The notes under the pieces: generated by a model
The model's input: only the letters and a program-made list of their open reading frames with translations
Told to the model about the DNA's origin: nothing
Database searches by the model: none
Position numbers and translations under genes: made by a program
From: Opitutia bacterium
GTDB taxonomy: Bacteria; Verrucomicrobiota; Verrucomicrobiia; Opitutales; UBA953
NCBI GenBank assembly: GCA_003569165.1
Contig: BGOI01000012.1
Location: 1 to 57,854, forward strand
Reading direction: 5' to 3'
DNA: 57,854 bases
Shown: positions 1 to 57,854 of the stretch, piece after piece
Layout of the letters: each line of letters begins with the position of its first letter
How positions within the stretch are numbered: position 1 is the first letter of the stretch

Positions 1-1652
1 GGCGTAGCGGTCATGCTCCGCCATGCCCGTGCCGACGTGAGGATATTGGCGGTCGACATGGCGTGATGATGTCCTGCGGGTCCACGCCGGCCTCCTGGGT
101 TAGGATACCGTAGGCGCGGACGCAGATGCGGATCTTATCCGCGAGAGTAGCGGCCTGGCCCTTCTCGTCGAGGCCATGACAATCATCGCCGCGCCGTAAC
201 GGCGACAGAGGCGGGCGCGGCGGACGAACTCGCCTCGCCTTCCTTGAGCGAGATCGAGTTTACGATGGCCTTGCCCTGAACGCAGCGCAGGCCGGCCTCG
301 ATGATGTCGAAGTTCGATGAATCGATCATGAACGGCACCCGGGGCGATATCCGGCTCGGTCGCCGCCATGTTCAGGAATTTCGTCATCGCCGCAGCGCCG
401 TCGAGCAGCCCCGCGTCAAAGTGAGGTCGATAATCGTGGCGCCAGCCTCGATCTGCTGCTTGGCGACGCGTAGGGCGGAACGATAGTCGCCCTTCTCGAT
501 ATGGCCCTTGAAGATCTTCGAGCCAGCGACGTTGGTACGCTCGCCGACGTTCACGAAATCACCAGCCCCGCCGAAGAGGTTGAGCGGCTCGAGGCCGGCT
601 AGCTGGAGGGCGGGCGGGATAGCACCAAGCGGGCGCGCCGGATATTTCTCGGTGCGGCGGCGGATGGCGGCGATGTGGGCGGGCGTGGTGCCGCAGCAGC
701 CGCCGAGGACATTGACCAGGCCGTCGCGGGCGAAGGTCTCGAGGATGGCCGCGGTGTCTTCCGGGCCTTCGGGGAAGCCCGTCGGCGAGAGCGGGTTGGG
801 CAGGCCGGCGTTGGGGTAGCAGGAGACGAAGAGATCGGCCTTCTTCGCGAGTTCGGCGATGTGCGGGCGCATCTGCTCGCCGCCGAGGGCGCAGTTCATG
901 CCGACGCTGAGCGGCTGGGCGTGGCGGACGGAATTCCAGAAGGCTTCGGTCGTCTGACCGGTGAGCGTGCGGCCGGAGGCATCGGTGATCGTGCCTGAGA
1001 TCATCAGCGGAATCCGGAAGCCGCGGGCCTCGAAGGCCTCGTCGATGGCGAAGAGGGCGGCCTTGAGGACGAGCGTGTCGAAGACCGTCTCACAAAGGAG
1101 CAGGTCCGCGCCGGCGTCGATCAGGGCGTCGACCTGTTCGCGGTAGGAATCGCGTACCTGGACAAACGTCACGTCGCGCTTGGCGGAATCATTGACATCG
1201 CGGGACATCGACAGCGTCTTGTTCGTCGGCCCGATGGCACCGGCGACGAAGGCGTCCTTGCCGGGGTTGGCGGCCTTGAAGGCATCGACGGCTTCACGAG
1301 CGACCTTGACCGCTTCCGTGTTCAACTCGCGGACGAGGTGCGTCATCGCGTAGTCTTCCATCGCGATGGAGGTGCCGTTGAAGGTATTGGTCTCGAGGAT
1401 GTCCGCGCCGGCGTCGAGGTAGGCGCGGTGGATGTCCCGGACGACGGCCGGCTTAGTGATGACCAGGAGGTCGTTATTGCCCTTGAGCTGGCCCGGGTGG
1501 TCCTTGAAACGGTCGCCGCGGTAGTCGGCTTCCTGCAGTTTAAGCTGCTGGATCATGGTGCCCATCGCGCCGTCGAGGTAGACGATGCGTTGGCGCAGGA
1601 GGGCCTCAAGGCGCTCGCCGGCCGGGTTGAGTGGGAGTCTCTGACGGGACAT
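1..1652 (-). CDS. metH: Cobalamin-dependent methionine synthase (5-methyltetrahydrofolate-homocysteine methyltransferase), 3' part missing, frame-broken
   Basis: Transfers a methyl group from methyltetrahydrofolate through cobalamin to homocysteine in the cytoplasm. The first 420 residues read openly from the ATG at 1652. They form the homocysteine-binding domain, with zinc ligands Cys254 (GMNCALGG) and Cys319-Cys320 (GGCCGTTP). The start of the pterin domain follows ([16 protein letters not shown], from about residue 367). From about position 410 to 1 the pterin domain continues ([21 protein letters not shown]) but is spread over all three frames. At least four single-base losses explain this, so I treat it as one intact gene cut off by the window edge. 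The cobalamin and activation domains lie outside. It begins 49 bases after rsmG, probably in the same transcript. The family is certain; the breaks being artefacts is inference. Confidence 0.93.
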
Positions 1653-1701
1653 CGCCTTTACCGTGCGGGTTGCCGTCCACGGGTCAAGGCACAGGGCGGG
1701 A

Positions 1702-2376
1702 CTATTGTGTCATCCCCGGCAGGTCGGGCTTCTTGCAGCGCAGGAGGTCTTGGCTGCGGTAGAGCACAATTCGCTTCCCCTCGAATTTCTCGTCGTTCCA
1801 CAGGAGGGGACGCAGCTCGCAGCTGAACACCGGGTTCAAAAAGGAAAGCTCCGCCTCGACCGCGGGGTCGCCGCCCTGCCAGTAGAGGATGCCGTTGGGC
1901 AAGGAATGTTTGGCGCCCTTGCACAGGAGCTGGCGGGTGTTGTGGACGAACGTGCGGAGGTCGGCCACGGCGCGGCCGGTGACGAAGTCATGCTCGTGGT
2001 TCATCGTCTCGGCGCGGGCATTCTTGACGTCGACGTTCTTGAGGCCGAGGCGCTCGGCGATATCCGTGACGACGGTGATCTTCTTACCGACGGAGTCGAC
2101 GAGGGTGAAGCGGGCCTTGGGGTAGAGGACGGCGAGGATGAGGCCGGGGAAGCCGCCGCCGGTGCCGACGTCCATGACGCGGCAGCCGTCCATGAGTTTC
2201 AGGAATTTCACCGCCGCGATGCACGGGGCGTAGTGGTGGCGCTCGAGGTTCTCGATGTCCTTGCGCGAGACCAGGTTGATCTTCTCGTTCCACTCGCGGT
2301 GGAGCGCGGCCATGGCGGTCAGCTGCTCCCACTGGGCGGGCGTGACTTCCGGGAAGAGAGGAACAAGGGACTGCAT
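1702..2376 (-). CDS. rsmG: 16S rRNA (guanine-N7)-methyltransferase RsmG (GidB)
   Basis: A 224-residue class I methyltransferase that uses S-adenosylmethionine to methylate G527 (E. coli numbering) of 16S rRNA. The SAM-binding motif MDVGTGGGFPGL covers residues 68-79. The family signature around NLVSRKDIENLERHH (residues 34-48) and a late AVADL segment are also present. The frame stays open well upstream, but the ATG at 2376 gives the usual family length and a normal N-terminus. The longer reading would run into the divergent Dabb gene. It precedes metH on the same strand. In many bacteria rsmG sits with gidA and parA near the origin; that context is absent here. Confidence 0.95.
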   Translation of the reverse strand: MQSLVPLFPEVTPAQWEQLTAMAALHREWNEKINLVSRKDIENLERHHYAPCIAAVKFLKLMDGCRVMDVGTGGGFPGLILAVLYPKARFTLVDSVGKKITVVTDIAERLGLKNVDVKNARAETMNHEHDFVTGRAVADLRTFVHNTRQLLCKGAKHSLPNGILYWQGGDPAVEAELSFLNPVFSCELRPLLWNDEKFEGKRIVLYRSQDLLRCKKPDLPGMTQ

Positions 2377-2481
2377 GCGAGGGCGCCAGCGTGTCCCGAG
2401 GTCGTCCTGAGGCAAGGACGCCTTTGGGCCGCACACTTTGCTGTTTCCTTCGGTCGGGACTTGGCCAAAACTTGCCGTCCT

Positions 2482-2781
2482 ATGTTCCACCACATCGTCT
2501 TCTTCTACCTGAAAAAGGACATCACTTCTGCCCAGCGTGCGGAATTCGAGACCAAGCTCCGCGGCCTGCTCGCCATCAAGTCCATCCATAGCGGCTACGT
2601 CGGCATCCCGAGCACCCACGCCGTCCGCCCGATCATCGATACCTCCTACGACTTCGCCGAGTTCTTCGTCTTTAAGAACCACGCCGACCATGACGCCTAC
2701 CAGATCGACCCGATCCACCAGGCCTTCATCGCCGACTGCAAGGCCTACTGGGATTCCGTCAAAATCTACGACTTCGAATAA
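2482..2781 (+). CDS. Dabb (stress-responsive A/B barrel) domain protein
   Basis: A 99-residue protein that is a single dimeric alpha/beta barrel domain. It opens with the characteristic MFHHIVFFYLKKD strand and keeps the His near position 4 and the conserved late segment HADHDAYQIDPIHQAF (residues about 66-81). Members of the family form small dimeric barrels, some acting as cyclases or ligand binders and most of unknown role. No partner gene suggests a substrate. It is divergent from rsmG, with about 105 bases between the starts, and is closed by a strong terminator at 2805-2831, so it is probably monocistronic. The domain call is firm; the biochemical role is unknown. Confidence 0.85.
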   Translation: MFHHIVFFYLKKDITSAQRAEFETKLRGLLAIKSIHSGYVGIPSTHAVRPIIDTSYDFAEFFVFKNHADHDAYQIDPIHQAFIADCKAYWDSVKIYDFE

Positions 2782-2804
2782 GCCATTAGGCTCATTCGCA
2801 AATC

Positions 2805-2831
2805 AGGCGCCGCACCCTAGCGCCTTTTTTT
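2805..2831 (+). terminator. Rho-independent terminator after the Dabb gene
   Basis: The stem AGGCGC (2805-2810) pairs with GCGCCT (2820-2825) across a 9-base loop and runs straight into seven T residues. It lies 24 bases after the Dabb stop codon. Confidence 0.8.
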
Positions 2832-2908
2832 GTGCCCGGGCGCCGAGCCGGCGAGCGTTCAGGCCCCAGCCGGCTTGCGGTCGGGCATGCCCGATACCCG
2901 CCATCAGG

Positions 2909-2946
2909 TTTTTCGATTAACGCCCGGTAGCGAAAACTGCTATTAT
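2909..2946 (+). promoter_or_regulatory. Promoter-like element P1 before the ATP-grasp trio
   Basis: TTTTTCGATTAAC (2909-2921) is followed after 19 bases by TATTAT (2941-2946), a good -10 box preceded by GC. The same 13-base block, with 20 bases to TATGAT, occurs at 6390-6428 before the ketosynthase gene. TTAAC could be a poor -35 box or part of an activator site. A short inverted repeat (CGC, six bases, GCG) sits just downstream of the block. The shared sequence is seen directly; promoter function is inferred. Confidence 0.55.
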
Positions 2947-3040
2947 CACGATGAGTAAAACATTGGCTCTTCCGCCTTTCCGCCGTATTAACTTATCCCA
3001 TGGCACCGTTTTCGCATAAAGCGCTGCCGCGCCTAATCTT

Positions 3041-4201
3041 TTGAAGAAGGTAATGATTTTGGGCGCACGAGCGCCCGCCTGCCTCGAGTGGGCCCGTGCC
3101 TTCGCTGGCGCCGGTTGGCACGTCACGGTCGCGGATTCGCTTTCCTGGCCCTTGGCCAGATCGAGCCGATCTGCGCATGCGTTCTTACGCCTTCCCGAGC
3201 CACGGCGTGATGTGAACGCCTGGATCAAGGCCCTCTTGAAAGCAATCCAGGCAGAGAAGATCGACTTGGTGCTGCCGACTTGTGAGGAGGTTTTTTATCT
3301 GGCGCATGGCTTGGATAAGCTCCGCGAAGTGTGCCGTGTATTCACGAGCGATTTCTCCCTGCTGAACGAGCTCCATCACAAAGGGCGCTTTCCGACGCTG
3401 ACCAAGGATTGGCCAGTCGTCGCGCCTGAAACCCGCTTGTTGGAGTCGCCGGCGGCGCTGCTAGCCTACGGTAAAAATTCCGATGAATGGGTATTCAAGC
3501 CCGCCTATTCGCGGTTCGCATCGCAGACGCTGATCCGACCAACGGCTCGAGCCCTTTCCCGCGTCGCACCCGAGCCGGGTAGGCCATGGGTCGCCCAACG
3601 CTTCATCGCGGGGAAGGAACATAGCAGCTTCAGTATCCTGGTGGGAGGTCAGCTCCGTGCCCACGCTTGTTACTATTCACGGTACCGGGCTGGTAAAGGA
3701 GCGGGGATTTATTTTGAGCCCACGGATCCGGCGCCGGTCCGGGCCATGGTCGAGCATTTCGGAAAAACAACGGGATACACCGGACAGGTCGGCTTTGACT
3801 TCATCGAGGATACCGCCGGGAAATTCCATGTCTTGGAGTGTAATCCCCGGGCGACCAGCGGCGTGCATTTCTTCGAGGGACAGGCCGAGGCCTTGATTGC
3901 CAGCCTAGGGTCGGAATCCGCCGAGCCTGTGCTGACCCCCGCCCCCGGGACGAGGATGGTGGCTCTCGCCGTGCTCCTGTTCGCGGCCCCGCGCCAAGCG
4001 TGGAAGGCCGAATTCTGGAGGGATTTCGCCCGGGCCAAGGACGTGATTCTCCGCGGCGGCGACCACGGCCCACTCACGGCCCAAGTCCTCAGCCTTACGG
4101 AAATCGGCGTGCGCGCCATCAGTCGCCGGTGCGGCCTCTTGGCCGCCTCCACGGCCGACATTGAGTGGGATGGGCAACCGCTCGAGGCGCTGGAGCCATG
4201 A
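3041..4201 (+). CDS. ATP-grasp superfamily ligase, first gene of the cluster
   Basis: A 386-residue cytoplasmic protein related to the carbamoyl-phosphate-synthase-like ATP-grasp fold. These enzymes activate a carboxylate as acyl-phosphate and join it to an amine or thiol. It has an N-terminal MILGAR pre-ATP-grasp strand, an ATP-lysine segment WVFKPAYSRF (Lys153), hinge residues WVAQRFIAGKEHS (183-195) and the metal-binding block LECNPRATSG (Glu266, Asn268, Arg270). The start is TTG at 3041, giving the common MKKVMILGA opening; ATG at 3053 is the alternative, and neither has a well-placed Shine-Dalgarno site. The stop overlaps the next start as ATGA. The substrate cannot be read from the sequence. 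The coupling suggests that the product is passed to, or made with, the next two enzymes. Confidence 0.85.
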   Translation: MKKVMILGARAPACLEWARAFAGAGWHVTVADSLSWPLARSSRSAHAFLRLPEPRRDVNAWIKALLKAIQAEKIDLVLPTCEEVFYLAHGLDKLREVCRVFTSDFSLLNELHHKGRFPTLTKDWPVVAPETRLLESPAALLAYGKNSDEWVFKPAYSRFASQTLIRPTARALSRVAPEPGRPWVAQRFIAGKEHSSFSILVGGQLRAHACYYSRYRAGKGAGIYFEPTDPAPVRAMVEHFGKTTGYTGQVGFDFIEDTAGKFHVLECNPRATSGVHFFEGQAEALIASLGSESAEPVLTPAPGTRMVALAVLLFAAPRQAWKAEFWRDFARAKDVILRGGDHGPLTAQVLSLTEIGVRAISRRCGLLAASTADIEWDGQPLEALEP

Positions 4202-5343
4202 GGCTACTTGATCCGTCCGAGCTCGGAGAGGCGTCAGCGGCCGTAGGCGATTCGCCAGCTGCTCGCTACGTTCGGAGTTGGGCGTCGAAGGGTCGCTCGC
4301 TTATCGGAAACGTCGAGACCCGCTTGCTTCTGCTGGACTCGGGTGCCCATCAGTTTCCTGTCAGCGTCAATAACGGCGAAAGCCACGGAGGTAACTGTTA
4401 CGTCGTTTCGCCTTTAGCCGCGTATGGGGCCTATGCCCAAGAGGAGGTGAACCGGATGAAGATGAGGCGTTTGAGGCTGCCGTTTTCATGGCTGGCGGGT
4501 GCCGTGACTTCGCTGTTCCGTTCCATTCAGGCCGACCGGGTGGTGTTTATCAACAATTGGCTACTCTCCACGAATCTCTACCCGGCCGCATGGAAGGGCG
4601 ACGACCTGCCTGAGATCACGCAGTTGATGCGCACCACTTATCCGCGTCACGTTTTCGCTTTTCGTTCTCTCAATTCACATTGCAATGGGCCGCTTATCGC
4701 GCGGCTGAAGGCCCTCGGCTATGTCTCGATTCCCAGCCGCCAGGTTTATATCTTCGATGGGCGAGCGGGGGATGAGGCGGCTTTTCGTACTCACCATAAT
4801 ACGCAGAGGGACGCAGCCCTGTTAGCCCGCAGTCGCTATCGGGTGCGGCGGGGGGACGAGTTGAAAGACGAGGACTTCGAAAGACTTGAGCAACTTTACA
4901 ATCTGCTCTATCTGGAAAAATATTGCCACCTGAACCCCCATTACAAAGCCGAATGGCTACAACGCGGGCACCAGGAAGGGTGGCTCCAGTTAAGGGTGCT
5001 GCAAAGTCCTGAAGGGAGGATCGATGGGGTCGTGGGCTGGTTCGCCACCGATGCCACGCTCAGCGCCCCGATTGTCGGCTACGATACGGCCCTCCCCATA
5101 AAACTCGGCTTATACCGTCAACTCACGCAGCTCTGCTTTCAAGAGGCGGCCGCTCGCCGGATTGTCCTGAACTTTAGTTCCGGCGCCCCCCAGTTTAAGC
5201 GGATGCGCGGCGGCCAGCCGCAAATCGAGGTCAGCATGGTCTATGTGAAACACTTGCCATGGAAGAACCGTATCATCTGGGGGTTGCTGGGTCTGCTCAT
5301 GCGAACAATTGCCGCCCCCGTCATGAAAGCTTTAAAAGTATGA
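4198..5343 (+). CDS. Putative GNAT-fold (FemAB-like) acyltransferase, unassigned family
   Basis: A 381-residue protein without a motif I can name with certainty. The order of segments resembles a double GNAT or FemAB fold: LGYVSIPSRQVYIFDGRAGD, then a charged helix with DFERLEQLYNLLYLEKY, then strands LQLRVLQSPEGRIDGVVGWF and a late RRIVLNFSSGAPQFKRMRGG. The last 25 residues are hydrophobic with basic ends (around WGLLGLLMRTIAAPVMKALKV), which could anchor it to a membrane. It starts in an ATGA overlap with the ATP-grasp gene and ends in one with the Rieske gene, so all three should be made in step. Aminoacyl or fatty-acyl transfer onto the ligase product is a plausible but unproven role. Confidence 0.55.
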   Translation: MRLLDPSELGEASAAVGDSPAARYVRSWASKGRSLIGNVETRLLLLDSGAHQFPVSVNNGESHGGNCYVVSPLAAYGAYAQEEVNRMKMRRLRLPFSWLAGAVTSLFRSIQADRVVFINNWLLSTNLYPAAWKGDDLPEITQLMRTTYPRHVFAFRSLNSHCNGPLIARLKALGYVSIPSRQVYIFDGRAGDEAAFRTHHNTQRDAALLARSRYRVRRGDELKDEDFERLEQLYNLLYLEKYCHLNPHYKAEWLQRGHQEGWLQLRVLQSPEGRIDGVVGWFATDATLSAPIVGYDTALPIKLGLYRQLTQLCFQEAAARRIVLNFSSGAPQFKRMRGGQPQIEVSMVYVKHLPWKNRIIWGLLGLLMRTIAAPVMKALKV

Positions 5344-6371
5344 ATCCCACACACGAATCCGACGATGGCTGGTGGCCCGTTGCCACCGCCGAGCAGCTCA
5401 AGCCAGCGCAGACTCTGGCCCGGACACTTTTTGGCGTGCCCTTGGTGCTTTTCCGTACGGCACAGGGTGCGCCGGCCGCTCTCCCGGATCGCTGTCCGCA
5501 TCGGTCGGCGCCACTGAGCCAAGGGACGGTTCGCGACGGTGAAGTGGAATGTCCCTACCATGGTTGGCGATTTGATAGCATGGGTCGTTGTACGCGCGTG
5601 CCGGGTGCCCAGCCGGCTTGTGTGTCCGGCCCGTTGCTCCCGGCTGCGAATGTCCGCGAACAAGGAGGGCTTATCTGGGTCAGCCGAGCAGGACCGCTCC
5701 CCGTGGTGGAGCCGGCAAGTCCGCAGGCTGGCCCCAACCCGCTCGACGTTTTTTTCATCACCGATGCTGCCCGCTGTTCGCTCCCAGAAGCCGCGGAGAA
5801 TTTTCTCGACGCATTCCATACACACTTCGTGCATGCCGGCTGGATTCGCAATGATCACAAGCGCCAGAAGATTCGGGCCAAAGTCGAAGCCTTGCCTGAT
5901 GGCATCCAGGCTTGTTACACGGAGGAAGGCCAGCAGTCAGGTTGGATCTCCCGTTTATTCGAAAAAGAACGCGGCTGGAGTTACGGTCGATTTCGGATGC
6001 CAGGCTTGGCGGAGATTGAGTACCGGGACAGACAGGGACGAATCAACCTGCTCATCAGCGCGTGGCTGACTCCTTCGCAGAACGGGCACATTCATATCCA
6101 CGCCCGCATCGCGTCTCGGCGAGACTGGCTGCCGCGCTTCCTGAAGGAGATTATCCTCCGCCGCGTGTTCCGTGTCATCCTGAATCAGGATAAGCGGATC
6201 CTCGAATTGACCACGGCAAACGTGGAGCGATTCAAGGCGGCGGGAGTCAGTGCCCCGCCGGCCAAGCTGCTCCATAGCCCGCTGGACTTGCTGGGCCCGC
6301 ATATCCGAAGCCTGCTCGCGGGCGAACCCTTGCCTGCACTCCCGGATACCGAAATCGAAGTGCACCTTTAG
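5340..6371 (+). CDS. Rieske non-haem iron oxygenase, alpha-subunit type
   Basis: A 343-residue oxygenase component that would hydroxylate, desaturate or demethylate a small organic substrate using O2 and electrons from a separate reductase. The 2Fe-2S ligands are complete: CPH at 52-54 and CPYH at 71-74. The catalytic iron motif ENFLDAFHTHFVH (153-165) supplies Asp157, His160 and His165, matching the classic ENxxDxxHxxxxH pattern. The start at 5340 is chosen from the ATGA overlap with the preceding gene. No ferredoxin or reductase gene lies nearby, so electrons must come from elsewhere. The chemistry is certain at class level; the substrate is unknown but probably the cluster's own intermediate. 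Confidence 0.93.
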   Translation: MNPTHESDDGWWPVATAEQLKPAQTLARTLFGVPLVLFRTAQGAPAALPDRCPHRSAPLSQGTVRDGEVECPYHGWRFDSMGRCTRVPGAQPACVSGPLLPAANVREQGGLIWVSRAGPLPVVEPASPQAGPNPLDVFFITDAARCSLPEAAENFLDAFHTHFVHAGWIRNDHKRQKIRAKVEALPDGIQACYTEEGQQSGWISRLFEKERGWSYGRFRMPGLAEIEYRDRQGRINLLISAWLTPSQNGHIHIHARIASRRDWLPRFLKEIILRRVFRVILNQDKRILELTTANVERFKAAGVSAPPAKLLHSPLDLLGPHIRSLLAGEPLPALPDTEIEVHL

Positions 6372-6389
6372 ACGATGAAACGTATCATT

Positions 6390-6428
6390 TTTTTCGATTA
6401 ACCCCTTCGGGTCAAAAAGAGCTATGAT
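6390..6428 (+). promoter_or_regulatory. Promoter-like element P2 before the ketosynthase trio
   Basis: TTTTTCGATTAAC (6390-6402) is followed after 20 bases by TATGAT (6423-6428). The block is identical to that at 2909-2921 and GCTAT is shared at the -10 box. ACCC-CTTC-GGGT just downstream of the block forms a small hairpin in the same place as the inverted repeat of P1. The ketosynthase ATG is 38 bases after the -10 box. Confidence 0.55.
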
Positions 6429-6466
6429 ACTGGCTCTGTCATCCCCTCACCCCACCCAATAACCCC

Positions 6467-7459
6467 ATGGCAATGATTGCACAGGTTGCCGCCCAGCAAC
6501 TGACCGTCCCTGAATCGATTCCTGAGTTGGCTGCCCGCGCCGGCTGGACGATCGAGGCCACTCTCGCCGCCGGCGCCGGTCACACCCGGCATCGCGCTCC
6601 CGTCGGCGTCTCGCAGATCGAACTCATCTGCGATGCCATTTCTCGGCTCGGCCTGGATCCGGCACTCGTTCGCTCGGCCCGGTGGCTGATCTGCGCCCAA
6701 GCCGTGCCTTGGCGGGCGATGCCGACCAATGCCGCCACGGTACACGCTCGTCTTGAGCTGCCGCCCTCCGTGCAGTCCTCCGATATCAACGCCAGCTGTC
6801 TCTCCTTTCTCGCCGCGCTTCAGTTGATCGGACCGAGCGTCGATGCCTCCGGTTGCCCCGCCTTGGTGGCCAGTTCGGAAGATCCGCTCATGGCCTTGGA
6901 CTGGTCCGAGCCGCACTCGGCGGCGCTGTTCGGGGCCGGGGCCGCCGCTGCCTGGGTCGTGCCGGACCGGATTCCGCAAAGGGGCGAGACGCTCTTGGCG
7001 ATCAAGACCCAGCTGATTGAGAGTCACACCGAGACATCTGAGGCCTGCGTAATCCGTGGCGGCGGTACGAAGGATCTGTTTGGAGCCGATGGCTACGGCA
7101 AATTTTCCATGAACGGTAAGGCTCTGTTCCAGGCCGCCTCACGCCATATGGACTGTTTCATCGAACGGTTCGTCTCCCTCGGTGGCGTCGAGCCTGCCTG
7201 CGCGGATTGGGTTGTCGCCCATCAGGCAAGCCGCGAGGCTATCGAACTCATGCGCCGCAGGCTGAAAATCTCGCCTGACCGCATGCCGGTTCGTTTCGAG
7301 GAGTTCGGCAACCAGGTCTCAGCTTCGATTCCCGAGGGACTGGCTTCCCTCTGTCGTTCAGGACAACTCCGGCACGGTGACCGTATCTTGGTCTTGGGCA
7401 CGGGGGCCGGATTGCTCATCGGCGCCACCGAGCTCGCCGTCGTGTCCGCGAAAACATGA
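6467..7459 (+). CDS. FabH-like ketoacyl-ACP synthase III (thiolase fold)
   Basis: A 330-residue condensing enzyme. The catalytic triad sits at nearly the spacing of E. coli FabH: Cys111 in INASCLSF, His252 in VVAHQAS and Asn282 in FGNQVSASIP. The last motif is unusual, since FabH normally has GNTSAASIP. The N-terminal third is short and diverges from primary-metabolism FabH (MAMIAQVAAQQLTVPESIPEL), which favours a dedicated biosynthetic role. It starts with ATG at 6467 behind its own promoter element and ends in an ATGA overlap with the reductase gene. It could extend an acyl-thioester with malonyl-ACP, transfer an acyl group, or join two acyl chains as OleA does. No acyl carrier protein is encoded alongside. 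Confidence 0.88.
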   Translation: MAMIAQVAAQQLTVPESIPELAARAGWTIEATLAAGAGHTRHRAPVGVSQIELICDAISRLGLDPALVRSARWLICAQAVPWRAMPTNAATVHARLELPPSVQSSDINASCLSFLAALQLIGPSVDASGCPALVASSEDPLMALDWSEPHSAALFGAGAAAAWVVPDRIPQRGETLLAIKTQLIESHTETSEACVIRGGGTKDLFGADGYGKFSMNGKALFQAASRHMDCFIERFVSLGGVEPACADWVVAHQASREAIELMRRRLKISPDRMPVRFEEFGNQVSASIPEGLASLCRSGQLRHGDRILVLGTGAGLLIGATELAVVSAKT

Positions 7460-8487
7460 AAATACTGGTGCGAGGCGGAACCGGCTTCGTCGGCCGGCAC
7501 GTGGTCTGGCGCTCGCTGCTTTCCGGATACGACACGGTTTTCACGGGTCGCAGTCCAGAAGCGGCCGCGCTCGTGATGGAGATGGCCCGCCGCGTCTCGC
7601 CGGACCGTCTGCCGGTCTTCCACCTGGAAGGGCATCCCCTCGGTGAGCCGTTCGATGTCGTCATTGATTGCGCCGGTAAAGTCGACCTGGTCGGCTCGCG
7701 GGCGGATTATATCGCGGCGAACGTCGATCGGACTGCGACCGCCTGGGCCCATGCGCGCGAACGCGGGGCCCACACGTTCGTCTCCGTTTCCTCCGCTTCG
7801 GTCTTGTTCGCTTGCCGCGATCAGCTCGGACTGACCGACGGAGTTCCGGCCACGCCTCCGGGCATCCACCCGTACGCGGACTCCAAGGCGTTAAGCGAGA
7901 CGATGCTCTGGGCGCGACGAGGCCAAGGGCCGGCGATTCGTATCATCCGGCCACGGGGTGTCTACGGGCCTTACGACTCCGGGGTGCTTCCACGTATCTT
8001 GAAGGTCGCCCGTCGGTTAGGCGGGAGATTTCCGTTACCAGCTCCCGGGGCTTTGGCCTCGATGACCGCTGCATCGAATCTCGCCCATGCTGTGCTGCTG
8101 GCCGCCGAGGCGCCCGCCTCCGTGGGCGATGGCATCTGGAACGTCTCCGATGGGGATGACCGTCCCTTAGGTGAGCTCATCCAGCTCGCCGGGCAGGCGG
8201 CTGGTCAAGAACTCCGGCCGTTCCATCTCCCCGGCAGCCTGCTGAGGGGAATCGGCCGAGCGGGGGATTTCATCTGCCGGCCCCTGCGGGTCGAGCCTCG
8301 CGTCAGCCTTTATACCGCCGAACTCCTCTGCCGCAGCCGGACGCTTTGCATCGACGCCATTCGGCGGGATCTCGGCTACGCGCCGCTCCTTTCCGTCGAG
8401 AAAGCCTTCGCCTCTTTGGCGGAGTTCACCCAGCATGGCACCTTGCCCGAACTTTCCATCATGCGGCCCAAAGGAGGCACCCGATGA
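7456..8487 (+). CDS. NAD(P)-dependent extended SDR (epimerase / 3-beta-HSD type)
   Basis: A 343-residue extended short-chain dehydrogenase. The Rossmann motif GGTGFVG lies at residues 7-13. The catalytic set is Ser112/Ser113 in VSVSSAS, with Tyr140 and Lys144 in YADSK. RPRGVYGP follows as in epimerases and 3-beta-hydroxysteroid dehydrogenase-like reductases. Coupled directly behind a ketosynthase (ATGA overlap), the simplest role is reduction of the beta-keto product, as OleD does after OleA. Sugar epimerase activity is less likely because no nucleotide-sugar genes are near. Its own stop overlaps the next start. Confidence 0.87.
   Translation: MKILVRGGTGFVGRHVVWRSLLSGYDTVFTGRSPEAAALVMEMARRVSPDRLPVFHLEGHPLGEPFDVVIDCAGKVDLVGSRADYIAANVDRTATAWAHARERGAHTFVSVSSASVLFACRDQLGLTDGVPATPPGIHPYADSKALSETMLWARRGQGPAIRIIRPRGVYGPYDSGVLPRILKVARRLGGRFPLPAPGALASMTAASNLAHAVLLAAEAPASVGDGIWNVSDGDDRPLGELIQLAGQAAGQELRPFHLPGSLLRGIGRAGDFICRPLRVEPRVSLYTAELLCRSRTLCIDAIRRDLGYAPLLSVEKAFASLAEFTQHGTLPELSIMRPKGGTR
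8471..8477 (+). promoter_or_regulatory. Strong ribosome binding site fixing the MBL start
   Basis: AAGGAGG lies inside the end of the reductase gene, six bases before the ATG at 8484. It is one of the few canonical Shine-Dalgarno sequences in the window and rules out a longer reading of the hydrolase. Confidence 0.8.
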
Positions 8488-9416
8488 GTCTCGCGCCCGG
8501 CCGCGAGGCCTTGGACGTCAGTTGGGATTTTGAATGGTGGAATACCGGATCCTTCGAGGCCCGCGGCTTCTTCTCACACCTGCAGGCCGGTTGGGCTAAG
8601 ACCGAACATCGCGCCCATGTCGGATTGCTCCAGCTGCCCGGACGAAGCGTGCTCTTCGATGTCGGTTACGCCCCGCGGTTCCATGACTGCGCCGCGCCGC
8701 GCTTAGCCTCGATTTATCGCTGGGCCACGCCCGCCACGATTCCACCTGGTAGTTCCGTGCGCGAACGGCTCGCGGGCCGTAAGGTCGATCAGCTGCTACT
8801 TTCGCATTGGCATGCGGATCACACGGGTGGATTGCTCGATATTCCGGAGGCCACGGTCTGGCGGCCGTTTTCTTCGCATGAGGCGGTCCGGCAAGAAGCC
8901 CTTTCCGCATGGGCCCCGCTCAAGGGTATCTTGGCTGGCCAATTTCCCGCAGATCTCCCCGGCCGGCCGGACGAGCCTTTTTCCGCGCGACTTCGCGATG
9001 TGGATTCCGCGCCCCTCATGGCCTTACCCGTGGAGCGCTGGCCATTTCTCGCCGAACTGGACGGTCGTTGCCGTGATATCTTCAGCGACGGGTCGCTGGC
9101 GGCGGTCGATCTTCCCGGTCACGCCCTCGGTCATTACGGCGCCTTGTTCCAGACCCAACTGGCCGGCCGGCCGGTGCTCGTGTTGCTCTGTGGCGATGCG
9201 GTCTGGGATGAGCGAGAACTGACCGCGGGTTGGACGCGCGGCCCGGCGGCGCTGTTCGGATTCTATTCCCTGAGAGCAGCATCGGAAACTACCCGGCTGC
9301 TCCGTCGCTTATGCTCGGCTGCCAAGGCCTGCGGTATGGAGCGTGACCTTTATGTGCTACCGACGCACTGCCGATTGGCGGCGACCCGATTCGTCGCCGC
9401 CGGCGGGCGCGAGTGA
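8484..9416 (+). CDS. Metallo-beta-lactamase-fold hydrolase, last gene of the cluster
   Basis: A 310-residue metal-dependent hydrolase. The zinc motif HWHADH gives His108, His110, Asp112 and His113. His213 (LPGHALGH) and Asp238 (LLCGDAVWD) complete a two-metal site, and a late PTHC supplies the usual last histidine. The overall pattern resembles lactonases and thioesterases of the superfamily rather than beta-lactamases or RNases. No signal peptide is present, so it acts in the cytoplasm. In a cluster with a ketosynthase and reductase it may hydrolyse a thioester or lactone to release the product. The start is fixed by the AAGGAGG site and the ATGA overlap. The substrate is inferred only from context. 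Confidence 0.88.
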   Translation: MSLAPGREALDVSWDFEWWNTGSFEARGFFSHLQAGWAKTEHRAHVGLLQLPGRSVLFDVGYAPRFHDCAAPRLASIYRWATPATIPPGSSVRERLAGRKVDQLLLSHWHADHTGGLLDIPEATVWRPFSSHEAVRQEALSAWAPLKGILAGQFPADLPGRPDEPFSARLRDVDSAPLMALPVERWPFLAELDGRCRDIFSDGSLAAVDLPGHALGHYGALFQTQLAGRPVLVLLCGDAVWDERELTAGWTRGPAALFGFYSLRAASETTRLLRRLCSAAKACGMERDLYVLPTHCRLAATRFVAAGGRE

Positions 9417-9504
9417 CCGCCGGCTGCAAGTGTGTCCATAGGCCATTCTTTCCAGGTTTCAGGTTGGGTTCGACAGGGGGCGGCGTGGGCTTTGTATCAA
9501 CGGT

Positions 9505-10770
9505 ATGAAACGACTGCTTTCAGCCCTGCTCCTGGCCGGCTTTTCCGCGATGCTGTCCGCGCAGGCGCCGCTCTGGGACCTGGCGAAGGATAAGATTCCC
9601 GAGGCCCTTAATCATGGCGCGGTCCAGCAGGAGGATGGCAGCGTGAGCGTCGGCGGCGAAAACTATTTCGGTATTCCGCCCTCGGCTTTCCCTGACCAGC
9701 AGAACTTCACCGTCCAGGTGACGGTCACCTTCCCCGAACTCACTGAAGGCACGACGATGCATGTGCTGCTCAAGCAGAAGAAGGATGGCGAGGACACCGG
9801 CCTAGGGCTCACGTTCCTTAATTTTCCGACCATCCAGGCCCACCGCCCGATCATCAATGGCATGCATATCGGCGACAAACGCCTCAAGCTCCAGCCGAAC
9901 ACGCCTTATACCTTCACGGTCGCGGTCCGGAAGGGTAGCCCGACGTATTACCTGAACGAAGCTCCGACCGGCCAGTATTTCGTGCTGCTGCTGCCGAACG
10001 ATGAACCGATGTGGGTGGGTAAGAAGCTCTTCCCGCGGGAAAAGCCTTTCACCTCGGCAAAGATCACGGCGCTGAAGGTGTATGGTTCTGACTACACTTA
10101 TAAATCGCCCAAGGAGAAGGTGACCGCCGAGCCGCGCGGTGGCATCGCCGGGAAGGGCTGGATGGTCGATGCGCCCACGGTCGTCGACCTCAAGCGCCCG
10201 AAGCTGCTCTTCTACGGAGACTCGATCGCGGGTGGCTACCGAGGGCAACTCTTGCCGATGCTGGAAGGCAAGGTCTACGCGTACCACTGGAGTGGCTTCG
10301 TCGGCGGCATCAATCCGAAGGTCGATGAGCTGATCAAGCAAGGGGCCTCCGTCGCCGACTTCGACCTGATCTTCTTCAACAACGGCCTGCACTCGCTTTC
10401 TTGGACGCCAGAGAAGGCCACCGACCAGCAAATCATCGACACCACGCGGGCCATTGTGCGCGGCTTTAAAGCCGGCGCACCGAGGGCCAAACTATTCTGG
10501 ATCGCCACAACCCCTCATACCGCCCGCCGCGCCGAACCTAGCAAGCCGGTCACGGCCTTGGGGGACAAGAATCCGGTCGTCTTACGTATCAACCGACTCG
10601 CCGAGCAGGTCATGAAGGAAGAAGGTGTCGAGGTCATCGATATGTATACGCCGCTCGCCGCCCGCTTGGACTTGGCCGCCGGGGACGAATACCATTGGTC
10701 AGGCCCTGCCTATAAGATGATCGCGGACGCGATCGTCGCGAAGACGAACGAAGCGCTGAAGGGTAAGTAA
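9505..10770 (+). CDS. Secreted SGNH/GDSL-type esterase with N-terminal beta-sandwich
   Basis: A 421-residue protein. Residues 1-20 are a Sec signal peptide (MKRLLSALLLAGFSAMLSAQ). Residues about 45-200 resemble a concanavalin-like beta-sandwich of the kind that binds glycans. The C-terminal SGNH hydrolase has GDS at 238-240 (Ser240 nucleophile), an NNGLH block at 292-296 supplying Asn, and the Asp394/His397 pair in GDEYHW. Such enzymes often deacetylate polysaccharides. It stands alone: 88 bases separate it from the cluster upstream and a repeat-rich spacer follows. Carbohydrate esterase activity is inferred from architecture. Confidence 0.85.
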   Translation: MKRLLSALLLAGFSAMLSAQAPLWDLAKDKIPEALNHGAVQQEDGSVSVGGENYFGIPPSAFPDQQNFTVQVTVTFPELTEGTTMHVLLKQKKDGEDTGLGLTFLNFPTIQAHRPIINGMHIGDKRLKLQPNTPYTFTVAVRKGSPTYYLNEAPTGQYFVLLLPNDEPMWVGKKLFPREKPFTSAKITALKVYGSDYTYKSPKEKVTAEPRGGIAGKGWMVDAPTVVDLKRPKLLFYGDSIAGGYRGQLLPMLEGKVYAYHWSGFVGGINPKVDELIKQGASVADFDLIFFNNGLHSLSWTPEKATDQQIIDTTRAIVRGFKAGAPRAKLFWIATTPHTARRAEPSKPVTALGDKNPVVLRINRLAEQVMKEEGVEVIDMYTPLAARLDLAAGDEYHWSGPAYKMIADAIVAKTNEALKGK

Positions 10771-10784
10771 GGGTAGGGATGCTC

Positions 10785-10862
10785 AAAGGGAAACCGGAGA
10801 CCGGATGATTGGCTGGGGGTCTTGATGCCCGCCGCATCCTTCCCGGTTTCCGGTCCCCCTTT
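10785..10862. repeat. Imperfect inverted repeat in the spacer before the biotin operon
   Basis: Two 20-base arms (10785-10804 and 10843-10862) are complementary at 18 of 20 positions and enclose 38 bases. The left arm starts with AAAGGG and ends with ACCGG. A GGGTAGGGATGCTC stretch at about 10770-10783 resembles part of the palindromic elements found elsewhere. It may end transcription after the SGNH gene, but no T tract follows. Confidence 0.5.
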
Positions 10863-10877
10863 GGGTTCTTGGGATTT

Positions 10878-10899
10878 CCAACCGCTAACCGCTAACACC
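10878..10899. repeat. ACCGCYA heptad repeat, copy 1
   Basis: Two adjacent ACCGCTA units preceded by TTTCCA and followed by ACACC. The same heptad family occurs at 12385-12421 and, reversed, at 19519-19539, with degenerate forms at about 28322 and 29809. Confidence 0.6.
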
Positions 10900-10913
10900 T
10901 AGGGTCTGGGTGA

Positions 10914-10945
10914 TTGTAAACCTCCCCCTACTTCGGGCTTAACAA
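10914..10945 (+). promoter_or_regulatory. Predicted BirA operator of the biotin operon
   Basis: TTGTAAACC (10914-10922) is an exact match to the known BirA half-site. After 14 bases GCTTAACAA (10937-10945) matches the inverted half-site GGTTTACAA at seven of nine positions. The spacing fits the bacterial BirA consensus, and the site lies 29 bases before bioA. This predicts repression by biotinyl-AMP-bound BirA; the repressor gene is not in the window. Confidence 0.78.
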
Positions 10946-10973
10946 TGACCCCCGAGGGCCCTAGATAAGGGGT

Positions 10974-12358
10974 GTGCCGACTGCCCCCGCAGATGCTTCG
11001 TCCGCCCAGGACGTCCTCGATGCCGCCGACCGGCGCTTCGGGTGGCACCCGTTTACCCAGATGCGGGAGTATCAGGACAACCCTCGTCTGCACTTGGTCC
11101 GCGGCGAGGGCAGCTGGCTGATCGACGGGGAAGGGAAGCGCTACCTGGACGGTAATGCGTCGGTCTGGACGAACGTCCACGGCCATAACGACCCCGACCT
11201 GAACCGCGCCCTGCGCGAGCAGTTGGACAAAGTCGCCCACGTGACAATTCTGGCCTGAATCATCCGATCGCGACGGAGCTCGCCGAAGATCTCGCGGGTC
11301 TGACGAACGGCGCGCTCCCGCGCTGCTTCTACACCGACAACGGCAGTAACGCCGTGGAAGTCGCCCTGAAACTTTCGTTCCAGTATTGGCAACTCGTCGG
11401 CCAGGAAGCCAAGCGCGGGTCATCTCGATGGAAGGCGCCTACCACGGCGATACCTTCGGCACGATGGCCGTCGGCGAACGCTCCGAGTTCCATCGTCGCT
11501 TCAATCCCTGGCTCTTCGCCGCCCAGACTTTCCCCGCCCCGGTCCATTCCGAGTGCGCTGGTAAGGTTGGCCTATCCGATGCCTCCGCTTCGCTGGCCGC
11601 GCTGAAAGTTATTCTCGAGCGCGATGCCGCCACGACGGCCTGCCTGATCCTCGAGCCCCGCGTGCAGGGCGCCGCCGGCATGGTCCAGCAGCCAGCGGGA
11701 TTCGTGAAAGCCGTCGCCGCCCTCTGTCGTCAATACGACGTGCACCTGATTCTCGACGAGGTCTTCACGGGCTTCGGTCGTGTGGGTGCGCTCACGGCCG
11801 CCGAGACCGAAGGCGTCGTCCGGATTTCCTCTGCCTCGCGAAAGGCCTCGCCGCCGGCTACCTGCCACTGGCCGCCACGCTGACGTCCGAAAAAATTTAC
11901 GAGGCCTTCTCGGTCCGTTCTCCGAAGGGAAGACCTTCTTCCACGGCCACACCTTCTCGGGCAATCCGCTCGGCTGCGCGGTCGCCCGCGCTTCGCTCCG
12001 AAAGCTCAAGCCGATGCTGGCCTCGGGCCAGGTCGCCGAACGGGCCTCGCTGCTCGGTCATGAGATGGAAGCCGCCTTCACCGGTCACGCCCACGTGCGC
12101 ACTTTCCGTCAGCTGGGCCTCACAGGCTCCGTTGAATTCAAGCCCGCCTCTGTCGATTGCTGGCCGACCGATACCCGTGCGGGTTATCGCGTCGCCTTGG
12201 CCGCGCGCCGCCACGGCCTCGTCATCCGTCCCCTCGGTGACTCGATCCTCTTTGTCCCGCCCATTTCCATCCAGGCCGACGAAGTGAAGCACCTCGTCCG
12301 CGCCGTCCGCCTCGCCATGGACGACACCCTTTCATCTCTCCCCACCGCCACCCGCTAA
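10974..12358 (+). CDS. bioA: Adenosylmethionine-8-amino-7-oxononanoate aminotransferase, frame-broken
   Basis: A PLP enzyme that converts KAPA to DAPA in biotin synthesis using S-adenosylmethionine as amino donor. The recognisable order is [64 protein letters not shown], the PLP-lysine block [36 protein letters not shown] and a normal C-terminus ending at 12358. Four frame breaks (about 11255, 11415, 11825 and 11907) each restore the family sequence if one base is added, three of them in short G or C runs. The start is GTG at 10974. First gene of the operon, directly after the BirA site. I judge it functional with sequencing deletions. Confidence 0.9.
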
Positions 12359-12384
12359 CCTTCGCCCCCGCTTTCCAGTATTTT

Positions 12385-12421
12385 CCCAACCGCCAACCGC
12401 TTACCGCCAACCGCTAAAACC
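12385..12421. repeat. ACCGCYA heptad repeat, copy 2
   Basis: Four tandem heptads (ACCGCCA, ACCGCTT, ACCGCCA, ACCGCTA) between bioA and bioB, preceded by TTTTCCCA. This is the longest run of the family here, and it sits nine bases before the bioB start codon. Confidence 0.7.
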
Positions 12422-12429
12422 TTCTATAT

Positions 12430-13496
12430 ATGCCCAACCTCACCGAAGCCCGAGCGCTCTACGACCTGCCGCTCAACACGCTGATCTTCAGGCTCAGCAA
12501 GTCCACCAGGCCAATCAGGATCCGGCTGGAGTGCAGCTCTGCACGCTGAAGTCGATCAAGACGGGCGCCTGCCCGAAGACTGTGCCTATTGCCCGCAGTC
12601 GATCCACAACCAGACCGGCCTCGAGACCGAAGCCCTGATGGAGACCCAGGCGATCCTCGCCGACGCCCGTAAGGCCAAGGCCGGTGGCGCGACCCGCTTC
12701 TGCATGGGCGCCGCCTGGCGCCGCGTGAACGACGGCAAGCAGTTCGACAGCGTGCTGAACACAGTCTCGGGCGTGAAGGAGCTCGGCCTCGAAGTGTGCT
12801 GCACCTCGGGATGGTCAGCGAAGCGCAGGCTGGCCGCCTCAAGCAGGCCGGTTGCGACGTGTATAATCACAACCTCGACCCTCCCGCGAGCACTACTCGA
12901 AGATCATCACGACCCGTACCTACGACGACCGTCTCCAGACGCTCTCGAACGTCCGCAAGGCCGGCCTCGAAGTCTGCTCCGGCGGCATCCTCGGCATGGG
13001 CGAGACGGTCGACGACCGCATGAAGATGCTTGTCGAGCTCGCGCAGCTTGACCCTCAGCCCGACTCCGTGCCGATCAACGCGCTCGTGGCCGTCGAAGGC
13101 ACGCCGCTCGCGGGCCGTAAGTTCGTCGATACGATCGAGTTCGTCCGCACGATTGCCGTCGCCCGTATCCTGATGCCGAAAGCGATGGTTCGCCTCTCCG
13201 CTGGCCGTGCCAATATGAACGACGAGACGCAGGCCCTCTGCTACCTCGCCGGCGCCAATTCGATCTTCCTCGGTGAGAAGCTCCTCACGACGGGTAACCC
13301 GGACATCGAAGAGGACATGAACCTGATGAAGCGCCTTGGCCTGCACCCGATGCACCCGGATGAAGCCCGTCGCATCCACCGAGGCGATCTCGCCCCGGCG
13401 GACGCCAAGCCGGCCGAATGGCCAAACGTGGCGGAATTCGCCGCGGCCAACGCAACGGAAGAATCCTGCGGCAACGGTGGTTGCGGCTGCAAATAA
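12430..13496 (+). CDS. bioB: Biotin synthase, frame-broken
   Basis: A radical SAM enzyme that inserts sulfur into dethiobiotin. The cluster-binding CPEDCAYC motif is recovered only by adding one G in the CCGAAG at about 12572. Further blocks are [90 protein letters not shown] and a Cys-rich tail CGNGGCGCK. The reading frame steps back by one base at four places before about 12900 and is then clean to 13496. All residues expected of a working enzyme are present, so the breaks look like sequence errors. It is one base pair from bioD and 71 bases after bioA. Confidence 0.92.
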
Positions 13497-13497
13497 C

Positions 13498-14124
13498 ATG
13501 GCTCTCATCTTCGTCACCGGTAGCGACACCGGCGTGGGCAAGACCCACGTCGCCGGCCTGCTCGCGCGTCGCCTTGCACGCGACGGTTTCACGCAGGTCA
13601 TCAAGCCGGTGGAGTCGGGCGCGGGCGCCGGTCGTCCGGCTGATGCCAAGAAGGCCGCGGGCAAGTGGGCTGAAGCGCATACGCTGCTGACGCTCCCGGC
13701 CCCCATCGCCCCGCTCGCCGCGGCGAAGAAGGCCCGCAAGCCACTCGATCTCGCGCTGCTCCTGAAACTCTACCGTGCCGTCCCGCAGGCGCCGTGTCGC
13801 GTCGTCGAAGGCGCTGGCGGTGTGGCCGTGCCGATTGACCCCAAGGGTAAGGATTGGGCGGACTTCGCCGCGGCCATCAAGCCGACCGTCGCCATCGTGG
13901 TTGTCGAAGATCGCCTCGGTGCAATCAATCAGGCGCGTCTCGCGATTTCTTACCTACGTCGCCGTTACGACGGACCCATCGGCGTCTGGCTCAACGCGAT
14001 CAAGAAGCCCTCGAAGGAAGTCGCTGCCGCGAATCGCGCCGGCCTGGCCGAGTCTTGGATCCCGCTGCTTGGTGAATCGGGCAAAGGCGAAAAGTCTGCC
14101 CGCTTCCATTTCCTGCCGCGGTGA
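13498..14124 (+). CDS. bioD: Dethiobiotin synthetase
   Basis: A 208-residue ATP-dependent carboxylase that closes the ureido ring of dethiobiotin from DAPA and CO2. The P-loop GSDTGVGKT is at residues 8-16, followed by a KPVESG block that contacts substrate and by RVVEGAGGVAVP. It starts two bases after the bioB stop, and its end overlaps the GTG start of bioF. This gene is unbroken, in contrast to its neighbours. Confidence 0.95.
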   Translation: MALIFVTGSDTGVGKTHVAGLLARRLARDGFTQVIKPVESGAGAGRPADAKKAAGKWAEAHTLLTLPAPIAPLAAAKKARKPLDLALLLKLYRAVPQAPCRVVEGAGGVAVPIDPKGKDWADFAAAIKPTVAIVVVEDRLGAINQARLAISYLRRRYDGPIGVWLNAIKKPSKEVAAANRAGLAESWIPLLGESGKGEKSARFHFLPR

Positions 14125-15263
14125 ACGAAGCCCTGCTGCAGCGCCTGCGTCAGTCCCTCGCCCAGCGCGAAGGGTCGTCGCTGCGCCGTAAGCTGACCGC
14201 CCGCGCTTCGGCCGACACCCGCATCAATCTCGCCGATAACGATTACCTCGGCCTCGCGCGCGACCCCGCGGTCGTCGCCGCCGGCGTGGCTGCGCTCCAG
14301 GAATGGGGTGCATCTTCGTCCGCTTCGCCGCTGGTCACCGGTTACACCGAGATTCACCAGAACTCGAGCACACTCTCGCCGCTTGGCAGGGTATGAGCAT
14401 GGCCTCGTAATGAACACCGGCTTCTCGGCCAACTCCGCCGTCCTCGGTGGCCTGCCGAAGAAGGGGGACCTCATCCTCGCCGACCGACTCGTCCACGCGA
14501 GTATGCTCGACGGCATCATCGCCTCGGGCGCGCGCCTGCGTCGCTTCGCCCATAATGACCTCGATGCGCTCGAGCTCATGCTGCACGAGGAGCCCGCCTT
14601 GGATGGCGTTATCTTCGTCGTCACGGAAAGCGTCTATTCGATGGACGGTGATAGCCCCGACCTGAAGCGCCTGGCTTCGCTGCGGAAGCGCTTCGGCTTC
14701 TGCTGGGTACTCGACGAAGCCCACGCCACGGGCTGGTATGGCGCCACCGGTTCCGGACTGCAGGAAGAGCAGGGTGCTTTCGCCGCCGCGGACATCGTGG
14801 TCGGCACGCTTGGCAAAGGCCTCGGCTCGCAGGGCGCTTATGTGCTCTCGCACGCGCCAGAAGTCCGCGACGCCCTGATTAACTTTGCGGGCGAGTTCGT
14901 CTACTCGACCTACCTCGCCCCTTCCTGTGCCGCCGCCGCCCTCGCGGCGGTCGAACGCGTGAAGGGGATGTCGGGCGAGCGAGCTGAACTCCACGCGCTC
15001 TCCCACGCCTGGCGCGACGGGCTCTTGGAAGCCGGCTTCGCGGTGCCGTCAGGGGACTCGCCGATCATTCCGCTCATCTTGGGCGACTCCGACGTCACCC
15101 TAAAATACGCCACGGCTCTCCGTGCCGTTGGCTTCATGGTCTCCGCCATCCGTCCGCCACGGTGCCCGTGCGTACCGGACGTATCCGCATCTCGCTCCGC
15201 CGGGGCCTTTCTCCCGCCGTGTTGTCCTCCTTTGTCGCCGCCTTGAAGGGCGTCTCCGCATGA
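14121..15263 (+). CDS. bioF: 8-amino-7-oxononanoate synthase, frame-broken
   Basis: A PLP enzyme that condenses pimeloyl-ACP with alanine. The recognisable order is NLADNDYLGLARDP, SSSASPLVTGYTEIHQ, then after one lost G (about 14361) ELEHTLAAWQGYEHGLVMNTGFSAN, FVVTESVYSMDGD, WVLDEAHATGWYG and the PLP-lysine block VGTLGKGLGSQGAYV. A second break at about 15160 restores TVPVRTGRIRISL and a C-terminus ending at the TGA at 15261-15263, which overlaps the next ATG. The start is GTG, overlapping the end of bioD by four bases. Confidence 0.92.
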
Positions 15264-15864
15264 AGATCGGCTGGATCGGCGGATGGGGCGTCTCGCTTGA
15301 GGAGATGAAGGCCATTGCCGTGGCGCACGCGCCCGACGCCGAGCACCTGATCTACCCGCCCGTCATGGGCGCGGCGGAGAACCTTTCCGGCTGCGACGCC
15401 GTCATCGCGTGGTCCCTCGGTGCGCACCTCGTCCTCGAGGCCGGCGCCCGCGGTGTGCAGTTCCCCTCCAAGGTGCTGCTCTTCGCCCCGTTCACGTCCT
15501 TCTGCTCCGAGCACGGCAAGTGCGGGAAGCATTCCGAGACCCAGGTGAAGTGGCTGCGTCGCTGGATCGATACCGACGCCCTGGCGGCCTTGGCCGATTT
15601 CCGGAAGCGAGCTGGCCTGGCTCCGCTGGCCGCGACGCCTTGCCCTACGAGAAGGAATACTTGCAGGCCGGGCTCGATATCCTGGCCCAGCCCGCGGGCA
15701 TCTCACTGATCACCTTCGGACGTCAGGGCCTCAGTCCCGGCTGGGAAGCCTATGTCGGCGACCAGGATGCGCTCCTGGATGCCTCGGGCGTTTGCCAAGC
15801 CATCGACGGTTGTCATATTATAGAAGGACTCGGGCACGACCTGCGCGAGTTCCTCGCCCCCTAA
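15260..15864 (+). CDS. BioH/BioG-like pimeloyl-ACP methyl ester esterase, frame-broken
   Basis: A small alpha/beta hydrolase of about 200 residues inside the biotin operon, between bioF and bioC. It opens MKIGWIGGWGVSLEEM, has the nucleophile elbow AWSLGAH, an acid region VGDQDALLD and the catalytic His in GLGHDLREFL. One lost base at about 15600-15635 separates the two halves. Position and fold match enzymes that remove the methyl ester placed by BioC, freeing pimeloyl-ACP for BioF. I cannot tell whether it belongs to BioH, BioG or a separate lineage. The stop lies four bases before the bioC start. Confidence 0.8.
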
Positions 15865-15868
15865 TCCC

Positions 15869-16573
15869 ATGCGTTTCGAAGAACGAGCTGAGAGCTACGG
15901 TGCGCACGCCGCGCCGCAGAAGCGCTTCGCCGAAGCGTTGGCCGCCTTCGCGCCTTTCCGCCGCGGCGTCCGCGTCACCGAACTCGGCGCCGGCACGGGC
16001 TTCCTTACTTCCGCGTTGTTGGCCCAAGGCGTGAACGTCGACGCCACCGATGCTTCGCCTGCGATGGTCGAGCTCGGCCGTCAGGCTGTGCCCGCTGCGA
16101 ATTGGTCGGTGCATAATGCCTTTGGTCCCATCGAGAAAGCCGGCGCACTCGCTTCGACCGGCCTGCTGCATTGGGCGGCTGATCCCGCCGCGGTGTTGCG
16201 TCATTGGCGTGCGGCGTTGCCGGCTGGCGGACGACTGCTCCTTGGCGTCCCATGCGATCCTTGCCTGAACGAACTGCGCGACCTCATCGGCGAAGGACCC
16301 GTGCGCTGGCGCGATGAGCCTCAGTGGCTCGCCTTGCTCAAGGCCGCGAACTTCGACGTCCATGCGCATGGCGTGCTCGAGTCCGAAGAGATTTACCCGA
16401 GTGCCTTGGATTTCCTGCGAAACCTGCATCGCAGCGGCGTGACCGGCGACCCGCGTCTCTCGCCGACCGAGCTCAAGTCGCTCATCCGCGATTATGACCG
16501 CCTCAATGCGCGCCCTGACGGCGTCGTCGCTACTTGGGCTTGGTTGTTGGTGGATGCGACCGCGCGGGGCTGA
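15869..16573 (+). CDS. bioC: Malonyl-ACP O-methyltransferase
   Basis: A 234-residue SAM methyltransferase that caps malonyl-ACP so that fatty acid synthesis can build the pimeloyl chain. It opens with the typical RFEERAESYGAHAAPQKRFAE, has the SAM motif ELGAGTGFLT (38-47) and a conserved LLHWAADPAAVLRHWRAALPAGG segment. It is the last gene of the biotin operon, immediately downstream of the esterase that would undo its reaction. The frame is clean. Confidence 0.92.
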   Translation: MRFEERAESYGAHAAPQKRFAEALAAFAPFRRGVRVTELGAGTGFLTSALLAQGVNVDATDASPAMVELGRQAVPAANWSVHNAFGPIEKAGALASTGLLHWAADPAAVLRHWRAALPAGGRLLLGVPCDPCLNELRDLIGEGPVRWRDEPQWLALLKAANFDVHAHGVLESEEIYPSALDFLRNLHRSGVTGDPRLSPTELKSLIRDYDRLNARPDGVVATWAWLLVDATARG

Positions 16574-16674
16574 ATAGAGGGCTGAGTCGATGACTGCGTT
16601 GAGGACTGCATCGAGGACAGAAAGGATGCGATGCATCAGGTAGGGTCGGGACGGTGTCGCGTCCGTCTGTATCG

Positions 16675-16730
16675 GGTAGGGCTGGCCATCCTTGGCCGGC
16701 CGCGGCCGAGCAGGGATGCTCGGCCCTACC
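16675..16730. repeat. Palindromic GTAGGG/CCCTAC element, type A copy 1
   Basis: A 56-base element that opens GGTAGGGCTGGCCATCC and closes GGATGCTCGGCCCTACC, with a GGCCGGCCGCGGCC core. It folds into nested hairpins. The sequence is identical at 28345-28400 and nearly so at 29828-29882. A second GGTAGGGTCGGGACG hairpin lies just upstream (about 16640-16668). The spacer from 16574 to 16833 holds only these and a terminator. Confidence 0.8.
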
Positions 16731-16746
16731 TGAGAACGAAGCTAAC

Positions 16747-16770
16747 AAAAAGACCGCCCGGTGGGCGGCC
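16747..16770 (-). terminator. Terminator for the TMEM14-like gene
   Basis: On the reverse strand GGCCGCCC and GGGCGGTC pair across a three-base loop and are followed by TTTTTG. It lies 64 bases beyond the stop of the reverse-strand membrane protein gene. Confidence 0.7.
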
Positions 16771-16833
16771 TGTCCTGATTCTTGTCCCCGTGTCCCCGCT
16801 CACCATGGTCCTTTGGACTGCGGTGAAAGGCGC

Positions 16834-17175
16834 TTAGCGACGGAGGAGTTTGCCGACGGTGGCGAGGGACCCCAGCAGCATCAACGTGATAAGGCTGGCG
16901 GCAAAGGCCTTGGGGGCGCCATCCGCCACGGCTTGCCAGCTGACGACGGAGCGCCACCCGAAAACGCCGCAAAGCATCAAGGTCATCGCCAGCGCGATCC
17001 ATTTGGCAAAATGGAATCCCTTGGCCAGAAGAAGTCCCCAGACCACTGAGAGACCACCAAAGAGGGAGCCGGAGATGAGGGCAGTTTTGGCGGCGGCGGG
17101 ATTGGAAAGATAGCCTGCGAGGCCGCAGAGAAACAGGAAAACTCCAAAAGAAATAAGCCAACGGGCGTTAGTCAT
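16834..17175 (-). CDS. TMEM14-like small integral membrane protein
   Basis: A 113-residue protein with four predicted membrane helices: WLISFGVFLFLCGLAGYL, TALISGSLFGGLSVVWGLLLA, WIALAMTLMLCGVFGW and FAASLITLMLLGSLATV. Glycine-rich second and third helices and the total length fit the TMEM14/UPF0136 family, whose bacterial role is unknown. It stands alone between two repeat-filled spacers and has its own terminator. Confidence 0.65.
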   Translation of the reverse strand: MTNARWLISFGVFLFLCGLAGYLSNPAAAKTALISGSLFGGLSVVWGLLLAKGFHFAKWIALAMTLMLCGVFGWRSVVSWQAVADGAPKAFAASLITLMLLGSLATVGKLLRR

Positions 17176-17261
17176 GTTCTGGTTGATAGTAAGGCTCGGC
17201 GCTCTCGCAACGGTGATTGCTACACTCAGAACGCCCGACGGAAGATTAGCTGTGAATCCTT

Positions 17262-17379
17262 GGGTAGGGGCGCCACGGCGTGGCGCCCGTGGACGGACAG
17301 ACGTTAACTGGTCCGATTGTTTGCCCGGCTCATCGATTCTATCTCGGCGAACGGACGCGACGCAGTCGCGCCCCTACCC
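17262..17379. repeat. Paired hairpins bounded by GGGTAGGGG and CCCCTACCC
   Basis: The left hairpin GGGCGCCAC-GGC-GTGGCGCCC (17268-17288) is perfect. The right hairpin GGACGCGAC-GCA-GTCGCGCCC (17353-17373) has one mismatch. Outer ends GGGTAGGGG (17262-17270) and CCCCTACCC (17371-17379) are inverted copies. It belongs to the same family of intergenic palindromes as the 56-base elements, with different cores. The 17176-17469 spacer holds nothing else except a terminator. Confidence 0.7.
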
Positions 17380-17381
17380 AT

Positions 17382-17406
17382 AAAAAGCCGCCTGGGTGGG
17401 CGGCCT
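17382..17406 (-). terminator. Terminator for the autotransporter gene
   Basis: On the reverse strand GGCCGCC and GGCGGC pair across a short loop and run into TTTTTATG. It lies 64 bases beyond the stop codon of the autotransporter. Confidence 0.7.
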
Positions 17407-17469
17407 CTCTTGATCCTTGTCACCGTGTCACCTTGCCCACGTGTCCCCTCGCGAAGCAAAGCTTCGCGC

Positions 17470-19502
17470 TCAGAACGCCCGACGGATACTCAGGGCGGCG
17501 GAGACGTCCGAGGACGGGCCGATGCCGGCGGCATGGACGGAGAAGTTCAGGAGCGTGTCGGCGGAGAGCTTGTGGTCGATGTCGAAGCCGAAGCGTGCCT
17601 GGTCGGCGGTCGGTGCGATGCCCGCGGCGGTCAGCGTACCCATCGTGGAGCTGGTGGCGGTGAGGCCGTCACCCGCGTCGTCGAAGCGGTGGATCCACTC
17701 GGCGGTGAAGAGCAGGGTGGTGCTGGGCGTGGCGACGTACTTGGCGGTGACGCCGAGGCGGCCTTCCTGCGCGGTGTGTTCCTGAGCGCCGAAGCTGGCC
17801 GGGAACGAGCCACCGGTTTCCGCATAGGCGTCGGCGGTCGTGCGGGTGGCGGTGTATGAGATGAAGGGCGTCGCGGAGACGGCGCTGATGAACTTCTGGG
17901 CCGGGCCGTCGAGACGGAGGCGGGCGCTGGAAGTCTTTAGGCCGGTGCTGCCGCGGGAGGTGTCGGTGCCGCTGCCGGTCACATAGCCACGGGTGGTGTC
18001 GGCGTCGTAGTTGCCGTGAACGAGCACGAGCGACACGATGCTTTCCTTATCGGCGAGGCGATAGTCGGCTTCGGCGAGGAGATAGTTGCCGGAGATATGG
18101 GCGTTGCCGCCGAAGAGTAGGTCCTGGTTGAGCGAGGCATGGCCTGCGGCGACGCCGAGGACGAAGTCGCCGTACGTCTGGCTCACGCCGATCTCACCCG
18201 AGGTCATGTGGCGGTTGGACTGACGGGAGGACGTGCCGAAATCGCCGGTGGCCCAGACTTGGCTCTGCTTGCCCATGTTGTCGTAGGACATCAGCGGGCG
18301 ATGGTGGGCGCCTTCGAGGGGCTGCGAATTCAGGCTAGTCGTCATCGCGAGGACGCTACCTGGTCCATTGAGGGAGCGGAGCCACTCATCGGCATCGAGC
18401 ATCGTCTGGTTGGCATAGACGAACGCGTGGCGGAAGGCGCCGCCGGGCGTGATGCGCGAGTAGCCCACAATCACCGTGCCGTCGGCGGAGACGCCGGTGG
18501 CGTCGGACTCATCGCCCGTGCCGAGGAAGCCGAGGCCGGTCATCACGCCGGACTGATGGACGAAGGCTTCCGATTGGCCTGAGCTATTCTGGCTCTGACC
18601 GACGATCACCGAGCCGTCGAGGTTGATGGCTCGAGCGATTGACCACCCGCCGAGATTACCGAGGGCTGTCGTGCTACCTGCCCCGGCAAGGGTGTGCTTG
18701 AAAGCCTGCGCATCGCTGAGTGAGGCATTCAAAAAAGCCATCCCCACGGCGACGGCGCCGTCGCCCGAGATAGCCGTCAGTTGGGTGAGCGACAGGCCGG
18801 CGCTAGCGAACGCCGGGACATTCGCGGCGGCGTCGACGGTCGTCAGCGTGCTCGTGCTGATTTTATAGACGAAGCCTAATGCATAATTTGGGGCCGAGCT
18901 GAGATCGCTATCGGCCACCGTGCCGACCACTTGGTTGCCATCGGCCGAGACACCGTTGGCGAAGGAATAAACGAGCGACCAAGTGGAGAAGGGTGCGCCA
19001 ACGAAGGCGCCCGATAAACTCGTGAGGGTGGCGCTTTGGAAGTAGAAGGCCTCGTATACTCCGCTGGTGGAACCAAACCCGCTGCCGACAATCGTACCGC
19101 CGTTGGCGGAGACACCGCGGGCGCTCGAGAGCAGGAACAATGGAGTTAGAATGGAGTCCAGTTGCGTGGCGGTCGTGCCGGTCCAGGAGACGGCCTGCTC
19201 GGCTCCGGTGAAGTCAATGGAGGTGCCGACGATCAGTGAGCCGTTGGATGAAGCGGCGGTCGCCCAGGAGGCGGAGCCCCCGGAAAGGTTATTAAGCTGC
19301 GTGTAGGCGCCACCGACAATCTTGTAGGCCTTGGCGCCCCACCGATGTTGGAGCGACCGACGGAGACCAGGCCGTCGCTGGAAACGCCATTGGTCCACGT
19401 GCTATTGCTCGGGCTGGCCGCCGGATGGATATCGGTGAAGCCGGCGGCGTGAAGGGCGGCCGTGGCCGCGGCGAGAAGGGTGAGTTTCGAGAGGGTGCGC
19501 AT
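17470..19502 (-). CDS. HAF-repeat autotransporter (type V secretion), one frame break
   Basis: A protein of about 677 residues. It has a signal peptide (MRTLSKLTLLAAATAALHAAG), then repeated motifs of the form GVSADGTVIVGYS, GVSANGGTIVGSG, GVSADGNQVVGTV and AINLDGSVIVGQS that mark extracellular HAF repeats. These predict a beta-propeller-like passenger. From about residue 380 an autotransporter barrel follows (WATGDFGTSSRQSNRHMTSG, ISGNYLLAEADYRL) and ends in the terminal Phe (SIRRAF) expected of an outer-membrane barrel. One lost base at about 19340 separates the signal peptide from the rest. Adhesin or surface-display function is typical, but the ligand is unknown. Confidence 0.87.
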
Positions 19503-19518
19503 ATAGAAAGGTGGGTGC

Positions 19519-19539
19519 GGTTAGCGGTTGGCGGTTGGG
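19519..19539. repeat. ACCGCYA heptad repeat, copy 3 (reversed)
   Basis: The reverse complement reads CCCAACCGCCAACCGCTAAC, again preceded by TTTCC. It lies 17 bases before the autotransporter start codon, the same kind of position as copy 2 before bioB. Confidence 0.65.
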
Positions 19540-19614
19540 AAAGACAGGGCGGGGTGGGCGACTAGTGATATTCTTTGCTGTTCCAGGAGACGGGCAAGCC
19601 GTAAGCCCCCGTCG

Positions 19615-20631
19615 TCAGCGCTCGTAGGGGTCGTAACGGGTCAGTTCCACTCCCTCCGTGCCGGGGGGCGGCTGCAGTAGGTTACGTTTCCGGTCGAGGA
19701 CCAGCCGTCGGTCATCCGCCACCGGATTGTAATAATAGCGGAAGGTGATCGCCCCATAGCCACATCGAATCGCCCCTTGGATCTTGGCGTAATTCGCGGA
19801 GATCACTCTTCCATCCGGCCCGAGCTTCGTGCGGACCCGCAGATAGTAGCCGACATAGTCATCCTGAAAACTCGGATAGGGTAGAGTCGCGTAAGGGATT
19901 TCAAGGACGGAGGTATAGCCCTCGGCGGGCGCGAGGGCGGGCATCTTCAGCTGGCAGTAAGGCCAGAAGGCGGGCGAGCGCATGATACCGTCGCCTGGTT
20001 GACCGCAGCTGACCTTGGTGGTGCCGCGGTAGGCGCCATAGGTGGCGTTGAACTCGGCTTCGGAGAAACGAGCGTGGTCCTTGTCCTTCCGGAACTGTGC
20101 GATCGTCTCATCGGACTCGGTCCAGCCGACCTGCTCGCCGTCGTTCCAGAAGCGGATGTCCGCGATCCGCCCGCGCCCCCAAGGGGCGACGACATCCCCG
20201 GTTGCGAAATCGAAACCAACCCATGTCTTCCTCGGCAAGGTGCCGTTCAGCGTGCGGAGGTGCACTTCTTTGTAGCATAGGGGGATCGCATCGGCTTCGC
20301 GCGGCAGGGTGATACGGTGCGCAAGATCCGAAGGCACTTTCCCTAAGCCGTGGATTTCGGTGACATCCGCGGCGAAGTAGCCCGGCTTCGCCGCCCGCAG
20401 GCGTTCCAGGCACATCTCTTCGCCGGCCTGAAACCGGAAGACGCCGTGTTCGTCCGTCTTTCCTTCAAGCGTGCGCATGCTGGCGAGCCGCGGATCGTTC
20501 ATCCGGCCGAACAATGCCGACACGGCGACGCCATGGATCGGGCGGTCTGATTCATCCATGACGGTCAGCGTGTAATCCCGAGCCGCCAGCGAAAGCGCGA
20601 GAAGCGGCAACAAAGACAGATGGGTTTTCAT
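19615..20631 (-). CDS. Secreted protein with Ig-like (carboxypeptidase-regulatory-like) N-terminus
   Basis: A 338-residue protein. Residues 1-17 form a signal peptide (MKTHLSLLPLLALSLAA). Residues about 20-100 look like a transthyretin/carboxypeptidase-regulatory-like fold: YTLTVMDESDRPIHGVAVSALF, then GKTDEHGVFRFQAGEE. The remaining 240 residues (including TWVGFDFATGDVVAPWGRG and FRYYYNPVADDRRLVLDRKRN) belong to no family I recognise. Its ATG overlaps the stop of the upstream hydrolase gene as ATGA, so the two are made together and are probably both exported. The last 240 residues being well ordered suggests a real domain rather than linker. Confidence 0.6.
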   Translation of the reverse strand: MKTHLSLLPLLALSLAARDYTLTVMDESDRPIHGVAVSALFGRMNDPRLASMRTLEGKTDEHGVFRFQAGEEMCLERLRAAKPGYFAADVTEIHGLGKVPSDLAHRITLPREADAIPLCYKEVHLRTLNGTLPRKTWVGFDFATGDVVAPWGRGRIADIRFWNDGEQVGWTESDETIAQFRKDKDHARFSEAEFNATYGAYRGTTKVSCGQPGDGIMRSPAFWPYCQLKMPALAPAEGYTSVLEIPYATLPYPSFQDDYVGYYLRVRTKLGPDGRVISANYAKIQGAIRCGYGAITFRYYYNPVADDRRLVLDRKRNLLQPPPGTEGVELTRYDPYER

Positions 20632-23254
20632 CGGAGCGCGGCGAAATTGATCATATGCGTGAAAAGCGGGGCTACATAGGGCAGCGCGACGTTCTTGTAG
20701 TCGCTGTGCAGCCATCGTCCCGCGAGGCGGGTGGCTTCATGGCCTTCGGTCGGCCATTGTCCGGGGTCGGTCCGCCCGAGCGCCTCCAGGTCGAAATTCG
20801 CGACCTGGAGGCCGTTGCCGGTGGAGGGCACCGGTGCCGCGCCGGCGGCGAAGGTCATCGCGGGGATGGCGCGGGCAAGCAGGTCGTAGCGCATGTTGGC
20901 GCAATCGAGGATCGGCGAGGGCGCGAGCAGGCGCGGTCCGCGCAGGACGCCTTCGTTGGGCGGACGGAAGAAGGGATCCTGGGCCAGTTGGGCGGTGGTG
21001 ATGCGGTCGGCGGTCGGCGGGTCCATCCGTTCAAAGTGTCCGCCTGCGTTCTTGGTCGGCCCGCCGGGGACGTAGCGACCTCGCCATGCCGGATTGAAGC
21101 CCCATCCTCCTTGGGTCCTTTCCATGGCGATCGCCGCGATGGAGCGGCTCCATCCGACGCCCTTGAGCAGTTCCTGCGTCTTCCAGACGCCGTAGTCGAC
21201 GGCGCGGCCAGACCAGAGAGACGCGAGGACCGAGGCGGAGGTCGTGCTCCGCGGGCAGTTGGTGACGTCTTCTCCGGGAGAATAGAAGTTTGTCGCTATC
21301 CCGAGCATCCGCACGCGCGCAAAGCAAAGTTCCCAGGTGATCGTGCGGCGGAAGTCGCCGGGCACGAAGAGCTTCGCCCAGTCGGCGGCGTAGAGTTTCC
21401 GCCCATAGGGCCGCCAATCCTCCTCGGTCATCTCCATGGCTTGAGCCTGGGCGTGGTTGCTCCCCGTGAGCGCCTCGATCGGCAGCGCGGCGTTGAGCAG
21501 GAAATAGCGCGCGGGCGTGAAGCCGGCCCCTGCACCGCCTGGCTTGCGACGATATTCCCCAAGCTATGCCCGATGAGGGTCGTCCGAGAAGCGTCGAGGA
21601 ATCCCAGCGCCTTCGGACTTCGTCGCCGGTCTGGAACGCATGGTAGACCGCCTTGTGATAGTCCAACCCGGTATCGCCGTTCCAGGTGAGGCCGACGAAC
21701 CGCGCCTTACTGCCGAGGACATGGAGGCGCTTGAACGTTTCCGCATGCCAGCCGCGGGCCCCGTCGGCGGGTACGTTGTAGCCATGGATTAGTACCACCC
21801 AACGACCGTTCGTCTCGCTGTCGGGCAAGCCGGGGGGCTCGTTGGTCTGCTGCGGTCGGGCGACCTTTCTGACCGCGGCAGGGCGGGGGCCGGAATAATC
21901 GCACGGCACGCGCGTGAGGTTCACGTGACGATACATCGACTCGACAGGCACGATGGACAAGGGCTGCTCCAGGGTGGCGACCGCCTTGTCGGCTTTACGT
22001 ATCTCCAGGCGCAACGGCTGCCGGCTGACCTTGGCTCCTTCGAGGAGGATGACGCCGTGCCCGCTTGAAGTGATGTGGTCGATGAACGAGGCCCGGAATC
22101 TCGATGCGACCCTCCGCGTCAGGCTTTAGGAGCTGTGCGGCCGTGACCGCCTCATTCAGCCTAGGACCAAACGCTTTCAACTGCGGGTCGCGATGGATGG
22201 CCCCAGCCTTCGACGGAGTGAGACTGGTCAGCGCGATCTGGACCGCTCGCTCGGGGTGGGTTTACGTAGTAGCGGAATCCATCGGACGGGCGAAGTAGTC
22301 CAGTGAGGTGCGACAGGTTCAGGTTGATAGGCAGGAAATCGACGAGGTCGCTCATGCCATCGATGCCCGCTGCGCGAAGTCAGCTTGCCCCGAAGGTCGT
22401 CCGGGCACGTCAGAACGCTTCTGGTATTCTCCTTGGTCATCATCGTCATTGATCCAATGGCGGATCGGCTTACCGCCTGCCGGTCTCTCGTTGCCGCCGA
22501 TGGTTCCGTCGCGATCGACATCAGCCTCGAGGCCCACTGGCGCGGCTATGAAATCGGCCAGCGAATAATCCAGATTCCCATCTCCTTCCGGAATAAGGCT
22601 CAGTGTGAGCAGCCTTCCCTCGTCGGCTGGCTGCAGTGAGAAGGGTAAGCCCACGTAGCGCCATTCGGTATCCACTGGTACGGGCGTCTTCCATTCGGCT
22701 AGCGTCCTCCCGTCATCACTCCGGACGGAAACGGTGTAACGTTGTTCAATCTCCAATGGGTTCCAGCGCACGTGGTGACGCCAGATGAGCAAGAATGAGC
22801 CGGCCCTTGAGGTCCGACCGGATGACCTCGGCGGCAAGGTTAGGCTGGTTCTCTCCTTGGTAGAAGTAGCGCAAGGAGAAGGTGGCTATCTCTTTGTGGG
22901 CGACGGGGGCGCTGGTAGTTGCCCCTTGTCGTCTCGATGCCAGTAGTTCTTGAACCTTTAATCGTAGCGCAGGATTGGAGGGAAGGGCGTCGTAGCCCTC
23001 GGTGGTAAATTCTTTCGGGTAGTCATGAGGATCGCACGGGTCTGTCCCCTGGATGGTTTCGATCAGATCATCCCAGCCATCGCCATCCGTATCGGTGTCG
23101 TCGGGATTAGTGCCGAGCAGCAGCTCCATTTCGTCATCAAGCCCATCCTCGTCCTCGTCTGCTTCGATAGAGACAAAGACGTTGGAGGAGGCGCGGAAGC
23201 TCCTGGGCAGAGGCACGTGGACAGGATTAATAAAAGGGCGAGACGTATAAGCAT
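20628..23254 (-). CDS. Secreted calcium-repeat alpha/beta hydrolase, heavily frame-broken
   Basis: One gene of about 875 codons spread over all frames by roughly ten single-base losses. It begins with a signal peptide (MLIRLALLLILSTCLCPGASA). Then come thrombospondin-3-type calcium loops (DEDEDGLDDEMELLLG and NPDDTDTDGDGWDDL) and a beta-rich middle (YTVSVRSDDGRTLAEWKTPV, ADVDRDGTIGGNERPAG). A C-terminal hydrolase follows with oxyanion segment WVVLIHGYNVPADGARGW and nucleophile elbow TLIGHSLGNIVASQ, restored after two breaks near 21500-21610. The last 269 residues read cleanly. Lipase or esterase activity is inferred. Real decay cannot be excluded, but every break is a single-base loss, as in nearby essential genes. 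Confidence 0.7.
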
Positions 23255-23445
23255 GGCTCGTCCTAGACTAACGAGCCGGACGAAAAAACAATGAGCGGCG
23301 TATGGGGATTTTATGATGAGTAAGCGCTTGGGTAGGCTGTGGGGAGTGCCCGGGCTGGCTATATGTCCGCGACCTGTCGTTTAAAGTCGGGGGAAAGTGG
23401 TAGGGTCGGTTGACCCCGCAACCGCAGGGGTTATCTGGTGTCTGT

Positions 23446-25993
23446 ATGCGTATGCCCCGTCGCACCTTTTCCTTGGCCGCCCTATGCCTGGCGGCCGCCG
23501 CTGCGCGCAGGTCGGCGACAAGGCCGGCGAAGCCCAGGTACCGATCGTGCCGGCGAACCTGATCCCGCCTTCGCCCCCGCTCACGGCCGAGGAAGCGCTC
23601 CGCAGTTTCAAGGTCGCCCCGGGCTACCGCATCGAGCTCGTCGCCGAGGCCCGCTGGTCCGCCACCCGACGGTCCTGCAGTTCGGCCCCGACGGTCGCCT
23701 CTGGGTCGTCGAGATGACGGGCTACATGGAGAACTTTGACGGGACGACGGAAGACCAGGCGAAGGGTCGCGTGGTCGTGCTCGAGGACACCGATGGCGAT
23801 GGCCGCATGGATAAGCGCACGGTCTTCCTCGATAATATCATCCTGCCTCGCGCACTCATCCTCCATCGCGACGGCGCACTCATCGGTGCCCCGCCGCATC
23901 TCTGGTTCTGCCGCGATACGAACGGCGATGGCAAGGCCGACGAAAAGACCGAGGTCGCGACGGACTTCGGCGTACGCGTCGACCCGGCCCGCCCGCAGCT
24001 CGCCAATCCCGAACGCGCTCCGAATGCGCTGCTCTGGGGGCACGACGGTTGGCTCTACGTCGGCGCCTACACGGCGCGCTTCAAGTTCGACGACGGCAAG
24101 TGGGTCCGCGCCACGAGCAACTTCCGTGGGCAGTGGGGCTTGGCGCAGGATGACTACGGTCGCCTGTATTCCAATAACAACAGCGACCTCTTGCGCGTCG
24201 ACGTCGTCAATTCGGGCTACCTGCTGCGCAACCCCGCCCTCGGCCGCACCACGGGCCTCAACACCAAAGCCGCGGCAGAACAGCTCGTCTGGCCGAACCG
24301 CGTCAACCCGGGCATCAACCGCGGCTACCGGACCGAGATGCTTCGTGACTTCAAACTTAAGGAGTGCACCGCAGCCTGTGGTCCGTGGATCTATCGTTCG
24401 GACCTCTTCCCGGCCGATGCTTATGGTAATGCGTTCATCTGCGAGCCGGCGGGTAATCTCGTGAAACGACTGGTGCTCAATCCCGACAAAGGACTGGTCA
24501 AGGGCACACCATTCTATGACCAACAGGAGTTCGTCGCCTCAACCGACGAGCGCTTCCGCCCCGTCAACGCGCTCACTGGACCCGAAGGCGCCCTCTACCT
24601 CGTGGACATGCATCATGGCGTGATCCAACACCGCATCTCGCTCACGACCTACCTGCGCAAGCAGGGTGAAGATCGCGGCCTCATTGCGCCCCTCCACCTC
24701 GGCCGTATCTGGCGCGTCGTCCCCGAAGGCTATAAGACCACGGCGCTGAATGAGGGCGGCCGCAACGGAGGAATCCGCGCCAACCTTATCGCCGAACTCG
24801 GCAGCGGCAACGAATGGCGTCGCGAGACCGCGCAGCGTCTGCTCGTCGAGAGCGGTGACAAAACCCTCGCACCCGCGCTGACCGCCTTCGGACTCAAGGC
24901 CACCACGGCAATGGGACGCGTGCATGCGCTTTGGACTCAGCATGGACTCAAGGTTACTGACTGGGCGCTCGTCTCGGCTGGCCTGGACGACGCCGATCCG
25001 CGCGTCCGTGCCGCCGCTCTGCGCGTCTCGGAAGGTCTTGTCGCCGGCCCGCATCGCGCTGAAGTCATCGCCCGCTGGAACGAACTCGCCGCGAGCGAAG
25101 CCGTCCCGGAAGTCCAGCTGCAGCTCGTCCTCACGATGGGCGAAGCCAAGGACCTCGCCGTCGACCTTGTCGCCGCCGCGCTAGCGAACCGCGCCGCGGA
25201 GCATATCGCCATCCAGGATGGTTTCATCAGCGGCCTCGCTGGTCGTGAACTCGAGAACTTCGCCGCGGTGCTCAAGCAGCCCGCCGCCTATTCGAAGACC
25301 TTGCCCGCCGCGCTGCTGCGCTGCGTCTTCTCTGAGCGTAAGCCGGAACGCATTGAGCAGGCCCTCGCGATTATCGCCGCGCTGCCGCTGCGGTCGCAGC
25401 AGGTGACTTTGCTCGGTTCGCTCACCGCGCACCCGACCGTCACCGCCAAGCACCCGATCAAGTTTGCTGGCGAGCCATCGGCCCTCGCCAAGCTTTCCAA
25501 GAGCAAGGACGCCACGATGATGAAGGTCCTCGCCTGGTTTAAGAGCACCGTCGTCTGGCCGGGCAAGCCCGGTGTCGTCGTGCCCGTCGTCAAGGCGCTG
25601 ACCAATGAGCAACAGCTCCTCTTTGATTCCGGTAAGCAGACCTTCGCTGGCCTCTGTGCCGCGTGCCATCAGCCGACCGGTAAGGGCCTCGAAGGCCTCG
25701 CGCCGCCCCTCGCCGATTCCGAGTGGGTGCTGGGTGACCCCGAGCGTATCGTGAAGGTTGTCATGCACGGCCTACGCGGCCCGATCAAGGTGAAGGGCGT
25801 GGCTTACAGCTATGATATGCCCGCCGCCGGTTTCCTGACCGATGAGCAGATTGCCGGCGTCCTGACGTATATCCGCCGCGAGTGGGACCATGAGGCCGCA
25901 CCCGTGCCGGTCGACCTCGTGCAGAAGATCCGCGCCGACACCAAGGGCCGGACCGACGCGTGGACGGAGCCGGAGTTACTGAAGGCCAAATAA
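23446..25993 (+). CDS. PVC-type haem-binding dehydrogenase (beta-propeller, HEAT-like, cytochrome c), frame-broken at the 5' end
   Basis: About 850 residues. The signal peptide MRMPRRTFSLAALCLAAAAA starts at 23446. After two single-base losses (about 23500 and 23660) the frame is clean. The N-terminal propeller has the diagnostic VVEMTGYMENFDG, calcium-like loops EDTDGDGRMD and RDTNGDGKAD, and PVNALTGPEGALYLVDMHHG. A helical repeat region covers roughly residues 440-680. A single CAACH haem site (LCAACHQPTGKG) lies in the C-terminal cytochrome c. These proteins are typical of Planctomycetota and Verrucomicrobiota and are thought to oxidise sugars or related compounds in the periplasm. The symporter and aldose epimerase downstream fit carbohydrate use. 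Confidence 0.88.
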
Positions 25994-26019
25994 GAGGACT
26001 GAATGGATGAGAGGCCCTG

Positions 26020-26167
26020 GGTAGGGTCGGGACCGCGTCACGACATAGCTGTCTCTGGGGATGGCTGACCATCCTTGGCCGGCCGCAGCCGTGCACGGAT
26101 GCTCCGGCCCTGCCTTCAGAATGAAGAAGCGATGTAAACCATGTCGTGACGCGGTCCCGACCCTACC
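26020..26167. repeat. Composite palindromic element with 27-base perfect arms around a type A core
   Basis: Arms at 26020-26046 and 26141-26167 are perfect inverted copies of 27 bases, starting GGTAGGGTCGGGACCGCG. Between them lies a diverged type A element (26057-26114). A diverged type B hairpin (GGTAGCAC, GCG, GTGCTGCGCC) follows at 26179-26199. The spacer from 25994 to 26303 (310 bases) contains no gene; these repeats fill it except for the last hundred bases before the symporter. Confidence 0.8.
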
Positions 26168-26303
26168 AATTGCAAATAGGGTAGCACGCGGTGCTGCGCC
26201 CCACCGCAATACACTAATGCTCCGAACTGGTCATATCAGTAAAGGGAACGCGGTTGCCACGCAGGGCGGGGTGAAACAGAAGTAAGCAACCCCTTACCCC
26301 GCC

Positions 26304-28193
26304 ATGCATATTACCTGGATTGATTGGGTCATCGTCGTTGCTTCGATCCTGATCTGCTTTGTACCCGCGCTGTTCCTCGCCAAGCGTTCGAGTGGCAGTA
26401 CGGCCGAGTTCTTCGCCTCGGGCCGCTCGGTGCCGTGGTGGCTCGCCGGTCTTTCGATGGTCGCGACCACCTTCTCGTCCGACACCCCGAATTGGGTGAC
26501 CGAGCAGGTCCGCAAATACGGCGTCGCCGGCAACTGGCAGTGGTGGGCCTTCGTGCTCACCGGCGTGGCCACGGTGTTCTTCTTCGCCCGCCTCTGGCGT
26601 CGCTCGGGCGTCATGACCGACCTCGAGTTCTATGAGCATCGCTACTCCGGCACGGCCGCCTCGGTCGTGCGTGGCTTCCGCGCCATCTACCTCGGTCTGT
26701 TCTTCAATTGTTTCATCATGGGCATGGTCACGTTGGCCGCCTGCAAGATCGCCAATATCCTCTTCGGCATGCCCGCCTTGCAGACCATCGTCGTCTGCGG
26801 GATCCTGAACGTCGTCTTCGCCGCGCACTCCGGCCTCTGGGGTGTCCTGGTCATCGATATGATCCAGTTCTTCATCAAGATGACCGCCGTCTTCGCCGCG
26901 GCTTGGTTCTCGCTCGTCGAGGTCGGCCGCCGTCTGGCCGGCGATGCTAGTGGCTGGACCGGACTGAAGTTACTCGTAGCCGAGCTTTCTACCCGTCAGG
27001 TCGTGACGACTCAAGGCGTGCCGGTGATGTCGGTCTCGGACGGCAAGGGTCAGCCGATCTTGGACATGCTACCGAACTTCACGATGTCGGAGCTGGCGTT
27101 GATGATCTTCATCCTGCCGATTGCCATCAGCTGGTGGGCCAACTGGTATCCCGGCGCCGAGCCTGGCGGTGGTTCCTACATCGCGCAGCGCATGCTGGCT
27201 TCGAAGTCGGAGAAGGATTCCCTCGGTGGCACGCTCTTCTTCAACATCGCCCACTACGTCCTCCGTCCGTGGCCGTGGATCATCACCGCCCTTTGCTCCA
27301 TCATTGTCTACCCTGACCTCGCGGCGATCAAGTCGGCCTTCCCGAACGCCGACCCCGCGCTCATCGGCCATGACTCCGCCTTCCCGGCGATGCTCATGTT
27401 CCTGCCCGTCGGCTTCGTCGGCCTGATGATCGGCGGCCTCATCGCCGCCAACTCTTCGACGATCCTGACGCACCTCAACTGGGGTTCTTCTTACCTCGTG
27501 CACGACTTCTATCGCCGCTTCATGAAGAAGGATGCTTCGGAGGCCCACTATGTGAACGTCGGCCGCCTTTCGACCGTGCTCCTGTACGTCGTCGCCGCGC
27601 TGCTCAGCCTGACCATGTCCTCGGCCCAACAGGCCTTCCAGGTCCTGCTCTCCATCGGCGCCGGTACCGGACTACTGTATGTCGCGCGCTGGTTCTGGTG
27701 GCGTGTCTCCGCCTGGTGCGAAGTCGTCGCCATGGTGATGTCGCTCGTGACCTCGGTGGCCGTGCCGTTCTTCATGCCACACGCGGACTTCGCGACCACG
27801 ACCATCATCCAGGTCGGCCTGACCACGCTGTCGTGGCTCATCACCGCGTATGTCGGCCCGCAGACGGACCGCGCGACGCTCATCAGCTTCTGCCAGAAGG
27901 TAAAGCCCGCGGGCCCCGGTTGGACGGATATTCGCGCTGCGGCTGGCATCAGTGATACCGAGATCGCTCAGGAGAACCGCATCGGCTCCGCCTTCGTCGG
28001 CTGGATCGCCGGGTGCGCGCTGATCTGGGCTTCGCTCTTCGCCATCGGCAACTTCCTCTATTCGTCGGGAGATCCCAAGCGTCTCACCATGGCGTGGGTG
28101 CTCACCGCCGTCACGGTTGTGAGCGGCACCGTCCTCCTCAAGGTCACCCAGCAGCTCTGGGCGGATAGTACGGCGGCAGAGAAGCGGGCGTAA
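26304..28193 (+). CDS. Sodium:solute symporter (SSS family), probably sugar-linked
   Basis: A 629-residue inner-membrane transporter with a dozen or more hydrophobic helices, starting MHITWIDWVIVVASILICFVP. The early block FFASGRSVPWWLAGLSMVATTFSSDTPNWV matches the sodium-binding first helices of SSS transporters such as SglT. Later segments GGLIAANSSTILTHLNWGSSYLVHDFYRRF carry the characteristic Ser/Thr of the second sodium site. Substrate is not readable. Neighbouring sugar-type dehydrogenase and aldose 1-epimerase point to a monosaccharide. The family is clear and the frame clean. Confidence 0.9.
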   Translation: MHITWIDWVIVVASILICFVPALFLAKRSSGSTAEFFASGRSVPWWLAGLSMVATTFSSDTPNWVTEQVRKYGVAGNWQWWAFVLTGVATVFFFARLWRRSGVMTDLEFYEHRYSGTAASVVRGFRAIYLGLFFNCFIMGMVTLAACKIANILFGMPALQTIVVCGILNVVFAAHSGLWGVLVIDMIQFFIKMTAVFAAAWFSLVEVGRRLAGDASGWTGLKLLVAELSTRQVVTTQGVPVMSVSDGKGQPILDMLPNFTMSELALMIFILPIAISWWANWYPGAEPGGGSYIAQRMLASKSEKDSLGGTLFFNIAHYVLRPWPWIITALCSIIVYPDLAAIKSAFPNADPALIGHDSAFPAMLMFLPVGFVGLMIGGLIAANSSTILTHLNWGSSYLVHDFYRRFMKKDASEAHYVNVGRLSTVLLYVVAALLSLTMSSAQQAFQVLLSIGAGTGLLYVARWFWWRVSAWCEVVAMVMSLVTSVAVPFFMPHADFATTTIIQVGLTTLSWLITAYVGPQTDRATLISFCQKVKPAGPGWTDIRAAAGISDTEIAQENRIGSAFVGWIAGCALIWASLFAIGNFLYSSGDPKRLTMAWVLTAVTVVSGTVLLKVTQQLWADSTAAEKRA

Positions 28194-28267
28194 GCGCCCG
28201 CGGGGAAATGCTGGCACGGTGAACCGCTGCGAAGCAGGCGCGGCGAAGTCGCGAGGGGATATGCTGT

Positions 28268-28400
28268 CATGCTGCGAAGCAAAGGCATGTATTCCAGGTG
28301 GCGGGATTTGATATGCCGCCCGCCATCCGCTAACACCTCTCCCGGGTAGGGCTGGCCATCCTTGGCCGGCCGCGGCCGAGCAGGGATGCTCGGCCCTACC
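28268..28400. repeat. Duplicated intergenic module, copy 1, ending in a type A element
   Basis: Starts CATGCTGCGAAGCAAAGGCA, continues through GGTGGCGGG, TTTGATAT and a CATCCGCTAACACCTCTCCC stretch, and ends in a perfect type A palindrome (28345-28400). The same order recurs at 29722-29882 with a 20-base expansion. A type B hairpin follows at 28419-28439. The 28194-28499 spacer (306 bases) holds only these. Confidence 0.78.
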
Positions 28401-28418
28401 TAGATGCAAAGGCAGATA

Positions 28419-28439
28419 GGACAGCACGTGGTGTTGCCC
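28419..28439. repeat. Type B hairpin, copy 1
   Basis: GGACAGCAC, GTG, GTGTTGCCC, followed by CTACC. One or two mismatches from the perfect copy at 29930-29950. Confidence 0.65.
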
Positions 28440-28499
28440 CTACCTAATGCCATTGCTTCGCAGCCGTTCACCAGGTCAGCAGATCCCCGCGTCCGCGGA

Positions 28500-29648
28500 T
28501 TATCCGCGGGTGACGCCGAACCGGAAGACGAGCTTCTGGGAATACTCTTCGCCGGGGCGCAGGATGCCGCTCGGGTAGCCGAGGCGATGGAACGCGGGCT
28601 GGTTTGGCGAGTCAGGGAAGAGGCCGGGCTCGAGGCAGAAGCCTTGGCGGAAGGCGAAGGGCTTGGGCCAGCGGCCTTGTACGGTACCGGTGAGGAAGTT
28701 GCCGGTATAGAGTTGGAGTCCGGGAGCGTCGGTGAGGACTTCGAGTGTGCGGCCGGAGGACGCTTCGGCGACGAAGGCGGCGGGCTTCAGGGTCGTGTCC
28801 GTGCCGAGGTCGTAGCAGTGATCGTAGCCGCGACCGCGACGGAGCTGGTCGTGCGGGGCGCCGATGCGTTCGCCGATTGCATGCGCACGACGGAAATCAA
28901 ACGGCGTGTTCGTGACGTCCATGAACTCGCCCGTCGGGATGAGCGCGGCCGTGACGGGTACGAGGCGGTCGGAGCGGAGCGTCAGGCGGTGATCGAGGAT
29001 GCTGCCTTGGCCGGCGAGGTTGAAGAAGACGTGGTTCGTGAGATTGCAGGCCGTCGGGGCGTCGGTCGTCGCCGCGAAGTCGATGGTGAGTTCGTCGGCA
29101 TGGTCAGGCAGGGTGTAGGTGACCGTCACGCTGAGCGTCCCTGGGTAGCCTTCCTCGCCATCGGGGCTGACGGTGGTGAAGCGGACCGCGGACGCGTCGG
29201 CGGTGCGGATCGCTTCGGATTTCCAGACGCGCTTATCGAAGCCACGGAGACCGCCGTGGAGGTGGTTGCCGTTGTTGTTCTGCGCAAGGGCAATGGTGCG
29301 GCCGTCGATGGTCAGCTGGCCGTTCGCGAGGCGGTTGGCGTACCGGCCGACGGTGCTGCCGAGGAAGGGATTGCCGGCGACGTAGTCTTCCAGCGAGCGG
29401 AGGCCGAGGGTGACTTCACCGAGGCGGCCTTGAATGTCCGGCACGCGGATCGAGGTGAGCGTGGCGCCGAACTCGCTGACCGAGACTTCCATGCCGCGGG
29501 CGTTTGTGAGCGTGTGGAGCTGGACCGGCTGGCCGTCGATGTGGCCGTGCTGGCGGCGGAGGGTCAGGCCGGCGCGTCGCGAGCGGCGGAGGGTCAGGAA
29601 GCCCGTCACCAGGAGGGTGCCGTAGACCAGTGCTTCAGGGGAGAGCAT
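28500..29648 (-). CDS. Aldose 1-epimerase (mutarotase)
   Basis: A 382-residue enzyme that interconverts alpha and beta anomers of aldoses. It has the galactose mutarotase fold with NGNHLHGGLRGFDKRVWKS, which carries one catalytic His, and the NLTNHVFFNLAGQG block with the second. GYDHCYDL and late FCLEPGLFPDSPNQPAF supply the substrate Asp and Glu regions. The first 30 residues (MLSPEALVYGTLLVTGFLTLRRSRRAG) are hydrophobic then basic, which suggests a membrane anchor or an over-long start. It is convergent with the symporter and flanked by two copies of the same intergenic module. Confidence 0.9.
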   Translation of the reverse strand: MLSPEALVYGTLLVTGFLTLRRSRRAGLTLRRQHGHIDGQPVQLHTLTNARGMEVSVSEFGATLTSIRVPDIQGRLGEVTLGLRSLEDYVAGNPFLGSTVGRYANRLANGQLTIDGRTIALAQNNNGNHLHGGLRGFDKRVWKSEAIRTADASAVRFTTVSPDGEEGYPGTLSVTVTYTLPDHADELTIDFAATTDAPTACNLTNHVFFNLAGQGSILDHRLTLRSDRLVPVTAALIPTGEFMDVTNTPFDFRRAHAIGERIGAPHDQLRRGRGYDHCYDLGTDTTLKPAAFVAEASSGRTLEVLTDAPGLQLYTGNFLTGTVQGRWPKPFAFRQGFCLEPGLFPDSPNQPAFHRLGYPSGILRPGEEYSQKLVFRFGVTRG

Positions 29649-29721
29649 GGCGAGAAATTGCGGGGTGAGGGAGGGGTGGGCAAATCAAACAGGATGCCAT
29701 GGGGCTCTGCTGGCACGCTGG

Positions 29722-29882
29722 CATGCTGCGAAGCAGAGGCATGTATTTTCAGGTGGCTGGTGGCAGCCCCGGGTGGCTGGTGGCGGGTTTTGATATACCA
29801 ACCGCCATCCGCTAACACCTCTCCCATGTAGGGCTGGCCATCCTTGGCCGGCTGCGGCCGAGCAGGGATGCTCGGCCCTACC
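29722..29882. repeat. Duplicated intergenic module, copy 2, ending in a type A element
   Basis: Matches 28268-28400 segment by segment with small changes, plus an inserted second GGTGGCTGGTGGC unit. The closing type A palindrome is 29828-29882. The spacer 29649-29962 (314 bases) holds this module, a terminator and a type B hairpin, but no gene. Confidence 0.78.
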
Positions 29883-29898
29883 TCGTTGTGCATGTAAC

Positions 29899-29926
29899 AA
29901 AAAGGCCGCCCGGGTGGGCGGCCTTT
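29899..29926 (-). terminator. Terminator for the S41 protease gene
   Basis: On the reverse strand AAAGGCCGCCC and GGGCGGCCTTT pair with a short loop and continue into TTTTTG. It lies 37 bases after the protease stop. Confidence 0.78.
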
Positions 29927-29929
29927 GGA

Positions 29930-29950
29930 GGACAGCACGTGGTGCTGTCC
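29930..29950. repeat. Type B hairpin, copy 2
   Basis: GGACAGCAC (29930-29938), GTG, GTGCTGTCC (29942-29950): a perfect nine-base stem followed by CTACC. Each complete type B copy in the window stands 20-70 bases downstream of a type A element. Confidence 0.7.
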
Positions 29951-29962
29951 CTACCTCATGGC

Positions 29963-32156
29963 CTACTTCGTCTTGGTTTCCTTGGCCGCGGCAACCGAGG
30001 CGCCGGGGAGGAGGGCGGTCCAGTCGGTCGCGATGCGCACCGCTTCCTGGAGCTGGATATCGTAATCCGGCCAATCGTCATCTTCGAGGGGGTCGCGCAT
30101 ACGGCTGGCCCGCTTGCTCTTCGCGGCGGAGCCCGGGCCTTCCTTTTTCTCCTGCTCGATGGCCGCATCGAGTTTCACATCCTGGACCTTGAAGGCTTTC
30201 TTCGCGTAATCGGAGAGCTCGCGGCGGACCTGTTCGCGGAATTCCAGGTCGTCCTTACGCTCGGTGCTACGCTGGTCGAGCGAGAGCGACACGTCCTTGC
30301 GGACCTGTCGGCTCTTCGTCCAATCAATCGTGCGGGAGAGCGTGAGGAATTCTGGGAGCTCGGACTGGCGGCGAGTGGAGCCGGCGGCGAGCTGGGCGAT
30401 GAGGCTATCGGAAAGCTTGGCCTTCAGCCAATCGCCTTCGTCGGCCTTGGTGAGCGTGGGCGTGACGGAATCCCAAGGGAGGGGGCGATCGAGGTCGGAC
30501 TCGGAGACCGGGAGCACCGAATAGACGGAGGGCACCACGATGTCGGCGGGGACGCCCTTGAGCTGAATCGAAGAGCCGCTGGGGGCGTACCACTTCTGGA
30601 TGGTGACCTTCACTGCGGACTTAAGGTTCTTATCAAAGCGGCTCAACTCGATGATGTTTTGCACCGATCCTTTGCCGTGGGTGTTCGTATCGCCGACGAC
30701 GATGGCGCGACGGTGGTCGCGCATCGCGCCGGCGAAGATCTCAGAGGCTGAGGCGGAGAGTTTCGTGGTCAGCACGATCAGCGGTCCGTTCCAGGCGACC
30801 TTCTCGTCTTCATCGCGGTAGTCTTCCGAGCGGCCTTGGCTGTCGCGGACCTGGAGGACGGAGCCCTTCGGGATGAAGAGGCCGGAGATATCGACCGCCT
30901 CGGTGAGGAGGCCGCCGCCGTTCTTGCGGAGATCCATGATGAGGGCCTTCATGCCCATCGCCTTGAGTTTATTGATGAGCTGCTCGATATCAGCCGAGGG
31001 GCTCGAGCCGGAGCCGTCGGGATTCTTGCCGTAGAACGAAGGAAGGTCGATGACGCCGAGGAGCAGCGTGCCATTGCCGTTCGGGACTTCGAAGGCCTTA
31101 GCGGAGGCCATCTGGCCGACGAGCTTGATCTGGTCGCGCTTGAGCACGATCGTCTTGCGGCCGCCAGCGGCCATATCGACGAGGAGGCGGACGGAGGAAC
31201 CCTGCTTGCCGCGAATGCGGCTGATCGCCTTTGAGAGGCGCATGCCGACGATGTCTTCCATCTCGCCGGTAGCACCTTGGCCGACGGCGATAATCTTATC
31301 CCCCGACTTGGCCTGACGGGAGAGGTCGAGCGGCCCCCCGGGAAGGATATCCTTGATGACGCAGACCCCATCTTCGTCCGAGAGCGTCGCCCCGATGCCC
31401 ACGAGCGAGTTGCGCATCGCGATCTCGAACTCTTCCAGCGACTGCTGGGAGAAGAAGGTCGAGTGCGGGTCATACTGGCTCGAGTAGGAGTTAAGGAAGA
31501 GCTCCTCGACCTCGTGCTGATCGAAGTTAAGGTAGGTGCGGGTCTTGTCGTAGCGCTTCTTCAGGCGGGCGGCGGATTCCTTGGTCTTTTCGGGGTGATC
31601 TCCGGGAGGGCCTGATCCTTCGGGGTCTTGGCGGCTCCGGTGCGATCTTCGCCGAGGAGTTCCGAAAGCATGTCGAGGCGGAGGCGGCGCGCCCAGAGGG
31701 CGTCGGCGCTTCCTGGTTGGCGGGCCACTCGGCCTTCTTGCGATCGACCGGGGAAAGTACCGGCTGGGTGAGGTCAATCGGCAGGTCGAGGGCGGCGAGG
31801 TTCGAGACCGTGCGCTCGTTGACCTTCTTCTTGAAGAGGGCGTAGATTTCGAAGGCCGGGGTCAGGTTGCCGCGCTGGAGATAGAGATCGAGCGTCTTGC
31901 CGTAGCGGTTGATGAACTCGTCGACTTCTTCGGCCGTGAAGTACATCTTCGCGCCATCGAGGTTTTCGCAGTAGGTCTTCACCACGGAGTTCATGTCGAC
32001 CGACCCCATGTCCTTCTTGCTGATGTGGAGCTTCTCGAGGAGCGCCGCGGTGGCGCGCGTCTCGTTCTGCATCGACTGCGTGGTGGTGAAGCCGGCGGTC
32101 TGGGCGGAGGCCAGCGCTGCCAGAAGGATTGGCAGCAGGAAAAGTCTGAGGCGCAT
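29963..32156 (-). CDS. S41 family carboxy-terminal processing protease (Prc/Tsp type), two frame breaks
   Basis: About 731 residues with a signal peptide (MRLRLFLLPILLAALASAQ), so periplasmic. The N-terminal helical domain (MYFTAEEVDEFINRYGKTLDLYL) resembles the tail-specific protease family. It is followed by a PDZ domain (SLVGIGATLSDEDGVCVIKDI, GGPLDLSRQAKSGDKIIAVGQG). The catalytic domain has MDLRKNGGGLLTEAV, the serine in KLSASASEIFAGAM and the lysine in THGKGSVQ. Two lost bases (about 31710 and 31600) interrupt the linker. Such enzymes degrade tagged or misfolded envelope proteins and trim periplasmic substrates. It lies next to rhomboid and ClpP genes on the same strand. Confidence 0.9.
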
Positions 32157-32176
32157 AAAGGGTGGGGTGGGGAAAC

Positions 32177-33067
32177 TTAGCGTAGGCGGGCGCTAAGTTC
32201 TTCGAGCCTACGTTTCTCGCCGACAGTGAGCGAGCCGAATCCCCCAGCCGAAATCTTATCCAGTAGCCGGTCCATTTCCGCACGAGCTTGGGCGGAGGTG
32301 AGCGGGCGGGATGAGGGATTTACCTCGTCGGGGTCTCGAAAGCGGGGCTCGGAGCGTCGGTTGGCATGGGTTCCTGTATCTGAGCGTAACTGGGCGCCCA
32401 ATTTGTCCTGTTGAGATAACGCCAAGCGAGCCAGCCGAAGATCAGGCCGCCGAGGTGGGCCGAGTGGGCGATGTGTCGGTCCAGGCGGCTTTCCAGCCGG
32501 GCCAGTCGTGGCGGCCCGGGAATTCGGAGAAGGCCCAGCCGAGCACCGTGAAGAGTGAGACCACGATGAGGAGCCAGCGGATCTTGAGCGTGACCGGCAG
32601 GAAGAAGAACAGCAACAGCGTGATCTGGTGATCGAGTTTATCGAGTAGCGCGACGAGCATCAGCGCGTAGACGCCGGCGGAGATGCCGATGAGCGCGCCG
32701 TTTTGACTACCGCCGAGGCCACTGAGATACCAAGTGAGCGCTCCGACGATTGCGCCGCCGACAAGTACCTTCAGGAGTGTGACCGGTCCGTGCTCCTGCT
32801 CGACCGTCGCGCCGGTCCACCAAAGGACGAGTCCGTTACCGAGGAGATGCCAGAACCATCGTGCAGGAGCGCATGCGTAACCCACTGCCATGGCTGCAGG
32901 GCGCTTTCTCTGAGCACCATCCAGCCGAGGAAGTCCGCGTGCGCGGATTCCTGGATGAGGTTAAGGATGAAGAAACCGACGAGGATGCCGACAATCCATG
33001 CCGTCAGGGAGATCGGCGTGCGCGGGGCGCCCGTCGATCGCATATAGGCCCGGTCGCCGATGCCCAT
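32177..33067 (-). CDS. Rhomboid family intramembrane serine protease, frame-broken
   Basis: About 297 residues after correction of three single-base losses (about 32840, 32500 and 32420). The order is a first helix LTAWIVGILVGFFILNLI, WVTHALLHDG-FWHLLGNGLVLWW, the catalytic serine in GISAGVYALMLVAL and the catalytic His in HIAHSAHLGGLIFGW. A soluble tail ends DRLLDKISAGGFGSLTVGEK and RRLEELSARLR, a helix often attached to PVC rhomboids. It cleaves membrane proteins within the bilayer. The stop is 20 bases before the S41 gene start, so the two are probably co-transcribed; clpP is just upstream. Confidence 0.87.
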
Positions 33068-33082
33068 GCGCGCAGGCCGTCC

Positions 33083-33691
33083 TCAGAGCTTCTTCACGAT
33101 CGCGTCGGCGAGGCCATACTCGATGGCCTCCTCGGCGGTCATGTAGAAGTCGCGGTCGGTATCCTTGGTGACTTTTTCGATCTTCTGCTTCGAGGCCTTG
33201 GCGAGGATCTCGTTGAGCTCGGAGCGGAGGCGTTCCATTTCCTGGGCCTGGATGTGGATGTCCACGGCGGTGGCCTGGATGCGGCCCATGATGAGCGGCT
33301 GGTGGATCATCACGCGGGAATGGGGGAAGAGGAGGCGGTTGCCCTTTTCCTTGGGAGCCTGAAGGAGGATGGAGCCCATCGAGGCGGCCATACCGGTGAC
33401 GACGACCTTCACTGGGGAGCTGATCATGCGGATGGTGTCATAGACGGCCATGCCGGAGGTGATGGAGCCGCCCGGGGTGTTGATGTAGAAGGTGATCTCC
33501 TTGCCGGGGTCGATGCCGTCCAGGTAAAGGAGCTTCTCGACGATGTCGCGGGCGGACGCGTCTTCTACGGCGCCCCAGAGGAAGATTTTCCGCTGTTCGA
33601 GGAACTTCTTCTGGATGAGCATGGCGCTCGGGCCGCCGTCCTTGGGGGCGGCCGGGGTCTTCTCGTCCTCGTCTTCGTCGTCGTTACGCAT
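33083..33691 (-). CDS. clpP: ATP-dependent Clp protease proteolytic subunit
   Basis: A 202-residue serine protease subunit that forms the tetradecameric chamber working with ClpA or ClpX. The nucleophile is Ser104 in GMAASMGS, His130 lies in RVMIHQP and the Asp in the DTDRDFYM region. An acidic N-terminal extension (RNDDEDEDEK) precedes the usual start of the fold. ATG at 33691 is preferred over TTG at 33703. Neither clpX nor tig is adjacent, unlike in most bacteria, so the ATPase partner is encoded elsewhere. Confidence 0.93.
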   Translation of the reverse strand: MRNDDEDEDEKTPAAPKDGGPSAMLIQKKFLEQRKIFLWGAVEDASARDIVEKLLYLDGIDPGKEITFYINTPGGSITSGMAVYDTIRMISSPVKVVVTGMAASMGSILLQAPKEKGNRLLFPHSRVMIHQPLIMGRIQATAVDIHIQAQEMERLRSELNEILAKASKQKIEKVTKDTDRDFYMTAEEAIEYGLADAIVKKL

Positions 33692-33816
33692 GGGAGTCGT
33701 CAAATTGCCCGAATCCAGCCCCGTGGCAAGCGTGGGAAGGCGAAGCAGTCGGGGAAATCATTCACAGTCGGCGGGCGACCTTGCTCCCCGGAGGGGCTTA
33801 TGCCTAGGTTCCGGCC

Positions 33817-34887
33817 GTGCCCACCCTCCGCCTCACCGGCCTGCGCCGCCAGCTCGGCACGACGCCCGTCCTCGCGGGGGTCGATCTCGTCGTGGAGACG
33901 GGCACGCTCTGCTGCCTGCTGGGTCCCTCGGGTAGCGGAAAGACGACCTTGCTTAAGGTGCTTGCCGGCCAGATCGAATCCCAAGGGGGCACGGTGTTGC
34001 TGGATAATCGCGATATCACCTTCGCCGAGTCCGCCGAGCGCGGCTTCGGGTTCGTCCACCAGAACTACGCGCTCTTCCCGCATCTTTCCGTTCTCGAGAA
34101 CGCCGCATTCTCGCTCGATGCTGAAAAGCTCTCCGCCGCGGAAATCAAGACGCGTGCCCTCGAAGCGCTGAAGCTCGTCGGAGCCGATGGCTGGGCCGCA
34201 CGCCGTCCACAGGAACTCTCCGGCGGCCAACAGCAACGCGTCGCGCTCGCCCGCGTGCTGGCGCTGCGTCCGAAACTCCTCCTGCTCGATGAGCCGCTGA
34301 GCAACCTCGACGCCGCTTCACGCCTCGAGGTCCGCGAAGCCATCCGCAAACTCGTGCGCGCGACCGGCGTAACGGTGCTCTGCGTGCTGCACGACCAGAA
34401 GGACGCCTTCGCGATGGCTGACCGTCTCGCGATCATGCACGAAGGCCGTATCGTCCAGGCTGGCGTACCCATTGACCTCTATCGCCGCCCGGCGGATAGC
34501 TGGATCGCCACCTTCCTAGGTTCCGCGAACCTCATCCCTGGTAAGGTCACGCAGGTCGGCGCCGGCGAATTCGTCGCTGACACCGCGGTCGGCGAAGTGC
34601 GCGGCGCACTCGCGACGCCCGAAAGCGCCCCAGCTCCCGGGGCGAAGATTGTCGTCTGTGTTCGGCCAGAGTGCTTGAAGCTTGATTTCATGGCGCCCGA
34701 AGAGAACGCCTTCGCCGGCTCGATCGTGGCCTCGCTCTTTCAGGGCGACGTTTCGCTGCACGATTTCAAGACCAAGGAAGGCGTGGTCCTTAAGGTCTCC
34801 GAGGCCAATCCGCGCCAGCGGGTCGGCTCCAAGGCCACCGTCACTGCTTGGGCCGAGCCCGAGGATGTCGTCGGGCTGAACCGTTAA
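33817..34887 (+). CDS. ABC transporter ATPase of the PotA/FbpC type, without partner genes
   Basis: A 356-residue cytoplasmic ATPase. Walker A GPSGSGKTT is at 36-44, the signature is LSGGQQQRVALARVL and Walker B LLLLDEPLSNLDAASR. A C-terminal TOBE-like domain (about 240-350) includes VVCVRPECLKL. This layout matches importers of iron, spermidine or sugars. The start is GTG at 33817. No permease or binding-protein gene is nearby, so it must serve a transporter encoded elsewhere or share subunits. The neighbours are on the opposite strand. Confidence 0.87.
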   Translation: MPTLRLTGLRRQLGTTPVLAGVDLVVETGTLCCLLGPSGSGKTTLLKVLAGQIESQGGTVLLDNRDITFAESAERGFGFVHQNYALFPHLSVLENAAFSLDAEKLSAAEIKTRALEALKLVGADGWAARRPQELSGGQQQRVALARVLALRPKLLLLDEPLSNLDAASRLEVREAIRKLVRATGVTVLCVLHDQKDAFAMADRLAIMHEGRIVQAGVPIDLYRRPADSWIATFLGSANLIPGKVTQVGAGEFVADTAVGEVRGALATPESAPAPGAKIVVCVRPECLKLDFMAPEENAFAGSIVASLFQGDVSLHDFKTKEGVVLKVSEANPRQRVGSKATVTAWAEPEDVVGLNR

Positions 34888-36051
34888 TCAGGCTTTCGCG
34901 CGGCGGAACTTCCCCGGCGTCTGTTTATAGCGGGCCTTGAAGGTCGCTTGCAGGTAGTGGCTATGCGTGAAGCCCGTCTGCTCGGCGATCAGGTCGATGG
35001 TGAGGTTGGTCTCGCGGAGGAGGCGCTCCACTTCATGGAATCTCACGCGGAGAATTTCGTCCTTCGGGGAGCGCTTGAGCACCGTCTTCATCCGTCGGTC
35101 GAGCGTGCTGCGCGAGGCGCCCAGCTTTGTGGCGAGCTCGTTGACGTCGAGCCCGCGCGTGGCGCCTTCGCGGATGAGCGCGACCGCGCGCGCGACGAGC
35201 CGGTCGCGGATGACCAGTTCGCCGGAGGAGCCGCGAACCACGATACCCTTCGGTGTGAGCAGAATCGGCTTCGTGCGGGAGGTCTTGCCCTGCATTAAGC
35301 GGTCGAGCAGTTCAGCGGCGGCGAAGCCGACCGCCTGCCCGTCGAAGCGGACGCTCGAAAGGGGCGGGGTGGTGAAGCTGCACAGCGTCTCCTCGTTTTC
35401 GGCGCCGACGACGGCGACTTCCTCCGGTACCGCGACGCCTGCGGTCTGGCAGGCCTCGAGCAGGCGGACGCCGAGTTGATCCGTCGTCGCGAAGATGCCC
35501 ACGGGTTTAGGCAACTGCGCGATCCATTGAATGAGACGCGACTGGCTCTGCTCCCAGTCGGGGACGCGCTCAGGATGGTCCTCGGGAAGTTCGAGGCAGC
35601 GATGTCCGTAGGCGCGGACGACCTTCTTAAAGTTGTCGACCCGCTCGACGAAGAACTCCTCGTTGCGTTGGCTGTAAGCGGCGAAGTGCCGGTAGCCGCG
35701 TTCGTAGAGGTGCTCGGCCACCATGCGGCCGATATCCTCATTATTGCAGCCCACGAACGGTCGGCCGCCGGCGAAGTGGGTGGAGCGGAGTTCAACGGCC
35801 GGCAGGCCCGTGGCCGCGACCAATTTGGAGGTCTCGGCGCTGAAGGTGCGGGTCAGGATACCGTCGCCGTCCCAATCCTTGAGCCAGGTCGGCGGAGAGG
35901 AATCGAGGGCGCGGAGTTCGAGGTAGGTCGACCAAGGCCCGTGGGCTGCGACGTAGCTCCGGACCCCGGCCAGCAGCTCACGCGTGTAGCTGCGGGTAGT
36001 CTCGATGAGCAGGGCGACCCGCGGGGCGCGGCGATGGGCGGGGGAGGGCAT
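34888..36051 (-). CDS. XylR-type transcriptional regulator (LacI-like sensor plus AraC HTH)
   Basis: A 387-residue DNA-binding protein. Residues about 10-270 form a periplasmic-binding-protein-like sensor (ALLIETTRSYTRELLAGVRSY, GIFATTDQLGVRLLEACQ). Residues about 285-387 hold two AraC helix-turn-helix units ending GFTHSHYLQATFKARYKQTPGKFRRAKA. This is the architecture of XylR, a sugar-responsive activator. It diverges from the DJ-1/TIM-barrel/cytochrome/propeller operon across 83 bases, the normal layout for a regulator of its neighbour. The ligand is probably a monosaccharide or related small molecule, which is inference. Confidence 0.92.
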   Translation of the reverse strand: MPSPAHRRAPRVALLIETTRSYTRELLAGVRSYVAAHGPWSTYLELRALDSSPPTWLKDWDGDGILTRTFSAETSKLVAATGLPAVELRSTHFAGGRPFVGCNNEDIGRMVAEHLYERGYRHFAAYSQRNEEFFVERVDNFKKVVRAYGHRCLELPEDHPERVPDWEQSQSRLIQWIAQLPKPVGIFATTDQLGVRLLEACQTAGVAVPEEVAVVGAENEETLCSFTTPPLSSVRFDGQAVGFAAAELLDRLMQGKTSRTKPILLTPKGIVVRGSSGELVIRDRLVARAVALIREGATRGLDVNELATKLGASRSTLDRRMKTVLKRSPKDEILRVRFHEVERLLRETNLTIDLIAEQTGFTHSHYLQATFKARYKQTPGKFRRAKA

Positions 36052-36082
36052 GGGCTTTGACCAAAAACCTTACTTTTAGTGC

Positions 36083-36123
36083 ATCATACCTGTAATGACT
36101 TTTCGGGCAAGAAAGGATATAGT
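36083..36123. promoter_or_regulatory. Overlapping divergent promoters between the XylR-type gene and its operon
   Basis: Forward: ATGACT (36095-36100), 17 bases, TATAGT (36118-36123), only 11 bases before the DJ-1 start. Reverse: TTGCCC (complement of 36105-36110), 16 bases, TATGAT (complement of 36083-36088). On the reverse strand AAAAGT occurs twice, at about 36098-36103 and about 36074-36079, as would suit an AraC-type activator binding direct repeats. The boxes are seen; the activity is inferred. Confidence 0.5.
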
Positions 36124-36134
36124 TCCTTACCCCC

Positions 36135-36824
36135 ATGAAACTCCGTCTCCTCACTGCCGGCCTCCTCGGCCTTTGCGCCTTGGTCTCCGCCGCTGGCCTC
36201 ATCGACAACAAGAACCAGGCCTCGATCTCCTCGGGCGCCGACAAGCCTGAAAACGCCAAGAAGCCAAAGGTGCTTATCGTCATCGGTGACGCCACCGAGC
36301 TGCTCGACACGATGTATCCAGTTTACCGTCTGCAGGAAGCCGGTTTCCAGCCGATCTTCGCGACGCCCGAGAAGCGCGTCTACCAGACCGTGCTGCACGA
36401 GGTGAAGCCAGGTTGGACGATCACCAAGGAGTGGGAGGGCTACACCATTAATTCCGACATCGCCTTCAAGGACATCAAGCCCGAGGAGTACGCGGGGATC
36501 TTCTTCAGCGGCGGCCGTGCCCCGGAGTATATCCGTGAAGACGAGGCTCTCCTGGCCGCCACGCGTTGGTTCTGGGAGAATAAGAAGCCGATGATGAGCG
36601 TCTGCCACGGCGTCGAGATTCCCGCCCGCGCCGGTATCGTGAAGGGCCTCCGCATGGCTACCGTGCCGAAGTGCAAGTTCGACCTCGAAGTCTGCGGCGG
36701 CATCTTCGTGAACGCCCCGGTCGTCATCGATCGACACATGGTCAGTGGCCGTACCTTCCATGATAACGGCGCCTTCGTCGGCCCGTGGATCAAGATGCTC
36801 GAAGCCCAGCGCGACCAGAAGTAA
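36135..36824 (+). CDS. Exported DJ-1/PfpI family protein
   Basis: A 229-residue protein with a signal peptide (MKLRLLTAGLLGLCALVSAAG), then a DJ-1/PfpI fold. Cys157-His158 in SVCHGVE form the nucleophile elbow. The strands KVLIVIGDATELLDTMYPVY and GIFFSGGRAPEYIRED are typical. Family members include glyoxalases, deglycases and proteases; most are cytoplasmic, so an exported copy is unusual. First gene of a four-gene operon; the next start follows five bases after the stop. Confidence 0.87.
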   Translation: MKLRLLTAGLLGLCALVSAAGLIDNKNQASISSGADKPENAKKPKVLIVIGDATELLDTMYPVYRLQEAGFQPIFATPEKRVYQTVLHEVKPGWTITKEWEGYTINSDIAFKDIKPEEYAGIFFSGGRAPEYIREDEALLAATRWFWENKKPMMSVCHGVEIPARAGIVKGLRMATVPKCKFDLEVCGGIFVNAPVVIDRHMVSGRTFHDNGAFVGPWIKMLEAQRDQK

Positions 36825-36829
36825 ACGCC

Positions 36830-37753
36830 ATGCTTACCCGTCGCGATTTCCTCCGCTCCGCCGGACTCGCTGCCGCCGTCGCCGCCTCACCTGCCCTCCG
36901 GGCTCAGAGCGCGGACTCCTTCCGTCTCCGCTACGTCCTCTCCTCCGCGATGTACGGCTACGCGCCCCTCGCCGAGATTCTGCCCGAAGTCGCCAAGACC
37001 GGTAGCGAGTCGATTGATATCTGGTGCAAGGTGCACGGTGACCAGCGCGAGCAGGCCGCGGCGCTCGGCGACGAGGCCTTTGCGGCTCTGCTGAAGAAGC
37101 ATGGCGTGAAGGTGGGCGTCAGCACTCGTTATCCGCTCGGCCCGTTCAAGCTCCAGGAGGAGATGGCCTGGGTGAAGCAGCATGGCGGCACGACCGTCGT
37201 CTGCGGCAGCACCGGACCGAAGAATCCGTCCGGAGCCGCCGCCAAGGCGTCCATTGCCAAGTTCCTCGAGGACATGAAGCCCCACGCCGCCAAGGCGGAG
37301 GAGCTGGGCATGCGGATCGCGATTGAGAACCACTCGAACCAGGCGCTGCACCATCCGGATTCGATCCGTGCCTTTGCTGAACTGAACAAGTCCCCTGCAC
37401 TCGGCGTGGCCTTCGCGCCGCACCACCTCCATGAGTGGGCTGACCAGATTCCCGCGCTCCTCCGTGACCTCGGGGCGCGCAATCTGCCCTTCATGTATTT
37501 CCAAGAACACTCTGAAGGCATTTTCAAGAAGGCCTCCAAGGAAGAAGAGCTCCGCCAGATGGCCGGCCGCGGCAAACTCGACTACCGCCCCATCGTAAAG
37601 GCGCTGCGGGATATCCGTTTCAACGGTCAGGTGGAGTTGTTCATGCACCCCACGCCGCGCGGCATCCCGGTCATGCCGACGACCCCTGAGGTCACCGCCC
37701 TCATCAACGAGTCTCGCGCCTACGTGGAGAAGTGCATCCGCGAGACCGCATGA
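36830..37753 (+). CDS. Tat-exported sugar phosphate isomerase/epimerase-like TIM barrel
   Basis: A 307-residue protein. The twin-arginine signal is explicit (MLTRRDFLRSAGLAAAVAAS), which means it folds in the cytoplasm, probably with a metal, before export. The barrel has FRLRYVLSSAMYGYAPLAEILPEV at the start and metal-ligand-type segments IAIENHSNQ, ALGVAFAPHHLHEW and VELFMHPTPRG. The xylose-isomerase-like AP2 family includes many sugar and inositol isomerases. The start is ATG at 36830. Its stop overlaps the next ATG. Confidence 0.88.
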   Translation: MLTRRDFLRSAGLAAAVAASPALRAQSADSFRLRYVLSSAMYGYAPLAEILPEVAKTGSESIDIWCKVHGDQREQAAALGDEAFAALLKKHGVKVGVSTRYPLGPFKLQEEMAWVKQHGGTTVVCGSTGPKNPSGAAAKASIAKFLEDMKPHAAKAEELGMRIAIENHSNQALHHPDSIRAFAELNKSPALGVAFAPHHLHEWADQIPALLRDLGARNLPFMYFQEHSEGIFKKASKEEELRQMAGRGKLDYRPIVKALRDIRFNGQVELFMHPTPRGIPVMPTTPEVTALINESRAYVEKCIRETA

Positions 37754-39861
37754 TACTGCGCTTCGCGATCCTGCTCGGTGCCGCCGCTTTGGGCGCCGAA
37801 CCTCTCGTCACCGGTTTTGAGCGCTTTCATGCGTCGGCACCGACGGCCGAAGGCGGCCGGCTGCTTTACAACGAGCTCGGTTGCGTGAACTGCCACGGCG
37901 GCGAGACTGGCCTGCCCGCCATGCGCGGTCCGGCGCTCGCGACGGTCACCCAGCGCGTCCGTTCTGAGTGGCTCCGTAAGTTCGTCGCCGATCCGGCGTC
38001 CGTGCATCCTGGCGCGGTCATGCCGCAGGTGTTGGCGAGGGCCGACGATAAGACCCTTGTCGCCATCGAACACTATCTCGCCTCGCTGAAGCCGAAAGCG
38101 GCCTCCAAAGCCGCGGCGAAGATCATGCACGTGAACGGGGCCCGTGGCGGCGAACTGTTCAATACGCTGGGTTGCGTTGCCTGCCACGCACCCGGCAAGG
38201 ATTTCATCCCGGCGGAAGGCGTGCCCAAGGCTTCCGAGTTCACGCACCGCAGCGTCGGCTTCGGCGATCTCAAAGCGAAGTATAGCCTCGATAGCCTCGG
38301 CGCGTTCATTCTCGACCCACTAAAGGTGCGCACCGACGGACGCATGCCAAAGACCGCGATGGACCGTCAGGACTCCATCGATATCGCCGGCTACCTGCTC
38401 GAGTTCCAGGGCAGTGATGGTCGTACGGATGTCCCTGTCGTGTCCGTCGCCGCCGACAAGAATCTCGCGATCGCCGGCCGGAAGGTCGTCGTCGCCGCCC
38501 GTTGCGCCGCCTGCCATGACCTGCCCAAGGACGCCGCGGCCAAGCCGGTGGCCCTCATCGGGAGCGAGGGCGGCTGCATGGACGCCGACCACGCCAAGGG
38601 CCCCCGATATGCCCTTTCGGACGCACAGCGTGCTTCGCTAAAGCTCTTCCTCGCGAAGAAGGACGAGTCCGCTTCGCCTAAGCTTGCTGCCGACCTGACG
38701 TTGCACGCCCTCAACTGCGTCGCTTGTCATGAACGTGACGGCAAGGGCGGACCTGATGCCGCGCGTAAGCCTTATTTCCAGGGCGATCATAATCTCGGCG
38801 ACACCGGTCGCTACCCGCCGCCCCTCACCGGCATCGGCGGCAAGCTTCGCCCCGAGTGGCTGGCCAAGGTGCTTGCCCCGCGCGTTGATGCTAAGCCCAC
38901 CGAGCTATTCACGAGCCACAACAAAGCAGACGAGACCCGCGTGCGGCCTTACTTGAAGACCAAGATGCCGCAGTATGGCGCGTCCGTCGCAGATCTGGCC
39001 AAGCTCCTCGGCGTCGCTGACGCGCGCCCGCCCTTGAAGTTCGAAGGCGGCGACGACACCGCTGGACGCAAGTTGCTCGGTACACAGGGCGGGGCGGGTT
39101 GCATCACCTGCCACCGTTGGGGCGACCGCCCGTCTCTCGGCGTCCAAGGACCTGACTTGAGCAATATCGCCGCACGACTGCAGGAAAGCTGGTTGCGTGA
39201 GTATCTCATCAATCCCGCTGGTTATCGACCGGGCACGCTGATGCCGTCCTTCTGGCCAGGCGGAAAATCCTTTAATCAGGAAATCCTCGGCGGCGACACC
39301 GACAAGCAGATCGCCGCGATCTACAAGTTCGCCGAGAGCGCGAACGGAGAGCCCGAGGGCTTCCCGCAAAATCGTAACGGTGAGTTCGAGATCGTGCCGA
39401 AAGACCGGCCCGTCGTGCAGCGCGCCTTCACGGATGGCGTCGGCGTGCGGGCGATCCTCGTCGGTTTCCCGAGCGGCGTGCACCTCGCCTATGACGGCGA
39501 CAAAGGTGGCCCCGGCCTCGCCTGGAAGGGGCGCTTCTTCGACGCCTACCTGACCTGGTTCTCGCGCTTCCCGACCTTTGAGAAGCCCATCGGCACGGAG
39601 GTCGTCGCCTGGCCTAAGCCCACTGGTCGCTTCCTCGGCTATCGTCTGGATGCCAAGGGCAACCCCACGTTCCTGAATGAGCAGGGCGGGGTGAAGGTCG
39701 AAGAGACCTACGAAGGCATCGAGAACGGCCTTCGCCGCACCGTCATCTGGGCGCCCACGCCAGACTTCGTCCCGACGATCACGCATCCTGCGGGAATGGT
39801 CGTCGACGTGAAGGAATCTTCCGCTCAAGGCCGTCGCGTCTTTACCTATCTCTGGAAATGA
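37750..39861 (+). CDS. Pentahaem periplasmic cytochrome c protein
   Basis: A 703-residue exported protein starting MILRFAILLGAAALGAEP. Five CxxCH sites lie at residues 45-49 (CVNCH), 142-146 (CVACH), 252-256 (CAACH), 323-327 (CVACH) and 451-455 (CITCH). The late domain (about 530-700; FDAYLTWFSRFPTF, RRTVIWAPTPDFVPTITHP) is a beta-rich segment often attached to such cytochromes in this phylum. It would take electrons from the dehydrogenase encoded next and pass them towards the respiratory chain. ATGA overlaps on both sides tie its synthesis to both neighbours. Confidence 0.88.
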   Translation: MILRFAILLGAAALGAEPLVTGFERFHASAPTAEGGRLLYNELGCVNCHGGETGLPAMRGPALATVTQRVRSEWLRKFVADPASVHPGAVMPQVLARADDKTLVAIEHYLASLKPKAASKAAAKIMHVNGARGGELFNTLGCVACHAPGKDFIPAEGVPKASEFTHRSVGFGDLKAKYSLDSLGAFILDPLKVRTDGRMPKTAMDRQDSIDIAGYLLEFQGSDGRTDVPVVSVAADKNLAIAGRKVVVAARCAACHDLPKDAAAKPVALIGSEGGCMDADHAKGPRYALSDAQRASLKLFLAKKDESASPKLAADLTLHALNCVACHERDGKGGPDAARKPYFQGDHNLGDTGRYPPPLTGIGGKLRPEWLAKVLAPRVDAKPTELFTSHNKADETRVRPYLKTKMPQYGASVADLAKLLGVADARPPLKFEGGDDTAGRKLLGTQGGAGCITCHRWGDRPSLGVQGPDLSNIAARLQESWLREYLINPAGYRPGTLMPSFWPGGKSFNQEILGGDTDKQIAAIYKFAESANGEPEGFPQNRNGEFEIVPKDRPVVQRAFTDGVGVRAILVGFPSGVHLAYDGDKGGPGLAWKGRFFDAYLTWFSRFPTFEKPIGTEVVAWPKPTGRFLGYRLDAKGNPTFLNEQGGVKVEETYEGIENGLRRTVIWAPTPDFVPTITHPAGMVVDVKESSAQGRRVFTYLWK

Positions 39862-41339
39862 AAGCCACGATTGTAGCCCTCCTTGCCGCCGCCTCGCTTT
39901 CCGCGGCGTCCTACGACATCGCCGATATCCTCACGGCGAGCACCGCTGCCGATACGCGCGCCAAGGATTGGAAGCCCGGTGACGGCCTCGCGCTTGAGGT
40001 CAGCGGTATGGATTGGACCGCTGACGGCAAACTCGCGCTGTCGATCCGCAAGGGCGAGGTCTGGGTGCTCGACGGCGTTCTCGATCCCAAGCCGACTAAA
40101 GTCAGCTACCAGCTCTTCGCCTCCGGTCTGCATGAGCCGCTCGGCCTGCTGCGGGACGGCAAGGACCTGCTCGTCACCCAGCGTACCGAGACCACGCGCC
40201 TGCGTGACAGTAATGGCGATGGTGTCGCCGACGAATACCTCACTGCCGGCGCAGGCTGGAACGTCTCTGGCGCTTATCACGGTTATGCTTACGGCCCCAA
40301 GCGCGATGGACTCGGACAGCTCTGGGTCACGCTCAACGTCGATATGGGCGACCACGCCGACAACAAAGCCCCGTGGCGCGGTTGGGGTGGCGTCCTCGGT
40401 CAGGACGGCAAATTCATCCCCATGGCGGCCGGCATGCGTTCGCCGTGCGGCCTCGGCACGAACCTCGCCGGCGACATGTTCTGCGTCGACCAGCAGGGCA
40501 CCTGGATTCCGACCACCCCAATCTACCATCTACGCAAAGGCGCGTTCTTCCTGAACCCCGAAGGCATCGCCTCCGAGAGCCTTCCCGAGTCGCCGCTCAA
40601 GCTCTCCACGAAGATTCCTGAGAAGCTTCCGTATCCCGAAGCCCTCAAGGCTTTGCCCGAGATGCGCCCGCCCGCAGTGTGGATGCCTTATAACAAAGTG
40701 GGCCGCAGCGGCACCGACCTCGCCACGTGCGATGCCGGCGGCAAGTTTGGTCCGTTTGACGGGCAGATGTTCGTGGCCGAGTTCACGGACGCCAAGATTA
40801 GCCGTGTCTTCCTGGAAAAGGTCGAGGGTGAGTATCAGGGCGCGTGCTTCCCTTTCGTCGGTGGCTTCGCCTCGGGCATCGTGCGGCTCAGTTTCGCGCC
40901 GGACGGCTCGCTTATGGTCGGCATGACCAGCCGTGGTTGGTCTTCGCTCGGCACCAAGGCTTACGGGCTGCAACGGTTACGTTACAACGGCACCGTGCCT
41001 TTCGCCATCAAGGAGATGAAGGCCAAGCCCGATGGTTTCGAACTCACCTTCACCAAGCCCGTCGACGTCGCCCGGGCCGGGGACGTCGCCTCGTACCGTA
41101 TGACCAACTACACGCTTTTCTATTCGGGTGCGTACGGCAGCGACGAAATCCAGGCCGCCTCCAATGGCATCGTCTCGGCCAAGGTCGCCTCCGACAGACT
41201 CAGCGTCCGGCTCAAGGTCGAGGGCCTCCGCGAACTGTACATCCACGAGCTGCATGCCGATGGTATCCGCTCGGCTGGTGGCGAAGTGCTGGATCATGCG
41301 GATGCGTATTACACGCTGAACCGCGTGCCGAAGAACTGA
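39858..41339 (+). CDS. Exported beta-propeller dehydrogenase-like protein
   Basis: A 493-residue protein with a signal peptide (MKATIVALLAAASLSAASYD). The body resembles PQQ-type or sorbosone-dehydrogenase-like propellers: SGMDWTADGKLALSIRKGEVWVLDG, a calcium-like loop RDSNGDGVADEY and MAAGMRSPCGLGTNLAGDMFCVDQQG. No CxxCH is present, so it is likely to use the cytochrome encoded upstream as electron acceptor. Coupled through an ATGA overlap. Substrate unknown; a sugar or polyol would fit the regulator and the TIM-barrel partner. Confidence 0.82.
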   Translation: MKATIVALLAAASLSAASYDIADILTASTAADTRAKDWKPGDGLALEVSGMDWTADGKLALSIRKGEVWVLDGVLDPKPTKVSYQLFASGLHEPLGLLRDGKDLLVTQRTETTRLRDSNGDGVADEYLTAGAGWNVSGAYHGYAYGPKRDGLGQLWVTLNVDMGDHADNKAPWRGWGGVLGQDGKFIPMAAGMRSPCGLGTNLAGDMFCVDQQGTWIPTTPIYHLRKGAFFLNPEGIASESLPESPLKLSTKIPEKLPYPEALKALPEMRPPAVWMPYNKVGRSGTDLATCDAGGKFGPFDGQMFVAEFTDAKISRVFLEKVEGEYQGACFPFVGGFASGIVRLSFAPDGSLMVGMTSRGWSSLGTKAYGLQRLRYNGTVPFAIKEMKAKPDGFELTFTKPVDVARAGDVASYRMTNYTLFYSGAYGSDEIQAASNGIVSAKVASDRLSVRLKVEGLRELYIHELHADGIRSAGGEVLDHADAYYTLNRVPKN

Positions 41340-41375
41340 CTCGCAACGGGAGGGTAATCCTTTCCTCTTGGGGGC

Positions 41376-42740
41376 TTGGAACAGCCCACGACTATCCGCG
41401 CCGAGATCGGCCCCACGCTCAAGCTAGCGATTCCCATCATGCTGGGGATGCTCGGGTATGGACTGATGTTCGTCGTCGACGTCGCCATGGCCGGTCACCT
41501 CGGTGAGACCGCGCTGGCGGCCTCGGCCTTGGCTTCGAATCTCAATTACATCCCGTATGTCTTCGGCATCGGCGTCGTTGGGGCCATCGCTGTCTATCAG
41601 TCGCAGGATAACGGGGCCGGCGTCGAGGAATCGTCACCCGCGATCTTGCGCCACGGCATGGTGCTGGCCGTCGCCATCAGTGTCGTCGCCGCCATCGTTT
41701 CGCATTGGGCGGCTCAGTTTATCCCGCTGCTCGGCTCATCTCCCGCCGTCTCCGCCGAGGCTCAGGTGTTTTTCATCCTCATGTCGTGGGCCATGGTGCC
41801 TGGGCTGGTCTTCCATGCCTTGCGCGGCCATCGCGATTCGCAGCATCAGCCCTGGATCTCGCTCGTCTGGCTCAGCATCGGCATCCTCGCTAACATCTTC
41901 TTCAATTGGCTCTGGATGTTCGGCAATTGGGGCTTCCCTGCGATGGGACTCGCTGGCGCCGGCTGGGCCACGCTCGTCGCCCGCCTCGTGATGCTTATCG
42001 GCCTATGGTATACGCCGGGCCGCGGCGAGGTGCGCTGGACCGACGGTCTCCAGATGGCTGTATTCCAGCGCCTCATGAAGACCGGCTGGCCGGCCGGGCT
42101 GCACAGCCTCAGTGAAGTCGGTATCTTCGCGATCGTCCCCGTCATGGCCGGCTGGATCAACGCCACCGCGCAGGCCGCGCACCAGGTCGCCATCAGTACC
42201 GCTTCCGCCGCGTTCATGTTGCCACTGGGCCTCGGCATCGCCGCCGGTATCCGCGTGGGCGAAGCTTATGGCGCCAAGGACCCGCGCAAGGTGCAGGCCA
42301 TTGGTATCGGCGCCTTGATTATGGGTGGCCTCATCATGGCAGTCTACGGTCTCGGCATGATCCTCCTGCGTCCGCTCCTGATGGCGACGTATGGCGTCTC
42401 TGGGACCGAGACCGCCGCGCTGGCTTCCACCTTACTCATCTTTGCCGCCGTGTGGGCGCCTTTCGACGGCGTGCAGGTCGTGGCGGCCTACCTCCTCCGG
42501 TCGGTCAATCGGGCCGCCTGGGCCTCGTGGAGTGTCTTCATCGTCTACTGGCTGTTCTGCCTACCGTTCGCGCTCGCCTTGGCGTTCCCCGCAGGCTTCC
42601 GGCTCTTCGGCATTCCGGCTGGTTTCTTTGGCCTCGGGGCTGTGGGCATCTGGATCGCGCTGGCGACCGGGCTCGTCGTCGTGTCGCTGGCCATGGCGTG
42701 GAAGTTCCGTCAGGCCGCCCAGGCCGGGGTTGACGCCTGA
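41376..42740 (+). CDS. MATE family multidrug/sodium antiporter
   Basis: A 454-residue inner-membrane exporter with twelve predicted helices in two related halves. Typical blocks are MLGMLGYGLMFVVDVAMAGHLG in helix 1 and FQRLMKTGWPAGLHSLSEVGIFAI in helix 7. NorM-type members export cationic drugs or metabolites in exchange for Na+ or H+. The start appears to be TTG at 41376; the next in-frame ATG would cut into helix 1. It lies 36 bases after the propeller gene on the same strand and may be read through from that operon. Confidence 0.9.
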   Translation: MEQPTTIRAEIGPTLKLAIPIMLGMLGYGLMFVVDVAMAGHLGETALAASALASNLNYIPYVFGIGVVGAIAVYQSQDNGAGVEESSPAILRHGMVLAVAISVVAAIVSHWAAQFIPLLGSSPAVSAEAQVFFILMSWAMVPGLVFHALRGHRDSQHQPWISLVWLSIGILANIFFNWLWMFGNWGFPAMGLAGAGWATLVARLVMLIGLWYTPGRGEVRWTDGLQMAVFQRLMKTGWPAGLHSLSEVGIFAIVPVMAGWINATAQAAHQVAISTASAAFMLPLGLGIAAGIRVGEAYGAKDPRKVQAIGIGALIMGGLIMAVYGLGMILLRPLLMATYGVSGTETAALASTLLIFAAVWAPFDGVQVVAAYLLRSVNRAAWASWSVFIVYWLFCLPFALALAFPAGFRLFGIPAGFFGLGAVGIWIALATGLVVVSLAMAWKFRQAAQAGVDA

Positions 42741-42834
42741 GGCCGTCACCTCGTTGGCACGGGCGGGTCGGCCAATCTTTACATCGCGGGGCTTTGCTTG
42801 GCTGAGGCGGGGCTTAGTCTGAAGGGGCACCCCA

Positions 42835-43098
42835 ATGCACCTCACTCAGAACATCACCCCTCGCCGGGAGATGGATGAAGATCCGGAATATGGTTTCCGC
42901 GAGGAAACCGAAGCCGACGTCATACTCATGTCGTTTGAGAAGCTTCAGCTGCTCGCAGTCGAACTGCGTGGCTGCGGAGCTGACCCTCAGGCGATTGAAC
43001 GCGTCTGCGATTACGTCGTACACGACCGCGTGTACGACGATTCCACCCGATCGCTTTTCCAGTCTACGCTGGAAATCATCCGCCACCGAGCCGGCTAG
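42835..43098 (+). CDS. Small acidic protein of unknown function
   Basis: An 87-residue soluble protein (MHLTQNITPRREMDEDPEYGF...). It is charged and predicted helical, with two Cys residues and no membrane segment. The start is well supported by GAAGGGG seven bases upstream. A possible helical core is VILMSFEKLQLLAVELRGCG. No family recognised. It lies alone between the MATE gene and the convergent L27/L21 operon. Confidence 0.55.
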   Translation: MHLTQNITPRREMDEDPEYGFREETEADVILMSFEKLQLLAVELRGCGADPQAIERVCDYVVHDRVYDDSTRSLFQSTLEIIRHRAG

Positions 43099-43164
43099 TC
43101 GCCGGTCTAAAGGCCGACGCAAGACCTGGGCCACTCCTGGGGGAGGGGGGCGTCGTCGTATGGT

Positions 43165-43201
43165 CCGTAAAACAAAGAAGCCGACCAGACGGTCGGCTTC
43201 T
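43165..43201 (-). terminator. Terminator for the rplU-rpmA operon
   Basis: A perfect 11-base stem (AGAAGCCGACC with GGTCGGCTTCT) and a four-base loop; on the reverse strand it is followed by TTGTTTTA. It lies about 20 bases after the rpmA stop. Confidence 0.85.
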
Positions 43202-43221
43202 CGGGAGGCTGGCGAAGCAGC

Positions 43222-43491
43222 TTACTTGATCGAGCAAGCGGAGGCGGTCGTCGGAACGATCTCAACCTTGCGGTGCTCGGCGTCCCACTTGACGAGGCCG
43301 TCGGCCTTGGCGAAGAGGGTGTGGTCGCGGCCCATACCGACGTTGCGGCCGGCATTCATGCGGGTACCGCGCTGGCGGATGATGATCGAACCTGCGGTGG
43401 CGAATTCGCCGCCGTAAAGCTTCACGCCGAGGCGCTTGGAGGTGGAATCGCGGCCGTTGGAGGAAGTGCCGCCGCCTTTCTTTGTTGCCAT
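43222..43491 (-). CDS. rpmA: 50S ribosomal protein L27
   Basis: An 89-residue protein that reaches the peptidyl-transferase centre of the large subunit. It has the strongly conserved start [16 protein letters not shown], then [40 protein letters not shown]. The C-terminus ends CSIK. It follows rplU by 19 bases in the standard order. No Obg gene follows, although obgE often does. Confidence 0.97.
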
Positions 43492-43510
43492 GGTGGTAGG
43501 ACGTTAAGGG

Positions 43511-43825
43511 TTAAGCAGAGATGGACTCGACCTTGATCACCGACAGCTCCTGGCGGTGACCGCGACGGCGGTAGTAGCCCTTACGGCGGCGGTGCTTGAA
43601 GATGTCGATCTTGTCGCCGCGCTTGTTCTCAAGAATCTTGGCGGTGACCTTCGCGCCGGGGACGGTCGGGGTGCCGATCTTGGCGTCAGCGCCAGAGCCC
43701 ACGAGGAGGACCTGGTCAAAGGTGAGGATGTCCCCTTCGTTCTTACCAGGGTACTGGTTAACGATGAGGATGTCGCCTTGAGTGACGGTGAATTGGCGAC
43801 CGGAGGTGATAAATGTGGCCTTCAT
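43511..43825 (-). CDS. rplU: 50S ribosomal protein L21
   Basis: A 104-residue large-subunit protein. [18 protein letters not shown] is the usual start, and [25 protein letters not shown] is the RNA-binding core. The ATG at 43825 gives standard length; the longer open reading has an unconvincing N-terminus. First gene of the rplU-rpmA operon. Confidence 0.96.
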
Positions 43826-44033
43826 GGCTGTCGGAAGGTCGGAGCAAACGGAGTGAAGGGGCGTTGGCAAGGGGAATTGTCGGGCGATTAGGGGTTGGGG
43901 TTGGGATGTGAGAAAAGGCTAGGGGTGGGGGCAGGGGGAGGGGTGGGCATTTTGGGGGTTAAAACGGGCTAAAAGACAGGGGGTGAGCTGGTTCGGTCTT
44001 CCCTGTCAGGGGGAGGTGCTTAATTCTCCAGCC

Positions 44034-44609
44034 ATGAACCCTTTTTACCAAGGCGGTGAGTTTGAGGAGCCGCTCGATGTCGATGAGGCCCTCTCGAAGG
44101 AGCTGACCCGCAATTTGTCCAAGGGGCCCAGCGTGCACGCCACAGCCTTCGTCCATTCCAAGGCGGTCGTCATTGGCAACGTGACCGTCGGCCCCAAGGC
44201 CAGCGTCTGGCCCTGCGCTGTCCTTCGCGGTGACATCGCCCCAATCGAGGTCGGTGAAGGAACCAACATCCAGGACGGGGCGGTCGTGCATGTCGCCGAC
44301 GGCTTGCCGGCCAAGATCGGCGCCCGCGTGACGGTTGGCCACCTCGCGATGATCCACGCCTGCACCATCGGCGACGAATGCCTCATCGGTATGCACGCCA
44401 CCATCCTCGACGGCGCCGTTATCGGTGCGCATTCAATCGTCGGCGCCAACTCGCTCGTCACCAAGGGCACGCAAGTGCCGCCCGGTTCACTCGTCATGGG
44501 CTCGCCGGCCAAGGTCGTGCGTGCGTTGACGGCCGAGGAGCAGGCAAAGCTGCCCGGTTGGGCGGAGAAGTACGTGAAGGTCGCCGCCCACCATCGTCGC
44601 TTCGATTGA
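44034..44609 (+). CDS. Gamma-class carbonic anhydrase-like hexapeptide protein
   Basis: A 191-residue left-handed beta-helix protein. Hexapeptide turns run from about 40 to 170. Zinc-ligand histidines appear in AVVHVADG and GHLAMIHACTIGD, as in gamma carbonic anhydrases and YrdA. It would hydrate CO2 or bind an acyl-CoA; without an active-site test the first is only likely. ATG at 44034 is chosen, with a GGGAGG site some way upstream. Its TGA overlaps a TTG that starts the next gene. Confidence 0.85.
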   Translation: MNPFYQGGEFEEPLDVDEALSKELTRNLSKGPSVHATAFVHSKAVVIGNVTVGPKASVWPCAVLRGDIAPIEVGEGTNIQDGAVVHVADGLPAKIGARVTVGHLAMIHACTIGDECLIGMHATILDGAVIGAHSIVGANSLVTKGTQVPPGSLVMGSPAKVVRALTAEEQAKLPGWAEKYVKVAAHHRRFD

Positions 44610-45478
44610 GCGTCGTGCCCGCCAGTCAGGTCGTGCTTGGTCCTGCCGAATGGCGGGCCCGCCGCGCGGCGCATGAGGCTCGTGCGGACCGACTCGTCGA
44701 GGCCCGTCGGTCTCGGGCGCAGAAGGGCGAGCGCGATCCCGTCGAAGATTTTCTCTTCACCTATTATCCATTTCGCTTCGCGGCCGTCCGACGTTGGACG
44801 CCGGGCGCCGGTATCGCGTTGGCCGAGGCGGACGAGCTTGTCGCTGACTGCCGCTTCCTGCGAGGCGCTGATGGATTCGTGCGGGTGGCCTTGCCCGACG
44901 CAGCGCAGGCTGGCCGTTTGGATTTCAGCCTGAGGCTCTGCCGGGCAGTCGCGACCCGTGCGGCGTTCCACGGCTGCTTCGGCCTGCATGAATGGGCGAT
45001 GGTCTATGGCCAGGCCGAACAACGTCGCCATGGCTCCTGGCCGCTGCGGCTCGGGGCAGAGGGTACGGATGCTGTCGTGCGCTCGATGCCCGTGCGTTGC
45101 ACGCATTACGACGCCTTCCGCTTTTTCACGCCGGGCGCGAGGCCGTTGAACAAAATCGCGCCCACCCTCGAAGCGCGCGTCGACAACGAGCAACCCGGCT
45201 GCGTGCACGTCACCATGGATCTCTTCAAGTGGGCGATGAAGGCGCAGCCATGGGTCTCCGCGGAGCTCGCCGCGGACGCCTTCGAGCTCGCGCACGTCGC
45301 GCGGACGGTGGATATGCGCGCCAGCCCGTATGACTTTTCCGCTATCGGCTTGAAGCCCATCGCGATTGAGACCACCGAAGGCCGGAGCGAATACGAAACC
45401 GAGCAGCGTCGGCTTTCGGCTTTGGCCGAACCTGTCCGCGCACGGCTCATCGCTGAACTCGAAAGGGCGCTCGCCTAA
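44606..45478 (+). CDS. Uncharacterised protein of the family often labelled 3-methyladenine DNA glycosylase
   Basis: A 290-residue soluble protein. The block DPVEDFLFTYYPFRFAAVRRWTPGAG and the later FHGCFGLHEWAMVYG with THYDAFRFFTPGARPLN define a family found in actinobacteria and PVC phyla. Database entries sometimes call it 3-methyladenine glycosylase, with no basis that I can see in the sequence: neither the HhH-GPD motif nor an AAG fold is evident. It starts at TTG 44606 overlapping the gamma carbonic anhydrase stop. A bidirectional terminator follows. Function unknown. Confidence 0.6.
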   Translation: MSVVPASQVVLGPAEWRARRAAHEARADRLVEARRSRAQKGERDPVEDFLFTYYPFRFAAVRRWTPGAGIALAEADELVADCRFLRGADGFVRVALPDAAQAGRLDFSLRLCRAVATRAAFHGCFGLHEWAMVYGQAEQRRHGSWPLRLGAEGTDAVVRSMPVRCTHYDAFRFFTPGARPLNKIAPTLEARVDNEQPGCVHVTMDLFKWAMKAQPWVSAELAADAFELAHVARTVDMRASPYDFSAIGLKPIAIETTEGRSEYETEQRRLSALAEPVRARLIAELERALA

Positions 45479-45488
45479 ATTGCGGGCG

Positions 45489-45519
45489 CAAAAAAGGCGG
45501 ACCTTGTGGTCCGCCTTTT
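45489..45519. terminator. Bidirectional terminator between convergent genes
   Basis: AAAAGGCGGACC and GGTCCGCCTTTT pair across a TTGT loop, with A and T tracts on both sides. It serves the gene ending at 45478 and the DUF1080 gene ending at 45539. Confidence 0.88.
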
Positions 45520-45538
45520 GATTTCATCGTCCGACTGC

Positions 45539-46189
45539 TCAGGGCAGGCGTTCGACGACGAGATCTTTGTAGTCGACCTTGCAGCCCGGGTCATGGGCCT
45601 GGATCGCGAAGGTTCCGTTGCCGAGCTTGCGGCCGGCCATGCCCTTCGGCGGGGTCCAGCCTTCCGGCTCGGTGAAGTCGACGGTCTGCTTCCCGTCGAT
45701 CCAGATCTGGATGCGCTTACCTTCGACGCGGATGTGGTATTCGAACCAGACGTTGTCCGGGGCGGCTGGCGTGTTCAGCACGTCGCGAACGGCGTACAGG
45801 CCGCCGGTGCGCTTGATGTCCTTATGGCTGGCGTTGACCTGGCATTCATAGCCAGCGAAGGGCCAGCCCTTGTCCTCGTAGGCCGTGTGGAAGTAGAGGC
45901 CCGAGTTAGCGGTCGGGTAGGTCTTCACCTTCGCCTTGAAGTCGAAGTTCGTGAAGTTGGCTTTGCCGTCGGCACCGACGAAGAAGAGGTGACCCTGGCC
46001 GCCGCGGATCTGGAGGACGCCGTCCTCGACCTTGTAGGTGCCTTCGGGGGAGTTCTTCGAGGCCTTCCAGCCAGCGAGTGACTTGCCGTCGAACATCTGA
46101 ATCGTTTCGCCGGCGAAGGCGGCGTACGAGCTCAGGAAGAGCGCGGCCGTGGCCAGCAGGGTGGTGCGGAGGGGTGAGGGGGTGCTCAT
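45539..46189 (-). CDS. Exported DUF1080 (3-keto-disaccharide hydrolase-like) protein
   Basis: A 216-residue protein with a signal peptide (STPSPLRTTLLATAALFLSSYAAFA). The mature part is one concanavalin-like DUF1080 domain: MFDGKSLAGWKASKNSPEGTYKVEDGVL at the start and WFEYHIRVEGKRIQIWIDGKQTVDFTEPEG late. Some members cleave 3-keto-glycosides, and many occur in numbers in Verrucomicrobiota and Planctomycetota. The start is ATG at 46189; an upstream in-frame extension lacks a signal sequence. No oxidoreductase to make 3-keto-sugars lies next to it. Confidence 0.88.
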   Translation of the reverse strand: MSTPSPLRTTLLATAALFLSSYAAFAGETIQMFDGKSLAGWKASKNSPEGTYKVEDGVLQIRGGQGHLFFVGADGKANFTNFDFKAKVKTYPTANSGLYFHTAYEDKGWPFAGYECQVNASHKDIKRTGGLYAVRDVLNTPAAPDNVWFEYHIRVEGKRIQIWIDGKQTVDFTEPEGWTPPKGMAGRKLGNGTFAIQAHDPGCKVDYKDLVVERLP

Positions 46190-46232
46190 GGGGAAGTGCC
46201 TAACCAAACCCATTCCCGGCTTCTGGCAAAGG

Positions 46233-46928
46233 TTAATTGGCGGGCTGCCGCCGGTTGGCGTAGATGACCGTATGCGCATTGGGGCAATCGCCGCGTTTCG
46301 TGCGCAAGGCGACATAGCCCAGTTCGCGTAGCGTCGCCTCCTCGGCGGGGTGGTTGTAGATCAGCACCACGTCCAGCTCGCGCAGCCGGGTCAGGAAGCG
46401 GCGCATCAGGCCGGCCCCGAAGGGGTTGTAGAGGTAGCAGAGTACGCGGCCTCCGAGCGGGGCGAAGTCGAACGTCTCGGCTCCCGCGGCGGAGAGGAGT
46501 CCAGGGTTTCCAAAAAGCTTCTCGTGGTTGCGGCGGGCGATCGCGACCAGCGGCGCGTGGTAGTCTAAGCCGTGCACGCGTTGGGCCGAGCCGGCGGCCG
46601 CGCGGAGCTCAGTCCAGCGTAGCACCGCCTTGCCCTTGCCGCAGCCGACGTCGACGAACGCGAACGCGTCGAAGTCCTCGCCCAGCAAGGTGCGTGTCTC
46701 GCGGAAGGCCCAGTCGATCTCGCTCGTCCATGACGCCATGTAGAAAGTCCCTTCGTCGAAGCCCGGTGGCTCGGCGCCGAAGTCTGCCTTCGGGATGCGG
46801 GCGTGCGTATCGGTGCCCCGTCGCAGGTCGAACACATGGGCCTCGCGGAAGTAGCGCCACGGTAGCCATGGCCGACCAGAGGTCAGCATGCGCCAGTAGT
46901 CACGCCAGCCGAAAGCGGGGGTTCGCAT
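46233..46928 (-). CDS. Class I SAM-dependent methyltransferase, target unknown
   Basis: A 231-residue protein. The SAM-binding strand is FAFVDVGCGKGKAVLRW (about 90-106), with GLDYHAPLVAIARRN for the second acidic strand and YLYNPFGAGLMRRFL as the post-III-like motif. This resembles the small family in which NPF replaces the usual NPPY-like motif. No substrate domain is visible. It lies between the DUF1080 gene and the NtrC-type regulator, with short spacers on both sides. Confidence 0.8.
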   Translation of the reverse strand: MRTPAFGWRDYWRMLTSGRPWLPWRYFREAHVFDLRRGTDTHARIPKADFGAEPPGFDEGTFYMASWTSEIDWAFRETRTLLGEDFDAFAFVDVGCGKGKAVLRWTELRAAAGSAQRVHGLDYHAPLVAIARRNHEKLFGNPGLLSAAGAETFDFAPLGGRVLCYLYNPFGAGLMRRFLTRLRELDVVLIYNHPAEEATLRELGYVALRTKRGDCPNAHTVIYANRRQPAN

Positions 46929-46969
46929 CCGGCCATTACTTCAACCGGCCGGCCGCCCCGAGGCAAAGG

Positions 46970-48460
46970 TTAAGTGAAGACCTTGATACCGGCCTCGCGC
47001 ATCTCGAGCAGGCGCTTCTTCAGCGTCGAGCGGTTGATGCCGAGGATCATCGCGGAGCGGAGCTGGTTGCCGCGGGTCTCTTCCATGGCTCGGCGGATCA
47101 TCTCCGTCTCGATGGCCGAGAGGATGGATTTTCCGTCGTTCACTCGGCACTGCTTGTAGATCGTATCATAGGCGGGGATCAGTCCAGCCACCGGGGCGGT
47201 AGCTTCTGGCACGGTGGCGACAGGAGCGGCCATCGCAGCGACGGGGGCCACGGCGATCTTGCGTGGGTTCAGGACGTCCTGAGGCAGGTCTTTCGGGAGA
47301 ATCGTCTCGCCCTTGGCGAGCACATTGGCGCGCTGCACGACGTTCTCGAGCTCGCGGACGTTGCCCGGCCAGTCGTAGGCGAGTAGGGCGTCGAGCGCTT
47401 CGTTCGAAAGGCGCTTTGGCTTGATCTTCTTCGCGGCGGCCTGGCGCTGCAGCATGTAGTCCACGAGGAGCGGCACGTCGCCCTTGCGGTAGCGGAGCGC
47501 GGGCAGGCGGATGCGGAAGACGTTGAGGCGGTAGTAGAGGTCTTCGCGGAACTGGCGGGTGGCCACCATCGCTTCGAGGTCCTTGTTGGTCGCGGCGACG
47601 AGACGCACGCTGATCTTGACGGTGACCGTGCCGCCGACGCGCTGGATTTCCCCTTCCTGGATGGCGCGGAGGACCTTGGTCTGCGTGGGCAGGGACATGT
47701 CGCCGATCTCGTCGAGGAAGATTGTGCCGCCGTCGCAGAGCTCGAATTTGCCGAGCTTCTGGTTGGCTGCACCCGTGAAGGCGCCTTTCTCGTGGCCGAA
47801 GAGTTCGGACTCGATGAGGTTCTCAGGGATGGCCGCGCAGTTGACCGCGAGGAACGTGCCCTTGGCGCGGAGTGAATGCTGGTGGATGCAGCGCGCGACG
47901 AGTTCCTTGCCCGTACCGCTCTCGCCGGTGATGAGTACGGTAGCATCGCTCGCGGCGACCTGGCCGATCGACTTCAGGACTTCCTGCATCGGCTCGGAGC
48001 TGCCGACGATACCTTCCTTGTAGTCGGCCGGATTGACGAGCGTGCGCGTGGATTTCGTGGCGGCCGCGAGGTCGCGGCGCGCGGAGAGGGCCTTGTCGAC
48101 GAGCGTGATGAGCTTCGCTTGGTCGAACGGCTTCATGACGTAGTCGTAGGCACCGAACTTCATCGCCTCGATTGCGGTCTGCGTGGTGCCAAAGGCAGTC
48201 ATCAGGATCACCATCGCCTGCGGCTGTGCGCCGCGGAGCATCTGCAACGTTTCGATACCGGTCATGCCGCCCATGCGGTTATCGAGCAGGATCACGTCGG
48301 GCTGTTCGCGCTTGGCCGCGACGACGCCGGTTTCGCCACTGTCCGCTTCGATGACCGTATGACCGAGACCAGCCAGAGCTCGGCGGAGCGAGTAGCGGAG
48401 GTCCTTGTCATCGTCGATGACGAGGACTTTGGCGTTCGCTGCGGAAGGATTGGCGCTCAT
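46970..48460 (-). CDS. Sigma-54-dependent response regulator (NtrC family)
   Basis: A 496-residue activator. The receiver domain phosphate acceptor is Asp60 ([10 protein letters not shown]), with the DDD cluster at 16-18 and Lys110. The AAA+ domain has Walker A GESGTGKE (179-186), the sigma-54-contacting GAFTGA loop (226-231) and Walker B TIFLDE (about 246-251). The C-terminal Fis-like helix-turn-helix ends [21 protein letters not shown]. It would activate sigma-54 promoters on receipt of phosphate from an unlinked histidine kinase, as none is encoded here. A long Ala/Pro linker precedes the Fis domain. Confidence 0.94.
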
Positions 48461-48587
48461 GTTGAGTAAAAGTAGGCAGAATCCGTGCCATTGGCGGACT
48501 CCCCCTCAAAATGACCTAATACAGACTTTCAGCAACCCGTATGTGTCGAAATTTAAGCAAATTTCTATGAATTGACCCCCTTGCCAA

Positions 48588-48610
48588 CGAGAATTTGGGC
48601 GTAATTCTCG
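48588..48610. promoter_or_regulatory. Perfect inverted repeat just before the SanA-like start
   Basis: CGAGAATT (48588-48595) and AATTCTCG (48603-48610) flank seven bases, five bases before the ATG at 48616. It would cover the ribosome-binding region as a hairpin or serve as a dimer operator. Confidence 0.4.
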
Positions 48611-48615
48611 TTTCC

Positions 48616-49248
48616 ATGTTTCGATGGCTCAAACGAGGGCTGGGTGCGTTCTTAGCTTTGCTGGTCCTTTTCTTCGTCGGATCGAACCTCTGGGTCTGGT
48701 CGGCCGGATGGGGCCGACTGGCGGACAAGCCTTCGGAAGTCCCCGTCGGCTCCGTGATGGTCATCTTAGGGACGGATGAATTCGTGGGCACGACGGGCGA
48801 ACGCGCGGGTACCTATCGGCCTCGTATCGACGCTGCCCTTGAGCTCGCTGGCTCGGGTCGCGTGAAACTCATCGTGACCTCTGGCACCGCCGTCCATGCG
48901 CGGACGATGGCGGCTCAACTGCGCTCGGCCGGCGTGACGTGTCCGATCGTCGAGGACCCGTACGGTTGGCGCACGCTGGATTCGGTCATGCGGGCGAAGG
49001 CCTATTATCCCGACGATCACGTTGTCTTCGTCTCGCAAGGCTGGCATTGCGTGCGCGCGCTCTGGCAGGCGGATCATGCATCGCTGCGGGCGACGGCCTA
49101 CCCTGCGGCGTTTGGCGACGGTTGGCGTCCCCTCATGGGTTCGCTTCGGGACTACTTCGCTAAGCCGAAGGCGGTGATTGATCGTTGCCTCGGGAATCCG
49201 CTCACGGCGCCGGTGCCGGCGAACGAAGGCAACGTCCCTCACCGCTAA
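48616..49248 (+). CDS. SanA/YdcF-like DUF218 envelope protein
   Basis: A 210-residue protein with a single N-terminal membrane anchor (LGAFLALLVLFFVGSNLWVW), the rest facing the periplasm. The DUF218 fold has MVILGTDEFVGTTGERAGTYRPRIDAALEL, IVTSGTAVHARTM, EDPYGWRTLDSVMRAK and VVFVSQGWHCVRALWQA. SanA-like proteins affect envelope permeability in enterobacteria; the reaction is unknown. ATG at 48616 follows a hairpin. It is convergent with dprA, with one base between the stops. Confidence 0.82.
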   Translation: MFRWLKRGLGAFLALLVLFFVGSNLWVWSAGWGRLADKPSEVPVGSVMVILGTDEFVGTTGERAGTYRPRIDAALELAGSGRVKLIVTSGTAVHARTMAAQLRSAGVTCPIVEDPYGWRTLDSVMRAKAYYPDDHVVFVSQGWHCVRALWQADHASLRATAYPAAFGDGWRPLMGSLRDYFAKPKAVIDRCLGNPLTAPVPANEGNVPHR

Positions 49249-49249
49249 G

Positions 49250-50335
49250 TCAGGCGCGTTCGTGGCGTCCGTCGGGCCGTCGGGTGAGCACACCGCGGAT
49301 CTCCATCATCGTCAGGCTCACCGCGGCTTCGGCGACCGCGCAGTCCGCGAGCACGGATAGGCTTTCGGCGTCATGCGCCGTTCCGCCGGCGAAGTGAGGC
49401 AGCCAGCGAGCAAACTCGGGCGGGTCTTCGATCAACGCCAGCGCGGGGCTACCACGGCTTTCGCCCAGCTCCGTGAGGATGTCGTCCACGGAAGACACGA
49501 GCGTGGCGCCATCACGGATGAGGGCATGGCAGCCGCGGCTCGATGGGCTGTCGGCACGGCCGGGCACGGCGCAGAGTGTCTTGCCGAGGTCGCCCGCGAA
49601 GCGCGCGGTGATCATACTGCCGCCGTCGACGTCGGTTTCGACCACTACCATTACCCGCACCAATCCGGCGACAATCCGGTTGCGTTGCGGGAAGGTTTGG
49701 CGGTCCGCGGGCCGGCCCAGCGGAAATTCCGAAAGCACGCAGCCCTCGGTCTTCATGCGGGCACGCAGGCGGACGGCTTCTGGCGGAAAGGTGAGATCGA
49801 GTCCGTGGCCGACCACGGCCGCGGTGCGACCGTCGGCGTCGAGCGCCCCTTCGTGCGCGGCGGTGTCGATGCCTCGGGCCAGTCCGCTGACGATCCACCA
49901 GCCTTGCTTCGCCAGGTCGCGCGCGAAGCTGCGGGCGAGCGAGGCGCCATACGTCGTGCAATGGCGCGAACCGATGATGCCCACGGAGCGATCGCCCGGG
50001 AAATGCGCGCCTTCGGCGTAGAGCACCAGCGGCGGATCCCAAAGTTTGGCGAGAGACGTCGGCCAGGCTTCATCGTCCTCACTCAGCAGCCGGAAGCCTA
50101 AGTCGCGGACACGCCCCATCTCAGCGGCCCAGTCGAATTCCCGGGCGGCGATCGCCGCGGCGACCGGGCGGCTGATTCCTTGGACCTTGGCCAGCTGATC
50201 CGCCGGGGCACCGAGTGCAACCGAGAGATCGCCGCCGAATGCGTCGCGTAGTCGTCGCACCGTGATTGGTCCAACGCCTTTGAGTCCGTTAAGCAGGACG
50301 CGTTGCGCGAGCGGGTCGGTCGGGATGGGGAGCAT
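49250..50335 (-). CDS. dprA: DNA processing protein DprA
   Basis: A 361-residue single-strand-DNA-binding protein that loads RecA on incoming DNA in natural transformation. It has an N-terminal HhH region (NGLKGVGPITVRRLRDAFGG), the Rossmann core with VGIIGSRHCTTYGASLARSFARDL, IVSGLARGIDTAAHEGAL, FPQRNRIVAGL and CAVPGR. A winged-helix-like C-terminus follows. Its presence means that competence is possible, but no other competence gene is in view. It lies 22 bases after the nnrE/D gene. Confidence 0.95.
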   Translation of the reverse strand: MLPIPTDPLAQRVLLNGLKGVGPITVRRLRDAFGGDLSVALGAPADQLAKVQGISRPVAAAIAAREFDWAAEMGRVRDLGFRLLSEDDEAWPTSLAKLWDPPLVLYAEGAHFPGDRSVGIIGSRHCTTYGASLARSFARDLAKQGWWIVSGLARGIDTAAHEGALDADGRTAAVVGHGLDLTFPPEAVRLRARMKTEGCVLSEFPLGRPADRQTFPQRNRIVAGLVRVMVVVETDVDGGSMITARFAGDLGKTLCAVPGRADSPSSRGCHALIRDGATLVSSVDDILTELGESRGSPALALIEDPPEFARWLPHFAGGTAHDAESLSVLADCAVAEAAVSLTMMEIRGVLTRRPDGRHERA

Positions 50336-50357
50336 CCCGCCAGCCAGCGGGACGTCT

Positions 50358-51851
50358 TCAGCCGCGCAAGACAGGGGACAGCCCAGCGAGGAGGTCGGTA
50401 GTTCTCACCGCTTCTTCCCCGTGAGTTTCCCTCAGCCAGTCGGCGGCGCGAGCGTGCCAGGTCGTTGCGAGCACCACGGCATCGAAGGGCGTGAGTCCGA
50501 GTTCGTGGCGTCGCGCGAGCACCGAGGCGACAATGCCGGCGAGCAGGTCGCCGGAACCGCCGCGCGCGAGCACGGGGCCACCGAAAGGAATATGGATCAC
50601 ACGGGTCCCATCGGTAACGCAAGTCAGTGGGCCTTTGAGCACGACGATCGTCTTCGTCTTGCGCGCATAGGCGCGGGCCGCCGGGACGGAGGCGTCGCGT
50701 CCGCTGAGACGTTTGAATTCGCCGGCGTGCGGCAACAGTACGCGGACCTTGGCTTGCCTCGATGCGGCGATGACAGACGGGCGGAGCGCGTCGGCATCGA
50801 GCACGAGATCGGCGGAGCAACGGGTGGCGACTGCGCCGATTAGCTTGGCAGATTTCTCGCCCATACCAGAGCCGATGAGCAGCACATCCTTGTCGGCGAG
50901 CAATGTCCGGATCTCCTTCAGGTTGGCGGAAGCGACGCGCCCGTCGCGTTCGGTGCGGAGTCCACGCCACATCGCTTCGGGATAGGCGACGGCTGCTTTT
51001 GCACGGACGGATTCAGGCAGGCAGGCCGTGACGAGCGCCACTCCGGCACGTAAGGCGGCGGCGGTATTCATCAGCACCGCGCCAGGCATCCGGTCCGAGC
51101 CGCCGACGACAAGCAGACGACCCTGGTGGCGTTTATCGCTGCGCGCGCGCCGAGGACGACGGAGCGGAGTCAGGCTGGTCGCGGTCACGCAGGCTTCTTC
51201 GGTCTCGCCGAGCGGCAGGCCGATATCGAGGACGCGCAGGCGACCCACGAAGCGGGCGGATTTCGGCGCAAGCAGCGGACGTTTCAGGCAGCCAATCGAG
51301 ACCGTAAGGTCGGCGCGGAACGCCGGACCAGTGGCGTCGTCTCCGAGTCCGCTCGGAAGGTCGACCGCGATGCGCAGTCCGCGGAGCGACTCGGACGCAC
51401 GGAGGAAGGTGCGGAGTTCGGCTGAAAGGGGCGAGTGGAAGCCTTGGCCGAGGATACCGTCGAAGATGAGGCAGAACTCGTGAGCCGCGAGGAGGCGGAG
51501 GTTCGCGGCGGCAACCACGCCGATGCGGACGCCAGGCTTACGGGCGGACCAGGCGCGCTGGGCTTGGGCACGGGCCGGACCGCCTTCGGCGAAGACGGCG
51601 ACAATCTCCGTGCCGCGTCGGGCGCAATGCAGCGCCGCGAGGAAGGCGTCGGCGCCGTTATTACCTTTGCCGGCGAGGACCAGAATCCGTTTCGGTTTAC
51701 GGCCGAGTAACGAGACCGCTTCGTCGGCGACCCCGCGCGCGGCGAGGTTCATCAGCTTCCAGGAAAGGGCTACATCGCCGGCGATGAACGCCGCTTCGGC
51801 GGCCGCGGCTTCCACGCAGGAAAGGACCGGCAGACGGGCGGAGTTGCTCAT
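50358..51851 (-). CDS. nnrE/nnrD: Bifunctional NAD(P)H-hydrate epimerase / ADP-dependent dehydratase
   Basis: A 497-residue fusion that repairs hydrated NAD(P)H. Residues about 10-210 are the YjeF_N epimerase (VLAGKGNNGADAFLAALH, VDLPSGLGDDATG). Residues about 225-490 are the carbohydrate-kinase-like dehydratase (GRLLVVGGSDRMPGAVLMNTAAALRAG, VLLPHAGEFKRLSG, GGPVLARGGSGDLLAGIVAS, where GSGD carries the catalytic Asp). ATG at 51851 is used; the upstream open frame runs into acpS. It starts four bases after acpS ends. Confidence 0.94.
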   Translation of the reverse strand: MSNSARLPVLSCVEAAAAEAAFIAGDVALSWKLMNLAARGVADEAVSLLGRKPKRILVLAGKGNNGADAFLAALHCARRGTEIVAVFAEGGPARAQAQRAWSARKPGVRIGVVAAANLRLLAAHEFCLIFDGILGQGFHSPLSAELRTFLRASESLRGLRIAVDLPSGLGDDATGPAFRADLTVSIGCLKRPLLAPKSARFVGRLRVLDIGLPLGETEEACVTATSLTPLRRPRRARSDKRHQGRLLVVGGSDRMPGAVLMNTAAALRAGVALVTACLPESVRAKAAVAYPEAMWRGLRTERDGRVASANLKEIRTLLADKDVLLIGSGMGEKSAKLIGAVATRCSADLVLDADALRPSVIAASRQAKVRVLLPHAGEFKRLSGRDASVPAARAYARKTKTIVVLKGPLTCVTDGTRVIHIPFGGPVLARGGSGDLLAGIVASVLARRHELGLTPFDAVVLATTWHARAADWLRETHGEEAVRTTDLLAGLSPVLRG

Positions 51852-51855
51852 AGTC

Positions 51856-52251
51856 TCAGCGGACCAGCACCACGAAGGCTTGGGCCAGCGTATCGGTGTG
51901 GGTGAGTGAGAGCAGGAGACGAGTGGCACCACGGGCGGCGAGAAGAGCGCGGGCCTTTTCATCCAGCTCGGCGATGGGTTCACCTTCGGGGCCGTTGAGG
52001 ACCCCGACGCTGGTGAGCGCGAGTTCCGCGCCGATGCCGGTACCGAAGGCCTTGCTCGCGGCCTCTTTGGCGGCGAAGCGGGCGGCCAGGGACGGATAAG
52101 GGTCGGCCTTCGCGAGGCAGAGCTTCTGTTCCGCTGGCGTGAAGACCTTGTCGAGGAAAGCGGCGCCATGCTTCACGTGCGCGGAGCGGATGCGATCGAC
52201 CTCCGTGAGATCCACCCCGACACCGATTACGTTGCCGCCTTCAAGGTTCAT
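51856..52251 (-). CDS. acpS: Holo-[acyl-carrier-protein] synthase
   Basis: A 131-residue enzyme that attaches phosphopantetheine to acyl carrier protein. Metal-binding residues are Asp14 (VGVDLTEVDRI) and Glu in RFAAKEAASKAFGTG, and the C-terminal LSLTHTDTLAQAFVVL is conserved. The start overlaps the pdxJ stop as ATGA. It supplies the holo-ACP on which both fatty acid synthesis and the FabH-like enzyme at 6467 would depend. Confidence 0.95.
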   Translation of the reverse strand: MNLEGGNVIGVGVDLTEVDRIRSAHVKHGAAFLDKVFTPAEQKLCLAKADPYPSLAARFAAKEAASKAFGTGIGAELALTSVGVLNGPEGEPIAELDEKARALLAARGATRLLLSLTHTDTLAQAFVVLVR

Positions 52252-52997
52252 GCCTTCAGGTGGTTCTTCATCTCGGCGACAGCGCCACGGATACCGGTGA
52301 AGAGCGCACGGGCGACAATCGAATGGCCGATATTCAGTTCATGCAGGTGCGGGAGCGTCAGAATCGCCCGGATGTTGTCGTAGTTGATGCCGTGGCCGGC
52401 GTTCACGATGAGACCGAGACCATGGGCCTGTTCGCAGGCTCCGCGGAGACGGGCGAGTTCGGCTTCGGCGGCAGGGGATTTCCACGCGTTGGCAAAAGCG
52501 CCGGTATGGAGTTCGATGACCGGTGCGCCGATGGCGACGGCGGCTTCGATCTGTGGCGCGTCGGGTCCGATGAAAAGCGAGACCTCGATACCCGCGGTCT
52601 TCAGCGCTTGGGTGGTCTCGCGGACGCGGGTGAGCTGGCCGGCGACGTCGAGCCCACCTTCGGTCGTGACCTCTTCGCGAGATTCCGGGACGAGGCAGAC
52701 GGCGGCGGGGCGGAGCTTCAGGGCGAAGGCCGTCATCGCAGAGGTGCAGGCCATCTCGAGATTGAGGCGGATGCCTGGGATCGCGGCGATCGCATGGACG
52801 TCGGCGTCTTGAATATGACGGCGATCTTCGCGCAGGTGGAGCGTGATGCCGTCGGCGCCGCCAGCGAGGGCTTCGCGCGTGAAGGCCACGACGTCGGGCT
52901 CCGCATGCGGCGACATGTGCGCACCGCGGTAGCGAGCTTGGCGGAGCGTCGCGGCGTGGTCGATATTGACGCCGAGGAGGATGGGACGGGTGGACAT
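52248..52997 (-). CDS. pdxJ: Pyridoxine 5'-phosphate synthase
   Basis: A 249-residue TIM barrel that closes the pyridine ring of vitamin B6. Conserved blocks are LGVNIDHAATLRQARY at the start, DGITLHLREDRRHIQD, RLNLEMACT and GLIVNAGHGINYDNI. ATG at 52997 gives the normal start; the longer frame is an extension into uvrA. pdxJ-acpS is a common bacterial pair. It lies 26 bases after uvrA. Confidence 0.96.
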   Translation of the reverse strand: MSTRPILLGVNIDHAATLRQARYRGAHMSPHAEPDVVAFTREALAGGADGITLHLREDRRHIQDADVHAIAAIPGIRLNLEMACTSAMTAFALKLRPAAVCLVPESREEVTTEGGLDVAGQLTRVRETTQALKTAGIEVSLFIGPDAPQIEAAVAIGAPVIELHTGAFANAWKSPAAEAELARLRGACEQAHGLGLIVNAGHGINYDNIRAILTLPHLHELNIGHSIVARALFTGIRGAVAEMKNHLKA

Positions 52998-53023
52998 CGG
53001 ACTTCGGCTTGTAGCAATAGCCC

Positions 53024-56000
53024 TCAGCGGGTCTGGGTCAAAGGGAACCGCAGGGACCAGCGTGTTAAACCGCGGGCTTTTTTGATCAGTCCGCGTTCCA
53101 GTGTAAGGCGGAGCGAGGGGGCGGTCGGCGACTTCTTCTGCTTGGCGAGAGATTCGGGGTCGCCCGCGTGGACGAGTTCGCCGCCGGCGTTGCCGCCTTC
53201 GGGGCCGATCTCGAGAACCCAGTCCGCTTCGGCGATTACATCGGGATGATGCTCGATGACGACGACCGTGTGGCCTTGGTCGACGAGCGCATGGAGCAGC
53301 TCGATGAGGCGACGGCAGTCGGACTGGTGCAGGCCGATGGTCGGCTCTTCCAGGATGTAGAGGTTCGGACGGATCTCGCCGCGGGAGCGCTCGCGGAAGG
53401 TCGGGAGACCTTGGGCCAGTTCGCTGACGAGCTTGAGCCGCTGGGCTTCGCCGCCGGAAAGAGTCGGGCTGCTCTGGCCGAGCGTGAGGTAGCCCAGGCC
53501 GGTCTTCACCATCAGTCCGCAGAGGTCGCCCAGTTTGGCGTCGAAGGAAAGGAACGCCGCCGCTTCCTCGAAAGTCATCGCGAGGAGGTCCGCCGCAGAC
53601 TTGCCGTTCCAACGGATAGCCTTGGCGGCCGAGCCGTAGCGCGTGCCCGCACATTCTTCGCACGGCACGTAAGTGTCGGGCAGGAAGCTCATCTCAAGCT
53701 TGATGCGGCCGGCGCCAGAGCAAGCTTCGCAGCGTCCGCCGGAGGTATTGAACGAGAAGAAGCCGGCGCCATGACCGCGGATGGCTGCTTCGGGGAGCGA
53801 GGCGAGGCGTTCGCGGATGAGGTCCCAGGCACCGATGTAGGTTGCCGGAGTCGAGCGGGGCGTCTTGCCGATCGGTTCTTGGTCGACGACCACCAGCTGG
53901 CGGAAGCCTTTGAGACCTGACAGACTAGTGAAGGCCGGCTTGCCCTGATAAGAGACGACAGCGAGGGCTTCCTTGCCCGTCAGGCCGTCCTTCTTCTTGC
54001 TGACGGCCGCGCGGATCGCCGGAGCGAGGAGGTCGGTAATGAGGGTGGATTTGCCGGCACCCGAGACGCCGCAGACGACGGTGAGTCGTCCGACGGGAAT
54101 CTGGACATCGAAGCCCTTGAGGTTGCGGAGTGAGGCATTCTTCAGGCGGACCCATTCGGCGGGCGCTCCCTTACCTGCAATGGGGCGGCGCGCGCCACGA
54201 AGCGGATGGGGGATGGCTTCCTTGAGGAAGCGACCTGTGACGGAGTCGGCCCGTTTCTCGAGCGTGGCGGCGGTGCCTTGTGCGACGATTGTGCCGCCAT
54301 GGACGCCGGCGCCCGGGCCGATGTCGACCACCAGGTCGGCGGCGCGCATGGTGTCTTCGTCGTGTTCGACAACGAGGACCGTGTTACCGCGATCGCGGAG
54401 ATCTTTGAGCGAGCCGACGAGCCGATCATTGTCCCGCGGGTGCAGACCGATGCTCGGTTCGTCGAGCACGTAAAGCGCACCGGAAAGCGTCGAGCCCAGC
54501 TGCGCTGCGAGTCGGATACGCTGCGCTTCGCCGCCCGAGAGCGTGTCGGCGCCGCGGTCGAGTGCGAGGTAGCCAAGGCCGACGGAATCCAAGAAGCGGA
54601 GGCGGGCGCCGATTTCGGGTAGCAATGCGCCCACGATAGCTTTCTCGCGGGCCTCGAGCTTGAGGCCAGAAAGGAAGGCGAGGGACTCGTCGGGCTGCAG
54701 GCGGAGTAATCCGGGTAGCGAGAGCGAACGACCTTTCGGGCCGGCGAGTTTCACCGAGCGACCAATGGGGCCGAGGCGTTCGCCTTGGCAGGTCGGGCAG
54801 ACTTCTTCGCCAACGCGATCCGCGATGGCGTTCTCGTTGATGGATTCCTCTTCGTCGGAGGAGAAGGTCGTGACTTCGAGTCCATGCCCACGGCAATCGG
54901 GACACCATCCGCGAGGGGAGTTCCAAGAGAGATGCTTCGGGTCGACTTCAGGGAACGATTCGCCCGTGGCGGGATCGCTCCGCGATGTCGACAGATAGGC
55001 GACTTGCTGGCCGTCGGCGCCGAGGAGGACGCACGCGTTCTTGCCCGCTGCCAGCACCTGGCGGACGAGCGTGCGGAGGGCTTTCTCGCCGGATTCTTGG
55101 GTCTCATCGGGCAGGCTGATCAGTCCGTCGGCGCGGATCTCGCCGAAGACTGCGTCGACGTCGTGTTCAGAGTAACGGTCGAGGCCTTCGAAGCCTTCGA
55201 CCTTGAGCATCTTGCCATCGCAACGCAGGAGGCGGAGTCCTTTCGTCTCGGCCCATTCGGCCAGCGGGCGATGATGGCCCTTACGGGAGCGGACGAGCGG
55301 GGCCGCGATAAGGAGCGAGCCTTTCTTCAGCGACTTCGCCTTCTTGGCGACGAGGCGGACGACCGCATCTTCGGTCATCTCCTCGAGCGGTTCGCCGGTG
55401 GTTGGGCTATGCAATACGCCGGCGCGGGCGAAGAGTACGCGGAGGTACTGGGCGACTTCGGTGACCGTCGCGACGGTGGACTTCGCTGAGCCCCGCGTCA
55501 CGCGTTGCTCGATGGCGACCGTGGGCGGCAGGCCCGTGAGCGAATCGATATCAGGTTTCGGCAACTGTTCGACGAACTGGCGGGCATAGGCCGAGACGCA
55601 TTCTAGGAAGCGACGCTGGCCTTCAGCGAAAAGGATATCGAACGCCAAGGAAGATTTACCCGAGCCCGACACGCCGGTCATCACTGTGAGCGAGCCGTGC
55701 GGGATCTCGAGCGAGACGTCCTTCAGATTGTGTTCGCGGGCGCCGCGTAGGGAGATGGAGGTCGGACGTGGCTTGCTCGCCGTGGTCGCCGCGGAGGCGA
55801 AGGCGTCGTCACCATGAGCGAGGAAGCGACCCGTGACCGTGCCGGCCTTGGCGACTTCGGCGGGCGTACCTTCGGCGACGAGGTGGCCGCCAGCGGGACC
55901 GGCTTCGGGACCCATTTCCAGAATCCAGTCGCAGGACTTCAACACGTCGAGGTGGTGTTCCACGACGATGAGCGAGTGGCCAGCTTCCGTGAGGCGATGC

Positions 56001-57854
56001 AGCAATCCGATGAGGCGAGAGACATCTTCGCGGTGCAGACCGGTCGTCGGTTCGTCGAGGAGGAGGAGGGCACCGGGTTTCCGCGTATCAATCTTGGAAA
56101 GGTAGCGGACCAGCTTGAGGCGTTGGGCTTCACCGCCGGAAAGCGTCGTGAGCGGCTGGCCCATCGAGAGGTAGCCGAGGCCGACTTCTTCCAGGCAGGC
56201 TAGCTGGGCGGAGGCCGGCGTGCGTTCGCCCAGGAACTTGCGCGCCTCGGTCACTGACATCGCGAGCAGGTCGCCGACGGACTTACCGTCATAGTGGAAG
56301 CTCAGTACCTCGTCGCGGAAGCGTTTACCATTACAGGAGGGGCAGGGGAGGGCGACGTCGGAGACGAACTGCATCTCCACCGTCTCCCAGCCCGCGCCGC
56401 CGCAGCGTTCGCAGCGGCCTTCGCCGGCGTTAAAGGAGAAGTGCGAGGGCGTGAGGCCGGCGGCCTTCGCCTCGGCCGAGTTGCCGAGCAGCGTACGGAT
56501 CGCGTCCCAGGCGCCGACGTAGAGCGCCGGGTTGGAGCGCGGCGTGCGGGTGGCGGGAGATTGGTCGACGAGCGCGACCTCGGCCGGCTCCTTATCGAAC
56601 TTCACCCATTTCAGTTCCTTGGCTTCGTCGCCTGATTCCGGATCGCGTCGGCCGATGACCTGATGGAGGAGCGTCGACTTGCCAGAGCCCGAGACCCCGC
56701 AGAGGCCGACCAGACGGCCGAGTGGAATCGAGCAGGAGAAGTCGCTGAGATTGTTCACCGTTGCGCCGCTGACACGGAGGCGCGGGGTCGTATCGCCGAT
56801 CGGGCGCGGGGTGTGCGGCTCGGAGACGCGTCGACCCGAGAGCCAGTTGCCCGTCGCAGAATTCTTGATCTTCAGGATGCCCTTCGGGACGCCTTGGTAG
56901 AGAAGATGACCGCCTTCGGCGCCGGGGCGTGGGCCGATCTCAATGAGCCAGTCGGCGGCGCGCATCACGGATTCGTCGTGCTCGACGACCACCACCGTGT
57001 TGCCTTGGTCGACGAGACTGCGGAGGATGCCGACCATGCGCGAAAGATCGCGGGCGTGCATGCCGACGCTCGGCTCGTCGAGCACGAAGACCGTGTCTGC
57101 GAGACAGGCGCCGAGGCAGGAGGTCAGGTTGACGCGCTGGACTTCGCCGCCGGAGAGTGTGCGCGAGAGTCGGTCGAGGGCGAGGTAGCCGAGTCCGACC
57201 GCCTCGAGGTAGCCGAGTCGGGCCAGGATAGCTTCGAGCGCGTGGTCGGCCGGATGACGCGAATCTTTTGGTGCGAGGGGCGCGAGTAGCGTGCGCAGGT
57301 CCGAGACCGGTGAAGCGTAGAGTTCGGGCAGGGACTTGCCCTGCCAGCGCCAGAAGAGCGACTCCTCGCGGAAGCGGCGCCCGTGGCATTTCGGGCAAGA
57401 TTCGTAAGCGCGCCAGCGGGAAAGAAAGACGCGCACGTGCATCTTATAGGTCGTCCCTTCCAGCCACCGGAAGAAGCCACGGATGCCATACCACTTCGAA
57501 TCGTACTCGCCCTGTACGTAGCCTGGTTCGCCGTTCTCGACGATTTTACGGTGCGCGGCGGAAAGCTTCTTCCACGGCACGTCGAGAGGGATGGCCGCCT
57601 TGCGGCAGGCGCGGACGAGGTCCTTCTGTGATTCGCCGTAGACGTTGCCTTGGAAGGGTGCGATCGCACCTTCGGCGAGCGTCAGCGCCGGGTTTGGGAC
57701 GATCTTATTCCAGTCGAGGCCGATGACGCGGCCGAAGCCGCGGCACTCTGGGCACGCACCCACGGGTGAGTTGAAGGAGAACAGCGCGGGCGAGGCCGGG
57801 CGGAACTTACGTCCGTCGATCGGTGACTCGAGGGCTTCGCTGTAGCGGGAGAGC
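53024..57854 (-). CDS. uvrA: Tandem-duplicated excinuclease ABC subunit A (double UvrA), 5' end outside the window
   Basis: More than 1,610 residues, about twice a normal UvrA (some 940). Four ATPase modules are present. The first, cut by the window end, has a zinc motif CPKCHGRRF and TLSGGEVQRVNLTS. The second has GVSGSGKSTLLHQV, zinc ligands CERCGGAG and CPSCNGKRF, and LSGGEAQRLKLVRYL. The third is a full second start: GVSGSGKSSLAFDILFAEGQ, RRFLECVSAYARQFVEQ and CPTCQGERLGP. The fourth has GVSGAGKSTLITDL, CEACSGAG and LSGGEAQRLKLVSEL. UvrA works as a dimer in damage recognition, so a covalent dimer is plausible. The same doubled form is known in Chlamydiae and other PVC bacteria. The frame stays open to 57854. 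Confidence 0.95.
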   Translation of the reverse strand, partial: LSRYSEALESPIDGRKFRPASPALFSFNSPVGACPECRGFGRVIGLDWNKIVPNPALTLAEGAIAPFQGNVYGESQKDLVRACRKAAIPLDVPWKKLSAAHRKIVENGEPGYVQGEYDSKWYGIRGFFRWLEGTTYKMHVRVFLSRWRAYESCPKCHGRRFREESLFWRWQGKSLPELYASPVSDLRTLLAPLAPKDSRHPADHALEAILARLGYLEAVGLGYLALDRLSRTLSGGEVQRVNLTSCLGACLADTVFVLDEPSVGMHARDLSRMVGILRSLVDQGNTVVVVEHDESVMRAADWLIEIGPRPGAEGGHLLYQGVPKGILKIKNSATGNWLSGRRVSEPHTPRPIGDTTPRLRVSGATVNNLSDFSCSIPLGRLVGLCGVSGSGKSTLLHQVIGRRDPESGDEAKELKWVKFDKEPAEVALVDQSPATRTPRSNPALYVGAWDAIRTLLGNSAEAKAAGLTPSHFSFNAGEGRCERCGGAGWETVEMQFVSDVALPCPSCNGKRFRDEVLSFHYDGKSVGDLLAMSVTEARKFLGERTPASAQLACLEEVGLGYLSMGQPLTTLSGGEAQRLKLVRYLSKIDTRKPGALLLLDEPTTGLHREDVSRLIGLLHRLTEAGHSLIVVEHHLDVLKSCDWILEMGPEAGPAGGHLVAEGTPAEVAKAGTVTGRFLAHGDDAFASAATTASKPRPTSISLRGAREHNLKDVSLEIPHGSLTVMTGVSGSGKSSLAFDILFAEGQRRFLECVSAYARQFVEQLPKPDIDSLTGLPPTVAIEQRVTRGSAKSTVATVTEVAQYLRVLFARAGVLHSPTTGEPLEEMTEDAVVRLVAKKAKSLKKGSLLIAAPLVRSRKGHHRPLAEWAETKGLRLLRCDGKMLKVEGFEGLDRYSEHDVDAVFGEIRADGLISLPDETQESGEKALRTLVRQVLAAGKNACVLLGADGQQVAYLSTSRSDPATGESFPEVDPKHLSWNSPRGWCPDCRGHGLEVTTFSSDEEESINENAIADRVGEEVCPTCQGERLGPIGRSVKLAGPKGRSLSLPGLLRLQPDESLAFLSGLKLEAREKAIVGALLPEIGARLRFLDSVGLGYLALDRGADTLSGGEAQRIRLAAQLGSTLSGALYVLDEPSIGLHPRDNDRLVGSLKDLRDRGNTVLVVEHDEDTMRAADLVVDIGPGAGVHGGTIVAQGTAATLEKRADSVTGRFLKEAIPHPLRGARRPIAGKGAPAEWVRLKNASLRNLKGFDVQIPVGRLTVVCGVSGAGKSTLITDLLAPAIRAAVSKKKDGLTGKEALAVVSYQGKPAFTSLSGLKGFRQLVVVDQEPIGKTPRSTPATYIGAWDLIRERLASLPEAAIRGHGAGFFSFNTSGGRCEACSGAGRIKLEMSFLPDTYVPCEECAGTRYGSAAKAIRWNGKSAADLLAMTFEEAAAFLSFDAKLGDLCGLMVKTGLGYLTLGQSSPTLSGGEAQRLKLVSELAQGLPTFRERSRGEIRPNLYILEEPTIGLHQSDCRRLIELLHALVDQGHTVVVIEHHPDVIAEADWVLEIGPEGGNAGGELVHAGDPESLAKQKKSPTAPSLRLTLERGLIKKARGLTRWSLRFPLTQTR

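Follow-up and report, generated by a model that had tools for sequence, protein, structure and literature searches.

A genomic island of an Opitutia bacterium that may encode a two-module lipid and amino-acid pathway

The six genes of a small island in the window (the whole stretch of 57,854 nucleotides analysed here) may form a single pathway, carried as one island, in which one module makes an acyl tail and the other supplies an amino-acid-type head. The two-module unit itself is well supported; its reading as a lipid/amino-acid pathway is put forward tentatively, at somewhat less than even confidence. The island and its features are as follows.

2838..9452, strand not assigned: genomic island (each end placed to within about 5 bases; site empty in three genus-mates)
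2911..2946, +: promoter-like element preceding module A, TTTCGATTAAC ... GCTATTAT (pattern match)
3000..3044, +: possible 14-codon leader ORF, its TGA overlapping the TTG with which the ATP-grasp gene starts (sequence reading, translation only)
3041..4201, +: ATP-grasp ligase, PRK06849-like, PylC/L-amino-acid-ligase fold, TTG start (PRK06849 391 bits, AlphaFold, Foldseek)
4198..5343, +: tandem-GNAT transferase, FemX/MprF/Sbb17-like fold (AlphaFold, Foldseek, PF13480 matches in relatives)
5340..6371, +: Rieske non-haem iron oxygenase (PF00355 80.6 bits, VanA_C 47.7 bits, ligands intact)
6392..6428, +: promoter-like element preceding module B, TTTCGATTAAC ... GCTATGAT (pattern match; conserved in L037)
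6467..7459, +: divergent FabH-like ketosynthase, KS (ACP_syn_III/_C; PRK07204 150 bits)
7456..8487, +: divergent extended SDR, OleD nearest among NCBIfam models (OleD model 95 bits)
8484..9416, +: metallo-beta-lactamase-fold (MBL) hydrolase (PF00753 40.7 bits, metal ligands)

The first three genes make up module A, the head module, and the last three module B, the tail module; together they fill the 6.6 kb of the island. All six reading frames are open and free of stops, and ATGA overlaps at 4198-4201 and 5340-5343, and at 7456-7459 and 8484-8487, link them into the two trios already recognised in an earlier, sequence-only reading of this DNA. In three genus-mates the site is empty, window positions 1-2836/2841 joining 9452/9455 onward directly, and the island's ATP-grasp gene is present in only 2 of 55 genomes of the genus, its own included. 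The island is thus probably a unit of inheritance that moves between close relatives, and the pathway was probably acquired horizontally. Inspection of the junction sequences by eye showed no signs of a mobile element at the island ends.

A shared predicted promoter-like element suggests that the two modules may be co-regulated. The pattern, which was defined from the two island sites themselves, matches the 2.03-Mb genome at precisely these two places (a control pattern nowhere), and the element is retained both in the window's species and in that of a relative from Lake Pavin (L037). The claim is restricted to the short element because the wider likeness of the two upstream regions, over about 110 bases, is modest, one of 2850 window segments scoring equally high. 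The island holds no carrier, exporter or regulator gene, in agreement with the sequence-only reading, and family-model searches found no carrier-protein, NRPS or modular PKS domain in the six proteins, so that an NRPS/PKS identity for the cluster was rejected.

The module A proteins point towards amino-acid chemistry. Against PRK06849 the ATP-grasp protein scores 391.2 bits, narrowly below the cut-off of 406; amongst its relatives, that of L040 passes (453.8 bits) and that of L097 fails (335.8). Its AlphaFold model (pLDDT 95.3) has PylC as top Foldseek match (E 2e-17) and also matches L-amino-acid ligases, with PurK, GAR synthetase and carboxylases matching nearly as well as PylC. The model of the next protein (pLDDT 93.6) has a tandem-GNAT fold, with TM-scores of 0.52/0.66 to Sbb17 and 0.53/0.59 to FemX. 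This fold is common to the aminoacyl-tRNA-dependent transferases FemX, MprF and Sbb17, although identity to these is 8-16% among the matches listed, and the window protein has no Pfam match of its own; Acetyltransf_6 (PF13480) matches 15 of the 51 members of its family. The earlier reading assigned acyl transfer to a GNAT-like enzyme; with a FemX/MprF-like tandem-GNAT fold, aminoacyl transfer is as likely. Tandem-GNAT folds occur in acyl-CoA-dependent enzymes too, NMT and GLYAT being amongst the Foldseek matches, and the matches to FemX and PylC reach moderate TM-scores (0.5-0.6); both points count against the pathway reading. The nearest PDB sequence to the Rieske protein is SxtT (E 1.3e-25), and C52/H54/C71/H74 and D157/H160/H165 with D284 or D316 (two candidate Asp) are intact.

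In module B, the ketosynthase has an ACP_syn_III_C match of 78 bits and scores 150.3 bits against PRK07204, below the cut-off of 402. This cut-off does not delimit the family sharply, since the ketosynthases of L040 (383.1) and L139 (333.4) fall below it and that of L065 (403.7) lies just above. C111/H252/N282 are intact, and Q83R and D157A are altered. The SDR matches Epimerase (61.5 bits), 3Beta_HSD (52.4 bits) and the OleD model (95.1 bits, below its cut-off of 580); Y140/K144 are kept, with changes T6R, H71D, W79V, E128D, D202S and T284S. The HxHxDH motif and the other metal ligands of the MBL protein are intact. Catalytic residues are thus preserved in the KS, SDR, MBL and Rieske proteins, the sequence-only reading having claimed this for five of the six enzymes, their catalytic and ligand roles being taken here from general knowledge of the families. 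The distance of the window KS and SDR from their nearest families, far under the cut-offs, is a further observation against the pathway reading.

Of the 80 best related loci, 46 contain all six families, or 47 if L038, with two of its genes in one fused reading frame, is counted, and 41 of the 46 have all six on one strand within 11 kb; the co-location of the families therefore exceeds chance. Homologues recur as the two modules in gene sets of several bacterial phyla. This synteny across genera and phyla bears out the proposal of a dedicated six-gene pathway. Nor are the homologues simply scattered, which would have spoken against it: in 8 of the 12 genomes tested in which module A, whole or partial, is separate, KS-SDR-MBL lie together elsewhere. 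The six families belong to a conserved, uncharacterised KS-SDR-MBL-F390 synthetase-ATP-grasp-GNAT-Rieske cluster of Pseudomonas, Thiothrix, Cupriavidus, Shewanella, Legionella and others, from which the window differs in its reversed module order and its lack of the F390 enzyme. The set is thus common in relatives rather than unique; no paper describing it was found in the open-licence literature, a description elsewhere being possible. Passages of PMC2922099 describe ATP-grasp/Rieske operons of another kind.

The F390-synthetase-like adenylating enzyme (TIGR02304) is present in 43 of the 46 full loci, so that the absence of an adenylating enzyme, correctly noted for the window lineage, is not typical of the family. 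TIGR02304 has no match at E<=10 in the window's own genome (assembly 86.6% complete) and none over cut-off in seven further genomes with F390-less linked loci; clusters without it also occur in L100, L102, L033 and L036. It is found over cut-off in 9 of 12 genomes with an unlinked module A (3 of 12 without), against 1 of 14 controls. Neither MBL nor F390 was detected in the Planctomycete loci L079, L084 and L089, so these two steps are not universal; this and the three genomes without TIGR02304 over cut-off count against the pathway reading. DUF3419 (PF11899) genes adjoin the GNAT gene in Rhizobium, Shinella and relatives of the order Opitutales; one follows the MBL gene in the Lake Pavin island, and the window's island has none. 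The family includes the BtaA 3-amino-3-carboxypropyl transferase.

Two known systems share parts of module B. An E. coli cluster has the KS-SDR-MBL core in the same order, followed by F390, a PAP2 phosphatase, a sterol-desaturase-family gene and an acyl-CoA desaturase; its tailoring genes are of lipid type, and it lacks the ATP-grasp, GNAT and Rieske genes. The Ole pathway comprises the thiolase OleA, the hydrolase OleB, the ligase OleC and the reductase OleD. Like it, the window has an OleD-like SDR alongside condensing and hydrolytic enzymes, and most relatives add an adenylating enzyme. However, the window KS and SDR are below the Ole-type cut-offs, the hydrolase has an MBL rather than the OleB alpha/beta fold, no OleC-type ligase is amongst the six genes, and head-group genes are added. 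Membership of the Ole (olefin/beta-lactone) pathway was rejected on the OleD score and the lack of OleB and OleC.

From these families we infer the following reaction steps, substrates and product. The ketosynthase would condense two acyl units to a beta-keto thioester, the SDR would reduce its beta-keto group to a beta-hydroxyl, and hydrolysis of a thioester or lactone by the MBL enzyme would release the acid. The ATP-grasp enzyme may activate a carboxylate and couple it to an amine, whilst aminoacyl or acyl transfer would fall to the tandem-GNAT, and hydroxylation or desaturation to the Rieske enzyme. The chemical order proposed for the six enzymes in the sequence-only reading appears plausible. 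A lipid-like tail is suggested because the SDR is nearest OleD and the KS-SDR-MBL-F390 core lies beside lipid-type genes in E. coli; an amino-acid-like head, because of the PylC/L-amino-acid-ligase and FemX/MprF/Sbb17 folds and the DUF3419 neighbours in relatives. In most relatives the F390-like enzyme would reactivate the free acid. With the MBL enzyme freeing the chain and the adenylating enzyme lost, the window lineage would miss this step unless the ATP-grasp supplies it; the ATP-grasp may take the free acid directly, and the substrate of module B may have changed.

The product could instead be a small diffusible signal or antibiotic rather than a lipid, though we think this rather unlikely. 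The ketosynthase would then make a short beta-keto acyl unit for the SDR to reduce, the ATP-grasp and GNAT would build an acylated dipeptide, the Rieske enzyme would oxidise it, and the MBL protein would serve in lactonase-type tailoring or self-protection. The resemblance of the ATP-grasp fold to dipeptide ligases (L-amino-acid ligases), that of the GNAT fold to Sbb17, a streptothricin-type aminoacyl-tRNA-dependent peptide synthase, and the closeness of the Rieske protein to SxtT would all suit such a product, as would a weak similarity of the MBL protein to AHL lactonases (AttM, 32 bits). That similarity is far under the lactonase cut-off of 390 bits, however, and the island's lack of an exporter or regulator and the pairing of the same core with lipid-modifying genes in the E. 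coli relatives argue against it.

The two modules have diverged to very different degrees. Identity to the Pseudomonas protegens homologues is 56-63% for module A but only 29-34% for module B, which is altered at otherwise near-invariant sites, the changes being common only to one Lake Pavin MAG. Stem branches measure 2.6-3.3 changes per site for KS, SDR and MBL, against 0.34 for ATP-grasp and 0.52 for Rieske. All six genes are under purifying selection (dN/dS 0.08-0.22 between the window and the Lake Pavin MAG, the ATP-grasp over the shared part), which argues that the function of the pathway is kept. Decay into a non-functional remnant after loss of the adenylating enzyme would fit the missing F390 match, the DUF3419 gene present in the Lake Pavin relative but not in the window, and the changed near-invariant sites. 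It is nevertheless very improbable, and was rejected on the dN/dS values; the frames have no stops, the catalytic residues are intact, the promoter-like element is retained in both species, and clusters without F390 exist elsewhere.

Whether module B is the donor cluster's own, diverged through runaway change or a new function after the adenylating enzyme was lost, or a replacement from another lineage is a question on which we are evenly divided as to the former. In AU tests a position of the window and Lake Pavin pair beside the gamma/beta-proteobacterial clade is not rejected (p 0.56 for the SDR, 0.26 for the KS and 0.56 for the MBL), and replacement was dropped as the favoured reading because these tests give it no preference over fast divergence. 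In searches at E<=1e-35 that scored at most five candidates per genome, so that a miss is possible, the best SDR match in 398 Pseudomonadota genomes was that of P. protegens (38%) and none in 392 Planctomycetota genomes was closer, again consistent with divergence from the same donor. An MBL search of 387 genomes of the phylum at E<=1e-10 gave five matches, its own included, the best other being 37-40% identical. Divergence from the same donor would, however, demand a very strong burst on the stem branches, and loss of F390 alone does not account for the distance, since F390-lacking loci other than the window lineage retain the canonical module B residues.

More broadly, the island may belong to an undescribed and widespread family of head-and-tail lipid pathways, a possibility that we consider somewhat less likely than not. 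An Ole-like tail (KS-SDR-MBL, usually with an F390-type ligase) would be combined with exchangeable heads: ATP-grasp/GNAT/Rieske, DUF3419/GNAT, PAP2/desaturases and possibly a sulfotransferase. The window would be a rewired version, its tail replaced or remade, working without the adenylating enzyme. It would thus provide a natural experiment, with the same head module, a remade tail module and mobility among close relatives. If this is right, PRK06849, PRK07204, TIGR02304 and unnamed tandem-GNAT 'hypothetical' families, scattered so far, would join a single pathway family built from interchangeable components, and the presence of the core in E. coli would allow its product to be found by simple deletions. 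The E. coli cluster is covered to at least 80% in 671 of 5426 genomes, and the core is present in about one in eight complete genomes, including those of Nissle 1917 and ATCC 25922, strains that can be worked with in the laboratory.

The island, which holds both modules, is a real, selected two-module pathway, and the window's form of it is rewired compared with others in what is a widespread family. The features concerned are:

2838..9452: the island
3041-6371: module A (ATP-grasp, tandem-GNAT and Rieske genes)
6467-9416: module B (FabH-like ketosynthase, KS; OleD-like SDR; MBL)
10974-16573: adjoining cluster, which we take from its ORFs to be of the biotin type (bioA/B/D/F and a methyltransferase-like gene)

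The sequence-only reading had proposed a six-gene candidate biosynthetic cluster of two trios, and its six ORF positions and four ATGA overlaps are seen in the window sequence. Five of the six proteins were assigned by Pfam and NCBIfam; a Pfam search gave no match for the GNAT-like protein, and 15 of 51 of its relatives match Acetyltransf_6. The catalytic residues of KS, SDR, MBL and Rieske are all present. A 14-codon ORF at 3000-3044, possibly a leader peptide, has its end overlapping the ATP-grasp start codon.

Scanning 84,980 species genomes with an alignment of five GNAT sequences yielded 476 candidate stretches. Of these, 350 were confirmed, and the best 80 were profiled with HMMs drawn from five loci, the window's and four on plasmids. 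The six families occur together in 46 of these 80, a share that is not a genome-wide rate because the 80 are those nearest the GNAT query. The full loci belong to Pseudomonadota (39), Bacillota (5), Verrucomicrobiota (1) and Acidobacteriota (1); all six genes lie on one strand within 11 kb in 41 of them, and 43 also carry an F390-synthetase-like adenylating enzyme (F390, model TIGR02304). One further full locus, L038, has ATP-grasp and GNAT fused in one frame. Four Shewanella loci (L083, L105, L106, L113) have one or two additional GNAT-family genes downstream, which suggests repeated transfer steps. A literature search on the six-family pathway found no paper.

Module-B genes are absent from 16 of the 80 loci, some on short contigs. 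Among 12 such genomes searched, TIGR02304 exceeded its cut-off in nine, versus 1 of 14 control genomes, and KS, SDR and MBL lie jointly elsewhere in eight (L154, L155, L157, L158, L159, L160, L174, L175). In the L177 genome, KS and F390 sit with a partial MBL at the end of a contig, and that of L176 has F390 alone within the stretch examined; the G451 and G453 genomes gave no TIGR02304 match. The window's genome (86.6% complete) has none even at E<=10. In another seven genomes, whose loci are linked but have no F390, no match passed the cut-off either (three show weak matches, 52-91 bits), and therefore the F390-less form exists outside the window's genus.

Module B stands out from the rest. 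Against the P. protegens locus L040, identity is 63% (ATP-grasp), 58% (GNAT) and 56% (Rieske) in module A versus 29% (KS), 34% (SDR) and 30% (MBL) in module B; the control pair L065-L040 gives 56, 58, 53, 66, 62 and 63% in the same order. At sites conserved in >=95% of loci, module A of the window shows no deviation, and KS (Q83R, D157A), SDR (T6R, H71D, W79V, E128D, D202S, T284S, G317A) and MBL (alignment positions 45 and 54) deviate where other F390-less loci keep the consensus. The KS and SDR deviations are common to the Lake Pavin locus L037, whose letters at the two MBL sites differ from both the window's and the consensus. Between window and L037, dN/dS is 0.125 (ATP-grasp, over 1119 bases), 0.224 (GNAT), 0.110 (Rieske), 0.127 (KS), 0.077 (SDR) and 0.201 (MBL).

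Quick-method trees of ATP-grasp, Rieske, KS, SDR and MBL place the window and L037 in a set of seven rows, five of them proteobacterial, for ATP-grasp (98*) and in a twelve-row set for Rieske (99*). In module B the pair has stems of 2.8 (KS, whose tree carries a long-branch attraction warning), 3.3 (SDR) and 2.6 (MBL) changes per site. In AU tests, trees that join the pair to the gamma/beta clade were not rejected, and therefore replacement of module B and its rapid divergence both stand.

The pathway was probably gained horizontally, the donor side of this claim resting on the trees. Genus-mates G423, G003 and G008 have an empty site, matching the window at 1-2836/2841 and then directly from 9452/9455 onward; the intervening 6.6 kb contains all six genes together with the regions upstream of them. 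The island's ATP-grasp is found in 2 of 55 genus genomes, including the window's own, the second carrier (G457) probably being, to judge from contig number and coordinates, the Lake Pavin MAG of L037. The L037 contig begins within the ATP-grasp gene and, downstream, reaches the same bio region. Across 387 genomes of the phylum, six, the window's own among them, have a GNAT match at E<=0.001; one is weak. The metH-like and bioA/bioB-like genes (100-1652, 10974-13496) seem broken into several frames, from either real breaks or assembly errors; the L037 bioA-like gene is one long frame. Directly after MBL, L037 has a seventh gene, DUF3419 (6354-7457; PF11899, 198 bits), absent from the window. 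A DUF3419 search of the window's genome found none; in Shinella and Rhizobium the gene lies upstream of GNAT, and in L022/L023 it is next to GNAT.

The KS-SDR-MBL-F390 core is also found where module A is lacking: in Paracoccus and Ketogulonicigenium adjoining sulfotransferase and TetR genes, in Pontibacillus with an ATP-grasp, and on Pseudomonas plasmids (F390 was not detected in one, L144). The E. coli cluster (L139, L147), likewise lacking module A, has seven genes, KS-SDR-MBL-F390-PAP2-sterol desaturase-acyl-CoA desaturase, between narI and the tyrT/purU side. Of 5426 genomes of this species, 671 cover at least 80% of the cluster, and a literature search on it found no paper.

These data give the anatomy of a two-module pathway alone; its mechanism is a reading. 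Module B would build a beta-hydroxy acyl chain and then free it, and module A would join and oxidise an amino-acid-type head, with the ATP-grasp possibly supplying the missing adenylating step. Close behind comes the rival reading that the product is a small secreted metabolite. The ATP-grasp model (pLDDT 95.3) is nearest in fold to PylC, then to PurK, L-amino-acid ligases and GAR synthetase. The GNAT model (pLDDT 93.6) has as its top match a functionally uncharacterised S. epidermidis protein, with Sbb17, Sba18, L-PGS/MprF and FemX also near and NMT and GLYAT ranking lower. A PDB sequence search with ATP-grasp, GNAT and MBL found no sequence-level relative.

An element, TTTCGATTAAC-N-GCTATNAT, lies upstream of each module. 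These are its two matches in the 2.03-Mb genome, where the reversed control pattern has none, a count that speaks for specificity, not significance, because the pattern was defined from those same sites. When <=1 mismatch is allowed, the 11-mer has 2 matches within the window itself versus 0.34 expected, and 2 were reached in 3 of 100 shuffles. L037 keeps the module-B copy.
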